From the NCBI RefSeq assembly GCF_000214355.1, contig NC_015577.1, positions 1 through 64,000 on the forward strand: 64,000 nt of DNA. Reading direction: 5' to 3'. Below the pieces are notes generated by a model that worked only from the letters and a program-made list of their open reading frames with translations, ran no database searches and had not been told where the DNA came from. This DNA comes from Leadbettera azotonutricia ZAS-9. GTDB taxonomy: Bacteria > Spirochaetota > Spirochaetia > Treponematales > Breznakiellaceae. The position numbers and the translations under genes are program-made. Shown piece after piece: positions 1 through 64,000 of the stretch (positions are counted from its first letter, which is position 1; each line of letters opens with the position of its first letter).

Positions 1-35
1 TCAGCTATTTAGGCTGGCGGCTGCCTGGACGGCAA

Positions 36-55
36 TGTGGACAGCTTGTGGAAAA
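36..55 (-). promoter_or_regulatory. two adjacent DnaA-box-like sites
   Basis: TGTGGACAG (36-44) and TGTGGAAAA (47-55) lie two bases apart in the same orientation. Read on the minus strand they resemble the DnaA box TTATCCACA, with one or two differences each. Close, same-direction boxes are typical of origin DnaA arrays. The call rests on motif similarity alone. Confidence 0.4.
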
Positions 56-133
56 CTTCCGGCTATTTGCCTGTCTGAACAGGCAAAAAAGAAGGGGTTA
101 CACGCGTAACCCTAAAGGGGCAGAAAATGCTGG

Positions 134-160
134 CTAATTCATTATAATATAATGAATTAG
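134..160. repeat. 27-nt A+T-rich palindrome in the origin leader
   Basis: A perfect inverted repeat has 13-nt arms (CTAATTCATTATA at 134-146 and its complement at 148-160) around a single central A. It is almost entirely A+T and could extrude as a cruciform, act as the unwinding element, or bind a dimeric regulator. It lies 140 bp before the dnaA start. No function can be assigned from sequence alone. Confidence 0.6.
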
Positions 161-246
161 ATGCCTATTGCCGTTCGGGCGTTGAGAGGAAAAGCCTAAA
201 AAGGACGTTTCCCTGCGAATTTGTGTCTAGGAAGTCCACATTGGAT

Positions 247-255
247 TGTGGATAA
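247..255 (-). promoter_or_regulatory. dnaA box: consensus DnaA box
   Basis: TGTGGATAA is the exact complement of the consensus TTATCCACA. It sits about 20 bases before the candidate dnaA -10 element, so DnaA bound here would cover the dnaA promoter, consistent with autoregulation. A half-matching site (AAGTCCACA, 232-240) faces it in the opposite orientation. Confidence 0.65.
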
Positions 256-273
256 TGTGTTAATAGTGCTGGT

Positions 274-279
274 TATAAT
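274..279 (+). promoter_or_regulatory. candidate -10 element of dnaA
   Basis: TATAAT matches the sigma-70 -10 consensus exactly and lies 21 bases before the dnaA ATG. No good -35 hexamer is seen at the right distance; that region is taken up by the DnaA box. The ribosome-binding site AAGGA follows at 288-292. Confidence 0.4.
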
Positions 280-300
280 GGAGATTCAAGGAATTAGCTC

Positions 301-1716
301 ATGGCTGAATATGATTATAAACCCTTCTGGGACGAAACAATAAACCAGCTGCACCAGAAACTGGGGGAAGAAGAATTCACCATCTACCTGGGCAATCTGA
401 AGTACCTGGGGGCATCGGAATCTGAAATTTCTGTCTCGGTGCCTTCGTTTTTTTTCAGGGAAATGTTCCGCTCCCGCTATCATAACCAGCTTGAAGAGAA
501 ATTAAGCGAGCTGACCGGCAAAAAATTGGCCCTTTCCCTGGAAGTGCCGCAAGAAACTGGCGAAAAAGATACCCAGAAGAAAGCCGCAGAGCCTGTTCCT
601 GAGCCTCAGCCGCCAAACTCATCTCCAATAACGCCTTCCCAGCCCATTGCCTCGGCAAAACCGGATAAAAAGCCCCATCCCCAGCTGCAGGAAGACTATA
701 CTTTCGAGACTTTTGTGGTCTCCGAGGACAATTCCTTTGCCTTTAACGCTGCTTCGGCTGTGGCCAGAAACCCAGGAATAGCAAAGAACTACAACCCCCT
801 GCTTATTTACGGCGGCGTGGGGCTGGGGAAGACCCATTTGATGCAGGCCATAGGCCATTTCATCCATAACAACACCAGCTTGAAGATACTCTACATCAGG
901 GGCGAAACCTTTATGCAGGACTTCGTCGATATGACCTTCCAGAAAAATATGCCGGACTTTAAGAAGAAGTACCGGAATGTGGATATTCTCCTTATTGACG
1001 ACATCCATACCATAGAAAAAGGCGCAGGTACCCAGGAGGAGCTTTTCTATACCTTCGAAGAGCTCTACAAAAACAAAAAGCAGATGGTTTTTACCTGCGA
1101 CAGGCCGGTTACCGAGCTGAAAGGCATGGCCCCAAGGCTTCAGTCCCGTTTCCAGTGGGGTCTCCACATCGATTTAAAGCCTCCAAATTACGAAACCCGC
1201 TATGCCATCCTCAAAAAGAAGATGGAAAACAGGAATGTGCTGGTTCCCGATGAAGTCATAGATCTGATAAGCAAGAATATTTCGTCCAATGTGCGTGATC
1301 TGGAAGGGGCCCTCAACAAACTGACTGCCTATGCGGAGCTTTTAGGCAAGCCCATCACCCTGGATATAGCCCGGAAAGAGCTGAAGGACCTCATCGATTC
1401 TTCCAAGCCCGGCAATCTTTCTGTGGAAAACATCCAGCGGGTAGTGGCGGATCATTTCCATCTTTCGCCCAATGACCTTAAGGGCAAAAAGCGGAGCCAT
1501 ACCATAGTCAGGGCCCGCCACATCGCCATGTACCTTATCCGAAACCTGACTGAGTACTCTTTTACCGATATAGGCGAGGACTTTGGCGGAAGGGATCATT
1601 CCACAGTTCTGGTGTCTTGCGATAAGATCGAGATCGAATGCCGCACGGATTCCAACCTCTATTCTACCATCGAAAACCTCAAAAGGACGATCAAGGAATA
1701 TGGCGCAAAAAGCTGA
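301..1716 (+). CDS. dnaA: chromosomal replication initiator protein DnaA
   Basis: DnaA is the AAA+ ATPase that binds DnaA boxes and opens the origin. The 471-residue product has the full family layout. An N-terminal helicase-loading domain (about 1-80) is followed by a proline-rich linker (about 85-130), the AAA+ core with Walker A GGVGLGKT at 171-178 and Walker B LLIDDIH near 230, and a C-terminal helix-turn-helix. The DnaA signature, including GGRDHSTV, lies around residues 400-440. The ATG start follows AAGGA by 8 bases. A DnaA box lies just upstream and suggests autoregulation. Length is normal for the family and nothing is missing. Confidence 0.98.
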   Translation: MAEYDYKPFWDETINQLHQKLGEEEFTIYLGNLKYLGASESEISVSVPSFFFREMFRSRYHNQLEEKLSELTGKKLALSLEVPQETGEKDTQKKAAEPVPEPQPPNSSPITPSQPIASAKPDKKPHPQLQEDYTFETFVVSEDNSFAFNAASAVARNPGIAKNYNPLLIYGGVGLGKTHLMQAIGHFIHNNTSLKILYIRGETFMQDFVDMTFQKNMPDFKKKYRNVDILLIDDIHTIEKGAGTQEELFYTFEELYKNKKQMVFTCDRPVTELKGMAPRLQSRFQWGLHIDLKPPNYETRYAILKKKMENRNVLVPDEVIDLISKNISSNVRDLEGALNKLTAYAELLGKPITLDIARKELKDLIDSSKPGNLSVENIQRVVADHFHLSPNDLKGKKRSHTIVRARHIAMYLIRNLTEYSFTDIGEDFGGRDHSTVLVSCDKIEIECRTDSNLYSTIENLKRTIKEYGAKS

Positions 1717-1957
1717 AAACGTGTTAGTATGTGTTGGTATATAGTTTAGAATAGTGCATAAATAAGGCAGTTTTGAGAGGGCATGTTAGGAATGAGGGAA
1801 GCTGTGCATAAGCGGCATGGTTTTCCATGGGGTTTCAGGAAGGCTAATTCTTTGGCTTATATGGAATTGCCTCGTCTTTCCACCTATTAAGGCCCCCTAT
1901 TACTACTATTACTATTTATATATATAATACTAATAGGAATTCAAGGAGTGTTACCAT
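1717..1957. promoter_or_regulatory. dnaA-dnaN intergenic region with DnaA-like box and AT-rich promoter
   Basis: This 241-bp gap holds TGTGCATAA at 1803-1811, one mismatch from the DnaA box, and a strongly AT-rich tract just before dnaN. That tract is enclosed by an imperfect inverted repeat (CCTATTACTA at 1896-1905, TACTAATAGG at 1928-1937). A TATAAT at 1923-1928 could be the dnaN -10 element. The dnaN ribosome-binding site AAGGAG is at 1943-1948. Some bacteria carry origin elements on both sides of dnaA, so this gap may be part of oriC (inference). Confidence 0.45.
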
Positions 1958-3058
1958 ATGAAGTTTGCCTGTGACCGCAGTGTGCTGCTTAAAGAAATCT
2001 CGATTGCCAATGAAATCATTGCCTCTAAAAATGCCATCTCTATACTCTCGAATATCTATATCGAAGCCCTGGACGACTCCCTGGTGATCAAGGCCACGGA
2101 CATGAAGGTCAATTTTGAGACCAAAGTGCCTGTGGATGTCAAGGAAAACGGTGCTGTTACGGTTTATGGAGATAAATTTTTCGGGATTCTCAATTCAATC
2201 CCTGATGGAGAGGTTGAATTCGACCAGGCGGAATCCAAAGTCACTATAAAAGCAGCGGTTAAAAAAGCCCGCTGGCAGCTTAAGAGCATAGCTTCCGATA
2301 AATTTCCCGAATTTACCGCCGCCGGTCAGAATTTTTTTGAAATGCCTATCAAAGAATTCAAAGAAATGATACAGGAAACTGTTTTTGCCATATCCGATGA
2401 CGAGACCCGATACTTTATGAACGGCGTTTTCTTTGAAAAAACCGAGGACAAGTTTATCATGGTAGCGACGGATGGGCGCCGCCTTGCCTTTATCTCCAAA
2501 GATGCGGGGGCAGGGGTTAAGGATTTTTCCGGGATCATCATTCCGCCCAAAATCCTCAATACTGTGATGAAGCGCGCAGGCGACGAGGGCATGATTTCCC
2601 TTTCAGTGACCGACAAGATCATCTTTGTCCAGTTTGGATCGTACAAGCTTTCTTCTGTATTGATCGAAGGGCAGTTCCCCAACTACAAGAGGGTTATCCC
2701 CGAGAGCCAGGACTTTTCCTTTACCGTGGACCGGATTGAAATGCTGGACGCCCTGAAGCGTGTATCCCTCCTGGTGGAGCAAAAATCCCACCGGGTGTAT
2801 CTCGGCGTGGCTGCCGGCACTGTGTCGGTCTATTGCGAGGAGAATGAAATAGGGAACGCCAGGGAAGAGATCCCCTGCAAGTACGAGGGGGAAGAAGTTT
2901 CCATTGCCCTCAACTACCGTTACATCGAAGAGCCCTTCAAGGTCATGGACAGCAAAGAAATCAGCGTGCACTTTACAGACCCCAAAAAGGCCATCACCAT
3001 AAGGCCGGTGCCCGAGAAGGACTTCTTCCATATCGTCATGCCCATGCAGCTGGACTAA
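1958..3058 (+). CDS. dnaN: DNA polymerase III sliding clamp (beta subunit)
   Basis: DnaN forms the ring-shaped clamp that holds DNA polymerase III on its template. The 366-residue product has the normal length and threefold repeat structure of the beta clamp. It begins MKFACDRSVL and ends with the MPMQL-type tail that closes the third domain. The position directly after dnaA and before recF is the standard order. The ATG is preceded by AAGGAG at a 9-base spacing. No unusual feature was noticed. Confidence 0.97.
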   Translation: MKFACDRSVLLKEISIANEIIASKNAISILSNIYIEALDDSLVIKATDMKVNFETKVPVDVKENGAVTVYGDKFFGILNSIPDGEVEFDQAESKVTIKAAVKKARWQLKSIASDKFPEFTAAGQNFFEMPIKEFKEMIQETVFAISDDETRYFMNGVFFEKTEDKFIMVATDGRRLAFISKDAGAGVKDFSGIIIPPKILNTVMKRAGDEGMISLSVTDKIIFVQFGSYKLSSVLIEGQFPNYKRVIPESQDFSFTVDRIEMLDALKRVSLLVEQKSHRVYLGVAAGTVSVYCEENEIGNAREEIPCKYEGEEVSIALNYRYIEEPFKVMDSKEISVHFTDPKKAITIRPVPEKDFFHIVMPMQLD

Positions 3059-3083
3059 GTTCGGTTCCGGCATGGTTGGGTAG

Positions 3084-4196
3084 ATGGCTTTTCTATCCCT
3101 GAGGGCAGTTTCATTTCGCAACCTTAAAGACGCCGAGATCGACACCAGGGGGAAGGACATCTTCCTCGTGGGGGAGAATGGCCAGGGCAAAACCAATTTC
3201 CTCGAAGCCCTCTATTTTTGCTCTTACGGCTCTTCCTTCCGGGGAGTGAGGGACAGCGAGCTTGTCCGTACCGGGGACAAGGATTTTTCTGTTTCCGTCA
3301 AGTTGGACAATCCCCTTTATGCGAGCGCAACGGTCATCTGCAGGGAGGGGAAAAAATCCATCGCCCTGGACGGGGTAAAAGTCGAAGACCGGAAGGATCT
3401 TTTGGGCGCTGCCCCCTGCATAGTCTTTTGCCACGAGGATATGGATTTTATTTCCGGCACACCGGAAAACCGGCGCTGGTTTTTTGATCAGACCCAGAGC
3501 CTTTCCGACCTTGCGTACCTTGACGATCTCCGTCTGTACCGCAAGGTGCTGAAAACGCGGAATGCCCTGCTGCGGGATTGCAAGCTTGGCCTTGCTTCCG
3601 GGCAAAAGTCCGAAACCGTTGCCCTGCTGGACGCCCTTGATCCCCAGCTTGCCAAATACGGCTTGCTCCTCATGGAAAAGCGCCGCGATGCTGCTGACGC
3701 CTTTTCGCGCATATTCGAGCCTTTGTATCGTGAAATTTCGGGGATAGAAGGCATAAATATACGCTATATGCCTTCATGGAAGGATCAGGGCTTTGAGGGC
3801 GTATTGGCCAGGCTGGCTGAAAAACGGGAAGCTGATTTTTCATTCGGGGTTTCCCTTTCCGGGCCTCACCGTGACAGGTATGTGTTTACCCGGAATGGCC
3901 ATGAGTTTTCCGGCAAAGCCTCCACCGGGCAGAGGCGGCTTTTGGCGCTTTTGCTCAGGGTAGCCCAGGCAAGGGGCTTTTCTGAAAAAACCGGCAAAAA
4001 CCCGGTGCTCCTTTTGGACGATGTGCTCCTGGAGCTGGACGGCGAAAAACGGCGCAAATTCCTGGAAATCATGCCGGGCTATGATCAGGCTTTTTATACC
4101 TTCCTGCCCGGCGAGCCTTATGAACTGTATCGGAAAGAGGGGACAGTGGTGTATCATGTCAAGGAAGGCACTTTATCTATGGAGGAGAGGACATGA
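3084..4196 (+). CDS. recF: DNA replication and repair protein RecF
   Basis: RecF is an SMC-like ATPase that helps load RecA at gaps during recombinational repair. The 370-residue product has Walker A GENGQGKT at residues 30-37. The ABC-type signature region (about SLSGPHRD, then STGQRR) comes late, followed by Walker B LLLDDVLLELD near residue 315. It starts 25 bp after dnaN, and its stop overlaps the ATG of the next gene (ATGA), so the two are probably translated together. The ribosome-binding site is weak, suggesting read-through expression from dnaN. Confidence 0.96.
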   Translation: MAFLSLRAVSFRNLKDAEIDTRGKDIFLVGENGQGKTNFLEALYFCSYGSSFRGVRDSELVRTGDKDFSVSVKLDNPLYASATVICREGKKSIALDGVKVEDRKDLLGAAPCIVFCHEDMDFISGTPENRRWFFDQTQSLSDLAYLDDLRLYRKVLKTRNALLRDCKLGLASGQKSETVALLDALDPQLAKYGLLLMEKRRDAADAFSRIFEPLYREISGIEGINIRYMPSWKDQGFEGVLARLAEKREADFSFGVSLSGPHRDRYVFTRNGHEFSGKASTGQRRLLALLLRVAQARGFSEKTGKNPVLLLDDVLLELDGEKRRKFLEIMPGYDQAFYTFLPGEPYELYRKEGTVVYHVKEGTLSMEERT

Positions 4197-4675
4197 GGAA
4201 GGCCGGAGAAGTACTGGCAGCCCTTTTGAACGAGCGTTTTGATCCGGCTTTTCTCCAGAGGGCTGAATCCACAGTGGGGCTTTTTTCTTCCTGGGCAGCA
4301 GCAGCAGCGGAGGCGGATGTTTCCTCGGCCGCAGCCCATTCCCGTATCAAAGAGCTTGAGAAGGGCCTGCTCCTTGTGGAAGCTGAACACCCCGGCTGGG
4401 TGCAGATACTTCAGACCAAGCAGGTTCAATTGTTGAAGGCAGTCCAGCGCCGTTATCCCGGACTTGGGATACAGGGCATCTCTTTTTGCCTGAGCAGGGA
4501 GCAGATTTTCACCCCTGAGCCGCAGATACCCGGACAGGAAGAGGAAGAAGAGGAAGCAGCAGCTACGGTACAGGAAGAGGCTGTCGGGGAAATCGGGGCC
4601 GCAGATGATGCCGACTATATCGAGGCCAGGAAACGGCTTGAAGCAAGCATCAAGAAGCGGAATCACCTGAAATGA
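4193..4675 (+). CDS. DUF721 (DciA-like) protein
   Basis: The 160-residue product matches the DUF721 family in size, position after recF and sequence style. A helical N-terminus (KAGEVLAALLNERF) is followed by a KH-like core containing the family pattern of a conserved tryptophan and a histidine-proline-like turn (EAEHPGWVQILQ), then a leucine/arginine segment ending in YPGLGI. DciA-type members of this family help load the replicative helicase where DnaC is absent. The C-terminal 50 residues are rich in glutamate and probably disordered. The start overlaps the recF stop by four bases. Replication function is inferred from the family and context. Confidence 0.8.
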   Translation: MRKAGEVLAALLNERFDPAFLQRAESTVGLFSSWAAAAAEADVSSAAAHSRIKELEKGLLLVEAEHPGWVQILQTKQVQLLKAVQRRYPGLGIQGISFCLSREQIFTPEPQIPGQEEEEEEAAATVQEEAVGEIGAADDADYIEARKRLEASIKKRNHLK

Positions 4676-4719
4676 CAATTCAAGACACCCATCAATAGCC
4701 GCAAAGGACATAACATTAT

Positions 4720-5655
4720 ATGGATATAACATCATATCGTTATTGCCATTTATGCCCCCGTTCCTGCGGCGCGGATCGGACAGCAGGCAAGGCGGGTTAT
4801 TGCGGTGAAACAGCGGAATTGCGCATAGCCTCGGCTTCCCTGCACCGGGGGGAAGAACCGCCCATAACCGGCACGGGCGGTTCGGGGACTATTTTTGTCA
4901 GCGGCTGCAACCTGGGTTGCGTATTCTGCCAGAATTTCCAAATTTCGCGGCAAGCCATGGGAAAGCCTGTTTCGGAAAGCGAATTTGCGGGAATTTGCCT
5001 GGTTTTGCAGGAAAAAGGCGCGGGGAACATCAATATTGTTACCGGAAGCCATGCCGCGCCTGCTCTTGCGGCGGGGATAGACCTTGCCAGGGAGAAAGGG
5101 CTTGGTATCCCGGTATTATGGAATTCCTCAGGCTATGATGGCGTTGAATCCCTCGCCATCCTGAAAGACAGGATTGATGTGTACCTTCCGGATCTAAAAA
5201 CCCTGGACAGCGGCATAGCAAAGCGTTTCTTCAATGCCCCGGACTACGCTGAACATGCCGCGGCGGCTATCAAAAAAATGATGGAATACCGGGAGCTCAA
5301 GTATGACGGGGAAAGGCTTGTATCCGGCGTAATGGTGCGCCATTTGGCCTTGCCGGGCTGTCTGGAAGCTACCCGCGAAGTGCTGGGCTGGTTTGCAGAG
5401 CATTGCAAAGGCCGCGCCCTCCTTTCCCTTATGACCCAGTATACGCCGGTCGGCTCGGGTAAAAATATCCCCGACCGGTATGTGTCCGAAACCGAGTATG
5501 AAACAATGCTGGGCTGGCTTGAGGAATTCGGCATCGAGGACGGTTTTTGCCAGGAACTTGCAGCCGGGTCTGAATGGCTGCCTGATTTTAATAAATCCAA
5601 TCCCTTTTCGTCAGAATTGTCTTCGCCAGTATGGCATTGGCAGGATAAATTCTGA
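4720..5655 (+). CDS. radical SAM protein, PflX type (PFL-activase homologue)
   Basis: The 311-residue product has the radical SAM cluster motif CNLGCVFC (Cys63, Cys67, Cys70), which binds a [4Fe-4S] cluster and S-adenosylmethionine. An extra N-terminal cysteine set (CHLCPRSC, then C28) is typical of PflX-like proteins. These are related to pyruvate formate-lyase activases, but their own substrate is uncertain. No glycyl-radical enzyme gene is adjacent in this window. The start is supported by AAAGGA 11 bases upstream. The gene follows the recF-DUF721 unit by 44 bp. Confidence 0.85.
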   Translation: MDITSYRYCHLCPRSCGADRTAGKAGYCGETAELRIASASLHRGEEPPITGTGGSGTIFVSGCNLGCVFCQNFQISRQAMGKPVSESEFAGICLVLQEKGAGNINIVTGSHAAPALAAGIDLAREKGLGIPVLWNSSGYDGVESLAILKDRIDVYLPDLKTLDSGIAKRFFNAPDYAEHAAAAIKKMMEYRELKYDGERLVSGVMVRHLALPGCLEATREVLGWFAEHCKGRALLSLMTQYTPVGSGKNIPDRYVSETEYETMLGWLEEFGIEDGFCQELAAGSEWLPDFNKSNPFSSELSSPVWHWQDKF

Positions 5656-5668
5656 TATACTTAAAAGG

Positions 5669-6718
5669 ATGTATACCAGGGAAATTCAGCCCCCCCGGTC
5701 TTCTCCCATTGAAGAGGGCTTGCCCCTTCAGGGAACCTGGACACGGGCTTTTGATGAAGTAGACCTGCTCGATATACGGCAGCCCTATGGAGTGCCCCTC
5801 TTAAAGGGGCTGAAGGACGGCCGCATTAAAGAGTGGGAGTCATTCTTCATCCAGGATGGGCGTTTTCACCTTTCCGCCATGCTGTGCAACCTTAAAACCT
5901 ATCGTACCGCCACGGTGATCATGTACGACAGGGAGGACAAGAAGCTGCTCCGGTTCAGGAAGATAATTCCCGGCGGGGGTTGGCATCTGCCCAAGGAGCT
6001 TAAGAACGGGGCTGTGGACAGCCGTTCCTGGGGCTTTTTCTTTCGCATCCATAGCTGGCTGGAAGCAGAGACCATACGGCTGGATCTGGACGTGGAGCCC
6101 AAATGGAAGCGGCCTTCTTTTACAGCCCATGCCGAGTACAGCGTGGAAACGGACAAGACAACGCCGATGGCAGTAAGCCTGTTGTTTGCGGAGCGCAGGA
6201 GCATGTATGCTTATAAGGTGGCGGCGCCTGTGCGGGGGGATATGGTCTTTGGGGGCAAGCATATTTCCTTTGATCCTGAACTCACCACGGGGATTTTTTG
6301 CGATTTTAAAGGCTATTATCCCTACAGGATGCGATCCCAATGGTGCACCGGCACTGGTTTCGATTCCAAGGGCCGCCGTTTCGGTTTCAGTATTGCCGAA
6401 AATCAAGCAAGGGAATCCTTCAGGAACAATGAAAATGCCCTTTGGGTGGATGGGAAGCTGACCCCCTTGCCTCCGGTGAAGATTACCCAGCCCCGGGGCA
6501 TAGAATCGGAATGGATCATACAGGATATGGAGGGCATGGTGGATCTGGTTTTTACCCCTCAGGAGCAGGTCAGGTGCAACGTGAATTTCATCATATCCCG
6601 ATCCGATTATGAAACCCCCCTGGGCATTTATAACGGTGTGATAGTCAATTCGGAGGGCGAAGAGATAACGCTGAAGAATGTCTGCGGCATAGGGGAGAAA
6701 CTCTATCTTAGGGTATAG
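5669..6718 (+). CDS. DUF2804 family protein
   Basis: The 349-residue product resembles DUF2804 proteins: a mainly beta protein with repeated aromatic-rich segments such as SWGFFFRIHSW and GYYPYRMRSQW. The function of the family is not known to me. Reading further upstream in frame adds 63 residues that overlap the radical SAM gene and look non-native. ATG 5669 is therefore chosen, although the AAAAGG before it is very close to the start. It ends two bases before the next gene, so the two are probably co-transcribed. No signal peptide or membrane segment is seen. Confidence 0.7.
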   Translation: MYTREIQPPRSSPIEEGLPLQGTWTRAFDEVDLLDIRQPYGVPLLKGLKDGRIKEWESFFIQDGRFHLSAMLCNLKTYRTATVIMYDREDKKLLRFRKIIPGGGWHLPKELKNGAVDSRSWGFFFRIHSWLEAETIRLDLDVEPKWKRPSFTAHAEYSVETDKTTPMAVSLLFAERRSMYAYKVAAPVRGDMVFGGKHISFDPELTTGIFCDFKGYYPYRMRSQWCTGTGFDSKGRRFGFSIAENQARESFRNNENALWVDGKLTPLPPVKITQPRGIESEWIIQDMEGMVDLVFTPQEQVRCNVNFIISRSDYETPLGIYNGVIVNSEGEEITLKNVCGIGEKLYLRV

Positions 6719-6720
6719 GT

Positions 6721-8817
6721 ATGGCAAAAAAAGATAAGGCAGTATATGCCCCCGGCGAGCTTGACCGGGTACGGAGCAAATTAGGGGATCTCGATCAGCA
6801 AGAAGCCAAGCGCCTGGCGGAAAAACTCGGCGGAGAGGTGGGCTTTGAACGCACTGAAGATCAGGAAAAGGCCCGCCAAAAGCCCAAGCGCACCCGCCAC
6901 GAGCGGGTAGATGTAAAAATCGGGAACCAGCCAAGCTCCGGGAGCAGGACCCCCAGGCACCGGGTAGAGCTCGCGACCGATGCCGATTATGATGAATCCA
7001 AGCGCAAGCCCCCGCGCCGCAAAGAGGCGGACCCTTCGGACGATCCTTCAGTCCCCATAAAGACCTCTTATTGGGACAGGATCAAGCTTGATAAATACGC
7101 AGGCCAGCCTGAATTTGACATTAAATCTTCGGGCCAGATCCTCTTTTCCATGCTCTCCTTTTTTGGGGAGATACCCGATTATGTCGGCCCTTCTTTTATT
7201 ACCCGCAGAATGCCGGAATACTACAAGAAGATAGAGACCCTGGTGGTTTCTACCCGTTCCCTGTTCCCCCGCAACAACGCCCGCCGCAGCGAGCGCATGA
7301 AAAAAACCGCTCCCCTGGTTTTTTCGATTCTTGATACTATCCGCTACTGGAACATAGAGAGGATATCCAGCGATCTTGCCCGCCTCCAGGCCCATCCCCG
7401 GAATGTGAAGGTAAGCGATTTTGCGGATATATTGAGATCCGTGTATAAGCCCCTCTTTGTCCTGGATCAGCTTGATCTGGACTCCCATATACGGGCGGCC
7501 TATAAAATTCTCTATAAAGCCCTGTATATCGAAAACCCCATGGAGGCCCAGAACAAGTACCAGGATCTTATCCGCGTTGCCCTGGCCTCCTTTACCGATG
7601 TAAAGCGGGACGTACGCTTCCTTCTGTACCCCTTGCTGCTCAAAACCGTTTCGTCCAAATGGGTAGCCTATGAGCGCCTTTTTATTGAACGGAAAAACCG
7701 CATCATGGCCTTCCTCAATGTTGCCGAGGAGGATCAGATTAATCCTGCCCAGATAGTTGCTTCTGAAGCAAAACCCGGCGAGGAGGAAGCCCCGGCGGAT
7801 GAGGTCGAAGAAGTTGCCGAAGGCGAAGAAGAAGTCAAGGAACTCACAGAAGAAGAAAAAACGCAGCGAGCGGCAGCGGAAACCGAAAAGAAAGCCGTTG
7901 ACCGGGGCCTTCAAACCCTTGAAGCCTTTTTCCCCAAAGCAGGCTGGGACAGGCTCTCCTCCTATCCTGATCTGTATCCTTACTTTGTGGATATTTTCGA
8001 TCTTAAAAAAGGCATAGTGAACATTGCGCCCACCGATCCCCTGCAGCAGATATTCATACTCATGCGCATACTGGAAGAGCTTTTCTTCGGGCTGCGCTAT
8101 GTGTCTTTCGGCGCTGTCCCCGGCTCAGGGGGAAACCCGGAGCGGGTCGATGAGATTTTGACGGACATCATCAATAACTGGCATTATTACATTGAATTCA
8201 GCTTTGAGAAAGAATACCTTCCCCGTATGACTGAATATATACGCATATTGGAAGGTTCCGCCGAGGAGAGGAGTTCGTCCTATTCCAAGAAAATCCTCAC
8301 GGATCTCCATTGGACAAAGCGGCTTTACTTTCTGCCTTATTATAAATTTGAATCCATCTCGCCCCCTCCCTTCCAGAAAAAGGATATAAACCCCATATAC
8401 CCCGAGATAAAACGGCTCCGCCGTTACCTTACGGCAGTCGCAGCGGGCATTGAGCAGGGACTGCGCGCAGGAGGGGCGGAAAAACACGCCCCCTGCGACG
8501 GCATTGATAATCCCTGGGAACCTTATGTTTTCCAGGTGCCCAATCCCCTTTCTATCAGAATGGAAGCCCTCCTTTCGCCAAAAAACAAGAACAACGCCTC
8601 CCTGGTGTTCTTTACCCTCGCGGTTTCCGCGGTCCTCGACCACCTGGTAAACAGCGAAGACAGCTGGGCATACAGTCCCCGTCCGGGGCCTCTTTTCCGC
8701 AGCATAGGCGGCGAAGGCCTCATGCCCCTTACCGGCGTGGACACCAAAATCGACGCTGATGCCATTTTTAAGGCGGCAGTGCGGCAGAGGCAGAAGCAAA
8801 ATCCGCCCCAGGCGTAG
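6721..8817 (+). CDS. large conserved-looking protein of unknown function
   Basis: I do not recognise this 698-residue product. The first 110 residues are highly charged and basic, with lysine, arginine and proline repeats, and are probably disordered. Residues about 130-340 look like a helical domain rich in tyrosine and arginine. A glutamate-rich linker follows (about 350-385), then a second helical domain to about 690. No signal peptide or clear membrane span is present, so it is probably cytoplasmic. It starts two bases after the DUF2804 gene. Composition matches the neighbouring core genes, which suggests a long-resident lineage gene rather than recent transfer. Confidence 0.7.
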   Translation: MAKKDKAVYAPGELDRVRSKLGDLDQQEAKRLAEKLGGEVGFERTEDQEKARQKPKRTRHERVDVKIGNQPSSGSRTPRHRVELATDADYDESKRKPPRRKEADPSDDPSVPIKTSYWDRIKLDKYAGQPEFDIKSSGQILFSMLSFFGEIPDYVGPSFITRRMPEYYKKIETLVVSTRSLFPRNNARRSERMKKTAPLVFSILDTIRYWNIERISSDLARLQAHPRNVKVSDFADILRSVYKPLFVLDQLDLDSHIRAAYKILYKALYIENPMEAQNKYQDLIRVALASFTDVKRDVRFLLYPLLLKTVSSKWVAYERLFIERKNRIMAFLNVAEEDQINPAQIVASEAKPGEEEAPADEVEEVAEGEEEVKELTEEEKTQRAAAETEKKAVDRGLQTLEAFFPKAGWDRLSSYPDLYPYFVDIFDLKKGIVNIAPTDPLQQIFILMRILEELFFGLRYVSFGAVPGSGGNPERVDEILTDIINNWHYYIEFSFEKEYLPRMTEYIRILEGSAEERSSSYSKKILTDLHWTKRLYFLPYYKFESISPPPFQKKDINPIYPEIKRLRRYLTAVAAGIEQGLRAGGAEKHAPCDGIDNPWEPYVFQVPNPLSIRMEALLSPKNKNNASLVFFTLAVSAVLDHLVNSEDSWAYSPRPGPLFRSIGGEGLMPLTGVDTKIDADAIFKAAVRQRQKQNPPQA

Positions 8818-8827
8818 CAGCTGAACC

Positions 8828-9970
8828 ATGAGCGAACAATCGTTATTGATAGACACCGAACTGGACAAGGGGCTATGCGAAAATGAGGATTTTTTAACAC
8901 AGCAGTTGATAACCTATATAGGGAACAAGCGTTCATTGCTGGAATTTATCGGGAGGGGAGTCAGAAAAGCACAAAGCCGGTTAAATAAGCAAAAACTTTC
9001 CATGTTTGATGTTTTTAGCGGTTCCGGCATAGTTGCCAGGTACTTTAAACAGTATTCCAGCTTGCTGATTGCCAACGATCTTGAAAAATATTCTACCCTG
9101 ATTAATCAATGCTATCTGTCAAATAAAGATGATATAAATAGTGTTCACTTAAGGCAATATTACCATGAACTTATTGATCATTTGAATCATTCTCAATTGA
9201 ATAAAGGCATTATCTCGGATTTATATGCGCCTATTGATGAGCAAAATATCCAAGCCGGTGACAGGGTTTTTTATACTGCGCGAAATGCCAAGTATATTGA
9301 TACTGCAAGGCAATATATAGGATCAATGCCTGAGGTTTATCAAAAATATTTTCTGGCTCCTTTATTGTCGGAAGCCTCTATACACGCAAATACATCGGGG
9401 GTATTCAAAGGGTTCTATAAAAATAAAGAAACCGGTATTGGCCAGTTTGGCGGAAAAAATCAGGATGCGCTGTTCCGCATTACCGGGGATATTAATTTGC
9501 CTTTTCCGCTATTCAGCAGGTACAATTCGGATGTGCTGGTTTACAATGGCGATTCGAATCAAATCATTGAAGAAGCGCCTGAAGTGGACATTGCGTATTT
9601 GGATCCGCCCTACAAACAGCATCCTTACGGCTCAAATTATTTTATGCTCAATTTAATCCTGGATTATAAATATCCTGAAAATACAAGCAAAATTTCCGGG
9701 ATTCCCGAGAATTGGAATAGATCGTCCTATAATAAAGGCAATTATGCTCTGTTTTCATTGACAGATCTTGTTACAAATATCAAGGCAAAATACGTCCTTA
9801 TATCATTTAATTCTGACGGCTTTATTCCGCTTGATGAAATGAAAAATATGCTGGAAAAACTAGGCAAAGTCGATGTATTGGAAACCCAGTACAATACGTT
9901 TAGGGGAAGCAGAAATTTGAATAACCGGGATATCCATGTAAAAGAATATCTGTATGTATTGGAGAAATAA
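8828..9970 (+). CDS. orphan N6-adenine DNA methyltransferase (D12 class)
   Basis: The 380-residue product has the order of motifs found in D12-class (Dam/DpnM-like) adenine methyltransferases. Motif X appears as LITYIGNKRSLL near residue 25, motif I as FDVFSGSG near residue 60 binds S-adenosylmethionine, and catalytic motif IV DPPY is at 259-262. It probably methylates adenine in a specific DNA sequence that cannot be predicted here. No restriction endonuclease gene is adjacent, so it looks solitary. The gene is markedly more AT-rich than both neighbours, which suggests transfer from elsewhere. The ribosome-binding site is weak. Confidence 0.88.
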   Translation: MSEQSLLIDTELDKGLCENEDFLTQQLITYIGNKRSLLEFIGRGVRKAQSRLNKQKLSMFDVFSGSGIVARYFKQYSSLLIANDLEKYSTLINQCYLSNKDDINSVHLRQYYHELIDHLNHSQLNKGIISDLYAPIDEQNIQAGDRVFYTARNAKYIDTARQYIGSMPEVYQKYFLAPLLSEASIHANTSGVFKGFYKNKETGIGQFGGKNQDALFRITGDINLPFPLFSRYNSDVLVYNGDSNQIIEEAPEVDIAYLDPPYKQHPYGSNYFMLNLILDYKYPENTSKISGIPENWNRSSYNKGNYALFSLTDLVTNIKAKYVLISFNSDGFIPLDEMKNMLEKLGKVDVLETQYNTFRGSRNLNNRDIHVKEYLYVLEK

Positions 9971-9982
9971 CACCGCCCAGGT

Positions 9983-10666
9983 TTAGCTTGATTTCCTCTC
10001 ATTCCGAAGCGACAAAACCGAAGAACCCAGGGCAGAGAGGGCGATAATAACCGATAAAAATGAAGGAATACCGGGATATATGATGAAAAAATCATACATC
10101 CCATGCAGCAGAACCGCCGTGACAAACAAAACCGCCGAATGGAGGGGCCGGCTGCGGGCAATGCCTACGGAAGCCCCCACCCTGGCCCCGCATGCGCCAT
10201 GAAGGGGGGCCGCGGTAAAGGCGCGGAGCAGGGCAATGCCGGGGGAAGCGGCAGTGTAGAGGGCGCTTTCGACCACGGCGAAACCCAGCCCGGCTGCCAG
10301 CCCCATAGCGGAGGCTGCAAAATTATCCTCGGCCCCCGGCCCGTCTTCCTTTGCCTTTCCGATTTTCCTGCCATAAACCCCAATCAGCGGCCTTAAGGTC
10401 AGGATGCGGCTCAGCTCCTCGATCAGGGCTATGCGCACAAAAATACCGTAAAGGACGGGGCCTGGGCTGCCGGCGGATGTTCCCGGCCGGGGAGAGGGGA
10501 AGAGGCTCTGGACAAGGACGGCCGCCAGGACGGATAAAAGGCCGGCTGCTATGGAACTTAAAAACCAGCGGCTGCCCAGCTTGAGGGAACGGAACCAAAT
10601 CCATGCAGGAATGAGGGGCAGGGCGGAGATGAGGATCAATAAAAATAAAAGCCATATTCCGTTCAT
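9983..10666 (-). CDS. PrsW-like membrane protease family protein
   Basis: The 227-residue product is strongly hydrophobic, with about seven membrane segments. It carries the sequence pattern of PrsW (family M82) intramembrane proteases. These are a pair of glutamates with a following arginine (E83, E84, R87), an FAxxE motif (F129 to E133) and HxxxD near the end (H188, D192). PrsW in Bacillus cuts an anti-sigma factor; no such partner is visible here. It is divergent from the shikimate-kinase-like gene with a 41-bp gap. The catalytic assignment follows the family, not a test. Confidence 0.72.
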   Translation of the reverse strand: MNGIWLLFLLILISALPLIPAWIWFRSLKLGSRWFLSSIAAGLLSVLAAVLVQSLFPSPRPGTSAGSPGPVLYGIFVRIALIEELSRILTLRPLIGVYGRKIGKAKEDGPGAEDNFAASAMGLAAGLGFAVVESALYTAASPGIALLRAFTAAPLHGACGARVGASVGIARSRPLHSAVLFVTAVLLHGMYDFFIIYPGIPSFLSVIIALSALGSSVLSLRNERKSS

Positions 10667-10707
10667 GTATCTGGATCAATACTAATGATTTTATTATCGT
10701 TAAGTCC

Positions 10708-11271
10708 ATGGGAAAAACACAGAAGCGGATACTCCTTATCACCGGGCCCAAGCATGCGGGGAAGACCGAGGCGGGGAAGGCTCTGGCACAGCTTTTGGGC
10801 GGGGACTTTGCGGATCTTGACGGCATCGTGCAAAGGGAGACGGGGAAAACGCCCAGGGTTCTTTTTAAGGAAGGGCCCGAAGTTTTCAAAAAGGCCGAGG
10901 CTGCCGCTTTGAAGGCGGTACTGGAGCACACAGGGGAAAATCTCTCTATAATCGCGGCCGGAGGCGGCCTTATCGACAATGAGGAAGCGGCAGCATTGCT
11001 GCGAAAGAGCGACAGCATTGCTGCTATTTATCTTGATGTCCCTGCAGAAACAGCGTGGCAGCGAATTCTCCACACGGCAAATGGAGGGGAGCTGCCGCCT
11101 TTCCTCAATACCGCAAATCCCAGACAAACCCATCTGGAACTTCATGAACGCAGGGCGGCGGCATACAAAGCCATTGCAAGCATTATTATCGATGGAGAAA
11201 ATAAAAGCCCTCTCCAAATAGCCGAAGAAATTAAAGGGGTTTTTTGCGCGGCCGGCCACGGCCCCGCTTAA
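10708..11271 (+). CDS. shikimate kinase-like protein
   Basis: The 187-residue product has the length and fold markers of shikimate kinase: P-loop GPKHAGKT (13-20), the DxD motif (D36, D38), the GGG loop (85-87) and a C-terminal ERRAAAYK lid segment. Shikimate kinase phosphorylates shikimate on the path to chorismate. The conserved arginine in the FRxxE shikimate-binding motif is lysine here (FKKAE, 60-64). The RP-type lid arginine is replaced as well (about 130-133). Shikimate may still be the substrate, but the changes leave room for another small molecule. No other aro gene is nearby, and no strong ribosome-binding site is seen. Confidence 0.72.
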   Translation: MGKTQKRILLITGPKHAGKTEAGKALAQLLGGDFADLDGIVQRETGKTPRVLFKEGPEVFKKAEAAALKAVLEHTGENLSIIAAGGGLIDNEEAAALLRKSDSIAAIYLDVPAETAWQRILHTANGGELPPFLNTANPRQTHLELHERRAAAYKAIASIIIDGENKSPLQIAEEIKGVFCAAGHGPA

Positions 11272-13984
11272 CGGGCTCTTTCCCGGATAAAAGCGCGGCC
11301 TCGGGCAGCAGGGTCTTAATCATTTCCAAAGGGATAGGATCTTTCTTGGGGCGGCCCCGTTTTGCGGGTTTAGCGCCCTTGGTCATGCCCTCGGCTTTGG
11401 CCCAATCGTAAACAATTTTTTTCAATCCTTCGTTTATAAGCTTTAGGGCCTTGCCGCATTCGGGGCAGACAAAGCGGCCGGAGGGATCGAGGTTTTTTTT
11501 GGCGCAGCCTATGCAATACGCTTTTCCGCATTCAGGACAGGAGCCTGCGGGGAGATCATCGGGGGGCATGGCAAAGAGGCGTATGGAAGGGACAGAGGGG
11601 GGCTCCTTCAGGATCTTCCAGCTTCTTTCGCAGGCTGCGCAGGGGACTTTATTATAGACGGCTTCGTCAAGGCGGGTGCGGAGTTCTTCCCGGCGTTCTG
11701 AAAGGCCTGGGGATAAATTGAGGCTGTCCAGGCTTATGAGGCTGGCCCTGGCGTCTTCGATTTTGCCGGTGGTGATGAAAATCCAGCCCAGGGAAAGCAA
11801 AGACTGCGCATGATGGGGGTCCATTTTCAGGGCCGCCCGGCAGGCTGCCTCGGCGCGGGCAAATTCGCCTTTTTTGGAGGCTACATAGCTTATAAGTTCA
11901 AGAACCGCAGTGCTTGGGCGCGCCTCGTGAACCCGGCCCAGGATAGTGTCGGCCTCGCCGTATTGGCCCATCTCTATAAGGCACGATGCGCGGTTGGAAA
12001 GAAACTCCGGGTTTTCGGGGGCAATGGAGAGGGCTTTGCGGTAACGTTCATCGGCTTCCTCATAACGGGCTTCGCGTACCAGCAGATTGCCTGCGCAATT
12101 AGCCATAGCGCCGTCAGGATCATCCGCGAATTCAAGGAGTTTCAGGGCTTTGTCCAGGGAGCCCTGCAATGCAAAAAGCACAGCGCGGTTCACTTTGATG
12201 GCGTTGACATCGCCCAGCGCTTTTGCCGCGTTTTCAAGATAGCCTGAGGCATTTTCAAGATCCCCCCGCTGCAGGCAGAGCTGGGCTGCAAAATTGTTGA
12301 TCCAGCCGTCGCCGGGGTCAAGGGCAATGGCAGCGGCAAGTTCGGAACGGAGCTGGGGATCTTCAGGATCGTCATTCAATAAAAACCGGTTTTCAGCAAG
12401 TTTAAAATGGAAAAGAGCATAGTCTTTTTCGAGGGAAACGGCTTCTTCGAGAAGGGGCAGGGCTTCGGTACGCTTTCCTTCCCTTATAAAGAGCAGGGCC
12501 CGGAGATAAATAACCGCAGCGTCTTTTGGGGTCCTGGGGCGTTTCTTTTTTCGCAGTTCTTCTGCTTGTTCAAATTCTTTTTCCGCCATTTTCCAGTCTT
12601 CGATGCCGAAAGCCCATTTGCCCACAAGACCATGAGCCTCCCAGTTGTCTTCGCCCAGCGAAAGAAGCTTGGGGACAAGGGCGCCTAAATCGTCGTAATT
12701 ATCCGAAGCAAGAAAGGCGCGGCCCGCAGCAATACTGCGATCCAGGGCTTCCTTTTTGCGCTCCAGAATTTCATACACATTTGCCGCGTTTTTTGCAAAG
12801 ATGCCGTTGGATTTATCAAGCTCAAAAGCCTTGTCATAGGCAGCGGCTGCAGCCTTGTACTCTTTGAGATTCCAGAGGGCATGGCCCTGAAGATTCCTGA
12901 GCATAGAATCGGCGGATAAAACTTTTGCAGCTTCGGCGCAGTAATCCTTGAGTTCCTTGAAACGCTCGCCCCCATAGAGGATCTTCGCCATCTCGGTAAT
13001 CGCCTCTTTGCCTTCGGCACTGTCGACATTGGCCTCAAAGCAGGCTGAGATGTACTGTTCAGCATCGGCGGAAAGCCCAAGCTGCTGGGCCAAGCGGCCT
13101 GCGAGGAGCAGCTCCTTCTGTTTCTTTTTATAGCCCGGAGTTTCCCAGGCTTTCCTGATTTGGACGAGGGCGGCCTTGTGCTGATCCATAGCGGTGAACG
13201 TTTCGGCCAGCCGGAAACGGCTCTGGGGGCTGGCTTCGGCAGGGGCTGTCCATTTTTCGTAGAGAGCCGCTGCTTCGGCAAGATGGGAGTCCACCGTAAG
13301 GGATTCGAGGAACACTTCGGCACTGTAAGGGCTTTCTGCGCCCTGGGGTATGGGGACAAGGAGAAGGGCCGAATCCCGGGGTTCCTCGTATGAGGCGGCG
13401 GTAAAACAGAGAGTCCCTTCCATAATAGTGGAATCGCTTAAATCGGCAGCCCATTGGCCCCGGATAAGAATGACAATATGGCTGCCATAGGCAATAATCG
13501 TAAAGTCCACTGCGTGGTCCGATGCAATTTCCTGGGAAGCCTGGTCAGGCAGCTCCGTCCAGCCTATGAGGGGCAGGGGCATGCCGTTCCGCAGCACATC
13601 CAGCCTGAAATAGCCCTTGGTCGAAATCAGGAAAGAATAGTAGGTGTGCTCCCCCACCATGCGGAACATAATACCCCCGGCAGCGTAGCCCCCTCTGGCA
13701 TCCAGGCGTATCCGGGCGTTAATCACCTGATCCCCGTAACGGCAGGCAGGCGCTTCCACCCAGGCAATGCAGCCTGTTTTTTTGAGGCCCAGGGCAAGGC
13801 AATGGCGTGCGCCGAACTTTTGGAGATTGGCATTATAAGAGGATTCTGATTTAATATCAAAACGGACACGCTTGGGTTTGCTGAAATCCGCAGCCCATGT
13901 TTCTTCGGCAATCTCGTTCGGGTCAGCCTTGGGCTTGAGAATGATATTGCGGATAGACAGCAACTTTCTAAAAAACCGGGGCAT
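11231..13984 (-). CDS. TPR protein with LamG-like N-terminus, zinc-ribbon and AT-hooks
   Basis: The 917-residue product begins with a beta-rich segment (about 30-230) resembling a concanavalin-like domain. A long array of tetratricopeptide-like helical repeats follows (about 250-770). Near the end are four CxxC pairs (Cys782/785, 816/819, 824/827, 840/843), which look like a zinc-binding domain. Two basic AT-hook-like motifs come last, KRGRPKK (875-881) and KRGRGRPRKK (906-915). TPR arrays mediate protein contacts, and AT-hooks bind the minor groove of AT-rich DNA. The start at 13984 is chosen because AGGAT precedes it; a longer frame runs antisense into the next gene. The last 41 bases overlap the end of the convergent kinase-like gene. 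The cellular role is unknown. Confidence 0.75.
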   Translation of the reverse strand: MPRFFRKLLSIRNIILKPKADPNEIAEETWAADFSKPKRVRFDIKSESSYNANLQKFGARHCLALGLKKTGCIAWVEAPACRYGDQVINARIRLDARGGYAAGGIMFRMVGEHTYYSFLISTKGYFRLDVLRNGMPLPLIGWTELPDQASQEIASDHAVDFTIIAYGSHIVILIRGQWAADLSDSTIMEGTLCFTAASYEEPRDSALLLVPIPQGAESPYSAEVFLESLTVDSHLAEAAALYEKWTAPAEASPQSRFRLAETFTAMDQHKAALVQIRKAWETPGYKKKQKELLLAGRLAQQLGLSADAEQYISACFEANVDSAEGKEAITEMAKILYGGERFKELKDYCAEAAKVLSADSMLRNLQGHALWNLKEYKAAAAAYDKAFELDKSNGIFAKNAANVYEILERKKEALDRSIAAGRAFLASDNYDDLGALVPKLLSLGEDNWEAHGLVGKWAFGIEDWKMAEKEFEQAEELRKKKRPRTPKDAAVIYLRALLFIREGKRTEALPLLEEAVSLEKDYALFHFKLAENRFLLNDDPEDPQLRSELAAAIALDPGDGWINNFAAQLCLQRGDLENASGYLENAAKALGDVNAIKVNRAVLFALQGSLDKALKLLEFADDPDGAMANCAGNLLVREARYEEADERYRKALSIAPENPEFLSNRASCLIEMGQYGEADTILGRVHEARPSTAVLELISYVASKKGEFARAEAACRAALKMDPHHAQSLLSLGWIFITTGKIEDARASLISLDSLNLSPGLSERREELRTRLDEAVYNKVPCAACERSWKILKEPPSVPSIRLFAMPPDDLPAGSCPECGKAYCIGCAKKNLDPSGRFVCPECGKALKLINEGLKKIVYDWAKAEGMTKGAKPAKRGRPKKDPIPLEMIKTLLPEAALLSGKEPVKRGRGRPRKKPL

Positions 13985-14027
13985 ACTATTGTGTATCCTA
14001 AATTCACTAAAAAGTCGAGGTCTTTTA

Positions 14028-15293
14028 TTGAAGATAATTTCCAGGTTGACTGCAGGGTATAAAAATCTTGAAACCCGCCTAAAGCCCCATGTTGATATAG
14101 TGCTCCTTGCCCTGGCTGTCATAGTCCTGGTTTTTGCCCTGTTCCGTTTCGGGGGGAAAAAGGCCATTGCCGATGCGGCCGCATCCACCCTGGTTTTTAC
14201 CCAATGGTGGCAGAATGAACTCGAACCCGACACCCTCGAAAACCTCGTCAGGGAATTTGAGGCCCTTCATCCTGAAATCAGAATCACCCTCAACAACATG
14301 CCCTATGAGGAAACCAGAAAACTTTTTCTGGATTATAAACCGGATAGTGATGCTGGCAATAGCGCCAAGCCAGGCGGCATACTTGCAGTGAACCCCCTCT
14401 GGATTCCTGAACTTGAAAAAAACAATTTGCTCCATAAAAGGGATGTTCCCGAAACCCCGCTGCTCACTTATTTTTATCCTCTTTTTTACAACATCGATAT
14501 TTTGCGGGAAGCGGGATTTTCGAGGCCACCCAAGAACCGCAGCGAGTTTTTTGCCTATGCAAAAGCTGTTACCAATGCCGAAGCCCAGCGTTATGGCCTT
14601 GCCCTCAGCCTGAGCCCTGACGATTCCCGAAGCATCTATACAAATGTGTACCCCTGGGTTTGGGCAGCAGACGCAACCCTGCTGGACAAAGGCAGACCGG
14701 CCCTCGCCCAGAAAGCAACCGTAGAAACGCTGGAATTTTTTGCAGACTTGGACCGCGAAGGTCTTCTCTACCCTAACCCCTTTTCCATGGGGGAAAATGA
14801 AAAGCTCAATGCCTTTATCAAGGGGCGCGCGGCATTCATGCTCGGCAGGGTGCAGGATATAGAAATCCTTAAACGCGAATTAGGCGCTTCACATTTCAGC
14901 CTTACTTCCATTCCCTCCTCCGACTCATACACAGGCAAGCCTGTCTTTGGCGCGTCCGGATGGGCCCTGGCCCCTTCCCAAACAGGAACCCATCAGGAAG
15001 AGGCCAAAGAATTCATTTCGTTTTTATACGAAAAGAAATCAGTCCTCGCAGAAAACGCCCATGCTGTCCCCGGCGCAGGCAGCAACCCGCCCGCTGCCCT
15101 CGATGCCTTTTATGCAAAAGCCTGGGACATTTTTATTGCAGGGGATCTGGTACAGGAATTCAACAATGTAGAAAAGGAAGCGGATTTGGAAGAAGCCTTC
15201 CGCAGCGGGCTTGCCAGGCTTTTTGAAGACAGCCGTACCTCTGCCGAAATAGCGGCGGAGATTCAGGAAAAATGGGAAAAGATACTGAATTGA
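14028..15293 (+). CDS. membrane-anchored extracellular solute-binding protein (orphan)
   Basis: The product (about 421 residues) has the fold pattern of family 1 solute-binding proteins of sugar ABC transporters, with segments such as TLVFTQWWQNE, YPLFYNIDILREAGF and GASGWALAP. It has an uncleaved-looking membrane segment (VLLALAVIVLVFALF) at about residue 25-40 instead of a lipobox. No permease or ATPase gene is adjacent. The TTG start at 14028 is chosen because GAGG precedes it by 7 bases. Longer in-frame starts overlap the divergent TPR gene. The two divergent genes share a 43-bp promoter gap. It may pair with a transporter elsewhere or act as a sensor. Confidence 0.75.
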   Translation: MKIISRLTAGYKNLETRLKPHVDIVLLALAVIVLVFALFRFGGKKAIADAAASTLVFTQWWQNELEPDTLENLVREFEALHPEIRITLNNMPYEETRKLFLDYKPDSDAGNSAKPGGILAVNPLWIPELEKNNLLHKRDVPETPLLTYFYPLFYNIDILREAGFSRPPKNRSEFFAYAKAVTNAEAQRYGLALSLSPDDSRSIYTNVYPWVWAADATLLDKGRPALAQKATVETLEFFADLDREGLLYPNPFSMGENEKLNAFIKGRAAFMLGRVQDIEILKRELGASHFSLTSIPSSDSYTGKPVFGASGWALAPSQTGTHQEEAKEFISFLYEKKSVLAENAHAVPGAGSNPPAALDAFYAKAWDIFIAGDLVQEFNNVEKEADLEEAFRSGLARLFEDSRTSAEIAAEIQEKWEKILN

Positions 15294-15351
15294 AGCTGTC
15301 GATCAACCAGGCATGGCTGCGATACGCGGTATATGCGGAAGGAGGGGGAAT

Positions 15352-16242
15352 ATGAAATACGCAGTAATTGGGACATGGAAAATGGCTCATGACGGAGTTT
15401 GCCTGGCATCTGAAATTCTTGAAAAAGAAGGCAGTTTGGCGGAGGCTATCAAAAGGGCAATCAACGATGTGGAAAACAACCCCGAGTATCTTTCTGTGGG
15501 ATATGGCGGCCTGCCGAACCGGGAAGGCGAAGTGGAATTGGACGCCGCCTATATGGATGGCAGCACCGGTTTGTATGGCAGCGTAATTGGAGCCAAGGGT
15601 ATTGCCAATCCCATAGATGCGGCAATTGAACTTGGCAAAAGGCAACTCAACTGCATGTTGAGCGGCGAAGGCGCCGAAAAATACGCCAGGATGAATGGGT
15701 TTGAAATAAAAAATATGCTGACCGGCAATGCAAAAAAGCGCTGGCTGGAGATGCGTGAAAGCGCAAAGGATTCTGTCTATCAAGGCCATGACACAGTAGG
15801 GGTCATCGTCTGCCGGGAGCGCTGCATTGCCGCAGGGGTTTCCACTTCCGGGTTGTTTTATAAGGAACCAGGCAGGGTAGGCGACAGTCCCATTATTGGA
15901 GGGGGGCTCTACTGCCTAAACGGGATTGGCGGCGCTGCAGCCACAGGTGTAGGCGAAGATATACTCCGGGGATGCCTCAGCTACGAGGCGGTCCGGCAGA
16001 TGGAATCGGGCAAGAGCGCCCAACAGGCTTGCGATGACGCCCTGGCAGCCCATATAAAACGGATGGATGGCCTGGGGATCAAGCTCGGCGATATTTCTCT
16101 GGTTGCCCTTGATGCCGGGGGCGGTCTTGGAGCAGCAACCAATATGCAGGAATTCCCCTTTGTGTATGCCGATCAGGACAATGCCCCTGCCCTATGGCTG
16201 GCCTCTGCTGGTCCGGGGAGAACGATAATTGATCGTGCATAG
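15352..16242 (+). CDS. N4-(beta-N-acetylglucosaminyl)-L-asparaginase / isoaspartyl peptidase family
   Basis: The 296-residue product belongs to the Ntn-hydrolase glycosylasparaginase family. The motif GHDTVGVIV places the autocatalytic nucleophile at Thr148, so the precursor would be cut into chains of about 147 and 149 residues. The later GxGxG-type loops (GGAAATGVGEDILRG) are typical. Such enzymes remove N-acetylglucosamine from asparagine, or cleave isoaspartyl peptides. No signal peptide is seen, so it is probably cytoplasmic. ATG 15352 is preceded by GGAGGGGG, a strong ribosome-binding site. A terminator follows directly. Confidence 0.87.
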   Translation: MKYAVIGTWKMAHDGVCLASEILEKEGSLAEAIKRAINDVENNPEYLSVGYGGLPNREGEVELDAAYMDGSTGLYGSVIGAKGIANPIDAAIELGKRQLNCMLSGEGAEKYARMNGFEIKNMLTGNAKKRWLEMRESAKDSVYQGHDTVGVIVCRERCIAAGVSTSGLFYKEPGRVGDSPIIGGGLYCLNGIGGAAATGVGEDILRGCLSYEAVRQMESGKSAQQACDDALAAHIKRMDGLGIKLGDISLVALDAGGGLGAATNMQEFPFVYADQDNAPALWLASAGPGRTIIDRA

Positions 16243-16267
16243 CGGCAAATCCTGCCGGTTTTTTTTA
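16243..16267 (+). terminator. rho-independent terminator after the asparaginase gene
   Basis: The stem CGGCA/TGCCG (16243-16247, 16253-16257) with a 5-nt loop is followed by G and a run of eight T. It begins at the asparaginase stop codon and ends two bases before the next annotated ATG. The stem is short, so the strength is uncertain. Confidence 0.65.
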
Positions 16268-16268
16268 T

Positions 16269-17093
16269 ATGATCCCCCTCTATAAACTGGAAAGGCTTCC
16301 CCGTCCCCAGCGGCTGCGGAAAATCGCCAAAATGTTTGCCGAGGCCGAGCAGAGGCTGGTGCTTGGCGGAGCTTTACCGCCCGACGAGATGAACTTTTTG
16401 GCTGATGCCCTAAAGGCGCTGTCCGGAGATGGGGGCTTTGCCCCGGCAGTGCTGGAAGCCCTGTCGCTTGCCCAGGAAAATATTACCCAGCAGGCAGAAC
16501 AATCTGCCCTGCGCCGGGCCATAAACAGTGCCAGGCACCTTCTTCTTGCTGAGACCGGGCATTACCCTGCTGAATGGGATTTCGATCTTAAAGAAGCTTC
16601 GGGAAGCCTGGATAAGACGAAACGGCGGATTTTTAGCGGTATGCAGGCCTATTTTGAGGATATACGTTCTCCTTTTAATGTAGGCGCCATGTTCAGGACT
16701 GCCGAATGTTTTGGGGCCGAGAAGATATGGCTTTCGCCCTTTTGCGCCGATCCGGGCCATCCAAGGGCTCAAAGGACAGCCATGGGCTGTATCGATGCCC
16801 TGCCCTGGGAGAAGGCGGGGCTGGCCGGTCTTGAGGGGCCTTTCTTTGCCCTTGAAACCGGAGGCATCCCGCTGGAGGAATTTCCCTTTCCCCTCCGGGG
16901 CATCATGATTGCAGGTTCCGAGGAATTGGGGGTGAGCCCCGAAGCCTTGGCGGCTGCGGACGCTTCTTTGGGGAGGGTGGGCATACCGAGTTTTGGGGCC
17001 AAGGGCTCTCTCAATGTTTCTACGGCTTTCGGAATTGCCATGCAGGCATGGAGCTGTAAATTGAATAATTATGGGGGAAAAATTAAGACGTAA
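16269..17093 (+). CDS. SpoU/TrmH-family RNA 2'-O-methyltransferase
   Basis: The 274-residue product has a helical N-terminal extension (about 1-115) and a C-terminal SpoU domain. The SpoU motifs are visible: RSPFNVGAMFRTAE (motif 1), IAGSEELGVSP (motif 2), and IPSFGAKGSLNVSTAFGIAM (motif 3). These form the knotted S-adenosylmethionine site of enzymes that methylate ribose in tRNA or rRNA. The exact target base cannot be told. The ATG at 16269 sits in a T-rich terminator tail with no visible ribosome-binding site, so the true start may be the ATG near residue 22. The gene converges on, and overlaps by 11 bp, the regulator on the other strand. Confidence 0.85.
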   Translation: MIPLYKLERLPRPQRLRKIAKMFAEAEQRLVLGGALPPDEMNFLADALKALSGDGGFAPAVLEALSLAQENITQQAEQSALRRAINSARHLLLAETGHYPAEWDFDLKEASGSLDKTKRRIFSGMQAYFEDIRSPFNVGAMFRTAECFGAEKIWLSPFCADPGHPRAQRTAMGCIDALPWEKAGLAGLEGPFFALETGGIPLEEFPFPLRGIMIAGSEELGVSPEALAAADASLGRVGIPSFGAKGSLNVSTAFGIAMQAWSCKLNNYGGKIKT

Positions 17094-18642
17094 GGTTGGC
17101 AGTACGGTATTCACCGGGAGTCATGCCGGTTAGTTTTTTAAATATCTTTGCAAAATAATTCTGACTATTAAATCCAACCTGGTAACAGGCTTCTTTTGAA
17201 CTTCGGTTCTGCAGCAGGAGTTTCTTTGCTGCTTCTACCCGTTCATCGGTAATAAGCTCAGTACAGCTTTTTCCGGTATGTTTTCGAAACAGTTTACTGA
17301 GATAATAGGGACTAATATTGATTTCTTTGGCAATACTGCCAAGGGAAATTTCTTTTTGATAATTTGCCTGTATGTAGAGGATAGCCTGATCAACTAAAAT
17401 ATTTTTGCCCTGATCCCGTATTTCACTGACTGTCAATGAAAGCTGCATAATACTGGAGAGCAAATATGTTTCAAGAGACCGGGGCTCCTCCGATTCAAAT
17501 TGCAGGGCTTCGGTATCCAGGGACAATCCGGGTATGGGAACAACCCGGGCAAGATCTTCTCTGAGGAGTATAATTAATTTGTATATTTCGTCATGGGCTT
17601 GCCTTAAATCATATTGGGAAATCAGAACCAGCGTGATTTGCTCCGCCAGCTTTTTCTGTTTGTCATCATTATTATCCAAAATTGCCCTGGATAAAAGATT
17701 TACCCAAAGCGAAAGCTGGCTTGCGTTTTTTGCAGTACTTTCTCCTGTTTTTCTCAGGGAGAGTTGATCACCGGGAGAATATTTTTTAAGTTTATTCTTT
17801 TTGTTTTCTGCGTCTCTTAGGGCAGCCATGGCCTGCCTGTAAGATTCGGGCCAGAGAGCCGAAGTTTCCACCAACTCACTGACACCGATATGAAAGTCGG
17901 CGTATCCGTTTTTTTGGAGACGCATGATGATATAATTGCAGATATCATCCAGGCCGGTATTTTCCTGGGGATTACTAAAAAAGAGACATATTACTGAATT
18001 ATTATTGAAAAAACCGTTTATTGATTTACTGCCTACTTCATTCAGGATTGCCTTTATCAGGTTGTGAATATGGTGAGACTCGCTTTGTTCTGATATGATG
18101 AGGCAGAATCCGCAATAGCCCTCAAATCCCAGGAAAGACAGCATTTGCCCCAGGCTCTTTACCTGTCCGTTGGAAATGATCGTATAGATAAAATCATTTT
18201 CAACCTGGGGCCTGATATTTTCGAGCCGATTTATCAGGTTTGTAGTATTAGTGTTATTTTCATTATGGCTTTCTTTTTTTGTAATACTTGCTCCGATGGC
18301 CCGTTTCAGAGCATCAAGTTTTATAGGTTTTAACAGGTAGTCTTCAACGCCGAGTTTTATTGCCCTCTGGGCGAATTCAAAATTATCGTGAGAAGAAATA
18401 ATGATAAAACTTGTTTTTGGTTCGATAGACTGTATTTCGGCTATCAAGTCAAGGCCATTTATACCCGGAATGCCAACATCGATCAGGGCTAAGTCGGGTT
18501 TTTCTTTTTTTGCAAGGGTGAGGGCCTCAAAGCCGTTACCTACATCACCGATTTCGGAAAGTTCGGGGAAATTATTCCGTACCATGAGAACCAGCGCCTG
18601 CCGTTCAATGTATTCGTCCTCGACGATCATGATGGTATACAT
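17083..18642 (-). CDS. YesN-like response regulator with AraC-type DNA-binding domain
   Basis: The 519-residue product has an N-terminal receiver domain with the phospho-acceptor Asp in ALIDVGIPG (about residue 55). A long middle region (about 130-400) of the kind seen in YesN-type regulators follows. A C-terminal AraC-type double helix-turn-helix ends the protein (about 415-519, with ISPYYLSKLFRKHTG and GFNSQNYFAKIFKK). It is the last gene of a six-gene operon, and its start overlaps the stop of the kinase gene (TAATG). It probably activates the upstream transporter operon when the substrate is sensed (inference). Length is typical. Confidence 0.92.
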   Translation of the reverse strand: MYTIMIVEDEYIERQALVLMVRNNFPELSEIGDVGNGFEALTLAKKEKPDLALIDVGIPGINGLDLIAEIQSIEPKTSFIIISSHDNFEFAQRAIKLGVEDYLLKPIKLDALKRAIGASITKKESHNENNTNTTNLINRLENIRPQVENDFIYTIISNGQVKSLGQMLSFLGFEGYCGFCLIISEQSESHHIHNLIKAILNEVGSKSINGFFNNNSVICLFFSNPQENTGLDDICNYIIMRLQKNGYADFHIGVSELVETSALWPESYRQAMAALRDAENKKNKLKKYSPGDQLSLRKTGESTAKNASQLSLWVNLLSRAILDNNDDKQKKLAEQITLVLISQYDLRQAHDEIYKLIILLREDLARVVPIPGLSLDTEALQFESEEPRSLETYLLSSIMQLSLTVSEIRDQGKNILVDQAILYIQANYQKEISLGSIAKEINISPYYLSKLFRKHTGKSCTELITDERVEAAKKLLLQNRSSKEACYQVGFNSQNYFAKIFKKLTGMTPGEYRTANLTS

Positions 18643-20135
18643 TAAACAAACCCTCCGCCGGCCCCTGTTTCTGTTTCAAAACAGATTATGGAAATGGTTA
18701 TTAATGTTCCCACATCCTCAGTACTTTCTACATGAAAACGAGCGGATCTGCCAAAGAGTATCTCCAGGCGTTTTTTTGCATTTATGATGCCAATGTGGAT
18801 TCGGGAATTGGAATCTTTGGAAGGATATGAATCGTCATTAAGGAGTTCTTCCAATTTTTCAGCAGATATTCCCCTGCCGTTATCCTCAACGGAAAGAAAT
18901 AAGAACTCATTTTTGCGGGTAATTGAAACAGTTACCAGAGCGCCTTTCACCATTCCGCCGACACCATGGAGTACGGCATTTTCGATTAAAGGCTGTAACA
19001 ACATCCCCGGCAGCATGGTATTTGGAATGTTTTCGTCATCATGAAGCTCAAAGGTAATCCGGTCTCCAAAACGAAGCCGTTGTATATGGAAATAATTTCT
19101 GACACATTCTATTTCCTCATGAAGGGTTGACATACGATTTGATTTATCGAGGCTGTAACGGAGAAGATTGGTAGTAATATCTATTAATTCTGCTGCCTGG
19201 TGTGCATTTTCAATGGATGCTATTTGAGAAATCATGCTCAATGTATTAAAAAGAAAATGAGGATTCATTTGATCCTGCAGAACTGTCAATTCCGATGCAA
19301 TGAGCTGCTCATTGATCCTGAGATTTTCATTTTCTATTTCCAGGAGCTGCTGGCGGAGGCGTGCATTGGTTTCGATACTTTGTATATTGGAACTTATTGA
19401 TGAGGCCATATCATCAAAGGCTTCACCCAAAACTGCGAATTCGGGGCCGGAATCTTTAACCTGACGGAGATCATATTCTCCCATTTTTATTTTTTGAATA
19501 TTGCTTACTATGCTGTTGATGGGCCGGGTAACCCAGCGGGAAGAACTGAGGGAGAAAAACAAGGCGATTAGAATAATACCTGCTACAATCAGAGTAACCA
19601 ATAAAGTCATTCGTTTCCAGAGGTTCTGTATAGCTATCTGGCGTATCTCGGTATAATTTACCAAATAACTATAATACTCCCGCTGGGTTCCATCAGTCAG
19701 CTCAAAAAGATACATAAGATACTGATAATTACCTGCATAGCTGGGGCGGTTCCCGCCATGGAACTGCATTTTTTCAAATTGTTCGTTACAGCTTACCATC
19801 ATGTTCCGCAATATCGTAAAACGGTACCATAGATACGGATTATTTACCTGTTCCATTATATTGTCCAGATTTTTGGATGCAGTATTAAAGGAATTACGGT
19901 AATCAATAAGTTTGTCGTCAGTCATACTGTAAAAATAATTCTGTGCATCATTACGGGAGACCTGCATCTGTCTGTAAAAAAGGCTTAGTTCACGGTAGAG
20001 ATTGGCAATAAAATTGTATTCCCGAGAATAACTTGTACTGCTCCCGTAACTTATCCCTATAATTATGCTTACCAATGCAAGCAGGATCACATTGTATATA
20101 AGCAGTTTTAACCCAATACTTTTTTGCCCCAACAC
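18642..20135 (-). CDS. YesM-like sensor histidine kinase
   Basis: The 497-residue product has a transmembrane segment at about 10-27, an extracytoplasmic sensing domain, and a second segment at about 175-195. A HAMP-like linker leads to a YesM-type kinase domain with QMNPHFLFNTL, where the histidine is the phosphorylation site. The ATP-binding N box PLIENAVLHG follows, then the G box VEDNGRGIS. It starts with GTG after a GGCAGG-like ribosome-binding site, 13 bp after the methyltransferase-like gene. With the next gene it forms a YesM/YesN pair, as often found beside sugar ABC transporters. Confidence 0.92.
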   Translation of the reverse strand: MLGQKSIGLKLLIYNVILLALVSIIIGISYGSSTSYSREYNFIANLYRELSLFYRQMQVSRNDAQNYFYSMTDDKLIDYRNSFNTASKNLDNIMEQVNNPYLWYRFTILRNMMVSCNEQFEKMQFHGGNRPSYAGNYQYLMYLFELTDGTQREYYSYLVNYTEIRQIAIQNLWKRMTLLVTLIVAGIILIALFFSLSSSRWVTRPINSIVSNIQKIKMGEYDLRQVKDSGPEFAVLGEAFDDMASSISSNIQSIETNARLRQQLLEIENENLRINEQLIASELTVLQDQMNPHFLFNTLSMISQIASIENAHQAAELIDITTNLLRYSLDKSNRMSTLHEEIECVRNYFHIQRLRFGDRITFELHDDENIPNTMLPGMLLQPLIENAVLHGVGGMVKGALVTVSITRKNEFLFLSVEDNGRGISAEKLEELLNDDSYPSKDSNSRIHIGIINAKKRLEILFGRSARFHVESTEDVGTLITISIICFETETGAGGGFV

Positions 20136-20148
20136 GCCTGCCTCTCAA

Positions 20149-21177
20149 TTATATCATATATTCTCTTGCGGTTTTTGTAAATGTACGGATATTTTCTTCA
20201 GGCGCGCCCTTTGGAATGGCGCACCCGGCGCCAAGAACAATACCTTCACCATGGAAGCAGTTTAATACTTTCCTGACTTCGGCGCTCATTGTTTCAGGGG
20301 TTCCGAAATAAAACATCCCTGAAGGGTCAATAGGACCAAATACTGTCGATTTGTTTTTAAAACTCATGGCCATTTTTTCCAGGTTGGTCTTATAATCCAC
20401 TTCTACCCCGGTAAATCCCACACTTGCTACATCATCCACTATTATATCAAGGTTTCCGCAGATATGGCAGATAGTTGCTATATTCAGCCTTTCCAGGTCT
20501 TGTTTAAGACGTTTATGGAAGGGCAGGGAGAATTTCAGGAACATATCCCTGCTGATAAGGTCGGGGCCGCATGAAGAATCGCCAAAGCTTGTCATGTCCG
20601 CTCCTGCTTCCATCATCATTTTGTTGTATTCAAAGTGCACATAATAGGCCTTGTCTATCAGCGCAAGTATTTTTTCACTTTGATCCTCATCCATAAGATC
20701 CGCCAGAAAATCTTCCATGCCGTATGCCAGCATGGCAAGGCTATAGGCCATTTGATCGCAATTTCCCCGGATAAAAATTTCGCCTCCGATTTCCCTGCGC
20801 ATAATATGAACCGCTTCAAGAATAATTTTGATCCTGTCACAGGCATAGAGACGCTTGGGATCCATCAATTCAAGAAGTTCATCATAGTTTTTTGAGGCCG
20901 GTGCTATTGCCCGTGCCGGACCGTCTTTGGGCAGTTCCAGAATAGTACCCACTGCGCCTGCAAGAACGCAGGTATCTACATCCAAAAGAATTCCGTCTAA
21001 ATCATATTTACGTGCAAAATTAATATGTGAACGTGCCATATTTCCGGCATTACTCCGGTATTCTTCCATGGTAAAACCGGATTCGGCTGCAGCAGGTAAA
21101 AAACTGTGCAACATCAAAGGAACTTTATCTGCCTTTTTTCCCTGAAGAACTGTTTTAATACGTTCGTATCCATTCAT
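20149..21177 (-). CDS. uroporphyrinogen decarboxylase family protein, MtaA/CmuA-like
   Basis: The 342-residue product belongs to the UroD superfamily, but looks like the methyltransferase branch rather than haem synthesis. It has the zinc-binding pattern HxC...C (His238, Cys240 in HICGN, and Cys319 in GAGCAIP) found in methylcobamide:thiol methyltransferases such as MtaA. It lacks an obvious corrinoid-binding domain. It lies in an operon after a ribose-type ABC transporter and before a YesM/YesN pair. The substrate may therefore be something imported by that transporter, perhaps a methylated compound (inference). AAGGA precedes the ATG. No haem gene is adjacent. Confidence 0.82.
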   Translation of the reverse strand: MNGYERIKTVLQGKKADKVPLMLHSFLPAAAESGFTMEEYRSNAGNMARSHINFARKYDLDGILLDVDTCVLAGAVGTILELPKDGPARAIAPASKNYDELLELMDPKRLYACDRIKIILEAVHIMRREIGGEIFIRGNCDQMAYSLAMLAYGMEDFLADLMDEDQSEKILALIDKAYYVHFEYNKMMMEAGADMTSFGDSSCGPDLISRDMFLKFSLPFHKRLKQDLERLNIATICHICGNLDIIVDDVASVGFTGVEVDYKTNLEKMAMSFKNKSTVFGPIDPSGMFYFGTPETMSAEVRKVLNCFHGEGIVLGAGCAIPKGAPEENIRTFTKTAREYMI

Positions 21178-21256
21178 AATAATTTTCCTTAAATATCAGT
21201 ATTATAAAAACCGGCGATCTTGGAAACCCCATGACCGCCGTGTTCTGCATTACTGA

Positions 21257-22243
21257 TTACAGATCGACCCGTTTCTTCAGAGCATCCGCATAATTGCCGA
21301 CATTGGTTTTGGTCACAAGAATAGTACCGGCGTCATTAATTACTTTGGCAGGTTTTTTCCCTTGCGTAATGTGCTGATACAGCCAATAGGTTGCCTGATA
21401 CCCGTAATTGAAGAAGGAAGTAACGATAGTACCATCAAGACCGCCGCTCCTTACCAAATCCAGGGTTTCATCAATATCGTCTACTGCGTACACCAGCACC
21501 TTATTGCGTATGCCTTTTTCGTTTACCACTGTTGCACAGGCGGGACCGGCCTCGGCGGCCAGATTGATAGCAACATTGATCTCGGGGTAGGCGTTGAAAT
21601 TTCTTTCCCATTCGGTAGCAGATTGAATTTTTTCCGATTTGCTCTCTGAAGTGCTCACTATTTTAAATCCACCGGGGTGTTTCTTGAAGACTTCTTCAAT
21701 TGAACCCATTTGGGTATGAGCAACTTCATAGCTTAAGGATGCAACCTGAATGGAAACATTCAGTGGGGTGTTGGGACCCAACTTTGCCAGGACGTCTGCA
21801 TAAAGGGCTTCAGCCTGAACTTTGGTGTCTTTGCCAAAGAAGGCAAGACGGTCTACATCGGATAAATCGCTGTCAACGATCAGAACAGGAACGCCCGCTT
21901 CCACGGCAGTCTGTACCGGCGATGCGGGAACCAGGCCCTGGGTGATAAGGGCATCGGCTTTTTGAGCAACTGCGGTATCCACCAGTTTGGTCATTTCTTC
22001 GGGGGATATGATCTGGGGCCCGACCCAGTCACCCTGAATACCCAGTTCCTTGCAGGCCTGATCAAATCCGTCTTTAGCAATCAGCCAAACCGGATGTGAA
22101 AGCAGAGGGGTGACATACACAAAGTGCAGCTGACCGGATTTTTTGGCTGCCGACTGGGAGCCTCCTCCGGCAAAGACAGAACCTGCAATGCCCAGAAGCA
22201 TTACAAGACCCACGGTGATGGCGAGAAATCTCTTTCCTTTCAT
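21257..22243 (-). CDS. ribose-type ABC transporter, substrate-binding protein
   Basis: The 328-residue product has a signal peptide (MKGKRFLAITV to about SVFA) and a periplasmic-binding-protein type 1 fold, with segments VYVTPLLSHPVW, ALITQGLVP and VYAVDDIDETLDLVRSGGLDG. It would deliver a sugar or related small molecule to the permease encoded upstream. A GGAGG ribosome-binding site precedes the ATG. The gene order permease, ATPase, binding protein is the reverse of the common order. The ligand cannot be told from sequence. Confidence 0.9.
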   Translation of the reverse strand: MKGKRFLAITVGLVMLLGIAGSVFAGGGSQSAAKKSGQLHFVYVTPLLSHPVWLIAKDGFDQACKELGIQGDWVGPQIISPEEMTKLVDTAVAQKADALITQGLVPASPVQTAVEAGVPVLIVDSDLSDVDRLAFFGKDTKVQAEALYADVLAKLGPNTPLNVSIQVASLSYEVAHTQMGSIEEVFKKHPGGFKIVSTSESKSEKIQSATEWERNFNAYPEINVAINLAAEAGPACATVVNEKGIRNKVLVYAVDDIDETLDLVRSGGLDGTIVTSFFNYGYQATYWLYQHITQGKKPAKVINDAGTILVTKTNVGNYADALKKRVDL

Positions 22244-22286
22244 TTCTATACCTCCATAAAATATAGCAAACGGTAATCCGTATTGC

Positions 22287-23831
22287 TTACGTGTTTGACG
22301 CAGCCCTGATAATGCTGATTTCGTCCGCTTCTTCTTTATTCAATTCCGCCTGTACCAGTCCTTTTCCCAAAATAACAAAACGATCACAAATGGCAGTGAG
22401 TTCGGCGATTTCACTTGAGATCATCACGATGGAAACGCCGCCCTGGGCAAGCTGCAGAATGATTTTATAGATTTCATATTTAGTTCCCACATCAATACCG
22501 CGGGTTGGTTCATCAAGAAACAGGATATCCAGCCCGCACATCAGCCATTTGGCAAGTATTACTTTCTGCTGATTGCCGCCCGAAAGACTGGTGATCATGG
22601 TAAATAATCCCGGGGCCTTTATATTGAGTTTGTCAAAGTACTCTCCTGCCAGGGCCTCTTCCTTTTTTTTATCCAGAAGCAAGCCTTTTTTCATTTTATC
22701 CATGGTGGTAATAGTCATATTTTCACAAATCGTCATGGTACTGATAAAACCGTTTTTTTTACGGTCTTCGGTCAAAAGGCCAATACCGTGTTTTTTTGCA
22801 TCTATGGGTTCATGAATTTGAATTTCTTTTCCTTTTTTATATATCTTGCCCCTGGCGCGCGGAATAACGCCGAATACAGCGTTGAGCAGTTCAGACCTGC
22901 CCGAACCGACCAGCCCTCCCAGGCCCAGGATTTCTCCCTTGCGAAGGGTGAAACTTACATCGGAGATAATGCTCTTTCCGTTTGCAAAAGGATGAGGAAC
23001 CTGAAAGTGTTCAACTCTGAAAATTTCTTCTCCTATTTGGTGATCCATCTGTGGATACATTGATTCAAGGCGCCGTCCAATCATGTCCTCGATGATACGT
23101 TTACTGTCATACTTGTCATGTTTCTCATAGGAATTAATATGCCGTCCATCCCTTAGTACTTCTATGCGGTCACAGAGATCAAAAACTTCATCCAGTTTGT
23201 GAGAGATGTATAGACAGGAAATACCTTCGTTACGAAGGCGGCGGAGAATCTCCATCAGGTTTTTTGTTTCTCCCTCGGTGAGCATGGAGGTAGGTTCATC
23301 GAGAATAAGGATTTTCGGATTTCTGACCAGAGCACGGGCAATACTGACGATCTGCTGCATGGAAGGGGAAAGGCTCCGTACCCTTGCGTTCACCTCAATA
23401 TTGGAATTGAGGCGTTTCATCATTTCTTTTCCCCTGGCTTCCATGGCTTTCCAGTCAATAAAACCAAGCCTGTTTTTCGGAGAACAGCCCAGCATGATAT
23501 TTTCTGCCACTGAAAGATCCAACTCCAGGTTCAATTCCTGATAGATCATCCCGATACCACTTTGCTGTGAATCCAGGGGGAATGAAAAACGGCAGGTCTT
23601 TCCTTCGAGCAGTATCTCTCCCTCATAATCACTTACAGGATAAATACCACTAAGTATCTTCATCAATGTTGATTTACCGGCGCCATTCTCTCCCAGTACG
23701 CCCAGAATCTCATTGCGGAAAAGTTCCATGGAGACATTGCGGAGGGCTACAGTTCCCATAAATTTTTTGGTTACTTCCCGAACAGAAAGAATGGACTCCC
23801 GGGTTTCTGCGTCTTTATGCTCAGATCCCAT
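22287..23831 (-). CDS. ribose-type ABC transporter, double ATP-binding protein
   Basis: The 514-residue product has two ABC domains in the RbsA/MglA pattern. The first has a full Walker A (GENGAGKST near residue 45) and Walker B. The second, in the C-terminal half, has the usual degenerate Walker A (GLVGSGRSE), but the signature SLSGGNQQKVILAKW is intact. It powers the permease of the same operon. Its start overlaps the end of the permease gene by 11 bases, which suggests coupled translation. Length is typical. Confidence 0.93.
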   Translation of the reverse strand: MGSEHKDAETRESILSVREVTKKFMGTVALRNVSMELFRNEILGVLGENGAGKSTLMKILSGIYPVSDYEGEILLEGKTCRFSFPLDSQQSGIGMIYQELNLELDLSVAENIMLGCSPKNRLGFIDWKAMEARGKEMMKRLNSNIEVNARVRSLSPSMQQIVSIARALVRNPKILILDEPTSMLTEGETKNLMEILRRLRNEGISCLYISHKLDEVFDLCDRIEVLRDGRHINSYEKHDKYDSKRIIEDMIGRRLESMYPQMDHQIGEEIFRVEHFQVPHPFANGKSIISDVSFTLRKGEILGLGGLVGSGRSELLNAVFGVIPRARGKIYKKGKEIQIHEPIDAKKHGIGLLTEDRKKNGFISTMTICENMTITTMDKMKKGLLLDKKKEEALAGEYFDKLNIKAPGLFTMITSLSGGNQQKVILAKWLMCGLDILFLDEPTRGIDVGTKYEIYKIILQLAQGGVSIVMISSEIAELTAICDRFVILGKGLVQAELNKEEADEISIIRAASNT

Positions 23832-24837
23832 CGGCTTCTCCCTTGCCCACTCTTTTAATGGCCTGACGCATGATAAGATTTCGTTTATACTGGTCCAGTA
23901 ATACAGCGAGAATCAAAATAGTTCCAACTACCAGGTTCTGCCAGTATACCGATATCCTCATCAGGGTAAGTGAATTGGTGAGGACTTCCATGAAGAAAGC
24001 TCCCAGGACTGAACCAAGAATAGTACCGGTACCGCCAAATGTTGAAGTTCCCCCGATGATGGCAGCGCAGATAACCGTAAGCTCATAACCTGTACCGGCG
24101 GCAGCTTCTGCCGAACCAAGTCTGGCAGCCATAAAGATACCTGCCAGGGCTGCTAAAGTTGAAGTAACAACATAAACCCAAAGTTTTGTGCGTTTTGTCC
24201 TGATCCCTGATATCCGGGCTGCCTCTTCATTCCCGCCTAATGCATAAATACTGCGCCCGAATTCTGTACTGGAAAGGAGTACATGTCCTGCAATAGCGAT
24301 GAGTAATGCAAATATGACCACCGCCGGAATTCCAAAAGCCCTGACCTTTTCGATAAGCTTAAAAGCTACAGGCAGCGGATAAATTGGAATGCCTTTGGTT
24401 AATACCGAAACCAGCCCCTTAGCTGCATATTGCATGCCCAATGTAACAATCAGGGGAGGGATGCCCGCTTTGACAACAATAAAACCATTTATGAGACCAA
24501 TGATAAAACCCATACCCGCGCCCAGCAGTATCGCGAAAGGTACCGGCAGCCCTTCGCGGCAGGCAATGCCGGTAATTACCCCGCCCAGGGCCAGGACAGA
24601 ACCAACCGAAAGATCCAGTCCGCCTGTAATAAGAATGAAGGTCATCCCCACAACAGTGATGAGGGTAAATCCAGATGAACGAAGCACATTGAACAAATTC
24701 GCTCTGGAAATAAAAGTTGGATTGACAATGGAGACAATGATCATATACAGCAGCAGTGCAATAATGATACTGCTTTCCTGACGCTGAATAAATCGCCCCA
24801 TCACAGCCTTCAGGCTGGTGTTGTCTTTACTATTCAT
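23821..24837 (-). CDS. ribose-type ABC transporter, permease
   Basis: The 338-residue product is an RbsC-like permease with about eight to ten hydrophobic segments. It carries the family motifs ITGGLDLSVGSVLALGG and IGGTSTFGGTGTILGS. The start at 24837 (MNSKDNTSLK) is chosen because AGGGGA precedes it by six bases. The longer frame adds 20 residues without a ribosome-binding site. It is the first gene of the six-gene minus-strand operon, and its promoter must lie in the AT-rich divergent gap. Confidence 0.9.
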   Translation of the reverse strand: MNSKDNTSLKAVMGRFIQRQESSIIIALLLYMIIVSIVNPTFISRANLFNVLRSSGFTLITVVGMTFILITGGLDLSVGSVLALGGVITGIACREGLPVPFAILLGAGMGFIIGLINGFIVVKAGIPPLIVTLGMQYAAKGLVSVLTKGIPIYPLPVAFKLIEKVRAFGIPAVVIFALLIAIAGHVLLSSTEFGRSIYALGGNEEAARISGIRTKRTKLWVYVVTSTLAALAGIFMAARLGSAEAAAGTGYELTVICAAIIGGTSTFGGTGTILGSVLGAFFMEVLTNSLTLMRISVYWQNLVVGTILILAVLLDQYKRNLIMRQAIKRVGKGEADGI

Positions 24838-25166
24838 AAATTCCCCTGGCATTCTAATGTGATGATTAATTATAAATTGTAATTCTCTGATTAACAAATG
24901 AAATTATTGAAAGAAATTTGCAAATATAGACATAATTTTGTTCTTTTTATACTTTATAATTTTAGGTATGGAAAAATCTTGGCATTGAGGACAAAATTGT
25001 TACATAGAAAGAATATTACCAAAATCTCTAAAATATCCAATATTAACTTAGTTCTTTCTTCCCAGTACAAAATGTGAAAATAATAGCTTATTTCCAAGCA
25101 TAAATGATTGAAAAACACTTTCAATTATGGCACTTTTCATTTATTATATATTTAATGGAGGACATT
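24838..25166. promoter_or_regulatory. AT-rich divergent promoter region with a 7-5-7 palindrome
   Basis: This 329-bp gap separates two divergent transporter operons and is much more AT-rich than its surroundings. The palindrome ATTGAAA/TTTCAAT (25107-25113, 25119-25125, loop AACAC) resembles a regulator operator. It lies about 40 bp before the plus-strand lipoprotein gene. A TTCAAT/TATTAT pair (25120-25125, 25142-25147) is a possible promoter of that gene. No small gene was found here. Confidence 0.4.
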
Positions 25167-26672
25167 ATGAAAAACATGAAAAAACTGTTGGTGCTGATCC
25201 CTTTAATGGTTTTGGCGATTTTGGGATGCTCGAAATCCGGAGGGGCTAAAGTTGCTGACAAGGGCTACGATCTCTATGTGTTTAATACCAAGGGCGAAAA
25301 CGCCGCTCAGTTTGAAGCCATGGGAAAGGCTTTCCAGGAAGAAACCAGTATCAGGATAAAGACATTTTCCATCGGGGCAGGGCAGGATTCGACGGCACCC
25401 CTCAATACGGAAATGAATTCCAAAAATTACCCGGTCATCTACTGCGCCGATTACTACGGTCTTGAATCGTGGATTCAGGGGGGATTCATCACCAACCTTA
25501 ATGGAGTGACAGGGCATCCTGAATTCGAAAAACTTGCAAAGAGCATTAACCCGACTCTTTACCTGACCAACGGCGGAAACGCCAATTACGGTATCCCCTT
25601 CAATGTTGAGGGCTACGGCTATATCGCGGACAAGCAGATGATCGGCCTTATCTTTGGGGCTGATAAAGTTGGCGCAGTTCTGGCTGATATTACCAGCGCT
25701 TCATACGCTGAATGGGAAGCCCTGGTTAAAGCCCTGGATTCCTGGATCAAAAGCCCCTCTGCGGCGCAGGTTGCTTTGAGCGGCAAGGCGTATACCCTGG
25801 CTGCTTCGAAGACCGGTTTGGCTGCCAACCTCAATGGTGTTTTTGCGGTAATGGGAAGCGAGTCCTGGACTTATGGCGACCACTTTGTGAACATCGCTAT
25901 CAACGGCGCTTTTGCGACTTCGCCGGAGGCCCAGAAAGCCAGCGATGCCGACATCCAGGCGATGAAGGGCCTCTTCGTTGACTATGCCCAAGCTCTGGAT
26001 CTTAAGACCTCGTACCTCGCGGGCAAGAACGGACCGGCCAAGAGGGGGCAGGACTTTGTTTCCAGCGCCAACTTCGGTTACGACCAGGCGGTGCAGATCT
26101 TTGCCGACAGCAAAGCTGTGTTCTTCAAGCAGGGCAACTGGGCCTATGGCAACATCGCGTCGGTAAATCCCGCCCTGGCCGAGCGTCTGACCTTTCTGCC
26201 TGTAAAGATGCCCTTTAAGCAGGCTGATATTACCCGCAAAGACGGTTTGACAGTGGACAAGATCAACAGCTCTATCCCCGTGTTTGTTCCCAACTACTAC
26301 GTGGTGAACGCCATGGCGACCGAGGCTGAGAAGAAGGCCGCTTACGATTTCCTCGTGTGGCTCAATACTTCCAAAACCGGCCAGCATTACGTGGTGGATG
26401 AATTTGCCTTCATTCCTTACAACGCCGATCCTGCCACAACCACTGTGCCCAATTCCCTGGGCAACTCCATCATCGAGTACATGAAGTCCAGGAACATCCT
26501 TTCCGATCCCTATCACGGTTCCCCCTCAACCTGGAGCGGCGAGCAAGTGGGGCGGGTAATTTTCCTTGAGAATTATCTCTTAAAGGCAAGCTGGACAACC
26601 CAGGATTACAACACTATTGCCGATACTATGATAGCAAGCTGGATTAAGCTGAAGCACGAACAGCAGCAATAG
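25167..26672 (+). CDS. sugar ABC transporter substrate-binding lipoprotein
   Basis: The 501-residue product starts MKNMKKLLVLIPL and has a lipobox ending in LAILGC, so it is probably a lipoprotein anchored at about Cys18. The rest resembles family 1 extracellular binding proteins for oligosaccharides, with YGIPFNVEGYGYIADK and FFKQGNWAYGNI segments. It is longer than the usual 420-450 residues. GGAGG at 25157-25161 fixes the start; a longer frame upstream lacks one. It is followed by two permease genes, but no ATPase gene is nearby. A shared ATPase elsewhere would be needed, as in many MalFG-type systems. Confidence 0.9.
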   Translation: MKNMKKLLVLIPLMVLAILGCSKSGGAKVADKGYDLYVFNTKGENAAQFEAMGKAFQEETSIRIKTFSIGAGQDSTAPLNTEMNSKNYPVIYCADYYGLESWIQGGFITNLNGVTGHPEFEKLAKSINPTLYLTNGGNANYGIPFNVEGYGYIADKQMIGLIFGADKVGAVLADITSASYAEWEALVKALDSWIKSPSAAQVALSGKAYTLAASKTGLAANLNGVFAVMGSESWTYGDHFVNIAINGAFATSPEAQKASDADIQAMKGLFVDYAQALDLKTSYLAGKNGPAKRGQDFVSSANFGYDQAVQIFADSKAVFFKQGNWAYGNIASVNPALAERLTFLPVKMPFKQADITRKDGLTVDKINSSIPVFVPNYYVVNAMATEAEKKAAYDFLVWLNTSKTGQHYVVDEFAFIPYNADPATTTVPNSLGNSIIEYMKSRNILSDPYHGSPSTWSGEQVGRVIFLENYLLKASWTTQDYNTIADTMIASWIKLKHEQQQ

Positions 26673-26700
26673 GTTCCAATGGCGGATTGTGGAGGTCGCA

Positions 26701-27615
26701 ATGAATATTTATAAGAAGTGGTTCTGGCCCTTTGTAATGCCTGCGCTCATTTTATTTTTCTTTGTCATAATCATACCCTTTATGGTGGGAATTTTTGATT
26801 CCCTTGTGATTTGGCGAGGCAGCTATTATTTCGATCCTGTTACCAGAACCCGGGCGGCCTCCCCTCTCGACGCCTTTGTTGGATTTCAAAATTACATTAA
26901 CGCGTTTAAGGAAGAACGCTTCAGAAGGGCTTTCATATATACCCTGCAATACACAGTGATTGCAGTGATTGTGCACAATGCGGCGGCCCTCTGCCTTGCC
27001 CTGCTTGTAACAAATATCGCTTCCCATGCTGCCAGCGCGTTCCGTACTACCTTCTTTATGCCCAATATGCTGGGCGGTTTGGCCCTGGGCTTTATCTGGC
27101 AGTTCATTTTCCAAATTGTGTTTACCGACATTCTGTTCGGGCCCGGAGGGCTTATACACATCGAAGCCCTCCGCTACATGACCCAAAGCTCTGTCAAAGC
27201 GATTTTCGCGTTGGTGCTGCTCACTACATGGCAATCGGCCGGGTACATGATGATTATTTATGTGGCTGGCCTCAATAATATCCCCAAGGATTTTTATGAG
27301 GCTGCCAGTATTGACGGGGCTTCGTCCATGCGGGTCTTCCGCAAAATCACCGTCCCCATGCTGATGCCTTCTTTTACCATTGTTTTCTTTATGACCATCT
27401 CGGGGAGCTTTAAGCTCCTGGATCAGAACGTTGCCCTCACCGACGGGGAGTTCAATACCCGTATGCTGGCCTACCAGATTCTGAGAACCGTGCGGGATTC
27501 GAATCCTCCGGATTACGGGAAGGCCCAGGCCCAGGCGGTTATCTTCTTTGTCGTGGTCGCAGCCATTACCCTGACCCAGACATACCTGACCAAAAAGAAG
27601 GAGCTTGAAGCATGA
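26701..27615 (+). CDS. sugar ABC transporter permease (MalF/UgpA type)
   Basis: The 304-residue product has six predicted membrane segments. The EAA motif in the cytoplasmic loop (FYEAASIDGASSMRVFRKITVPML) contacts the ATPase. ATG 26701 is preceded by GGAGG at 26691-26695. The gene lies 28 bp after the binding-lipoprotein gene and overlaps the next permease by four bases (ATGA), so the three form an operon. Confidence 0.92.
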   Translation: MNIYKKWFWPFVMPALILFFFVIIIPFMVGIFDSLVIWRGSYYFDPVTRTRAASPLDAFVGFQNYINAFKEERFRRAFIYTLQYTVIAVIVHNAAALCLALLVTNIASHAASAFRTTFFMPNMLGGLALGFIWQFIFQIVFTDILFGPGGLIHIEALRYMTQSSVKAIFALVLLTTWQSAGYMMIIYVAGLNNIPKDFYEAASIDGASSMRVFRKITVPMLMPSFTIVFFMTISGSFKLLDQNVALTDGEFNTRMLAYQILRTVRDSNPPDYGKAQAQAVIFFVVVAAITLTQTYLTKKKELEA

Positions 27616-28463
27616 AAAAGAAGCATTATTTTCTTCGAAAGCGCATCCAAAGCTCCCTTGTCTACTTCGTGCTGGTTATTATGGGCATCTATACCCTGGC
27701 GCCCCTCTGGTTCCTCTTTGTCAATTCTTTTAAGGGGCAGGCTGATATTATTAATGCCCCTTTGGGGCTGCCCCGGGCATGGGATCTGCAGTACATTTTA
27801 AGGGCGGCATCGGAGATACATTTCTTTAAGGCCATAGGCATTACCTTTGGTATTACCCTGGCAGCAGTGATACTCATCGTGCTGGTCTCGTCCATGGCGG
27901 CATGGATACTGGTGCGGAACAAGACCAAAATATCAAACTTTATTTTTATGGCCTTTGTGGCGGCCATGCTAATACCTTTTCAGGCGCTCATGTATCCTTT
28001 GATTCAGTTCTTCGATATGATGGGGCTTAAAAATCTTCCGGGCCTTATATTGATGTACGGCGGTTTTGGTCTTTCCATGTCCATATTCCTGTACCACGGC
28101 TTTGTAAAAGGCGTGCCATTGGGGGTTGAAGAAGCGGCTTTTATCGATGGTACCAATGTGTTCCAGATGTTCTTTATGGTAGTCATGCCCCTCTTAAAGT
28201 CTATTACTGTCACAGTGATAATACTGGATGCCATGTGGGTATGGAACGATTATCTTCTGCCTTTTCTCACTATTGGGAATTCTGACAGTAAAACTCTTGT
28301 TTTGGAGCTTTACTATGCCCGCATCCTTGCGGGGCAGTACGGCAATCCCTGGCAGCTCATATTCCCGGCGGTGTTAATCACTGTCATCCCGATAGTAATA
28401 GTGTTCCTGTTCCTCCAGAAGTACATTGTAACCGGAATCAGCGAGGGAGCCATCAAGGCATAA
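27612..28463 (+). CDS. sugar ABC transporter permease (MalG/UgpE type)
   Basis: The 283-residue product has six predicted membrane segments and the EAA loop (GVEEAAFIDGTNVFQMFFMVVMPLL). With the upstream permease it forms the usual heterodimeric channel. The start overlaps the previous stop (ATGA). No ATPase gene follows; the next gene is a small helical protein. Confidence 0.92.
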   Translation: MKKKHYFLRKRIQSSLVYFVLVIMGIYTLAPLWFLFVNSFKGQADIINAPLGLPRAWDLQYILRAASEIHFFKAIGITFGITLAAVILIVLVSSMAAWILVRNKTKISNFIFMAFVAAMLIPFQALMYPLIQFFDMMGLKNLPGLILMYGGFGLSMSIFLYHGFVKGVPLGVEEAAFIDGTNVFQMFFMVVMPLLKSITVTVIILDAMWVWNDYLLPFLTIGNSDSKTLVLELYYARILAGQYGNPWQLIFPAVLITVIPIVIVFLFLQKYIVTGISEGAIKA

Positions 28464-28470
28464 ATCCAAT

Positions 28471-28827
28471 ATGGATCAGGAAATCAAGCAAAAGAGCCGC
28501 ACCCTTGCGGCAAAAACAGTGCAGCTGTATAAGCATCTTTCCGCCCACAAAAAAGAAACTGTGCTTTCGGAACAGCTGCTCCGTTCAGGCGCAAACGTTG
28601 GCGCCAATCTTGCCAAGTCTGAAATGGCTTTAGGCAAAAACGATCAGCTTGCAAAAGTTTACCTGGCTTTGCAGGATTGCGCCGAGGCCAAATACTGGCT
28701 CGAAGTGCTCAATGACAATGATTTCCTCACGGAATTTGAATTTACCGACAACCTGAAGGAATGTGACGAAATGGGTAAGGTACTCATTAGCCTGTTAAAA
28801 AAACTGCGCGCCGAAATGAAGCCCTAG
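28471..28827 (+). CDS. four-helix bundle protein (S23/IVP family)
   Basis: The 118-residue product is nearly all helical and matches the four-helix bundle family known from 23S rRNA intervening sequences and from Avd proteins. Visible markers are the EQLLRSGANVGANLAKSE turn and LQDCAEAKYWLEVL. It begins 7 bp after the permease gene with no good ribosome-binding site, so it may depend on read-through translation. Reverse transcriptase and variable-repeat sequences of a diversity-generating element are not seen nearby. The role is unknown. Confidence 0.82.
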   Translation: MDQEIKQKSRTLAAKTVQLYKHLSAHKKETVLSEQLLRSGANVGANLAKSEMALGKNDQLAKVYLALQDCAEAKYWLEVLNDNDFLTEFEFTDNLKECDEMGKVLISLLKKLRAEMKP

Positions 28828-28852
28828 GGCAAACGGGTATTTTATCCGCAGA

Positions 28853-29506
28853 TTATCCAATCTCCTCCACCCGCACTGCGCTAAGATCTTTCACAATAAT
28901 ATCCGCCCCGGCCTTGCGTATCTCCCCCTCAGGAAACGTAGTAAGCAACCCCAGGCAGCGCATACCCGCCGCCTTGGCCGCCTGCACTCCGCCAACAGAA
29001 TCTTCCACCACCCAGCAATGATCGGGCGCAATACCAATACGCCGGGCAGCTTCAAGGAAAATATCGGGGAAAGGCTTACGGCGTTCCACTTCAAGGCCGT
29101 TCACCGTGGCTTCAAAAAAACCGTGGGCCAGGCCAATGGCTTCGAGGCTTGCATTCATTTTGATATAGTCGGTGCTGGTGGCAAGGGCGGTTTTGTAACC
29201 TGCGGCTATGCAGGCTTTGACAAATTCGACCGCGCCGGGCAGGGGGTCAAGCTTTCCTTTAATAATTTCCACATATATTTCGTAGGTGCGTTTTTTGTCC
29301 CGTTCTATGTCGAAGCCGTTAAGGCGGTATTTTTCGGCTACTCCGCCAAGGAAGCGGTTTTCGCCCATGCCTACAAAAGGGAGAAAGTCCTCGTGGGTAA
29401 CTGCGGTATTGTGGTTTTCCCGGAACATGATTTTCCCCGCCTCGGCGATAAACCATTCGGAGTCGGTCAGAACCCCATCCATGTCAAATATAACTCCCTG
29501 TGTCAC
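28853..29506 (-). CDS. HAD-superfamily phosphatase (beta-phosphoglucomutase-like)
   Basis: The 217-residue product has the four HAD motifs. They are DMDGVLTDSE near residue 8 (nucleophile and acid/base Asp), ATST near residue 110, the lysine of ERRKPFPD, and VVEDSVGG near residue 165. The cap helix bundle between them is the C1 type of beta-phosphoglucomutases and phosphoglycolate phosphatases. It probably acts on a sugar phosphate. GTG 29506 is preferred because AAAGGAA precedes it; a TTG six codons earlier is possible. It is divergent from the aldo/keto reductase gene. Confidence 0.85.
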   Translation of the reverse strand: MTQGVIFDMDGVLTDSEWFIAEAGKIMFRENHNTAVTHEDFLPFVGMGENRFLGGVAEKYRLNGFDIERDKKRTYEIYVEIIKGKLDPLPGAVEFVKACIAAGYKTALATSTDYIKMNASLEAIGLAHGFFEATVNGLEVERRKPFPDIFLEAARRIGIAPDHCWVVEDSVGGVQAAKAAGMRCLGLLTTFPEGEIRKAGADIIVKDLSAVRVEEIG

Positions 29507-29580
29507 GGCAAATTCCTTTCTCAAATAATACCCCGGAGCTTCAAACTTTACAAGAATGGGTTTTAGCCATACAATTAAGC

Positions 29581-30738
29581 ATGAATATGCAATATCGTAC
29601 CATAGGAAAAACCGGCATTAAGGCCGGGATCATCGGGCTTGGCTGTGAAGGGCTTTTGAATAAGCCCTTTGGCGAAGTTGAAAAAATAACCGGTGCCGCC
29701 CTTGACGGGGGGATGAATATGTTCGATTTCTTCTCCCCAAACAAAGAAGCCCGCAGCAATTTCGGGAAGGCTATCAAGGGCAAGCGGGACAAGGTGTTTA
29801 TCCAGGGCCACATTGGTTCTACGGATATCCACGAACAGAATGACTTGAGCCGCGACCTTGGCACATGCAAGAAATATTTTGAAAGCTACCTGACCGATAT
29901 GGGAACGGATTATATCGACTTCGGGATGTTTTTCTTTGTGGATACGCCCGAGGATTTCAAGGCAATTTTTGAAGGCGAGCTTTTGAATTATGCCCAGGGC
30001 CTAAAAAAGAAGGGCATTATCCGGGCTATAGGCGCAGGCAGCCATAACAGTGAAATTGCCCAGCGCATTGTAAAGACCGGCGTGGTTGACCTCATCATGT
30101 TCAGCGTGAACCCGGTCTTCGACATGGCCCCTGCAGAGGCCGATATCTACCAAATGTTCGACGACGAAAAAAGCAAGAATCTTTTCACCGCCAAAATACA
30201 GCCCCAGCGTGCAAGCCTCTACCGTCTCTGCGAAGAGAAAGAAGTCGGCATCACCACGATGAAGACCCTCCACGCAGGAAGATTGCTTTCGCCTGATCTC
30301 ACCCCCTTCGGCTCTCCTTTGACACCCGCCCAGTGCATACACTATGCCCTTACCCGCCCTGCGGTGGTGAGCACCCTCATTGGCTGCAAAAACCCCGAAG
30401 AGGTTAAGGATACGCTGCGTTACTTCGATATGAAGGATGAAGAAAAGGACTACAGCGATATCATCAAGAATTACCAGGGCGAGTATAAGGGGAACTGCAT
30501 GTACTGCAATCACTGCCTGCCCTGTCCTTCCCATATTGACGTGGCGGCCCTGACGAAATACCTCGATCTTGCCCGACAGAACGAGAAAGACATAGCCCCA
30601 ACGGTAACCCAGCATTACAAAGCCCTGTCAAAGCACGGCTCGGATTGCATAAGCTGCGGAAGCTGCGAAAAACGCTGCCCCTTCTCGGTACCGGTAATAA
30701 AAAACATGGCAAAGGCAGTGGAACTTTTCGGAATATAG
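29581..30738 (+). CDS. aldo/keto reductase with C-terminal double [4Fe-4S] domain
   Basis: The 385-residue product has an aldo/keto reductase barrel (about 1-285, starting MNMQYRTIGKTGIKAG). A ferredoxin-like tail follows, with CMYCNHCLPC near 306-315 and CISCGSCEKRCP near 356-367, each fitting a [4Fe-4S] cluster. Such fused proteins occur in anaerobes, where electrons may come from ferredoxin as well as NAD(P)H. The substrate is unknown. No strong ribosome-binding site precedes the ATG; another ATG lies two codons downstream. Confidence 0.9.
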   Translation: MNMQYRTIGKTGIKAGIIGLGCEGLLNKPFGEVEKITGAALDGGMNMFDFFSPNKEARSNFGKAIKGKRDKVFIQGHIGSTDIHEQNDLSRDLGTCKKYFESYLTDMGTDYIDFGMFFFVDTPEDFKAIFEGELLNYAQGLKKKGIIRAIGAGSHNSEIAQRIVKTGVVDLIMFSVNPVFDMAPAEADIYQMFDDEKSKNLFTAKIQPQRASLYRLCEEKEVGITTMKTLHAGRLLSPDLTPFGSPLTPAQCIHYALTRPAVVSTLIGCKNPEEVKDTLRYFDMKDEEKDYSDIIKNYQGEYKGNCMYCNHCLPCPSHIDVAALTKYLDLARQNEKDIAPTVTQHYKALSKHGSDCISCGSCEKRCPFSVPVIKNMAKAVELFGI

Positions 30739-30776
30739 TTGCGAATACCCTATAGACAAATTCACGATTAATTGCT

Positions 30777-31790
30777 TCAGCCATCAATCCTGACCAGTTC
30801 GTATTTCTGGCTGCCGAGGCCCAGGGCTTCGGCATGATCGAGGGTGTGGAGGCCGTTTCTGCTTTCGATGCGTTCACGCAGGGAAGCGCTGCGTTTGGTA
30901 TCCGAGGCGTAGACCTGATCCACACAGGCTTTATCGAGGGCAACAGGATCAAGGGAGGCGAGTATGCCTATATCGTCCATTTCGGGGGGTGCAGGATTAT
31001 TGCTGCAATCGCAGTCCACCGAGAGATGATTCATCACGCTGATATACACAATTTTGTCTCCATAGGAGTCCATGACAGCTCCGGCCGCCTCCGCCATGGA
31101 TTCCAGGAAAGCGTCCTGGGGGCCGCCCCAGGGGTTGGTCTTGCTTTTTCCCGCACTATGGATCCAGGCCTTTCCCATGGAGGAAGCAAAGCCTATGGAG
31201 ATATTTTTAACAGCGCCTCCGAAACCGCCCATGGCATGGCCTTTAAAATGGGAAAGAACCAGACATGAATCGTAATTGGCAAAATGGGAACCTACAAAAT
31301 CCTCCTGAATGTTCTTGCCCTTTGCAAAGGGAAGGCTTATGGAATCGTCCTCGTCCAAGATGTCCACCTTGGCAATAGCAGTAAAACCGTGATCTATAGC
31401 CACCTGCTTATGCATGGCAGTATTGGCGCGCCTCCCGCCGTAGGCAGTATTATTTTCAACGATGGTACCGTTAACAGACTGGACAAGATCCTTAATAAGA
31501 GCAGGATCAAGAAAGTGATGGCCTCCGGGCTCACCGGTACTGATCTTTACCGCCACTTTTCCCTTCACTTCCCGGCCCAAAGCCTTGTAAATGGCAGCAA
31601 GGCTTGCGGAATCTATGCTGCCTGTCATGTAGACAACAGGAAGATCGCCTGAGGGCTTCGCTATATCTCCCGATCCGGGAGACGCAGGAACTTTATTGCT
31701 TGTGTTGCTTTCATTTTCAGTACTGCAAGCCGAGAATAAAACCAATACCATAAAGGTGAGTAAAAAAGTGGCAGTAACAAGCTTTTTCAT
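30777..31790 (-). CDS. DUF362 domain lipoprotein
   Basis: The 337-residue product has a signal peptide with a lipobox-like LFSAC near residue 19. A DUF362 domain follows, recognised by YMTGSIDSASL, ISTGEPGGHHFL, SCLVLSHFKGHAMGGFGGAVKNISIGFAS and ASLDPVALDKAC. DUF362 proteins are often linked with iron-sulphur proteins, but their biochemical role is not settled. The ferredoxin domain fused to some members is absent here. It converges on the aldo/keto reductase gene, which does carry ferredoxin clusters, with only 38 bp between them. ATG 31790 is the start that gives a sensible signal peptide. Confidence 0.83.
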   Translation of the reverse strand: MKKLVTATFLLTFMVLVLFSACSTENESNTSNKVPASPGSGDIAKPSGDLPVVYMTGSIDSASLAAIYKALGREVKGKVAVKISTGEPGGHHFLDPALIKDLVQSVNGTIVENNTAYGGRRANTAMHKQVAIDHGFTAIAKVDILDEDDSISLPFAKGKNIQEDFVGSHFANYDSCLVLSHFKGHAMGGFGGAVKNISIGFASSMGKAWIHSAGKSKTNPWGGPQDAFLESMAEAAGAVMDSYGDKIVYISVMNHLSVDCDCSNNPAPPEMDDIGILASLDPVALDKACVDQVYASDTKRSASLRERIESRNGLHTLDHAEALGLGSQKYELVRIDG

Positions 31791-31861
31791 ATCGAAGCCC
31801 CCGGATAACACATATCGACACTAGCATAAAAACACACATAAAACAAGCAATTAATATCAAT

Positions 31862-31995
31862 TTAAAAAAGGGGGTACTGCCCCCCTCGCTCCATAGTCCT
31901 CACTCCTCGCCGTCGCTCGTCGCTCCGGTCTATTCCACTACCCCCCGCCTTTTTTTACACGCAGAATGAAAGGAGGCGTACAGGGGCCTACGCCT
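31862..31995. repeat. structured GC-rich non-coding stretch, candidate dispersed repeat
   Basis: Between the DUF362 gene and the pseudogene lie two hairpins, GGGGG/CCCCC (31870-31874, 31880-31884) and GGCGTA/TACGCC (31975-31980, 31989-31994). Between them is a pyrimidine-rich tract in which TCGCTCC recurs, followed by CCCCCC and a seven-T run. The composition is unlike its AT-rich surroundings. It could be a dispersed repeat or a transcription terminator for the minus-strand side. No second copy was found in this window. Confidence 0.4.
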
Positions 31996-32055
31996 AATAC
32001 GCGTTGTGCGAAATACCACCTAAATATTCTGATATATTGTAAGCAAGGATCATAA

Positions 32056-32477
32056 ATGAAAGTATTAATATCAAGTGATTTGCATGGGCTAATAAAAGCC
32101 TATTTAGACTTTAAATCAGTATGCATTAATGAAAATATTGGTATATTGCAGGAGACTTGACTACATTTTCTGAGAATAATAAAACAGAAGAAATAAAAAT
32201 TAAGAATATTTTAGCAGAAATAGGAATTCCAATTTTATTCATTATGGGTAATGATGATAAATATGAATGGAAAAATAGCAAAAATATGTATAACCTTAAT
32301 CAAAAAGAATATGAATATGATGAATATAGATTTATAGGTTATCAGTTTACTAATCCATTTATTGGCGGCATTTTTGAAAAACCCGAATATGATCAAATAG
32401 TTGATTTAATCAGTTTAGAAGAATTATGTACAGATAAATATATCTTAATAACACATGGACCGGCTTTTGGCAAATAG
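32056..32477 (+). pseudogene. frameshifted and truncated metallophosphoesterase
   Basis: An ATG at 32056 opens a metallophosphoesterase-like frame (MKVLISSDLHG) that stops at 32160. Reading continues one frame over from about 32150 (GDLTTFSENN), then IPILFIMGNDDKYEW and ILITHGPAFGK, and ends at 32477. The D-x-H, G-D and GN-D-D metal motifs thus sit in two frames. A single lost base near 32148 (within TTGCAGG) would rejoin them. The protein also stops soon after HGP, so the C-terminal metal site GH-x-H is missing. The DNA is far more AT-rich than its neighbours, suggesting acquired sequence now decaying. Confidence 0.8.
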
Positions 32478-32657
32478 TAATGGCTAAAATGAATAATTAA
32501 ATCGCCAAATACATAAAAAAGCAGCGTCTAACAAAGTCCTGAAAAGGTCCTGATTTCCTCTTTTTCTCCCTCCTTCCGTCCTCCGTGTTGCTTGATTGAC
32601 AAGTTTGACTATCCGCTTTAGTCTGATCGACAGCTTGCGGGATAAGGATAAAATGAA

Positions 32658-33056
32658 ATGGCTGATAAAAAGATAGTTGTTGCCATTGATGATTCAACAG
32701 AGGAATTGATGGTCCTTAATAATATATTGAGTAAGCTCTATGATTTACGGGTTTGTAAATCTGCTGTGGATGGACTCAAATTGTTAGGCACTATTAACGT
32801 GGATATCATTTTATTGGATATTGAGATGCCTGAAATGTCCGGTTTCGAGTTTCTTCATCAAATCAAGAAAATTCCCAGGTTGATGGCCACACCGGTGATT
32901 GTGATTTCAGGCCATAGCACTGAGGACTTTATTTCCCATGCCCTTAGCCAGGGAGCAAGCGAAATGCTCTCCAAACCCGTTAAATCCGAAGTTTTATTGG
33001 AAACCGTAAAAGAACTTCTTGAGCATCCCAGGAAAGGCGGCATTTTCGATTTATAG
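32658..33056 (+). CDS. stand-alone CheY-like response regulator
   Basis: The 132-residue product is a single receiver domain. Acidic residues near the N-terminus (AIDDSTEE), the phospho-acceptor Asp in ILLDIEMPEMSG and the conserved Lys in MLSKPVKS are all present. With no output domain, it probably passes a signal by protein contact, as CheY does with the flagellar motor. No kinase gene is adjacent. A weak TTGACA at 32596-32601 may belong to its promoter. The link with the sugar-binding gene that follows 134 bp later is uncertain. Confidence 0.9.
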   Translation: MADKKIVVAIDDSTEELMVLNNILSKLYDLRVCKSAVDGLKLLGTINVDIILLDIEMPEMSGFEFLHQIKKIPRLMATPVIVISGHSTEDFISHALSQGASEMLSKPVKSEVLLETVKELLEHPRKGGIFDL

Positions 33057-33120
33057 GGATAGATTGCGTTGCGCTCTCCTGTTCCGCCTCTATAAGCTGA
33101 TTTATTTCTCAAAAACTACT

Positions 33121-33172
33121 TTACGATTCCCCAAAAAGGTTGTATACTATAGTACAATACCTTAACTTAAGG
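33121..33172 (+). promoter_or_regulatory. candidate promoter and palindromic operator of the second ribose-type ABC operon
   Basis: TTACGA (33121-33126) and TATACT (33143-33148) are 16 bp apart and form a plausible promoter. The palindrome CCTTAA-C-TTAAGG (33160-33172) lies about where transcription would start, a common repressor position. The ribosome-binding site GGAGAAA and the ATG of the binding-protein gene follow. Confidence 0.45.
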
Positions 33173-33190
33173 TAACAGGAAGGAGAAACT

Positions 33191-34285
33191 ATGAAGAAAC
33201 TTGCATTGGTTCTGGCTGCACTTATTGCCCTTGGGGGCATGGCGTTCGCTTCGGGCGGCGGGCAGTCCAGCGGAGGCGGGAGCAGCAGCGGACAGGTACA
33301 GATCGCCCTGCTCATGAGGAACATCGACGAACAGTTCCTTAAGGATTATTCAGAGAGTGTCAGGAAGCTGGCGGCCGAGAAGAATGTGGCCCTCAACGTA
33401 CAGGATGCCAGGAGCGACGGGGCGACTCAGCTTACCCAGCTCCAGACCCTGCTCAACCAGGGGTACAAGTATTTCGTGATCGTTCCCTGCGTTTCCGAGC
33501 TTTCGGAGCAGATGAACCAGCTTATCCAGGCAAAGGGCGGGGCGGCTGCCTATTCCAATATCCAGCCCACTGTGGATGCCCTCAAGGTCGGGAAGAACTT
33601 CTTTTTTGCCTCTTCCCCCGAATTCGTGGGCGGAAGGTATCAGGGCCAGCTCATTGCGGACTATTTTGACAAGAACCCCGGCAAGGCGCCGGGCAAAGCC
33701 GTTAATATGCTCCTCATTTTGGGGCAGCTCGGCCATCCCGCTCAGGTTAACCGGGAAGCGGGTCTCTTGGCTGAACTCAAGACCAGGGGTTACACGGTCA
33801 ATATCATTGCCCGCGATACTGCCAACTGGACTCCCGACCAGTCACAGCAGAAAATGGACGCCTGGATTGCGGCTTACCGCGGCAAGTTCAATGTCGTGGC
33901 TGCCCAGAACGACGGCATGGCCCTCGGCGCTGTTGAGTCCCTCATCCAGAACGGCTTTACCAAGAGCGATTCCTCTGATGGCACCACCCTGACGGTTCCT
34001 GTACTCGGCATTGACGCCACCCAGGACGCCATCAACTCCATGAAAGAGAACAAGCTGTACGCCACAGTTCTCCAGGATGCAGTAGGCCAGTCGGCTTCTG
34101 CCTTCGATGTGGTTTATCAGATCGCTTCCGGTACCTACAAGGCCGGCAACGCCGCAGGCGGAACTCCTGCCGCCACCACCCCCATTGATGAAGCCCCGGC
34201 CAATGACGCCTCCATCATCGGGCAGTGTTATCTCGTACCCTTTGTGCCGGTAGACAAGAATTCCACTTACTACAAGACTCACTAA
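33191..34285 (+). CDS. sugar ABC transporter substrate-binding protein (possible inositol)
   Basis: The 364-residue product has a signal peptide (MKKLALVLAAL to about AFA) and a type 1 periplasmic-binding-protein fold, with VQIALLMRNIDEQFLKDY, FNVVAAQNDGMALGA and PVLGIDATQDAINSM. The last is typical of galactose/xylose/inositol binders. It is the first gene of an operon with an RbsA-like ATPase and RbsC-like permease. Inositol is suggested only by the neighbouring iolB and iolA genes. A low-complexity glycine/serine stretch follows the signal peptide. Confidence 0.9.
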   Translation: MKKLALVLAALIALGGMAFASGGGQSSGGGSSSGQVQIALLMRNIDEQFLKDYSESVRKLAAEKNVALNVQDARSDGATQLTQLQTLLNQGYKYFVIVPCVSELSEQMNQLIQAKGGAAAYSNIQPTVDALKVGKNFFFASSPEFVGGRYQGQLIADYFDKNPGKAPGKAVNMLLILGQLGHPAQVNREAGLLAELKTRGYTVNIIARDTANWTPDQSQQKMDAWIAAYRGKFNVVAAQNDGMALGAVESLIQNGFTKSDSSDGTTLTVPVLGIDATQDAINSMKENKLYATVLQDAVGQSASAFDVVYQIASGTYKAGNAAGGTPAATTPIDEAPANDASIIGQCYLVPFVPVDKNSTYYKTH

Positions 34286-34306
34286 TCGTACATCGCCTTA
34301 GCTTAT

Positions 34307-34347
34307 AAAGGCCGATTCCCGGGAAACCGGGACGGCCTTTGTATTTT
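34307..34347 (+). terminator. strong GAAA-loop hairpin between binding-protein and ATPase genes
   Basis: The outer stem AAAGGCCG/CGGCCTTT and inner stem TCCCGG/CCGGGA (34317-34322, 34327-34332) enclose a GAAA tetraloop. GTATTTT follows. It can act as a partial terminator, or protect the upstream mRNA, giving more binding protein than ATPase. The T run is short, so read-through into the ATPase gene is expected. Confidence 0.6.
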
Positions 34348-34356
34348 GGAGTTATA

Positions 34357-35892
34357 ATGGAAGAATCAAAGCCCGTCCTTGAAATGCTGGGAGTGACCAA
34401 ACAGTTCCCCGGGGTTTTGGCCCTGGACGATGTGAGTTTTACGGTTATGCCTGGGACGGTTCATGCCCTGATGGGTGAAAACGGCGCTGGCAAATCGACT
34501 CTCATGAAATGCCTTTTCGGCATTTACAAGATGGATGCAGGCAGGATGGTTCTTAAAGGCCGGGACTGTCGCTTTAACAGTGCCGCAGACGCCATGAATG
34601 CCGGCGTATCCATGATACATCAGGAGCTTTCCAATGTTCCGGAACGTTCGGTGGCGCAGAATCTCTGGCTCGGCAGGGAACCTCTCAACGTCATTCATCT
34701 TATCGATCATAAAAAAATGCTCCAGGATACCAAGGCTTTGCTTATGAGCCTCAACTACGAGTTTGATCCTGCGGCGCGTATGTCGAGCCTTTCCATCAGC
34801 CAGCAGCAAGGCTGCGAAATTGCCAGGGCGGTTTCTTACAATGCCTCAATCGTGGTGATGGACGAGCCTACTTCATCTTTAACTGAAAACGAAGTTGCCC
34901 ACCTTTTCGATATCATCAGGGATCTCAAATCCAGGGGCGTGGCGATTATTTATATTTCCCACAAGATGGAAGAAATCTTCCAGATTGCCGATTCGGTAAC
35001 GGTCATGCGCGACGGCCGCACTATTGGCACCTATCCCATTGGGGAACTTAGCAGCGATAAGCTTATTTCCCTCATGGTGGGCCGCGACACGACCCACCGT
35101 TTCCCCCCTGTGGAAAGCGTCATCGGGGATGTGTGCCTGGAGGTGAAAAATCTCACCGCTTCCAATCCCCGGTCTTTCAAAAACATCAGCTTTGAACTCC
35201 GCAAGGGCGAGATACTCGGTTTTGGCGGCCTTGTAGGCGCCCAGCGTACCGAGCTTGTGGAGGCCATCTTCGGCGTAAGGACGGTCGCTTCCGGCGAGGT
35301 GTTGATCAACGGCAAAGCCTTAAAAAAGCTTACCCCAAAAAACGCGATTAAAGCGGGCATCGGCCTTATTACCGAAGACCGCCGCAATACGGGTATATTC
35401 CCCCTTTTGGATGTGACGGTTAATACGACAGTTCCTTCATTGGGCAATTATCAAACTAAAATCGGCCTTTTGGATCACAAGAGGCTGACCGAGGCCGCAA
35501 GGATACAGAACGAACAGCTCAGAACCAAGACGCCTTCCATGTCGGCTATGGTACAGAATCTGTCCGGGGGAAATCAGCAAAAGGTGATCCTGAGCCGCTG
35601 GCTTATGACCCTGCCCGACATTCTTATTATGGATGAACCTACACGGGGTATCGACGTAGGGGCCAAATATGAAATCTACACGATCATGGCGGAACTTGTG
35701 AAACAGGGGAAGGCTATTATCATGGTATCCAGTGAAATGCCCGAGCTTATCGGCATGAGTCACCGGGTGCTGGTGCTCTGCGCAGGGCGGCTCACGGGCG
35801 CTCTCAAGAAAGAAGAAGCTACACAGGAAGCAATTATGCGTTTTGCTACACAGTTTGCAAAAGGAACCGACAGTTCCCAGGAGTCAGCATGA
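34357..35892 (+). CDS. sugar ABC transporter, double ATP-binding protein
   Basis: The 511-residue product has two ABC domains. The first has Walker A GENGAGKST near residue 42 and a Walker B with VVMDEPTSS. The second has the degenerate GLVGAQRTE and an intact signature (NLSGGNQQKVILSRW), as in RbsA. ATG 34357 follows GGAG by five bases. The stop overlaps the permease ATG (ATGA). It serves the transporter whose binding protein is encoded upstream. Confidence 0.93.
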   Translation: MEESKPVLEMLGVTKQFPGVLALDDVSFTVMPGTVHALMGENGAGKSTLMKCLFGIYKMDAGRMVLKGRDCRFNSAADAMNAGVSMIHQELSNVPERSVAQNLWLGREPLNVIHLIDHKKMLQDTKALLMSLNYEFDPAARMSSLSISQQQGCEIARAVSYNASIVVMDEPTSSLTENEVAHLFDIIRDLKSRGVAIIYISHKMEEIFQIADSVTVMRDGRTIGTYPIGELSSDKLISLMVGRDTTHRFPPVESVIGDVCLEVKNLTASNPRSFKNISFELRKGEILGFGGLVGAQRTELVEAIFGVRTVASGEVLINGKALKKLTPKNAIKAGIGLITEDRRNTGIFPLLDVTVNTTVPSLGNYQTKIGLLDHKRLTEAARIQNEQLRTKTPSMSAMVQNLSGGNQQKVILSRWLMTLPDILIMDEPTRGIDVGAKYEIYTIMAELVKQGKAIIMVSSEMPELIGMSHRVLVLCAGRLTGALKKEEATQEAIMRFATQFAKGTDSSQESA

Positions 35893-36890
35893 AAGACACA
35901 AGAGATTTGAAACTTAAACAAATGATGAGCAAGTATACTACCTTTGTAACCTTTGTGGTGCTGCTCTTTGTTTTGGCGGTTCTCACCAGAGGGCGTGCCC
36001 TCACCTGGGATTCAATTAAAACCCTTATCATCGCCGAGGCGGTGCGGGCTTTTGCTTCCCTTGGAGTTGGGATGATCATTATTACCAAAGGTATTGATCT
36101 TTCCATCGGCTATGTGGTGTGCCTTACCGCATCGGTGGCGGCCTCCTTCGCCCAGATTCCCACCTACGAGACTGCCCTTTACTACGGACATTCTTTCCCC
36201 CTCTTTATGCCTATATTGATGGGCCTTGTGGCGGGCGGCCTCTTCGGCCTTTTTAACGGGGTGCTGGTAGCGTACGGAAAGCTGCCGCCTTTTATCGCAA
36301 CTTTAGGCACCATGTCCATTGCACGGGGTATTCAGCTTATTTACACTAAAGCTGCTATTGTGAGTTCCCTTACCCCCAAGTTCAAGGCCATTGCGCAGAA
36401 TTCATTCGGGCCTTCGTTTTTTCAGATTCCCTATCTCGCGGTATATGTAGTAGTCATTGCTTTTATTGTCTGGGTGCTTCTCAGGCATACCAAGCAGGGC
36501 ACGAACTTTTACGCCATAGGCGGCAATGCCCAGGCTGCGCGGGTGTCGGGTATCAATGTGGAGAAGGACCTCGTCTGCGTGTATTTTTACGCGGGGCTTC
36601 TCTACGGCTGCGCGGGAGTGCTTCTTGCGAGCCGCCTCGCATTGGCCAATGCCCTCACCGCCAACGGCATGGAACTGGACGCAATCGCGGCAGTAACCGT
36701 GGGCGGCGTTTCACAGAATGGCGGCGTCGGAACTGTGGGCGGCATGATCATCGGTATCTTCACCATGGGTCTCATCAACTACGGCATGAGCTTTTTGGCG
36801 ATAGATTCGTACTATCAGTACCTCGTTAAGGGCGCCATTATCATCGTGGCTGTATTCTTCGATATGAAGAAGTACGCCAAAAGGGCGTAA
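35889..36890 (+). CDS. sugar ABC transporter permease (RbsC type)
   Basis: The 333-residue product has about eight to ten hydrophobic segments and the family motifs IITKGIDLSIGYVVCL and VTVGGVSQNGGVGTVGG. It overlaps the ATPase gene by four bases. It ends one base before the stop of the convergent mmsA gene, with no terminator between the two. Confidence 0.92.
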   Translation: MKDTRDLKLKQMMSKYTTFVTFVVLLFVLAVLTRGRALTWDSIKTLIIAEAVRAFASLGVGMIIITKGIDLSIGYVVCLTASVAASFAQIPTYETALYYGHSFPLFMPILMGLVAGGLFGLFNGVLVAYGKLPPFIATLGTMSIARGIQLIYTKAAIVSSLTPKFKAIAQNSFGPSFFQIPYLAVYVVVIAFIVWVLLRHTKQGTNFYAIGGNAQAARVSGINVEKDLVCVYFYAGLLYGCAGVLLASRLALANALTANGMELDAIAAVTVGGVSQNGGVGTVGGMIIGIFTMGLINYGMSFLAIDSYYQYLVKGAIIIVAVFFDMKKYAKRA

Positions 36891-38402
36891 TCAGCCCCCG
36901 ACAGAACCATCCCAGGTATCGACTTTCTTGTTTGCCGATTCTTCGGTGAACCAGGTTGAGGTGACCACCTTGCTCTCGGTGAAGAAACGGATTCCGTCTT
37001 TGCCGAGGCAGTGAAGGTCGCCGAAGAATGATTGCTTGTGGCCCGAGAAGGGGAACATGCCCACCGGTACGGGGATGCCCACGTTGACGCCTACCATGCC
37101 GCCGTCTATCTCCAGGGAGAAGTTGCGGGCATGGTAGCCTGAACTTGTGTAGATCACCGCTCCGTTGGCAAAGGGGTTGCCGTTGATGACCTTGACGCCT
37201 TCTTCAAAGGATTTTACTTTTTTGACGCAGAGTACAGGGCCGAATATTTCGTCCCGGCCTATGCTCATGTCTTCGGTAACATTGGTGAAGATCGTGGGAC
37301 CTAAGTAAAAGCCCTTTTCGAAACCCGGAACTTTTATTCCTCTTCCGTCAAGAACAAGTTTTGCGCCTTCCTTGATCCCTTTTTCGATCCAGCCTGTAAC
37401 GCGATCATAATGGGCCTTGTTGACCACAGGACCGAGCTGGGATGCTTTATCATAGGCGCAGCCGACTTTAAGGGTTTTGGCCTGGGCGATTAACAGTTCT
37501 ACTAACTTGTCATGAATATTTTCGTGAGCCGCAACAACGGGCAGGGCCATACAGCGTTCGCCTGCGCAGCCGAAAGCTGAATTGATGATACCTGCGGCAC
37601 TTCTGTCAAGGACAGCGTCATCCATGACAAGGGCATGGTTCTTGGCTTCAGTCTGGGCCTGTACCCGTTTGCCGTTGGCCGCGGCTTTGGAATAAACCTG
37701 GAGACCCACGGAAGTAGTGCCCACAAAACAAATCCCCTTGATGACGGGGTTTGTGAGCAGAAGATCCGCAACATTCCTGTCGGTGGTGATAACACTTACA
37801 ACGCCCGCCGGGAGGCCCGCTTCCTGCAGAAGTTCAAGGAGCCTGATGCTGGTCATGGGGGTAGAGCTGGATGATTTTAAAACGATGCAGTTTCCTGCGG
37901 CGATACAGAGGGGGGCCATCCAGCCGAAGGGTATCATGCCGGGGAAGTTGAAGGGCACTATGCCGCCGAACACGCCGATGGGTTCACGGTACAGAACCGA
38001 GTCATAGCCTGTGCTGGTGTTCATGAGGGATTCTCCCTGCATGAGGGTAGCGGCGCCGCAGGCCAATTCCACAGGTTCTTTTACCTTGAGTATGTCGCCT
38101 TCGGCTTCGCTCCAGACCTTGCCGTTTTCGCGGGCCACAATTTTGGTGAGTTCTTCCATGTGTTCGACCACAAGATCCCTGAACTTGAAAAGGATCTGAG
38201 TGCGCCGTATTACGGGTGTTTTTGACCAGCTTTTATAGGCCGCTGCTGCTGCGTCAATGGTTGCCTGAAGTTCTTCCTGAGTACAGCAGGGGGCCTGGGC
38301 AATTACTTCCCCGGTACTCGGATCGTACACGTCCATCCATTTACCGGTTTTTGAATCAACCCACATTCCGTTGCAGCAATATTTTAATTTCGTTACGCTC
38401 AT
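36891..38402 (-). CDS. mmsA: methylmalonate-semialdehyde dehydrogenase (CoA-acylating)
   Basis: The 503-residue product is a member of the MmsA/IolA family. These enzymes turn malonate or methylmalonate semialdehyde plus CoA into acetyl- or propionyl-CoA, with NADH and CO2. Visible markers are YREPIGVFGGIVPFNFP, FVGTTSVG and the catalytic cysteine in GCAGERCMALP. The start at 38402 is chosen because GGAGG precedes it by seven bases. It follows iolB in an operon, which points to the inositol-catabolism role (IolA): final conversion of malonate semialdehyde. Confidence 0.92.
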   Translation of the reverse strand: MSVTKLKYCCNGMWVDSKTGKWMDVYDPSTGEVIAQAPCCTQEELQATIDAAAAAYKSWSKTPVIRRTQILFKFRDLVVEHMEELTKIVARENGKVWSEAEGDILKVKEPVELACGAATLMQGESLMNTSTGYDSVLYREPIGVFGGIVPFNFPGMIPFGWMAPLCIAAGNCIVLKSSSSTPMTSIRLLELLQEAGLPAGVVSVITTDRNVADLLLTNPVIKGICFVGTTSVGLQVYSKAAANGKRVQAQTEAKNHALVMDDAVLDRSAAGIINSAFGCAGERCMALPVVAAHENIHDKLVELLIAQAKTLKVGCAYDKASQLGPVVNKAHYDRVTGWIEKGIKEGAKLVLDGRGIKVPGFEKGFYLGPTIFTNVTEDMSIGRDEIFGPVLCVKKVKSFEEGVKVINGNPFANGAVIYTSSGYHARNFSLEIDGGMVGVNVGIPVPVGMFPFSGHKQSFFGDLHCLGKDGIRFFTESKVVTSTWFTEESANKKVDTWDGSVGG

Positions 38403-39175
38403 TTCTTTTCCTCCAAAATCCATTTGTATTCCGGAACATCCGGTGTTTTGCTTCTTTGCCAGGGGTTGCCGTCAAGGTGCCGTATACCCCATACAGTCAG
38501 CATGGGAAAACCCGGGGCTGTCACCTGGGGGTGGCTCATGTCGGGGCCAATTAATAGCAGACTGTTATTTTTAAGCTTGTACACATTTTCGCCCACAAAG
38601 CCTGCGCCGAAACCTTCGGGCCTGTGGAATCTGAAAAAGTAAATCTCCGGCTGGGGATGGGTGTGGGGTATATAGCCCGACCATCGTCCCGGAAGGCTTA
38701 AGACCTCTCCAAGCACCATATTTGAATAAGGCGCATGCTCAAAATCGAAGAGGGTACGCACAATGCGGTGCATGGTATCGTCCAGAATATCTTTGCCTGT
38801 ATGATTCACCATATTGTCTTCGGGTTTGTAAAACACCGGGGTAAAGTCTTTTGCGTTTAAAGCTTTTTGTATGTAGATCTCGCAGCCTGATTTAGTAGTA
38901 ATAGTAACTTTTATATTGCGGGGAATGTGAAGGCAGTGGGGACATTCATCAATAAAGGAAGATCTTTTGCCTGTTTTTGTTTCGCCCTTGTACGAAAAAA
39001 CAACTTCGCCGTCCAGAAGGAGCAGGGCAGTTTCTTTATCCGGTTCCAGAAGTTCAAAACTTCCGCCCTGGGGCAGCTTTAATAGGCCCATATCCATCTG
39101 CATAAGTTTGCCGCTGCCTTCCATGGTAATAATGCCGTTATAACCGGAATTCACTTTATCAGTATAAATAATCAT
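38399..39175 (-). CDS. iolB: 5-deoxy-glucuronate isomerase
   Basis: The 258-residue product matches IolB, which isomerises 5-deoxy-glucuronate to 5-dehydro-2-deoxy-gluconate in myo-inositol breakdown. It is a double-cupin protein with the metal-site motif YIPHTHPQPEIYFFRF and the later SHPQVTAPGFPMLTVWGIRHL. It lies between a transaldolase-like gene and mmsA in the same direction, overlapping the latter by four bases. The other iol genes (iolC, D, E, G) are not in the window, so the pathway is incomplete here. Confidence 0.93.
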   Translation of the reverse strand: MIIYTDKVNSGYNGIITMEGSGKLMQMDMGLLKLPQGGSFELLEPDKETALLLLDGEVVFSYKGETKTGKRSSFIDECPHCLHIPRNIKVTITTKSGCEIYIQKALNAKDFTPVFYKPEDNMVNHTGKDILDDTMHRIVRTLFDFEHAPYSNMVLGEVLSLPGRWSGYIPHTHPQPEIYFFRFHRPEGFGAGFVGENVYKLKNNSLLLIGPDMSHPQVTAPGFPMLTVWGIRHLDGNPWQRSKTPDVPEYKWILEEKK

Positions 39176-39187
39176 AATTCCTCCAGC

Positions 39188-40282
39188 CTATTCGCCTTTA
39201 ACATCAGGATCGGTGATCATGATGCCCCGAATTACGCCGAGGAGATCCGTATAGCCTGCAATAAATGAACGCAGGGTCCGCCTTGTAGCGCCAAAATATT
39301 CAAACTCTTCGGGCTTCATGCCTTTTTCGTCATAGGCCCTGTGGAAATCGGGAAACTTCTTTTCAAGCTCATGAATGATTTTCGGGTCCACCGGATCGTC
39401 GATACGGTTTTTTACCTCCACATCGGAACTGTTAAACCGTTTCTGCCAGTCGCAGGTGATGGTCATGGCCATTTCACCGCCAATAAATTCCGACCAGTGG
39501 AAGTGGTTGCGGTAAGCTGCGTTAAGCACCCTGGCGCGGTAGCCCCGTTCTTTGTAAAGCGTGTAAGCCCTTTTTGCAGCCGCAACCCCGGCCCATTCAA
39601 GGTAAGCAGGATCAGTCACAATGCCCTTCTTGTTGGCCACGACCTTGAGCCAGTCGTCGAGGCGGCCGACCATCAGGGTACACACGGGGCTCATGGAGGA
39701 AACATCCTTGCCTTCTTTTTCGCGGCGCTTGAGTCCCCGTTCAACCGCTTCGGCAACTGCCACATATTGGGGTACTGTAAAAGATACTGTGGCGTTGACG
39801 CTAATACCCCGGTAGCTGAGTTCTTCCACTGCCTCTATGCCGGCTTTGGTCGCGGGCAGCTTGATATTGTTGTTGGGGTAGAGGGTGTTGAAGTGCACCG
39901 CCTGTTCCACCATAGCCTGGGGGTTGCGGTAGTTCTGCGCATTAGTCTGAATGGAAATGCGCCCATTGTGGCCCTTGCTCTTTTCGTAGAGGGGAAGGAG
40001 GAGTTTTGAGGCTTTCACGGTAATTTCTTCCATTATGCGCCAAGCGATGAACTCTTCGGAAGCTGTAGGGTTTTGTTCGTAAATTTCCACAATTCTGGGC
40101 TTCCAGGCATCAAGTTCTTTTTTGAGTACCTCGCCTACGATTAGGGGATTGCTTGTTCCGCCCACAGCGCCGTTTTCCATAGCATAGGTAAGTTCGCTGA
40201 CTGAACAAGAATCGTTCCAGAATTCAGTGGGGCTTGTCAGGGTCATGGTATGAAGGGGGCTTTTCCCTTTTATGTCATTCAT
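39188..40282 (-). CDS. transaldolase-family protein in an iol cluster
   Basis: The 364-residue product is a class I aldolase of the transaldolase family. The family Asp lies in FWNDSCS (Asp24), the TSNP motif is at about 43-46, and the Schiff-base lysine is in NIKLPATKAG (Lys141). A pentose-phosphate role is possible, but it stands first in a unit with iolB and mmsA. It might instead cleave an inositol intermediate or make the unit's sugar substrate (inference). GGAGG precedes the ATG. It is 53 bp downstream of phoR, without a clear terminator between them. Confidence 0.82.
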   Translation of the reverse strand: MNDIKGKSPLHTMTLTSPTEFWNDSCSVSELTYAMENGAVGGTSNPLIVGEVLKKELDAWKPRIVEIYEQNPTASEEFIAWRIMEEITVKASKLLLPLYEKSKGHNGRISIQTNAQNYRNPQAMVEQAVHFNTLYPNNNIKLPATKAGIEAVEELSYRGISVNATVSFTVPQYVAVAEAVERGLKRREKEGKDVSSMSPVCTLMVGRLDDWLKVVANKKGIVTDPAYLEWAGVAAAKRAYTLYKERGYRARVLNAAYRNHFHWSEFIGGEMAMTITCDWQKRFNSSDVEVKNRIDDPVDPKIIHELEKKFPDFHRAYDEKGMKPEEFEYFGATRRTLRSFIAGYTDLLGVIRGIMITDPDVKGE

Positions 40283-40335
40283 ATATCCTCCGGAATATTT
40301 TTATGGTATCAGAACTGCCCCAGTATACAATAATT

Positions 40336-42030
40336 TTACTGCATCGGAAAGCGCAGGGTTATGATGGTTCCTTTCTGGCTGCTTTCAACCGCTATTTTTG
40401 CTTTGTGCAGCAGCGCGCCATGTTTTACAATGGAAAGCCCGAGTCCTGTGCCGCCCGCGCTGTTTCTGCTTTTATCCCCCCTATAGAAACGCTCAAAAAT
40501 GCGTTCCTGCTCATCGGGAGCTATGCCAATGCCCGTGTCAGACACCGAGAGGAGGGCTGTTTTTCCCTGCGGAAAATTATGGCCATTTTCAATGGCAGTT
40601 TTTACAATGACCGCCCCATTTTCTTTGTTGTATTTGATGCCATTATCCAAAAGATTGAAGATCATTTCTTCCAGTACTTTTGGTATGCCTTCGATTTCAA
40701 TACTCTCACCCTCAATGCCTATTTTGATATTTTTCATCCTGGCGGCAGGAGTAATACGTTCAATGCCTGTGAGGGCAATGTTGAAAAGGTCGATCTTTTC
40801 CCGCTTGAGGCCGGATCCCCCTTCGTCAAGGCGTGAAAGCTCCATGATGTCGTTAATCAGATTGAGGAGCCTTTGGGCTTCTTTGTATATCTGCGCGCCG
40901 AAACCCCGGCAGTCCTCAGGTTTTGCAAGGCCGTTGGAGATAATTTCGCCATAACCCGAGATGACCGTGAGAGGAGTTTTAAGTTCATGGCTTACATTGG
41001 CAGAAAATTCACGGCGCAATTTTTCCCTGTCCACGATTTCGGTAATATCGAGAAGCATGATCACTGCGCCTTGTATGGGATTAGCGGGAGAGTCGTTTTC
41101 TCTCACCGGATTGGCCAGGAGGCGTATATGGCGGTCGCCGGTTTCCAACAGGGTTTCTGAAGGATTCCCCTCAAGACAGGATTCTATGGCTTTGCGGAAA
41201 GGCTCATCCCGGCGAAGATGAAACACGTTAAGGTTTTGATTTTGCTGATTTGAATGAACCCCCAGTAGATTGAGAGCGCTTTTGTTCTCTGAAAGTATAT
41301 GGCCTTCCCTGTCCAGTATAAGGAGGCCCTCACCCATATTGCCGGTAATAGCCTGGAATTCAAGCTGCCGTTTTTTCAGTTCATTCATTTTATCAGTAAT
41401 AGTGTCATTTTGTTTTTTAATCCTGTAAAGGAAAGGGCTTAATTCTTCGTAAATGGTATTATTTTCAGGATATTCAAGATTGAATTTATTGATGGGATCA
41501 ACGATGCGTTTAGTGATTTTCGCGGCAGAGATAAGACTTATGCTAAAAGCCAGAATCGCTATGAGCAGGGTGTATGGCAGTATCTTTAATCCTGAAGACA
41601 TAATGCTGTCGGTTGTTACCGCGATGCGGAGTATATTGCCATCCTTAAGGCGTATAGCCCGGTAATAGGTTTGTTTTCCTATGGTATTGGAATACCTCGT
41701 AATTTCACCAATGCCGCCTGAATTAATGGCCGTCTGTATTTCAGGCCTGTTGAGGTGATTATCCATGGAGGCCGCATCCTGAGTGTTGTCGAAGAGTACT
41801 GTACCGTTTTTATCAACAAGGGTGAAGCGCGGGTCGGACGATTTCAATGTCTCAAGGTAGGTGATACCGCTGAGTTCCAAACCGGCACGGGCATATTCCA
41901 GCCCCATGGCGGCGTTTTTTTTCATATCCTCAGAGAATTCCCAGTATATAACAAGGTGTATAAAGAAAGCAGTAAACACAATTGAAAGACCCGAGAGTAC
42001 ACAGGTAAAGATAAAAATTATACGCTTCAT
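40336..42030 (-). CDS. phoR: phosphate-regulon sensor histidine kinase PhoR
   Basis: The 564-residue product has a membrane segment at about 5-28, a periplasmic sensing loop, and a second segment near 155-175. A PAS-like domain (GNMGEGLLILDREGHI) leads to a HisKA domain with NVSHELKTPLTV, where the histidine is phosphorylated. The HATPase follows, with NLLDNGIKYNKENG, DTGIGIAPDEQERIFERF and GGTGLGLSIVKH. It overlaps phoB by four bases (ATGA). As last gene of the pst-pho operon it would sense phosphate through the Pst/PhoU complex. Confidence 0.93.
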   Translation of the reverse strand: MKRIIFIFTCVLSGLSIVFTAFFIHLVIYWEFSEDMKKNAAMGLEYARAGLELSGITYLETLKSSDPRFTLVDKNGTVLFDNTQDAASMDNHLNRPEIQTAINSGGIGEITRYSNTIGKQTYYRAIRLKDGNILRIAVTTDSIMSSGLKILPYTLLIAILAFSISLISAAKITKRIVDPINKFNLEYPENNTIYEELSPFLYRIKKQNDTITDKMNELKKRQLEFQAITGNMGEGLLILDREGHILSENKSALNLLGVHSNQQNQNLNVFHLRRDEPFRKAIESCLEGNPSETLLETGDRHIRLLANPVRENDSPANPIQGAVIMLLDITEIVDREKLRREFSANVSHELKTPLTVISGYGEIISNGLAKPEDCRGFGAQIYKEAQRLLNLINDIMELSRLDEGGSGLKREKIDLFNIALTGIERITPAARMKNIKIGIEGESIEIEGIPKVLEEMIFNLLDNGIKYNKENGAVIVKTAIENGHNFPQGKTALLSVSDTGIGIAPDEQERIFERFYRGDKSRNSAGGTGLGLSIVKHGALLHKAKIAVESSQKGTIITLRFPMQ

Positions 42031-42722
42031 TCTTTTTTCCCGATTTTGTACCCCAGGCCACGCACTGTTTGTATGAGATCGCCGCTAGCTTTAAGTTTGG
42101 TCCTGAGGGTGAGTATATGGGCATCCACGGTTCTGGTTTCTCCGGCATATTCGTAACCCCATACTTCCTGAAGAAGCTGATCCCTGGACAGTACCATGTC
42201 TTTGTTTTTAAGAAGGTGTACCAGAAGATCAAATTCCTTGATGGTGAGGATAATTTCTTCATTGTTGACAGTAACGGTGTGCCTTGGGATATTGATCTTT
42301 AGCCCGTCCAGGACGAATTCTTCATCGCCGCTGTTTTCCGTACCCACGCGCCTGAGCAGGGCCTTTACCCTGGCAATGAGTTCCATCATGCCGAAGGGCT
42401 TGGCAAGGTAGTCATCTGCACCGGAATCAAGGCCAAGAACTTTGTCGTATTCGCTGCCCTTTGCGGTAAGCATCATTACCGGTAGTTTTACTGTCACAGT
42501 ATTATTGCGAAGGCGTTTTAGAATGGCAAGGCCGTCTTCACCGGGGAGCATAATGTCAAGGAGAACAAGGCCGGGTTTTTCCGCTTCAAGGGCTTTCCAA
42601 AATTCTTTTCCGTTGGGGAAACCTTTGGCCTTGAATCCGGAATTGTTCAGGGTATACAGCGTCAGATCCCGTATGCCCTGATCATCCTCCACGATGTATA
42701 CTAGCTGTGCCGTTTCGCTCAA
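42027..42722 (-). CDS. phoB: phosphate-regulon response regulator PhoB
   Basis: The 231-residue product has a receiver domain with the Asp in LVLLDIMLPGEDG. An OmpR-type winged helix follows, ending with RTVDAHILTLRTKLKASGDLIQTVRGLGYKI. The start is TTG at 42722, overlapping the phoU stop (TTGA), with GAGGAG nine bases before. A longer frame would run into phoU. With PhoR it should activate the operon at low phosphate, probably through the phased repeats before pstS. Confidence 0.92.
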   Translation of the reverse strand: MSETAQLVYIVEDDQGIRDLTLYTLNNSGFKAKGFPNGKEFWKALEAEKPGLVLLDIMLPGEDGLAILKRLRNNTVTVKLPVMMLTAKGSEYDKVLGLDSGADDYLAKPFGMMELIARVKALLRRVGTENSGDEEFVLDGLKINIPRHTVTVNNEEIILTIKEFDLLVHLLKNKDMVLSRDQLLQEVWGYEYAGETRTVDAHILTLRTKLKASGDLIQTVRGLGYKIGKKE

Positions 42723-43375
42723 TCGGGTATTCTCCTCGAACCGGTGATGGAATAGACCACCCATTCGGCGATGTTTACCGCATGGTCGCCTATGCGTTCA
42801 AGGTACTTCGCAATCATGAGAAAGTCGAGGCTTGTTTCGCCGTTCCCTGGGTTCTGCGCAATATAGTCTATGAGTTCCCCTTTTATTTTGATAAAGAGGC
42901 TGTCTACAATATCGTCCGAGAGTATTACGTTTTTGGCCTTGGCTAGATCCGCTTCCACAAAAGAATCAACGCTTGCCGTCAGCATACGGCTCGCTTCCCA
43001 GGCCATGTCGCCTATGTGCAGGCTGCCCACAGGATCAAGGTCCCCATGTTCGGCAATAAAGCCTGCAAGTTCGGCAATATCTTCGGCCTGATCGCCTATG
43101 CGTTCCATATCCGTGATCATGCGCTGGGCTGCAGTTATCTGCCTGAGATCCCCTGCCACAGGCTGTTCCCTGAGGAGGAGCTTTACGCAAATGGCCTCAA
43201 TGTCCCGCTCTTTCATATCTATTTCTTTCTCAAGGCCTATGGCCTTTTCCCGGAGCGCAGCCTCTCCGTTAAGAAGCCCTTTGACCGCGCTTACGATGGC
43301 GTCTTCGCAGAGGGCACCCATGAGTATCAACTCGGTGTGGAGTATCTCAAGCTGTTTATGGTATTGTTCGCGCAT
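42719..43375 (-). CDS. phoU: phosphate signalling protein PhoU
   Basis: The 218-residue product is all helical and has two PhoU repeats (about 15-105 and 120-210), with the family pattern MERIGDQAEDIAELA in the first and LERIGDHAVNIAEW in the second. These acidic motifs bind metal. PhoU links Pst transport with PhoR control. It is one base from overlapping pstB (TGATG). Confidence 0.94.
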   Translation of the reverse strand: MREQYHKQLEILHTELILMGALCEDAIVSAVKGLLNGEAALREKAIGLEKEIDMKERDIEAICVKLLLREQPVAGDLRQITAAQRMITDMERIGDQAEDIAELAGFIAEHGDLDPVGSLHIGDMAWEASRMLTASVDSFVEADLAKAKNVILSDDIVDSLFIKIKGELIDYIAQNPGNGETSLDFLMIAKYLERIGDHAVNIAEWVVYSITGSRRIPD

Positions 43376-44133
43376 CAGCCGAACCTCCCGGTAATGTAAT
43401 CTTCGGTACGTTTGTCTTTGGGCATGGAGAAAATATCTTCGGTGGCGCCCGCTTCAACCAGTTCGCCCTTGAGAAAGAAAACCGTCCGCCTGCTGATGCG
43501 GGCCGCCTGCTGCATATTATGGGTCACTATAACTATAGTGTATTGATTTTGCAATTCCGTAACCAGATCCTCGATTTTTGCAGTGGACACAGGGTCAAGG
43601 GCGGAAGTAGGCTCGTCCATGAGGAGGACTTCCGGTTCCACGGCCAAAGCCCGCGCAATGCAGAGCCGCTGCTGCTGGCCTCCCGAAAGGGAAAGGGCGC
43701 TTTTTTTGAGCCTGTCTTTGGTTTCGTCCCACAGGGCCGCATCCTTGAGGGATTTTTCCACGAGAAGATCCAGTTTGATTTTTGACCGCACGCCGTGGGT
43801 GCGGGGGCCGAAGGCGACATTGTCATAAACGCTCATGGGGAAGGGGTTGGGCTTCTGGAAAACCATGCCTACCCGTTTCCGCAGCAGGTTGGTATCGATG
43901 GCGGCATAAATATCCTCGCCGTCAAGCAGGGCCTTTCCCGTGATCCTGCAGCCTTCGATCAGATCGTTCATGCGGTTCAGGGTTTTGAGGAAGGTTGACT
44001 TCCCGCAGCCCGAAGGCCCGATGAGGGCGGTGATTTCTTTTGCATTGATTCCAAGGTTTACATTAAGGAGGGCCTGGAAATCTCCGTAGAAAAGATTCAA
44101 ATCCCGGACGGTAATTTTTTCGGTATTGTTCAT
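43375..44133 (-). CDS. pstB: phosphate ABC transporter ATP-binding protein PstB
   Basis: The 252-residue product has Walker [10 protein letters not shown] near residue 39, the signature [15 protein letters not shown] and Walker [14 protein letters not shown]. These match PstB, as does the [17 protein letters not shown]-loop segment. The start overlaps pstA by four bases. It powers the high-affinity phosphate pump. Confidence 0.96.
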
Positions 44134-44978
44134 GTTGATACCATCAGTTTTTTGGCGAGCATGTATGAAAGGGTATTGATGAGAGCCGCCAGGGCCAGCA
44201 GTATTACTGCCGCCGCATAAGCCTCGTTTATATGGAGCCCTTCGCTTGCAAGGCTGTAAGCGTGGACCGCAAGGGTACGTCCCGATGAAAAGAGATTTTC
44301 AGGCAACCGGGCCACTGTCCCCGCAGTAAAGATGAGGGCCGCAGTCTCGCCTATGATCCTGCCCGAGGCCAATATGATGCCGCCCAGTATACCGGGGGCA
44401 GCCGGGGGCAGCACCACGGCAAAGACTGTCCGCAAACGGCCCGCCCCAAGGCCGAAACTCCCTTCGCGGTACATATCGGGCACCGAGAGCAGGGCTTCCT
44501 CTGCAGTACGCATAATAAGGGGAAGTATCATGATTGTCAGGGTAAAACTCCCGGCAAGCAGAGAATAACCCCAGTGAAGGCGTATCACAAAGAGGAGCAT
44601 GCCGAAAAGGCCGTACACAATGGAAGGAATCCCCGCCAAGGTTTCTGCCGCAAGCCGTACCGCCCGAACCAGTTTGTTTCCCCTGCCGGCATATTCGGCA
44701 AGATAAATGGCGGCGAAGATGCCGAGAGGCGCTGCAATCAAAAGTGAAAGGAAGGTCATGATCACGGTATTGATAAGCGCGGGGAGGAGCGAGGAATTCT
44801 CGCTGGTATAAACCGGGGAGAAAAGTTTTAGGCTTATGTTAGGTATGCCCTTTATCAGGATATATGCGGAGATAAAAATGATGATCAATATGGTGATACC
44901 TGCCGCCGCATAAACCAAAGAACGCAGGAACAGGGAAAAAGGTTTTGCAGGAAATCGCGCCGAGTGATGGGTTTTCAC
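44130..44978 (-). CDS. pstA: phosphate ABC transporter permease PstA
   Basis: The 282-residue product has six membrane segments and the PstA-type loop motif [20 protein letters not shown]. It follows pstC with a four-base overlap and forms the phosphate channel with it. Confidence 0.94.
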
Positions 44979-45826
44979 TTTTTTCCTCCCTTGTTGAGTG
45001 AAAAAAGCACATTGATGATGAGAATAAACACAAACAGTACTACCGCTGTCCCTATGAGGGCTTCGCGGTGAAGGTCGGCGGCGTAACCCATTTCGAGTAC
45101 AATGTTGGCGGTCATGGTACGCACCCCCTTGAAGAGGCTTTTGGGCACAACTGCCTGATTCCCGGCCACCATGATGACCGCCATGGTCTCGCCGATGGAG
45201 CGCCCTATGCCCAGTATCACCGCCGCCATGATCCCCTGCTTTGCCGCAGGAAGCAGGGCGAAAAAGACCGCCTCCTCATGGCTTGCCCCAAGGGCGAGGG
45301 CGCCTTCGTAGTAGGTTTCGGGCACTGCCCTGATGGCCGCTTCCGAGACGCTTATTATTGTAGGAAGTATCATCATTCCCAGGAGTATAGAAGCGCTGAG
45401 TATGCTCTTTCCGCTGCCTCCTGTGAGGTAACGGATAAATGGTACTAATACTACTAATCCGAAAAATCCGTACACCACCGAAGGTATGCCAGCCAGCAGG
45501 TTTACCGCCGGGCTTAACACTGTGTGAAGACGGCGGGGGCAAAAACGGGCCATAAAGACCGCCGTGAGTATCCCTATGGGAACCCCAGTGATGATGGCCC
45601 CGGCGGTAACATAGAGGCTCCCCAAAATCATGGGGCCTATTCCGTAGAGATTGTTTGTAGGTTTCCACTGGGTTCCTGCAAGAAATTTAAAGACGCCGAT
45701 TTTCCCAATTGCCGGAAATCCGTTGGCGAAAAGGAAAAGGCAGATTAACAATACGCTAAAAATTGCAGCGCAGGCCGCAATCAGGAAGATTGCGGCCATG
45801 ACTTTTTCTCTTAACCAGTGGTTCAT
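44975..45826 (-). CDS. pstC: phosphate ABC transporter permease PstC
   Basis: The 283-residue product has six membrane segments and the PstC-type motif EAAIRAVPETYYEGALALGAS, plus GIGRSIGETMAVIMVAGN, which is typical for phosphate permeases. It starts 37 bp after the pstS stop. Confidence 0.94.
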   Translation of the reverse strand: MNHWLREKVMAAIFLIAACAAIFSVLLICLFLFANGFPAIGKIGVFKFLAGTQWKPTNNLYGIGPMILGSLYVTAGAIITGVPIGILTAVFMARFCPRRLHTVLSPAVNLLAGIPSVVYGFFGLVVLVPFIRYLTGGSGKSILSASILLGMMILPTIISVSEAAIRAVPETYYEGALALGASHEEAVFFALLPAAKQGIMAAVILGIGRSIGETMAVIMVAGNQAVVPKSLFKGVRTMTANIVLEMGYAADLHREALIGTAVVLFVFILIINVLFSLNKGGKK

Positions 45827-45863
45827 GGGTTTTGCGTATCCGCTAAGGGTACTGCTAAAGGTC

Positions 45864-46715
45864 TTACCATGTTTTCACGCTTCCCGTGAAGATGTCCTTT
45901 ACCTGATCTTTGGACAGCCCGTCAAGGGGATTCTTGAGGTTTACTATCACTGCAATACCGTCCATGGCTATAGTCTGAGCCGTGAGGCCCTTCTCTTCTT
46001 CGCTGGACTTGAGTTCCCGCGAAGCCATTCCGATATCGCAGATGCCGCTTATAACCGCGTTCATGCCAGTGGAAGAATCGCTCTGCTGTATCTCGATGTC
46101 CAGGCCGGAATTGATTTTAAGATATGCTTCGCGGAGTTTTTCCATCACCGGGGTTACCGAGGAAGAACCCGCCACGATAACTTTGCCCGAAACTTTCCCC
46201 CCCGTAAAGGCGCCCTTATTATCCATGGGTATATAGCCGTTTTTTTCTATCACCGCCTGTCCTTCCCTGCTCATAATGAAGCTGATGAAGTCCGCGGCCT
46301 GGGAAGTGGGGCTTCCCTTAAGGGCAATAAGGAAGGGTCGGGAAATCTTGTAGCTTCCATTCAGGATATTGGCAACGCTGGCGGTAACCCCGTCTATCTT
46401 CAGGGCCTTTACGGTACTGTCGAGCGAACCCAGGGAGATATACCCGATGGCGTTTATATCTCCTGCAACCGAGGTCATCATGACTGCCGTGTTGTTGGTG
46501 ATTTCCGCGCTGTCCGTGGTCATGTCAGCCTTGTTGGCGTCCAGCACATTGAAGAGTTCCGTAAAGGCACTCCTCGTACCCGAGCCGTCCTCGCGGCTTA
46601 TAATCGTAATCTGTTTTTTCTGAGCCTGGCTGCCGCCTGCGGCAAAAACCGCGGGGCTCCAGAAAACGCCTGCCAAAAGGGCAGATGCCATGATAGTTCT
46701 GAAAATGCTTTTCAT
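45864..46715 (-). CDS. pstS: phosphate-binding protein PstS
   Basis: The 283-residue product has a signal peptide (MKSIFRTIMASALLAGVF to about VFA). A phosphate-binding fold follows, with EDGSGTRSAF (phosphate loop), SSSVTPVMEKLREAY and QQSDSSTGMNAVISG, which match PstS. No lipobox is seen, so it is probably free in the periplasm. GGAAGGAG precedes the ATG. It is the first gene of the pst-pho operon, and phased Pho-box-like repeats lie 39-77 bp upstream. Confidence 0.94.
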   Translation of the reverse strand: MKSIFRTIMASALLAGVFWSPAVFAAGGSQAQKKQITIISREDGSGTRSAFTELFNVLDANKADMTTDSAEITNNTAVMMTSVAGDINAIGYISLGSLDSTVKALKIDGVTASVANILNGSYKISRPFLIALKGSPTSQAADFISFIMSREGQAVIEKNGYIPMDNKGAFTGGKVSGKVIVAGSSSVTPVMEKLREAYLKINSGLDIEIQQSDSSTGMNAVISGICDIGMASRELKSSEEEKGLTAQTIAMDGIAVIVNLKNPLDGLSKDQVKDIFTGSVKTW

Positions 46716-46753
46716 TTGTTTCTCCTTCCTTGATTAAAAACATAAGGGAGGAG

Positions 46754-46792
46754 AGTAAAATATCAATCTAAAGTTTGTAAAATTTGTGTAAA
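46754..46792 (-). promoter_or_regulatory. Pho-box-like phased repeats upstream of pstS
   Basis: Read on the minus strand, TTTACA occurs at 46792-46787 and again at 46781-46776, exactly 11 bp apart. A near copy TTTACT lies at 46759-46754, still in 11-bp phase, with a degenerate unit between. This matches the known layout of Gram-positive PhoP boxes (TTxACA with 5-bp spacers). It is well placed to control pstSCAB-phoU-phoB-phoR. Confidence 0.65.
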
Positions 46793-46812
46793 ATCAAAGA
46801 GGTTCCGGAATA

Positions 46813-47556
46813 TCAGGGAATTTTGGCGACCGAGGCAGTCATCCCCTGTTTGGTGTAAATTTTGTTGGGATTATGGGGATCCAAAAGCCGCTCCCCTCTA
46901 TGGAAGAAAACATATTGATACGTTCCCGGCGGAAGGGCCAGAGTGAGGGTATAGACGCCGGGGCTTGTTTCCCTGAGTTCGTACATGAAGGGATCCCAGC
47001 CGTTAAAAGTACCGCCCACGGTGATGGTCTCCCCAGGGGCGGAATTATAGGTAAAACGGAGGCTTCCTGCGGGGGCGTCGAATGTTGAGGGCGGTTTGGC
47101 GCGGACAGGGATGGCAACCCTGGACTGGGTAAGGCCTGCCTCATCCCTCACCGCCAGGGGGTTCAGGGGGTCGGGAGTCCAGAGGCCCTCGATGACCATG
47201 CGGTAATCAAGATTCCCTATATCTTCGGGTATGGTCTGGACATGGAAAAGTATGCCCGAATCCTTGTTTGGATTGATGTTTTTCTTCTTTCCCATGGCGG
47301 CAATGACCGCAGGATCCTCGGGGATCATGAGTTTTTTGTACCAGTAGACCCTGGAATAGCCCTCAAAGGCAAAGGAAATGCCCACCCGGCGGTAGCTTGA
47401 GGGGGCGGTGAAGATGACCGTATCCTCAAAAATCACCGGAGCCCCAGGACCGGGAAGGGTCAAAAGGCGATCAATAAATTGATAAGACTCTAAATCAGCA
47501 GCCCCTATAATGCCGATAGTTAATATAAGGAGCGCCGTAGCCATTATGCTTTTCAT
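46813..47556 (-). CDS. exported protein with C-terminal glycogen-binding (CBM48-like) domain
   Basis: The 247-residue product has an N-terminal signal peptide (MKSIMATALLILTIGIIGAA). A beta-rich middle is followed by a C-terminal CBM48/AMPK-type domain (about 155-245), seen in TVGGTFNGWDPFMYELRE, GVYTLTLALPPGTYQYVF and the LDPHNPNKI end. Such domains bind alpha-glucans. No catalytic domain is present. ATG 47556 gives the proper signal peptide; a longer TTG start is less likely. It is divergent from the FlcA-like gene, with 42 bp between. The role is unknown. Confidence 0.78.
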   Translation of the reverse strand: MKSIMATALLILTIGIIGAADLESYQFIDRLLTLPGPGAPVIFEDTVIFTAPSSYRRVGISFAFEGYSRVYWYKKLMIPEDPAVIAAMGKKKNINPNKDSGILFHVQTIPEDIGNLDYRMVIEGLWTPDPLNPLAVRDEAGLTQSRVAIPVRAKPPSTFDAPAGSLRFTYNSAPGETITVGGTFNGWDPFMYELRETSPGVYTLTLALPPGTYQYVFFHRGERLLDPHNPNKIYTKQGMTASVAKIP

Positions 47557-47598
47557 ACGATTCTTTACAATTATCGGCGGATAAACCAATATCTTAAT

Positions 47599-50500
47599 AT
47601 GCCGTCATTGAGAGACCTGGAAGAGTTTAAGTCCTCATTCAGCCATTTAGGCAGGGAAGATCAAACCAGGCTCGAGCTGGATATGCCGGCTGACGACCTC
47701 CCCCTCCCGGATCATGAGCCGGCGGTCTTGTCTGCCGACAGCGGTCCAGCCGTAAGCCAGGGCACCGGCCAGGATGCTGATGATTTTGGAGGCCTCGACG
47801 ATTTCGCTCCCTTTGATGATGCCGGTACTGACAGCCCTGACGCTCCTCTAGCCGATGGCGGCGCGGACGCTTCTTTTTCAAATGCGGATAGCGGTTCCGA
47901 TTTTATGGATTTTGGCGACCTGGGCGACCTTTTGGGCAGTTCAGGTCCGGATCTCAATCCGGATGATGCTGAGCCTGATTTGGGCGAATTTGATCTCGGC
48001 GAAAACGCCGCCCCCGATCCTGCCGCCGATGCCATGGGCGATTTTCTGGATACCCTCCCCAATGATCCCGGCGCCGTGGAAGAGCCATTGGATGATATTT
48101 CTGAAGATGCTGCCCCTCCTGACGAGCTGCCCGCAGATGACGACTTCAGCATGCCCGAGGATTTGCTCAACGGACTGGCTGATGATATTGAATCCGAGCG
48201 GGCCTCTGCGGATACGGGAGATTTAGGCGATTTCGGAAGCGATCTTGATTTGGAAAGCCTCCCTGATTTTGGGTCAGATGAGATAACCGCTTCTGACGAA
48301 AATACCTCCGATATTGAAATCCCCGATCTCGATGAAGATCTGGGCTCTTTCGAAGATGCTGAACCTGTTGATGATGTTCCAGCTGCCGCAGGGGCAGACG
48401 AAGAGAGCATGGATCTTTCCTTTGATGAAGGGGACGGCGGTTTTGATCTGGGCGGCGAAAGCCTCGATCTTGATACCTCAAGCATGGGCGGCGATACTTT
48501 TGATAATTTCAACCTTGACAGTGATGCGCTTAAAGCTGATTTCAATATAGGAAGCGATATCGCATCAGGGGATGCCGCCGCCAGCAGCGGGTTTGGGGAC
48601 GATTTTGGCAATCTCGAGGATTTTTCCCTTCCCGGCATTGACAATGTGTTTAACGGCAGGACGCCGGGCGCAGCGCCGGGCCAGGCGGCCCCGGCCGGCA
48701 CTAAAGGGGCCGTGGTCGATGAGGCCGATTTGCTGGGCGAGGTTGAAGAAATCTCCCTCACTGATGAGGATTTTGGCAAACTTCAGGATACCCTGGCCTC
48801 CTATCCCCTCAACCTCAGGATAGCCTGCGAAGAGCTCATTGCCGAGGAAGCGGTCTCCCCTGATCTCATGTCCAATTTGATAAAGCTTCTTGTCAGAGGG
48901 GCACCCGCCAAAGAGACTGCCGCGCTGGCAGGGAAGATACTGGGCCGCACCATTCCCATACCCAAAGGCTTTGAAAAAAAGACCGGCGAAGAGCTTGAAG
49001 CTGAACAGGCGAGTTTTGCCTATATCTTTGTGCATAACTTCCTTCCGGTGCTCAGGCTTTTTATGGGGATTGCCCTGGTGGCAGTATCATTGGGCTATTT
49101 GATTTGGAATTTTATCTATCTTCCCCAAAAAGCTGAATCAATTTACAAGAAAGGCTACGAGAGGATTGCTGCCGGCGAATACGGCAGGGCCAATGATCGC
49201 TTTAACGAAGCCTTCGGGATTCATCAGAAAAAAGATTGGTTCTATAAATACGCAGAAGCTTTTAGGGACGAACGGCAGTATATCTACGCCGAAGAAAAGT
49301 ACGATCAGCTTCTGTATTACACCGCTTCAAAAAATAAAAGGCATATCCCTGAGAAAAAAGCGGTCCTTGATTATGCGAACCTTGAGACCAATTATCTTAG
49401 GAATTATGCCAAGGCCGACAGCCTTTTATGGCGCAATATTTTGGATTATATCCCTTATGACAGGGATGCCCTTTTGGCCCTGGGCGATAATAACCTGGCA
49501 TGGGGCGAGATAGAGCCTGCCCGCTATGAGGATGCCAGGGAAGCTTATGCCAAGCTGCTGGAAAATTACGGCCGGACCGATCCGGTTTTGGAACGCATGC
49601 TGAAATATTTTATCCGCACCGACAACCTTGGCGAAGTCCTGCCTCTGCAGAATTACTTTATGTACTCAGAGAAACGGAGGATCACAGCGCCAACCCTTGC
49701 CGAACTTGGCGGTTATCTTTTGGATAAACGTACCGAAGAAGTCCGGGGCGTCCCCAATGAATACCGGGACAGCATCGGGGGCATACGCGATGTGCTCCTT
49801 CGGGCAGTGCGCAGCGATACCATGCTCCCCGAATCCTATTACCATCTGTCGCGCTATTACGAATACTACGGCAATTCAAACGATGAACGCCTTACCCTGG
49901 AACGGGCCAACGCGGCTTTTGACGCTGCCAGGGAAGAAACACCCCGCCGCCTGGCTTACCGAATTGACGCCCTCCGACGCTATGCAGGTATACTCATCAA
50001 TCGCAGGGAATTCTTCCCCGCCGAAGAGCAGCTCGTCAAGGGAGTCCATCTTTACGAAGACGGCCTTTCCCGCCGTATCCTGAAATCTTCCCCTGCCTAT
50101 GGCAAGTTGTATGCGGATCTGGGCGACCTTGAATATTTTGTGAAAGACGGCGACATGAGAACCGCCATCGGTTATTACCGGGATTCCGAGCGCACTGGCT
50201 ATGCCCCGCCCGAAATCCTCTACCGCATGGGGGCAGCCCATTACCAGCTCCGCCAGTGGCCCGATGCGCTGAACCGTTTCTTTGCGGCCTCTTCCGAAAT
50301 GCCCCTTAACCGCCGCATCCTCTATGCCCTGGGGAATGTTTCCTATCTCAGGGGCAACTACCACGCAGCCCAGGGCTACTATGACCGCCTCCTCGAAATC
50401 CTCGACGCCGACCGTTCCCGCTTCCCCCTCATTATGCCCACGGACAATGAAGAACAGCTTGAGCTTGCCGAACGCCTCATGGTCGCCCAAAACAACATGG

Positions 50501-50826
50501 GCGTAACCCTGGAAGCCCTTACCGAACGCACCGGCTCCAACAGTTACCGTTCCCGCGCCCAGGGCCTCTATTCCGACTCCGAACGCGCCTGGGACGTGAT
50601 GACCCGCAACCCCCTCAGCATGGTCCGCATGCGCCCCTCCCCCGAAATCACCGCCCCCGGCGTTAACCCAGCCTACCTCAACGTCCAGAACAGCCTCCAC
50701 CCCGTGCCCGACTACGAACCCCAATTCTTCCTCCGCATAGACAAAGACGTCCTCGAACCCTCCCCCTGGGAAGGCCTTGCCCCCCCTGCTTTCCATCTGT
50801 CCGAAGGCCTCTCCTCGGGACGATGA
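47599..50826 (+). CDS. large membrane TPR protein resembling flagellar collar protein FlcA
   Basis: The 1075-residue product has three parts. An extremely acidic, Asp/Gly/Ser-rich N-terminal region (about 20-390) is probably disordered and cytoplasmic. One transmembrane segment follows at about 480-502 (RLFMGIALVAVSLGYLIWNFIYL). A long array of TPR-like repeats (about 510-990) would lie in the periplasm. The layout resembles the spirochaetal periplasmic flagellar collar protein FlcA (BB0326 of Borrelia), which helps assemble the stator. The likeness is by architecture and is not proven. It starts 42 bp from the divergent exported-protein gene. Confidence 0.55.
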   Translation: MPSLRDLEEFKSSFSHLGREDQTRLELDMPADDLPLPDHEPAVLSADSGPAVSQGTGQDADDFGGLDDFAPFDDAGTDSPDAPLADGGADASFSNADSGSDFMDFGDLGDLLGSSGPDLNPDDAEPDLGEFDLGENAAPDPAADAMGDFLDTLPNDPGAVEEPLDDISEDAAPPDELPADDDFSMPEDLLNGLADDIESERASADTGDLGDFGSDLDLESLPDFGSDEITASDENTSDIEIPDLDEDLGSFEDAEPVDDVPAAAGADEESMDLSFDEGDGGFDLGGESLDLDTSSMGGDTFDNFNLDSDALKADFNIGSDIASGDAAASSGFGDDFGNLEDFSLPGIDNVFNGRTPGAAPGQAAPAGTKGAVVDEADLLGEVEEISLTDEDFGKLQDTLASYPLNLRIACEELIAEEAVSPDLMSNLIKLLVRGAPAKETAALAGKILGRTIPIPKGFEKKTGEELEAEQASFAYIFVHNFLPVLRLFMGIALVAVSLGYLIWNFIYLPQKAESIYKKGYERIAAGEYGRANDRFNEAFGIHQKKDWFYKYAEAFRDERQYIYAEEKYDQLLYYTASKNKRHIPEKKAVLDYANLETNYLRNYAKADSLLWRNILDYIPYDRDALLALGDNNLAWGEIEPARYEDAREAYAKLLENYGRTDPVLERMLKYFIRTDNLGEVLPLQNYFMYSEKRRITAPTLAELGGYLLDKRTEEVRGVPNEYRDSIGGIRDVLLRAVRSDTMLPESYYHLSRYYEYYGNSNDERLTLERANAAFDAAREETPRRLAYRIDALRRYAGILINRREFFPAEEQLVKGVHLYEDGLSRRILKSSPAYGKLYADLGDLEYFVKDGDMRTAIGYYRDSERTGYAPPEILYRMGAAHYQLRQWPDALNRFFAASSEMPLNRRILYALGNVSYLRGNYHAAQGYYDRLLEILDADRSRFPLIMPTDNEEQLELAERLMVAQNNMGVTLEALTERTGSNSYRSRAQGLYSDSERAWDVMTRNPLSMVRMRPSPEITAPGVNPAYLNVQNSLHPVPDYEPQFFLRIDKDVLEPSPWEGLAPPAFHLSEGLSSGR

Positions 50827-50861
50827 CCCCCGCAAGGGCCGGCAGGCCAAGCCGGAAGAAC

Positions 50862-50891
50862 TTGACAGGAGAAGGGCGGGATTGGTAGTAT
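50862..50891 (+). promoter_or_regulatory. candidate promoter of tRNA-Val
   Basis: TTGACA (50862-50867) and TAGTAT (50886-50891) are 18 bp apart, 16 bp before the tRNA. The -35 is perfect, and the -10 matches in four of six positions. A GC hairpin (CCGGC/GCCGG) lies just before it. Confidence 0.5.
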
Positions 50892-50907
50892 CTTAAAGTT
50901 GAATGTC

Positions 50908-50979
50908 GGACGACTAACTCAGCGGGAGAGTGCTACCTTCACACGGTAGAAGTCACTGGTTCAATCCCAGTGTCGTCCA
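50908..50979 (+). tRNA. tRNA-Val (anticodon CAC)
   Basis: The 72-nt sequence folds into a standard cloverleaf. The acceptor stem is GGACGAC/GTCGTCC with discriminator A. The D-arm carries CGGGAG, the anticodon stem is CTACC/GGTAG, and the T-arm has GGTTCAATCCC. The anticodon loop TTCACAC gives anticodon CAC (50940-50942), reading valine GTG codons. The CCA end is not encoded. Confidence 0.93.
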
Positions 50980-51000
50980 GGATTTTTCTGGCTAAATTTC

Positions 51001-51040
51001 CGAAATTCCTCATTTTTTTTGTTTTTTTACGTTTTTTTTG
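51001..51040 (+). terminator. T-rich tail after tRNA-Val, possible terminator
   Basis: A weak stem (AATTT/AAATT) is followed by three T runs at about 51013-51020, 51022-51028 and 51032-51039. The T runs would favour transcript release after the tRNA, but the stem is short. It separates the tRNA from the promoter of the outer-membrane protein gene. Confidence 0.4.
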
Positions 51041-51050
51041 CAAATCCCTA

Positions 51051-51079
51051 TTGACATGATGAATTAATGTCGATAAATT
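51051..51079 (+). promoter_or_regulatory. candidate promoter of the outer-membrane protein gene
   Basis: TTGACA (51051-51056) is separated by 17 bp from TAAATT (51074-51079). The -35 is perfect. The predicted transcript starts just before two tandem palindromic units, so these fall in the untranslated leader. Confidence 0.55.
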
Positions 51080-51081
51080 CC

Positions 51082-51129
51082 TAGTAAATACTTCGTATTA
51101 CTAATAATAGTAAATGCATAGTATTACTA
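51082..51129 (+). repeat. tandem 22-bp palindromic units before the outer-membrane protein gene
   Basis: Two 22-bp units (51082-51103 and 51108-51129) match in 19 of 22 positions and are separated by ATAA. Each starts TAGTAAAT and ends GTATTACTA, so each is itself an imperfect inverted repeat. They lie between the promoter and the ribosome-binding site AAGGAG (51136-51141). They may be paired operators for a dimeric regulator, or RNA hairpins near the start of translation. Confidence 0.7.
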
Positions 51130-51147
51130 CATTATAAGGAGTGTATT

Positions 51148-52395
51148 ATGAAAAAGATTTTCGGGTTCATCATGGTTTTAACGGCAATAGGATTAATTGC
51201 CGGCGGAGGGCTTTTTGCCCAAGAGCTCAAGTTTGACGGTTATGTAAATAGCGGTCTCGGCCTGGTCATAACAGACCAAACGGAAACGGCAAAATATCCC
51301 TACATAACGGCCTTTGGGGTTGATTCGAACCAATACGGCTACCGGTTCCGCCTGAACGGTGCGTATACCAACGAAGCAGGCAATGCAGGGGCAAAATTCA
51401 GGTTCCAATCCCAGGCGCGTTCAGACATCTTCTTTACCATTCCTTATGCCTTTCTCTGGACAAAATTTGCAGATAACGTGGTAACCCTGAGCGGCGGCCT
51501 GGTGGATGATTCCACATGGACCACCGCCGGGTTTGTCCTTGCGGACGATCAGGGTGAAGGACTTGGCGCCCTGGCAAAGGTCACCCCCATAAGCGGCCTG
51601 GACATAGGCGCAGGGGCGTATGTTATCTCTATCGGAACAGGGGACGCCAACCAGAATTTGCTCTCGAGTCTTGCCAATAACAGAATAGATTGGTATAACG
51701 CTAAATATGTTTTTAACCTGGGCTATACCCTGCCTGATACCGTTAAGTTTCTTGCCACCTACCGTACCGTTAACAGAAGCAATGGCAGCGGCCAGTCAAG
51801 CAGAGCCATCGTAAGTATTGATCTCCGGGCAGTCGAAAATCTTACGGCTGTTCTAGAAGTCGAAGCGGACAACCTCCAGGATTTTAAAGCCTTAAAAAAT
51901 GGTGAAAAAGACGCCTGGTATAATACACTTGATTCCACGACTTCAGGATCAAAAACCCCTATTGGATCCTCGGGAAAAGTAAATTTCTTCGAAACCCTGG
52001 GGTACAAAATTGATAGCCTTGGGTTCGGGCTGAACGCTGTTCAATACATATCCCTTGCCTCTGATACCGATCCGGGGCTGGTCTTTAATCCCTGGGTAAG
52101 TTATACATTGGGTTCTGTTGTCCCCCGGCTGGATGTAATATATTTTACCGGCGGTAATAGCGCCCTTAATACAACTGGTAACAGCAACGGAAAATATCAC
52201 CGTACCGGCTGGAATGTTGTTTATGACAAAGATTATACCCTTCTTTCCTTCCGGCCTTCCGCTAAATTCAACCTTGACCCCAAGACCTTTATAGAACTTG
52301 GAGACTTAATAAACATTGAAAAAGTAGCAGAAGGTACGGGCACAACTTCCCGGATCACCAATGTGTTCTATGTAGATTTCAAACTGGCCTTCTAA
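51148..52395 (+). CDS. outer-membrane beta-barrel protein (porin-like)
   Basis: The 415-residue product has a signal peptide (MKKIFGFIMVLTAIGLIAGG to about LFA). The rest consists of alternating short hydrophobic strands typical of a beta-barrel, ending in VDFKLAF. The terminal phenylalanine is a common outer-membrane protein signature. Segments such as YGYRFRLNGAYTN, ITVNLG-like strands and GLGFGLN-type turns fit a porin. The expressed leader with tandem palindromes suggests tight control. Substrate and partner proteins are unknown. Confidence 0.72.
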   Translation: MKKIFGFIMVLTAIGLIAGGGLFAQELKFDGYVNSGLGLVITDQTETAKYPYITAFGVDSNQYGYRFRLNGAYTNEAGNAGAKFRFQSQARSDIFFTIPYAFLWTKFADNVVTLSGGLVDDSTWTTAGFVLADDQGEGLGALAKVTPISGLDIGAGAYVISIGTGDANQNLLSSLANNRIDWYNAKYVFNLGYTLPDTVKFLATYRTVNRSNGSGQSSRAIVSIDLRAVENLTAVLEVEADNLQDFKALKNGEKDAWYNTLDSTTSGSKTPIGSSGKVNFFETLGYKIDSLGFGLNAVQYISLASDTDPGLVFNPWVSYTLGSVVPRLDVIYFTGGNSALNTTGNSNGKYHRTGWNVVYDKDYTLLSFRPSAKFNLDPKTFIELGDLINIEKVAEGTGTTSRITNVFYVDFKLAF

Positions 52396-52543
52396 GATTT
52401 TCTGCTGACGGGGTTGCTTGCATCCTCCTGTAAGGGCAGCTCTGTCAGCTTTACTTCCCTTCCGCTTTATGATCTTCCTGGTTTTAAATTTTTGTTATTT
52501 ACAATTTTTTGTGCAAGGCCAACAATGGCGTAATATACATCAG
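52396..52543. other. intergenic gap after the outer-membrane protein gene
   Basis: This gap holds a possible hairpin (GCTGAC at 52404-52409, GTCAGC at 52444-52449) followed by TTTACTT, which could end the outer-membrane protein transcript. The rest is hydrophobic-looking frame that reads poorly and shows no gene. Confidence 0.3.
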
Positions 52544-52981
52544 TCATCCCGGCTGAAATACAATGACCCTCCTTATGCCAATGAACTTCCCGCCAAGGAT
52601 TACGACGGCGGCCGGATAAGGTTTAAGGATATCTGGTTCAGGGGCATGGCCCAGCTTTTCTCCTCCGCGTCTCCTGAAATGCAGGATGAATTCGACCTCC
52701 GGTACATGCGAAAGCTCATGACGCAATGCGGCCTTGCCTATTACGGTTGCTGCGAGCCTCTGGATAAATTTATTCCCTACCTTAAAAAGGTTCCCAATAT
52801 GCGCAAAATTGGCGTCAGCCCCTGGGCCAATGTCCGGTCATCAGCCGAACAGATCCAGGGCAATTACGTCTTGGCCCGCAAGCCCAACCCGGCCAATGTT
52901 GCCAGGGACTTCAGCAAAGAGGTGGTGGAGCAGGAAATCGAAGAGACCGTCAAAGCCTGTCTGGAAAACCCCAGAACCTGA
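52544..52981 (+). pseudogene. C-terminal remnant of a UroD-family protein
   Basis: From about 52544 the plus frame reads YNDPPYANEL, then RYMRKLMTQCGLAYYGCCEPLDKF, KVPNMRKIGVSPWANV and YVLARKPNPANVA, then stops after CLENPRT. This looks like the C-terminal part of a UroD-superfamily protein of about 400 residues. Most of the N-terminal half and the true C-terminus are missing, and no ribosome-binding site is seen. It is probably a decayed gene. The downstream stretch to 53193 reads as poor mixed frames and may contain more remnants. Confidence 0.65.
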
Positions 52982-53193
52982 TAGACTGGGCCGCGACGGT
53001 GAAGGGAGCTATAGACAGGTACTATTGAGGACCCTCGCCGAAGCTGCAAGCCGGGGTTCCCCTCCGGAAGATTGCATTGTTCTTGACGAATAAATTTGAC
53101 TTTCCTTCGAAATATCAGTATCTTTCAGGTAGAGTGTTCCTGGCCTTTGGCATGAACACCGAGGGGAGGCATGTATCCCCAAAAGGAGTCCTT
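52982..53193. other. gap between UroD remnant and ftsH
   Basis: This 212-bp stretch contains a short frame ending PPEDCIVLDE at 53093 that may be the tail of another lost gene, but it resembles nothing I recognise. The ftsH ribosome-binding site (AAAAGGAG) lies at its end. No hairpin promoter or RNA was noted. Confidence 0.3.
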
Positions 53194-55128
53194 ATGGAAC
53201 CGAATCTTGATAAGAATGAGGGCGGATCGCCTGCATCGGGACCGAAAAAGCCGGGGATTATCAATATCCTCCTTGTCGGTATTGTCATTATCTTCCTCCT
53301 CAATACTTTTGTGGGGAGCTTCACTGCCTCGAAGAAGGTGCAGATCGAGTACGGCCAGTTTGTGGAGCTTGTTGAAAGCGGCGCAGTGAGGCAGGTGCAG
53401 ATAGACGCCGATGAGGTGGCGCTTACCTTGAAAAACGAGGCTGATCCGGGGCTTGTGGGCCGTGTGTTGCGGCAGACAGGGGCTGGAGACCTTGCCAAGG
53501 GGCAGGGCTCTGCCACGGGGAACCTGGTGTACTACACGGGCAAAGTGGACGACCCGGGGCTTACCGAGCGGCTCATCAAAAACGATGTGGCTTTCTATAA
53601 GCCCATAATCCGCTCAAGCCCCCTCCTGAGCATACTTTCAAGCTGGATTTTCCCCCTCCTTATCTTCTATGTGATTTATTTCTTTATAATGAAGGGCTTC
53701 GGGAGCCGTCTGGGCGGCGGCCTCGGGGGTATGATGAATGTGGGCAAGTCCAGGGCCAAAAAATATGATATGGAAAAAAGCACAGGCATTTCCTTTGATG
53801 ATGTGGCTGGGCAGGACGAAGCCAAAGAAAGCCTTACGGAACTGGTGGATTACCTTCAGCATCCTGAAAAATACCAGGAGATAGGGGCAAAGCAGCCCAA
53901 GGGCGCCCTCCTTGTGGGGCCTCCGGGAACGGGCAAGACCCTTCTGGCAAGGGCGGTGGCCGGGGAGGCAAAAGTGCCGTTTTTCTCGCTTTCGGGTTCT
54001 GAGTTTGTGGAGATGTTCGTCGGCGTGGGTGCGAGCCGCGTCAGGGATCTCTTTGCCGAATCCGCAAAGCATGCGCCATGCATCATTTTCATCGACGAAA
54101 TCGATGCAATTGGCAAGAGCCGGGACAATCAGATGGGGGGCAACGACGAACGCGAGCAGACCCTGAACCAGCTTTTGGCCGAGATGGATGGCTTTGATTC
54201 GGGCAAGGGCATTCTAATATTGGCCGCGACAAACCGGCCCGAGATACTCGACAAGGCCCTGCTCCGGCCGGGGCGTTTTGATCGCCGTGTCATTGTCGAA
54301 AAGCCCGACCTCCCCGGAAGGGAAGCGGTTCTCAAAGTGCATGCAAAAAAAATCATCCTTGGCAGCGATGTGGATTTAGCCGAGATTGCCCGCTCCACCA
54401 GCGGGGCTACCGGCGCGGACCTTGCCAACATGGTGAACGAAGCAGCCCTCGGCGCAGTGCGCATGGGCAGGAAAGAAACCCTGCAGGAAGATTTTATGGA
54501 AGCCGTGGAGACTGTCATTGCGGGGAAGGAGAAGAAGGACCGCATCCTCAACCCCAAGGAAAAACGTATGGTGGCCTTCCACGAGACCGGCCACGCCCTT
54601 GCTTCTGCCTTGCAGAAAGACGCAATCCCGGTGCAAAAAATCACGATAGTGCCCCGCACCATGGGTACCCTGGGCTATACCATGAATGTCCCCGAGGAGG
54701 AACGCTTCCTCATGACCAAGTCCGAGCTGCTTGCCCAGATCACGGTACTGCTTGCGGGCCGGGCCGCCGAGGAAATCGAATTCGGCGAGGAAAGCACCGG
54801 TGCCGCCAACGATATCGAACGGGCAACCGCGCTTGCCCGCAGCATGGTGACCCAGTACGGCATGAGCGGGAAGTTCGGGGCCATGTCCCTCGAAAGCGTT
54901 CAGAACCGCTATCTTGATGGACGCAATGTGTTTACCGCCTCGGAAGCATCCGGGGCTGCTGCGGACGAGGAGATTTCGGGTATACTTGCGGCATGTCACG
55001 AGCAAGCGTTGATAATGCTTAAAGAGAACCAGGGGAAGCTTTCGGAAATCGCAGAATATTTAATAACGAATGAAACCATCAGCGGCGTCCGCTTTATGGA
55101 AATATTCCGCGAGGAAAAGGCGGCGTAG
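53194..55128 (+). CDS. ftsH: ATP-dependent zinc metalloprotease FtsH
   Basis: The 644-residue product is a membrane-bound AAA protease that degrades damaged or regulatory membrane proteins. It has two transmembrane segments (about 20-40 and 140-165), Walker A GPPGTGKT (242-249), Walker B with IIFIDEID, and the second region of homology. The zinc site HETGH is at 463-467. ATG 53194 follows AAAAGGAG; earlier in-frame starts are less convincing. The intact gene ends near a hairpin that an insertion element has interrupted. Confidence 0.97.
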
Positions 55129-55150
55129 GCAGCTTTTTTAATTGACGAAG

Positions 55151-55171
55151 AACAGCCCCGCCGTTTGGCAG
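55151..55171 (+). terminator. left half of a hairpin interrupted by IS256
   Basis: AACAGCCC (55151-55158) and GCC form the left arm. The matching right arm GGGCTGTT resumes at 55171 plus 56521-56527, after the insertion. Joined, the sequence would fold as AACAGCCC/GGGCTGTT and GCC/GGC around GTTT, with one C-A mismatch. Hairpin position after ftsH suggests a terminator, but the T run is poor. Confidence 0.55.
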
Positions 55172-56512
55172 GGGCCTGTCCTGAAGTTTGTGTAAATGGC
55201 CAAAATATGGTAGAAATACCAAGGAGACAAAATGGCCAGTACACGAAAACTGAAAGAGAAGGATCTGATCGACCAAATACTCGATCAGATAGACCTTAAA
55301 GGAATGACCCAGGAAGAAATCCTTGGACAGGAAGGATTATTAAAGCATCTGACAGGGAAGCTGCTAAGCCGTGTCATGAATGCTGAAATGGACGAGCATT
55401 TGGGGTATGAAAAGAATTCCAACGCCGGGGACAATTCGGGGGACAGCCGAAACGGGTACAGTGAAAAGACAGTCCTGACAGAGAATCAGAGTGCAGTGAT
55501 ACAGGTACCACGGGACCGCAATGGAACGTTCGAACCCAAGATACTGGCGAAACACCAAAGACGGCTCCCTATATTTAACGACCAGGTTATTTCGATGTAT
55601 TCCTTTGGGATGACCGACCGGGATATTAAATCACACCTGGAAAAAATATATAACGTGGAAGTCTCCCCTGAATTGATAAGCCGTGTCACTGCAGCGGTGA
55701 TGGAAGAAGTGAAGGAGTGGCAGAATCGGCAGCTGGAAAAATCTTATGCCATCGTGTATTTGGACGCCCTGAGGGTCAAGACCAAACAGGACGGGAAAAG
55801 CTGTACCAAGAGCGTCTATGTGGCTCTGGGAGTGAATTTCGAGGGTCAGAAGGAGGTATTGGGCCTTTGGATAGCGGAGAACGAAGGGGCTAAGTTCTGG
55901 ATGGGCGTCCTGAACGAAATAAAGAACCGGGGAGTGGAAGACATACTCATCGCTTGCATGGACGGCCTTACCGGTTTCCCCGAAGCGGTTCGGGCAGTAT
56001 TTCCCAAGACCCGTATCCAATTGTGCATTGTCCACATGGTGCGTAATTCCACCAAGTTTGTTTCCTGGAAAGACCTGAAAAAAATCTGTGCCGATCTTAA
56101 GGCCATATATTCGGCAGCCACCGAGGAAGCCGGCCGTGACGCACTGGAAGAATTCGGCAAGATATGGGATGCCAAGTACCCGATGATATACCAGTCCTGG
56201 GATACCCACTGGGATGACTTAAGCGAGTTCTTTAAATACCCGCCTGAAATCCGCAAGGCAATTTACACGACAAATGCAATTGAGTCATTAAATTACCAGC
56301 TGCGAAAAGTCACAAAAAACCGCTCGACATTTCCGAACGATGATGCTATATTTAAGATATTGTATTTGGCAATTAGGAATGCGTCAGAGAAATGGACAAT
56401 GCCGGTACGGGATTGGGGGATGGCGCTCAACCAATTCGCTATTATTTTTGGCAATGAACGGGTTCCGTTCTAAATAATTCATTGCCATTTACACAAAAAT
56501 TCGGACACGTCC
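55172..56512 (+). mobile_element. intact IS256-family insertion sequence
   Basis: The 1341-bp element has 29-bp terminal inverted repeats (55172-55200 and 56484-56512) that match in 23 of 29 positions. They end in the same inner 14 bases (TTTGTGTAAATGGC). It is flanked by an exact 8-bp target duplication TTTGGCAG (55164-55171, 56513-56520). One transposase gene fills it. The fresh duplication and uninterrupted gene suggest a recent, active insertion. Confidence 0.92.
55232..56473 (+). CDS. IS256-family (Mutator-type) transposase
   Basis: The 413-residue product is a DDE transposase of the IS256/Mutator type. Visible are the N-terminal part with MDEHLGYE, the catalytic Asp residues in YLDALRVK and ACMDGLTGFPEAV, and the late conserved YTTNAIESLN with its Glu. 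A coherent ribosome-binding site (AAGGAG) precedes the ATG. The length is normal and no frame break is seen, so it is probably functional. Confidence 0.95.
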   Translation: MASTRKLKEKDLIDQILDQIDLKGMTQEEILGQEGLLKHLTGKLLSRVMNAEMDEHLGYEKNSNAGDNSGDSRNGYSEKTVLTENQSAVIQVPRDRNGTFEPKILAKHQRRLPIFNDQVISMYSFGMTDRDIKSHLEKIYNVEVSPELISRVTAAVMEEVKEWQNRQLEKSYAIVYLDALRVKTKQDGKSCTKSVYVALGVNFEGQKEVLGLWIAENEGAKFWMGVLNEIKNRGVEDILIACMDGLTGFPEAVRAVFPKTRIQLCIVHMVRNSTKFVSWKDLKKICADLKAIYSAATEEAGRDALEEFGKIWDAKYPMIYQSWDTHWDDLSEFFKYPPEIRKAIYTTNAIESLNYQLRKVTKNRSTFPNDDAIFKILYLAIRNASEKWTMPVRDWGMALNQFAIIFGNERVPF

Positions 56513-56569
56513 TTTGGCAGGGCTGTTTGCTCTCCTGATAGCCGATGCACACCCTTTTTAAGTAGCTTT

Positions 56570-57544
56570 TCATTTTGTAAATTCTTTTTTAAATCTATTG
56601 ATTAAACCAGGCTCTTTTGTAAGTGCCCTTGCTATTCCAAAATAACTTATTTTTGTAGTGTTTAAAATTTCGGTCATTTCTTTAAAATCCTTGTTTCCGC
56701 CTGTTAAAATTATTGCCGTATCGTTTTCCATTGCTATTTTTTCAGCCTCATTCTTGAAAAAAGATGTCGCATCGTTTGCGAATTTGCTAAAAGCACCGCT
56801 AATTTCAATGGCATTTATCCCTTTTTCCGTTAATTCCTTGCATAGATACAAAGCATCATCCAAAGAAACTTCATTTTCAAAACCGTCAGTAACATTTATT
56901 TTTATCCATACAGGAAAATCTTCCCCTACAGCCCTGCGTATAGCCTCATAGGTTTCCAATGCCATTCTTGCCCTGTTTTGAACAGTACCGCCATATAAAT
57001 CTTTTCTGCGGTTATAATATGGCGTCATAAACTGACTAAGCAAAAAACCATGTGCCGCGTGTATTTCAATACCGTTATAACCGGCATCTTTTGCTCTTGA
57101 TGCGGTGTCAGCGAATTTTTGCTGTATCCTTTTTATTTGTTCAACGGTTATTTCTTGCGGCATAACCTTGGTGTTTAAATTTTCCACAACGCTCGGCGCA
57201 AGAATTGACATCCCCCTCGCGTCTCCCATAACATAAGATCCAATATACACCAATTGTAAAATAATATTTTTATTGTATTTATGCACCAAGTTGGTTAATT
57301 TTATGTGGCCATCCCTAAATGAATCATCATAAAATGCCAACATAGGAAAATTCTTTTCATTTTCATCAACCAAGGTAAAACCGGTAATCATGGTTCCTAC
57401 GCCGCCTTGCGCAAGACCTTGATACAAATCCAAAATAAATTCATTCACGTGTCCTTTTGTCGCTTTTTCACCAATAGCAGCCCGGATAAACCTGTTTTCC
57501 AGGGTCATTTTTCCTAATTGAGTTTTATCAAATAAATTTTTCAT
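56570..57544 (-). CDS. NADH:flavin oxidoreductase (Old Yellow Enzyme family)
   Basis: The 324-residue product is a TIM-barrel FMN enzyme with the OYE signatures EIHAAHGFLLSQFMTPYYNRRKD and YGGTVQNRARMALETYEAI. These point to ene-reductase or NADH oxidase-type activity. It lacks the C-terminal Fe-S and FAD domains of larger family members. AAGGA precedes the ATG. The gene is clearly AT-rich compared with its neighbours and lies beside the IS256 element, suggesting horizontal origin. Confidence 0.9.
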   Translation of the reverse strand: MKNLFDKTQLGKMTLENRFIRAAIGEKATKGHVNEFILDLYQGLAQGGVGTMITGFTLVDENEKNFPMLAFYDDSFRDGHIKLTNLVHKYNKNIILQLVYIGSYVMGDARGMSILAPSVVENLNTKVMPQEITVEQIKRIQQKFADTASRAKDAGYNGIEIHAAHGFLLSQFMTPYYNRRKDLYGGTVQNRARMALETYEAIRRAVGEDFPVWIKINVTDGFENEVSLDDALYLCKELTEKGINAIEISGAFSKFANDATSFFKNEAEKIAMENDTAIILTGGNKDFKEMTEILNTTKISYFGIARALTKEPGLINRFKKEFTK

Positions 57545-57697
57545 TAGATATTGTCCTTGTTGGGATATATTAATAAGGAAATTCTTTTCTGTCTATAGAG
57601 GATATAATCATGCAATGATGGGGCAAAAATAGTATGAAGAATGTTTTTTACTTAAATGATGTTGGCCCACCTTTCTCATAGACCTTCCGGAGCTTGA
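57545..57697. other. gap between oxidoreductase and alpha-galactosidase genes
   Basis: This 153-bp gap is AT-rich near the oxidoreductase end and holds a T6 run near 57645. No gene, RNA or clear palindrome was seen. Confidence 0.25.
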
Positions 57698-59932
57698 CTA
57701 TTCCAATATCAACATCCTCGCCGCATATTCGTACCCATCTTCGGGTATGCGTATCCCTACTTCCATAAGTTCCGCGCCGTAATAGGCAGGCCGCTGCGAG
57801 CCGTTGTTACTGCCCCAAACTTCCTTTTGGTTAGGGGGAACCGCGCCTTCGCTGCATTTGTAAAGGCGCGAAGGTTCAAGGCCCTTGAGGCGTATGCGGC
57901 GTTCTTCGTCGTTGCGCCGTTTCCGGGTCTGGAAGAAGAAGGCCGCCGCCCGGGATTTGTCCGGGCTTACGGTCATCCAGGAAGCAGTAGCAGCGCTAAA
58001 GGGATTTTCGAGGCGGTAGAAGTCGCCGTACTGCACCACTTCACGTATGCTCTGGTAAGTTTTTACGTAGCCTATAGCCTGGGTGCGTTCATCTTCGGAG
58101 AGCTTGGAGAGGTCGAGTTCAAAGCCGAAGTTAAAGCCCATGGCAGCCAGGGCGCAGGTGTGCATAAAGCGGTTCATGCCGGTTTCGCCGACTTTGATCT
58201 TCCCTACATGGGCGGTCATGGCAGAGGGTGGGTACACAAGGGAAGTGCCGTACTGGATACGCAGGCGGTCTATGGGGTCGGTATTGTCGCTGGTCCAGTT
58301 TTGGGGCATGTAATAGAGGATGCCGGGATCGAAACGGCCGCCTCCGCCTGAACAGCTTTCGAAGAGTATGTCCGGGAATGTGGAAACAAGGCGTTCCATA
58401 AGGTCGTAGACCCCCAGCATGTGGCGGTGCTGCTGATCCCGTGAAGAAGTCTCGGTGATATTGCGGTTGCAATCCCATTTTACATATTCGATGTTTCCCG
58501 ATTTGAGGATCGCAGTAATGCTGTCAAAGAGATAATCGCGCGCTTCGGCCTTAGACAGATTCAGCACCAGCTGATCCCGGCCTGTGGTGCGGTGGCGGCC
58601 TTCGGCGTGGAGGCACCAGTCGGGGTGAGCGCGGTAGAGGTCGCTGTCAGGGGAAACCATTTCCGGCTCGAACCAGAGGCCGAATTTCATGCCGAAACCG
58701 TTGACTGTTTTTATAAGATTCCCGAGGCCACCGGGAAGTTTTTCCTTGTAGGTGAACCAGTCACCCAGGGAAGAATCATCCTTGTCCCTTTTGCCGAACC
58801 AGCCGTCGTCAAGGACAAACATCTCTATGCCAAGTCCGCTTCCGGCTTTTGCTATGTCGATGATCTTCTGCTCGGTGAATTCCATGCCTGTGGCTTCCCA
58901 GTTGTTGATCACCATGGGTCTTGGGGCGTCGCGGTGCTTTCCCCGGGCAAGGCGCTCGCGGTAGAGTTTGTGGTAGCGGAGGCTCATGCCGCCAAGGCCC
59001 TTGTCCGAATAAACTATTACGACCTCGGGGGTCTGGAAGCTTTCGCCCTTCTTTAAATTCCAGCTGAAATTAAAGGGGTTGATGCCCATCACTACCCTGG
59101 TTCCTCCCTGGGGGCTGCCCTCGACAACGGCGGAAAAATTCCCCGAGTAAACCAGGGAGAAGCCGTAGACTTCCCCGCTGTTTTCTGTTGCATAGTCATC
59201 GGGCTGTTCCGCAGCGTTCTTTCCGCGCAGCAGGGCGACAAAGGGGTTCTGCATGTGGCTTGAATGGCCCCGCTTGCTGTCGGCGTTGAAGATCCCATGA
59301 GCGACGGGGATATATTCAATCTGCCGTTCCCTCATCCAGTCGCCGTGGAGGTGGAGTATGCGGAAATCCTGACCGGAAAAATCCATGCCCATGGAGCCGG
59401 GGGAGAGGATTTCAATATCGTCCTGGCCTGTATTTTCGTAGCGTATGCTGCGGGCAATGGCATCGTATTCTTCAAAAACCGTATATGCCAGAATAACCCT
59501 GAGGCCCGTGAGGGTATCCTTCAAAATCAGCTCAAGGGTTTCGGCCTCGCTGTCTTTTTCAGCATACGTAGCCGGAAGGCCCCGGAGCCTTGGCTTGCCC
59601 TTTATGATGCGGTGGCTTTCGTACACAAAATCGCTCACCGTGGAACCGTCGGCATAGGCGGCATGGAAAACCGGGGTACGGTGATCCCCATTCCCCAGGA
59701 CGGAAAATTCAAGCTGGAGTTCCGCAAGGAAGGTCGCGGTATTTGGGATAGGCGTGGTAAATGAGGGCCTGTATGCCACGCGGTTTGCAGCCAGGTAGCT
59801 CAGGTCAGCATCTTTTGGAAGCGTTTTGCCCCAATAGTGATGGCAGGGGTATTTATCAAGGTAAAGGGAGAAGATATAGCTCGTGCTGCGGCTATCCAGG
59901 CGGAACTGGCTGTTTTTGACGGTAATGGGCAT
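57698..59932 (-). CDS. alpha-galactosidase (GH36)
   Basis: The 744-residue product is a GH36 enzyme that removes terminal alpha-galactose from raffinose-type and galactomannan sugars. The N-terminal beta-sandwich is followed by a catalytic barrel with the nucleophile in KWDCNR (Asp487) and acid/base in SDNTDPID (Asp549). FVLDDGWFGKRD and ESCSGGGGRFDPGI are typical. ATG 59932 is chosen because GGAGGG precedes it by five bases; the longer frame overlaps the next gene. No signal peptide is seen, so it is probably cytoplasmic. Confidence 0.94.
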   Translation of the reverse strand: MPITVKNSQFRLDSRSTSYIFSLYLDKYPCHHYWGKTLPKDADLSYLAANRVAYRPSFTTPIPNTATFLAELQLEFSVLGNGDHRTPVFHAAYADGSTVSDFVYESHRIIKGKPRLRGLPATYAEKDSEAETLELILKDTLTGLRVILAYTVFEEYDAIARSIRYENTGQDDIEILSPGSMGMDFSGQDFRILHLHGDWMRERQIEYIPVAHGIFNADSKRGHSSHMQNPFVALLRGKNAAEQPDDYATENSGEVYGFSLVYSGNFSAVVEGSPQGGTRVVMGINPFNFSWNLKKGESFQTPEVVIVYSDKGLGGMSLRYHKLYRERLARGKHRDAPRPMVINNWEATGMEFTEQKIIDIAKAGSGLGIEMFVLDDGWFGKRDKDDSSLGDWFTYKEKLPGGLGNLIKTVNGFGMKFGLWFEPEMVSPDSDLYRAHPDWCLHAEGRHRTTGRDQLVLNLSKAEARDYLFDSITAILKSGNIEYVKWDCNRNITETSSRDQQHRHMLGVYDLMERLVSTFPDILFESCSGGGGRFDPGILYYMPQNWTSDNTDPIDRLRIQYGTSLVYPPSAMTAHVGKIKVGETGMNRFMHTCALAAMGFNFGFELDLSKLSEDERTQAIGYVKTYQSIREVVQYGDFYRLENPFSAATASWMTVSPDKSRAAAFFFQTRKRRNDEERRIRLKGLEPSRLYKCSEGAVPPNQKEVWGSNNGSQRPAYYGAELMEVGIRIPEDGYEYAARMLILE

Positions 59933-60002
59933 TTTTCCCTCCGGTTTATGATACCATATCAGGCGATCTTGAGGAATATCAGTTATCATGCATAAATGAA
60001 AC

Positions 60003-60434
60003 ATGGAAAATTTAAATCCTCAAACTATAGCGCTTCTCTGCGTAATTTTGGTATTCTGTTTACTCTTCCTTTTTCTGGGCAGGAAAATGGGCCTCCATCA
60101 GGGGCGCAGGCAGGAGCGGGCCGAGTGGGAAGGCGGACGCGTGGAGGAGATTGTCAAGGCCAGGCTCAAGCAGTCCAGGGCTGTTTTGGGCGGCCTTGTC
60201 TCCGAACAGATGGCGCCGCTCCTGCCGGATTTTCCCTTTGATCCCGGGGACTGCCGCTTTATCGGGAAGCCTGTGGATTTCATTGTTTTTAAGGGGATGA
60301 ATGCAAAGGCAATCGACGAGGTCATTTTCCTTGAAGTGAAAAGCGGTGCATCCAGGACTTTGAACGACCAGGAAAAACGCCTTAGGGACGCTGTCCTTGC
60401 AGGCCGGGTGAGCTGGGCTGAATTTGATGTGTAA
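60003..60434 (+). CDS. predicted Holliday-junction-nuclease-like membrane protein
   Basis: The 143-residue product has one N-terminal membrane segment (ALLCVILVFCLLFLFLG, about 10-28) and a short linker. The C-terminal domain, with DFIVFKGM and EVIFLEVKSG, matches the family of endonucleases related to Holliday-junction resolvases. The E-x-K pair at the end (LEVKSG) is the likely metal site. The ATG is weakly supported by a ribosome-binding site. It is divergent from the alpha-galactosidase gene. Confidence 0.75.
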   Translation: MENLNPQTIALLCVILVFCLLFLFLGRKMGLHQGRRQERAEWEGGRVEEIVKARLKQSRAVLGGLVSEQMAPLLPDFPFDPGDCRFIGKPVDFIVFKGMNAKAIDEVIFLEVKSGASRTLNDQEKRLRDAVLAGRVSWAEFDV

Positions 60435-60439
60435 TATAG

Positions 60440-60445
60440 TATAAT
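60440..60445 (+). promoter_or_regulatory. -10 element upstream of nfnA
   Basis: TATAAT is an exact -10 consensus 18 bases before the nfnA ATG, and GGAG (60454-60457) follows as a ribosome-binding site. A good -35 was not identified; the upstream gene ends just before. Confidence 0.4.
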
Positions 60446-60462
60446 ATATCTATGGAGCTTAA

Positions 60463-61302
60463 ATGAACAAGATAGTTTCAAAGAAGCAATGGGCTTCTGA
60501 TGTTTTTGAGATGGCTGTTGAAGCCCCCCTCATAGCCAGGGCAAGAAAGGCTGGGCAGTTTATCATACTTCAGCTTGATACTGACTGGGGCGAGCGCATA
60601 CCCCTGACAATAGCAGATGCCGATGAAAAGGCGGGAACGATTACCCTGGTGCTTCAAACCATGGGCGCCACCACCCATAAGCTTGCGGCACTGGAACCAG
60701 GCGGCCATGTGGAGAACATACTTGGCCCCCTGGGGAACCCCACCCATATCGAAAAATTCGGCCATGCGGTCTGCGTGGGCGGCGGCATAGGGGTCGCCCC
60801 TCTCTTTCCCATAGTCCAGGCAATGAAAGCCGCAGGCAATAAAGTGACGGTGATCATGGGCGCCCGTACCAAAGAGCTCATAATCTTCGAAGACAGAATG
60901 AGAAAATACGCCGACGAGCTTATCATTGTTACTGATGATGGTTCCTACGGGCGCAAAGGCCTGGTCACGGAACCTCTCAAGGAGATCTGCGCTTCCGGGC
61001 ACAAGCCCGAAATGTCAATCGCCATAGGCCCTCCCATCATGATGAAATTCTGCGTGGCAGCAGTAAAAGATTTTGATGTACCCATAATGGTATCCCTCAA
61101 CACTATTATGATTGACGGTACAGGCATGTGCGGGGGCTGCAGGGTCACAGTGGGCGGGGAAACTAAATTCGTCTGCGTTGACGGGCCGGAATTCGACGGC
61201 CACAAAGTGGACTTCGAAAATATGATGGCCCGCATGAAGGCTTACAAAGACAGGGAAGACGCGGATCACCATAAGTGCCATATCAATTTGGGAATAGCGT
61301 AA
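60463..61302 (+). CDS. nfnA: NADH-dependent ferredoxin:NADP oxidoreductase, small subunit
   Basis: The 279-residue product has the FAD-binding ferredoxin-reductase fold (GERIPLTIADAD), an NAD-binding part (CVGGGIGVAPLFPI), and a C-terminal [2Fe-2S] cluster with CGGC near residue 223. It matches NfnA/sulphide-dehydrogenase-type proteins. With the next gene it would form the Nfn complex. Nfn moves electrons between NADH, NADPH and reduced ferredoxin by bifurcation, which suits anaerobic fermentation. Confidence 0.92.
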   Translation: MNKIVSKKQWASDVFEMAVEAPLIARARKAGQFIILQLDTDWGERIPLTIADADEKAGTITLVLQTMGATTHKLAALEPGGHVENILGPLGNPTHIEKFGHAVCVGGGIGVAPLFPIVQAMKAAGNKVTVIMGARTKELIIFEDRMRKYADELIIVTDDGSYGRKGLVTEPLKEICASGHKPEMSIAIGPPIMMKFCVAAVKDFDVPIMVSLNTIMIDGTGMCGGCRVTVGGETKFVCVDGPEFDGHKVDFENMMARMKAYKDREDADHHKCHINLGIA

Positions 61303-61316
61303 GAAGGAATTTTTTA

Positions 61317-62819
61317 ATGAGCGATGTTATCAAGACCAGGGACGAACTGGACGCTGAGGCGAAGAATTTGCTTGACACTATTACTGCGAAAATTTCCGCA
61401 GGGGAAAAAATAACCCCCAAGGATCGCATGGCAATTCCGGCGCAGGAGATGCCTGTCCAGGAACCCAAAGCCCGGGGCAAAAACCTAAATGAAGTAGCCC
61501 TGGGGTATGGGGAGCATCAGGCCATGCTTGAAGCTTTCCGCTGTTTGGGCTGCGGGAATGCGCCCTGCATCAAAGGCTGCCCTGTGCAGGTTCCCATACC
61601 GCGCTTTATTGCGGAGATACAGAAAGGGGATTTTGGGGCCGCGGCAAAGGTAATTAAAGAAACCAATTTGCTGCCGGCTGTGTGCGGAAGGGTTTGCCCC
61701 CAGGAGAAACAGTGCCAGGAACAATGCACCTTGGGGAAGAGCCTTAAAAGCGTGGAAAAGGCTGTTTCCATAGGCAGGCTCGAGCGTTTTGTGGCGGATC
61801 TTGAGCGCGAACAGGGCACAGCGGAAATTCCGGCAATAAAGCCAAAATCGGGGAAGAGGGCGGCTGTTATCGGGTCGGGCCCTGCGGGGCTCACAACTGC
61901 TGCGGATCTTGCCCGGGAAGGCCATGAGGTTACCATCTTCGAAGCCTTCCATAAACCGGGCGGAGTCATGGTGTACGGCATACCCGAATTCAGGCTCCCC
62001 AAGGCCATAGTCCAGGCTGAAGTTGACAACCTCAAAAAGATGGGCGTAAAAATCGAGACCAACTTTCTGACAGGCCGCACCAGGACCCTGGAACAGCTTG
62101 TAAACGAAGACGGCTTTGGGGCTGTCTTTGTCGGCGTGGGAGCAGGGCTGCCCAAGTTCATGGGCTGCCCAGGAGAAAACCTCGTGGGTGTTTTCAGCGC
62201 CAATGAATACCTTACCCGCTCCAATTTGATGAAAGCCTACGACAGCGATAATGCCGCCACCCCGGTATTCCGCCCAAAGGTTGCAGCAGTGATAGGCGGC
62301 GGCAATGTGGCTATGGATGCAGCCCGCATGGCCCTGCGTCTTGGGGCGGACTCTGTCCATGTCGTCTACCGCCGCACCCAGGAAGAGATGCCGGCCCGCG
62401 CCGAGGAAGTGGCCCATGCCATGGAGGAGGGCATAGTTTTCGAGTTCCTCCGCAACCCCTCCCGTATTCTGGGAAGCGATAAAGGCTGGGTTACGGGCAT
62501 GGAACTCCAAAAGTTTGAGCTTGGCGAGGCCGACGCTTCGGGCAGGAGGAGTCCTGTGCCCATCCCCGGTTCCGAATATACCTTTGACTGCGATACCGTG
62601 ATTGTGGCCCTGGGGAATGAATCGAACCCCCTGCTGGTGCAAACCACCCCCAATCTCAAAGCCGACAGGAAAGGCCGTATCCTGGTGGACGAAAATCAAA
62701 AAACCTCCCTTGATAAGGTATTTGCAGGAGGCGATATTGTCCTTGGGGCTGCCACCGTCATACTCGCCATGGGCGATGGCCGCAGGGCTGCAGTTGCCAT
62801 GAATGAACTGTTAAAATAG
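61317..62819 (+). CDS. nfnB: Nfn large subunit (glutamate-synthase beta-like)
   Basis: The 500-residue product has an N-terminal cysteine domain (CLGCGNAPCIKGCPVQ, then CGRVCPQEKQCQEQC) for [4Fe-4S] clusters. FAD-binding GSGPAGLTTAADLAREG and NADPH-binding GGGNVAMDAARMALRLGADS follow. It resembles glutamate synthase small subunits, but its place directly after nfnA makes NfnB the better call. ATG 61317 follows AAGGA by nine bases; a longer frame runs back into nfnA. Confidence 0.9.
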   Translation: MSDVIKTRDELDAEAKNLLDTITAKISAGEKITPKDRMAIPAQEMPVQEPKARGKNLNEVALGYGEHQAMLEAFRCLGCGNAPCIKGCPVQVPIPRFIAEIQKGDFGAAAKVIKETNLLPAVCGRVCPQEKQCQEQCTLGKSLKSVEKAVSIGRLERFVADLEREQGTAEIPAIKPKSGKRAAVIGSGPAGLTTAADLAREGHEVTIFEAFHKPGGVMVYGIPEFRLPKAIVQAEVDNLKKMGVKIETNFLTGRTRTLEQLVNEDGFGAVFVGVGAGLPKFMGCPGENLVGVFSANEYLTRSNLMKAYDSDNAATPVFRPKVAAVIGGGNVAMDAARMALRLGADSVHVVYRRTQEEMPARAEEVAHAMEEGIVFEFLRNPSRILGSDKGWVTGMELQKFELGEADASGRRSPVPIPGSEYTFDCDTVIVALGNESNPLLVQTTPNLKADRKGRILVDENQKTSLDKVFAGGDIVLGAATVILAMGDGRRAAVAMNELLK

Positions 62820-62834
62820 ATCCTGGAGGAAAGA

Positions 62835-64000
62835 ATGGTTTTCAAGAACGGGAAAAACGTCAAGGTCGGCATTGTGGGCCTGGGCGGCAGGGGCAGGAGC
62901 CAAATGTCGGTGCTTCTCGATATGGAAGATGTTGAGGTCGCCGCTGTCTGCGATGTGTACGAAGACCGGGCCGAAGCAGGCAAAAAGCTGGTACAGGAAA
63001 AGCGGGGCAAGGCCCCCTTTAAAACCACTGATTTCAAAGAGCTTCTAAAGCAGGACCTTGAATCAGTGGTCATTACCTGTTCCTGGGAAAACCACATCAC
63101 TGTTGCAATCGCCGCCATGGAAGCGGGCAAACAGGTTGCCATGGAAGTAGGAGGCGCCTCTTCCCTGAATGAATGCTGGTCCTTGGTCCGCACTGCCGAA
63201 AAAACGGGAAAAACCTGCATGCTCCTTGAAAACTGCTGTTACGGCAAAGAGGAGATGCAGATCCTCAACATGGTAAAGAAAGGCCTTTTCGGCGAAGTCA
63301 TCCATTGTCAGGGCGGCTATCACCATGATCTCCGGGAAGAAGTGGGATGGGGCGACAGGGATCGCCATTACAGGCAGAACCATTTTCATCACCGCAACGG
63401 CGAGCTCTACCCCACCCACGAACTCGGGCCTATTGCAAAAGTCCTGGATATAAACAGGGGCAACCGTATGGTGTACCTCACCGCCATGGCCAGCAAAGCC
63501 CGGGGCATGAAGCTGTGGGCCGAGAAAAACCGCCCCGGAGACCCTGTCGGCACATTTGACTGGAACGAAGGCGACATTGTCACTACCAGCATACGCTGCG
63601 CCAACGGCGAAACCATAATCCTGAGCCACGACTGCACATTGCCCAGGCCCTATTCCCGGGGCGGCTATGTGCATGGCACAAAAGGTATATGGATGGAAGA
63701 CAACGCCTCGGTGTTCCTTGAGGGCCTAAGCCCCGAAAACGAAAACTACTGGACTCACGCTATCTGGGAACCCTTCCAAAAATACGAGGATCAATACGGC
63801 CATCCCCTCTGGAAAGCCTACGAAAATTACGGCGTCCGGGGAGGGCATGACGGCATGGATTTCCTGGTGCTCCGGGCTTTTGTGGAAAGCGTGCAAAACA
63901 GGACTCCCGCGCCTATCGATGTGTACGATGCCGCAAGCTGGATGGCCATAACCTGCCTGAGCGAAATGTCCATTTCCCGGGGCAGCATGCCTGTGGATAT
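62835..64000 (+). CDS. Gfo/Idh/MocA-family protein, GH109-like; runs off the edge
   Basis: An open frame from ATG 62835 (GGAGG upstream) reaches the window end without a stop, giving at least 388 residues. It has an N-terminal Rossmann motif (VKVGIVGLGGRGRSQ) and the GH109-type motifs GGYHHDLRE, ELYPTHELGPIAKVLDINRG and RGGHDGMDFLVLRAF. GH109 enzymes cleave alpha-N-acetylgalactosamine by an NAD-dependent step. The common YPTHGLGP motif here has Glu for Gly. No signal peptide is seen. It follows nfnB by 15 bp. Confidence 0.82.
   Translation, partial: MVFKNGKNVKVGIVGLGGRGRSQMSVLLDMEDVEVAAVCDVYEDRAEAGKKLVQEKRGKAPFKTTDFKELLKQDLESVVITCSWENHITVAIAAMEAGKQVAMEVGGASSLNECWSLVRTAEKTGKTCMLLENCCYGKEEMQILNMVKKGLFGEVIHCQGGYHHDLREEVGWGDRDRHYRQNHFHHRNGELYPTHELGPIAKVLDINRGNRMVYLTAMASKARGMKLWAEKNRPGDPVGTFDWNEGDIVTTSIRCANGETIILSHDCTLPRPYSRGGYVHGTKGIWMEDNASVFLEGLSPENENYWTHAIWEPFQKYEDQYGHPLWKAYENYGVRGGHDGMDFLVLRAFVESVQNRTPAPIDVYDAASWMAITCLSEMSISRGSMPVD

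Follow-up and report, generated by a model that had tools for sequence, protein, structure and literature searches.

The 64,000 nucleotides analysed here (the window) belong to the genome of Leadbettera azotonutricia ZAS-9, a single contig of 3,855,671 bp. At 51148..52395 on the forward strand they carry a gene for a 415-aa protein, whose ATG at 51148 follows a ribosome-binding site read from the sequence (AAGGAG, 51136..51141, forward strand). Between this site and a sigma-70-type promoter (TTGACA-17-TAAATT, 51051..51079, forward strand) lie two 22-bp units on the same strand, TAGTAAATACTTCGTATTACTA at 51082..51103 and TAGTAAATGCATAGTATTACTA at 51108..51129, which are identical at 19 of 22 positions, are placed as the original prediction had described, and start 26 bp apart. 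Unit 1 starts 2 nt past the -10 hexamer and spans the expected transcription start. The promoter, which had been called a good one, matches at 10 of 12 positions and its layout is repeated at other sites, although similar matches are frequent in the region (4 observed against 2.8 expected). Each unit had also been described as palindromic; the palindrome is present but imperfect, with the architecture TAGTA-A-ATAC-NNN-GTAT-TACTA, in which the left half carries one extra A, and in the inner arm of unit 2 a G replaces an A. A tRNA-Val gene (cac, 50908-50979 of the window) lies immediately upstream of the promoter, and a Mutator-family transposase gene (PF00872, 55232-56473) lies downstream of a gene that we read from its sequence as ftsH-like.

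Neither Pfam nor NCBIfam has a family that matches the 415-aa product. The protein begins with a signal helix and ends in a C-terminal Phe, and AlphaFold2 models it as a beta barrel with about 19 strands (pLDDT 78.4, pTM 0.75). The best Foldseek matches of this model in the PDB are porins, namely the major outer membrane protein (MOMP) of C. jejuni, PorB and OprD-type proteins (E about 1e-11 to 1e-8, TM about 0.5; for MOMP 5ldt, E 2.5e-11 and TM 0.55-0.57), and the resemblance to these proteins is one of fold only. Because of the barrel model, the Foldseek matches and the terminal Phe, the product is predicted to be a porin-type outer-membrane protein, in agreement with the earlier claim that the regulated gene encodes an outer-membrane protein. 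Named records with homologues of this porin come from Treponema and Spirochaetaceae metagenome-assembled genomes, which we take to be of termite-gut origin, and from Spirochaetia bacterium MS502-30. The presence of the units before orthologues had been named in advance as a test, and its outcome was divided: 3 of 31 homologous porin loci, besides that of ZAS-9, carry a site upstream and the remainder do not. Control of the porin by this putative operator is thus a trait of some lineages.

A joint pattern of the two units, allowing up to 3 mismatches, matches the window only at the units themselves (2 matches) and finds nothing in 100 dinucleotide shuffles of the window. Control by a Pho system, prompted by a phosphate-type binding protein nearby (45864-46715), was dropped because this pattern has no other match in the window. 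The genome scan proposed with the original prediction returned, at up to 1 mismatch, one extra copy in 3.86 Mb (C1:887902-887923, 1 mismatch), which brings the total to three. At 3 mismatches the genome gives 10 matches against 15 for a reversed-pattern control; scans at this threshold are largely noise, and our claims are therefore restricted to sites with at most 1 mismatch. The extra copy sits 29 nt upstream of a gene of the uncharacterised family DUF2325 (PF10087; L019:1197-1472, at about 887,950 of C1), which is divergent from metY, followed by a gene for an SsuA-like binding protein. Weaker variants of the unit occur twice before the SsuA-like gene and once before metY, and a scan with a weaker variant finds metK as an independent 1-mismatch match, with a second unit 25 bp upstream of the first. 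A weak site is also present at cysK. DUF2325 genes are likewise positioned behind a site in G156 and G159, which suggests a role in sulfur metabolism for this family.

We scanned 195 genomes of the family with a pattern built from the window units alone. Outside ZAS-9, at up to 1 mismatch, it finds sites at genes for an SsuA-type binding protein and for the porin orthologue in G006, a sulfate binding protein (above the curated cut-off) in G092, cysK in G119, an NMT1-type binding protein in G123, a sulfonate-permease-like protein in G073, and what we read from the sequence as an oligopeptide-type binding protein in G094; the site in G090 has no convincing target gene. A widened pattern at up to 2 mismatches gives 117 distinct sites (9, 24 and 84 at 0, 1 and 2 mismatches), a set that leaves out two 2-mismatch sites (G186:C216 and G199:C45), while the reversed control pattern gives 62 matches, 5 of them at up to 1 mismatch. 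Sulfur-type neighbours accompany 22/33 sites with at most 1 mismatch, 33/84 with 2 mismatches and 0/30 reversed-pattern control sites, counts that are partly circular, as the widened pattern and the position weight matrix (PWM) were derived from sites near sulfur genes. The reference proteins for these counts were drawn largely from the site loci themselves. At the sites with at most 1 mismatch, these neighbours are cysK, metY, DUF2325 and genes for sulfate, sulfonate, cystine and methionine transporters; overall, the operator is found before cysK, metY, metI/metN/metQ, DUF2325, the porin, and genes for sulfonate, cystine and sulfate binding proteins. Pfam and NCBIfam counts in the flanking open reading frames are consistent with this (PALP/cysteine synthase 6/52, DUF2325 3/52, SsuA family 9/117, cystine-type binding protein 6/117, O-acetylhomoserine sulfhydrylase 4/117), in a comparison that lists 25 of the 35 families for the control sites. 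Good sites also occur at genes with no evident sulfur role (L074, L090, L092).

Since the widened pattern was shaped by sites at sulfur genes, we tested separately cysK promoters picked by gene alone. For 27 cysK upstream regions outside the training set, the best PWM score is at least 8 in 10/27, against 6/540 shuffles, and at least 4 in 19/27, against 16/540 shuffles. Together, the scans strongly support a putative sulfur regulon marked by the operator across the family.

The placement of the sites relative to promoters is also shared. Among 30 hand-chosen site-gene pairs (most of the sites at up to 1 mismatch for which a gene could be assigned, together with L064, L066 and L264), 27 have a promoter scoring at least 9 of 12.5; for 18 of these 27, the distance from the end of the -10 box to the start of the site is -4 to +4 nt, and for 3 it is 27-28 nt. 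When all gene sides are taken without hand choice, a promoter score of at least 10 is reached at 22/38 for sites with up to 1 mismatch, against 4/19 for controls. A site that starts near the end of the -10 box is in the place where repressors block initiation. Partner sites lying up to 90 bp away are concentrated at a spacing of 25-27 bp, at 10 loci with PWM at least 8 and at 15 with PWM at least 5, and the background at PWM at least 8 is 12 in 208,632 flanking positions; unit 2 of the window, 26 bp downstream of unit 1, falls in this range. Such clustering argues that the doubled operator is a recurring design with a spacing of about 2.5 helical turns, and this recurrence in turn suggests that the doubled sites may act cooperatively. 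The original prediction had proposed cooperative repression of a surface protein, and the porin-type barrel, the recurrent partners and the operators that in most promoters start where the -10 box ends are all compatible with it; the surface protein and the doubling are borne out, and repression and cooperativity are presumed.

Our search for a regulator covered the Rrf2 family, of which ZAS-9 has four genes (PF02082). Two of these overlap (Rrf2a-Rrf2b, C1:1080892-1081754), share an operon with genes for two Cys/Met PLP enzymes and lie beside cystathionine lyase. The operon locus is L101:2893-4951, and many genomes of the family retain the overlapping pair: of the 30 Rrf2 loci obtained for the family, 15 have the twin arrangement, and in 10 of these 15 cystathionine lyase is encoded upstream. 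The candidate regulator exceeds the PF02082 cut-off, which places it in the Rrf2 family, and its closest solved chains include CymR (2y75, 3t8r). Rrf2a carries a C-X5-C-X5-C motif; Rrf2b has no cluster cysteines. Several genomes link Rrf2 genes with cysK. The gene order in G119 is site-cysK-Rrf2a-Rrf2b; G120 has these three genes in one operon but no recognisable site there. The twin pair precedes cysK in G023 and G147. In genus g65, a single Rrf2 gene lies at cysK in G193 (L208, site PWM 23.2) and G186 (L224, 22.5); the G193 site lies between the Rrf2 gene and a divergent nitrogenase-like gene and could thus serve either. Rrf2b was detected in 111 of the 195 genomes. Among the 50 genomes at least 90% complete, picked by completeness alone with no contamination filter, it is present in 8/8 with a site at up to 1 mismatch, against 16/42 of the others (P = 0.0014, kinship ignored), and overall in 21/27 genomes with a site against 90/168 without (P = 0.014, kinship ignored); of 5 genomes with control-pattern matches, 1 has it. 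The likeliest reader of the operator would be the Rrf2a-Rrf2b pair, and we infer both the identity of the regulator and the direction of control.

There is perhaps one chance in a few that both the operators and the sulfur regulon exist but the operators are read by another protein (for instance a LysR, TetR, ArsR or MetJ-like one), with the twin Rrf2 genes encoding a neighbouring regulator of sulfur or Fe-S metabolism. Rrf2b was not found in 6 of the 27 good-site genomes (G006, G019, G073, G090, G140 and G159, 71-85% complete), and in four of these, G006, G073, G090 and G140, there is no Rrf2 match at all, even though G006 and G140 have perfect sites. The ZAS-9 twin operon itself has no site (nothing scoring at least 3 at L101), and we discarded the idea that it is autoregulated. 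Against another reader stand the cysK-Rrf2a-Rrf2b genes directly behind the site in G119, the Rrf2 genes beside cysK and a site in G186 and G193, and the presence of Rrf2b in all 8 near-complete genomes with sites, the Rrf2-free genomes being incomplete assemblies.

A more distant alternative dispenses with a DNA-binding regulator, each transcribed unit instead forming a stem-loop that acts on translation, mRNA stability or attenuation. Each unit can fold into a stem of 9 pairs interrupted by one bulge, the substitution in unit 2 turns an A-U pair of the stem into G-U, and pairing across the sites drops when partner columns are slid. The proportion of paired cells over 27 distinct sites (90.1%), however, barely exceeds that of column shuffles (89.0%; 113/500 reach it), covariation is 0.100 against 0.088 in shuffles (110/500 reach it), and the fold of 51080-51160, in which the two units pair with each other, is weak (z -1.83, equalled by 11/200 shuffles). 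Moreover, some sites overlap the -10 box, their orientation relative to the gene varies, with cysK sites mostly opposite, and the third genomic copy in ZAS-9 breaks an outer pair. Apart from the tRNA, no Rfam family scores above its gathering threshold at the unit region. The tests for a structured RNA switch were negative by Rfam, folding and covariation alike, and the RNA-based switching that had been offered as the other explanation of the doubled sites is not upheld. We consider an RNA hairpin very improbable; the two units are, on the comparisons made here, operators. That a mobile, REP-like palindromic repeat landed before the porin by chance is hardly credible, for although the units are palindromic and doubled, only three copies at up to 1 mismatch exist in 3.86 Mb, the many promoter-less intergenic copies of such a repeat are absent, and sites at this threshold elsewhere adjoin functionally related genes at a fixed place in the promoter.

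The regulon that the operators appear to define can be compared with known systems. Tandem met boxes, contiguous 8-bp sequences at sulfur amino-acid genes, are bound by the repressor MetJ; the sites here resemble them as adjacent repressor sites at genes of the same kind, but are 22-bp units about 26 bp apart. PhoE and OprP are phosphate-starvation porins, induced together with inner-membrane uptake, and the ZAS-9 porin would be similarly co-induced with the inner-membrane uptake of one nutrient, with the differences that the nutrient would be sulfur and that the barrel has no family match. CymR of Bacillus subtilis is a repressor of cysK, ssu, mccAB and tcyP whose activity is adjusted by CysK and O-acetylserine, according to PMC3828012 and PMC2940859. 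The likeness to CymR of Bacillus and Staphylococcus comes from the Rrf2 family, the gene neighbourhood (Rrf2 encoded beside cysK or cystathionine lyase) and the kinds of targets, which for CymR comprise cysK, ssu and genes of cystine uptake and of the methionine-to-cysteine type (PMC3828012). The cysteine, sulfonate, cystine and methionine genes of a CymR-type target set are those counted above at 22/33 sites against 0/30 controls. In contrast to CymR, the host here is a spirochaete, the Rrf2 genes are twinned, the operators are often doubled about 26 bp apart, and an outer-membrane porin and metK are among the targets. Among the equivalog models, CymR gives the Rrf2 proteins their highest score or shares it about evenly with IscR, but every score is below the cut-off of its model: for CymR (NF047409, 195 bits), Rrf2a scores 107, Rrf2b 120 and the g65-type Rrf2 (L208) 120, and for IscR (207.55), Rrf2a scores 106 and Rrf2b 92. 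Rrf2a thus resembles Fe-S proteins of the IscR type in its cysteine motif and nearly equal scores, whereas the sites here are at sulfur-uptake genes and Rrf2b lacks the cluster cysteines. Because of these scores, we infer a regulon that works like that of CymR and do not assign the proteins as CymR.

The two units are, in our view, likely tandem operators belonging to a sulfur-limitation regulon that is common to termite-gut-type treponemes and under a CymR-like Rrf2 repressor, with the porin derepressed at low sulfur. The repressor, probably Rrf2a-Rrf2b, would sit on the operators while cysteine or sulfide is abundant and block transcription, and two adjacent dimers would repress the porin tightly and with a steep response. 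Sulfur limitation would lift repression and turn on the porin together with the inner-membrane uptake systems, to whose importers it would pass sulfur compounds across the outer membrane. The porin, probably made during sulfur shortage since the operators also precede genes of sulfur uptake and use, would then be the outer-membrane arm of the sulfur response. A more speculative extension, which we think rather unlikely, is that the asymmetry of the operator (the extra A on the left) reflects an Rrf2a-Rrf2b heterodimer and that the tandem copies integrate cysteine and Fe-S status in setting outer-membrane permeability; the single Rrf2 of genus g65 might then go with a symmetric site, and the L224 site is symmetric (TAGTAATC-N6-GATTACTA).

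The literature searched, including the available portions of PMC2869319, PMC2940859 and PMC3828012, yielded no description of such a sulfur regulon for these spirochaetes, which are abundant termite-gut symbionts, and nothing on Rrf2 or CymR in spirochaetes. The operator, the target list and the candidate regulator pair would connect sulfur supply to outer-membrane permeability. The regulon also offers a handle on DUF2325 and flags nitrogenase-like genes as possible sulfur-salvage enzymes. These NifD/NifK/NifH-type genes adjoin sites and sulfonate-type permeases (L060:2941-5688, L061, L182:126-998, L208:3-1301) and possibly encode methylthio-alkane reductase, a sulfur-salvage enzyme. In three genomes, a gene for a riboflavin-type ECF transporter S component lies near weak or 2-mismatch sites (L242:1548-2138, L082, L161).
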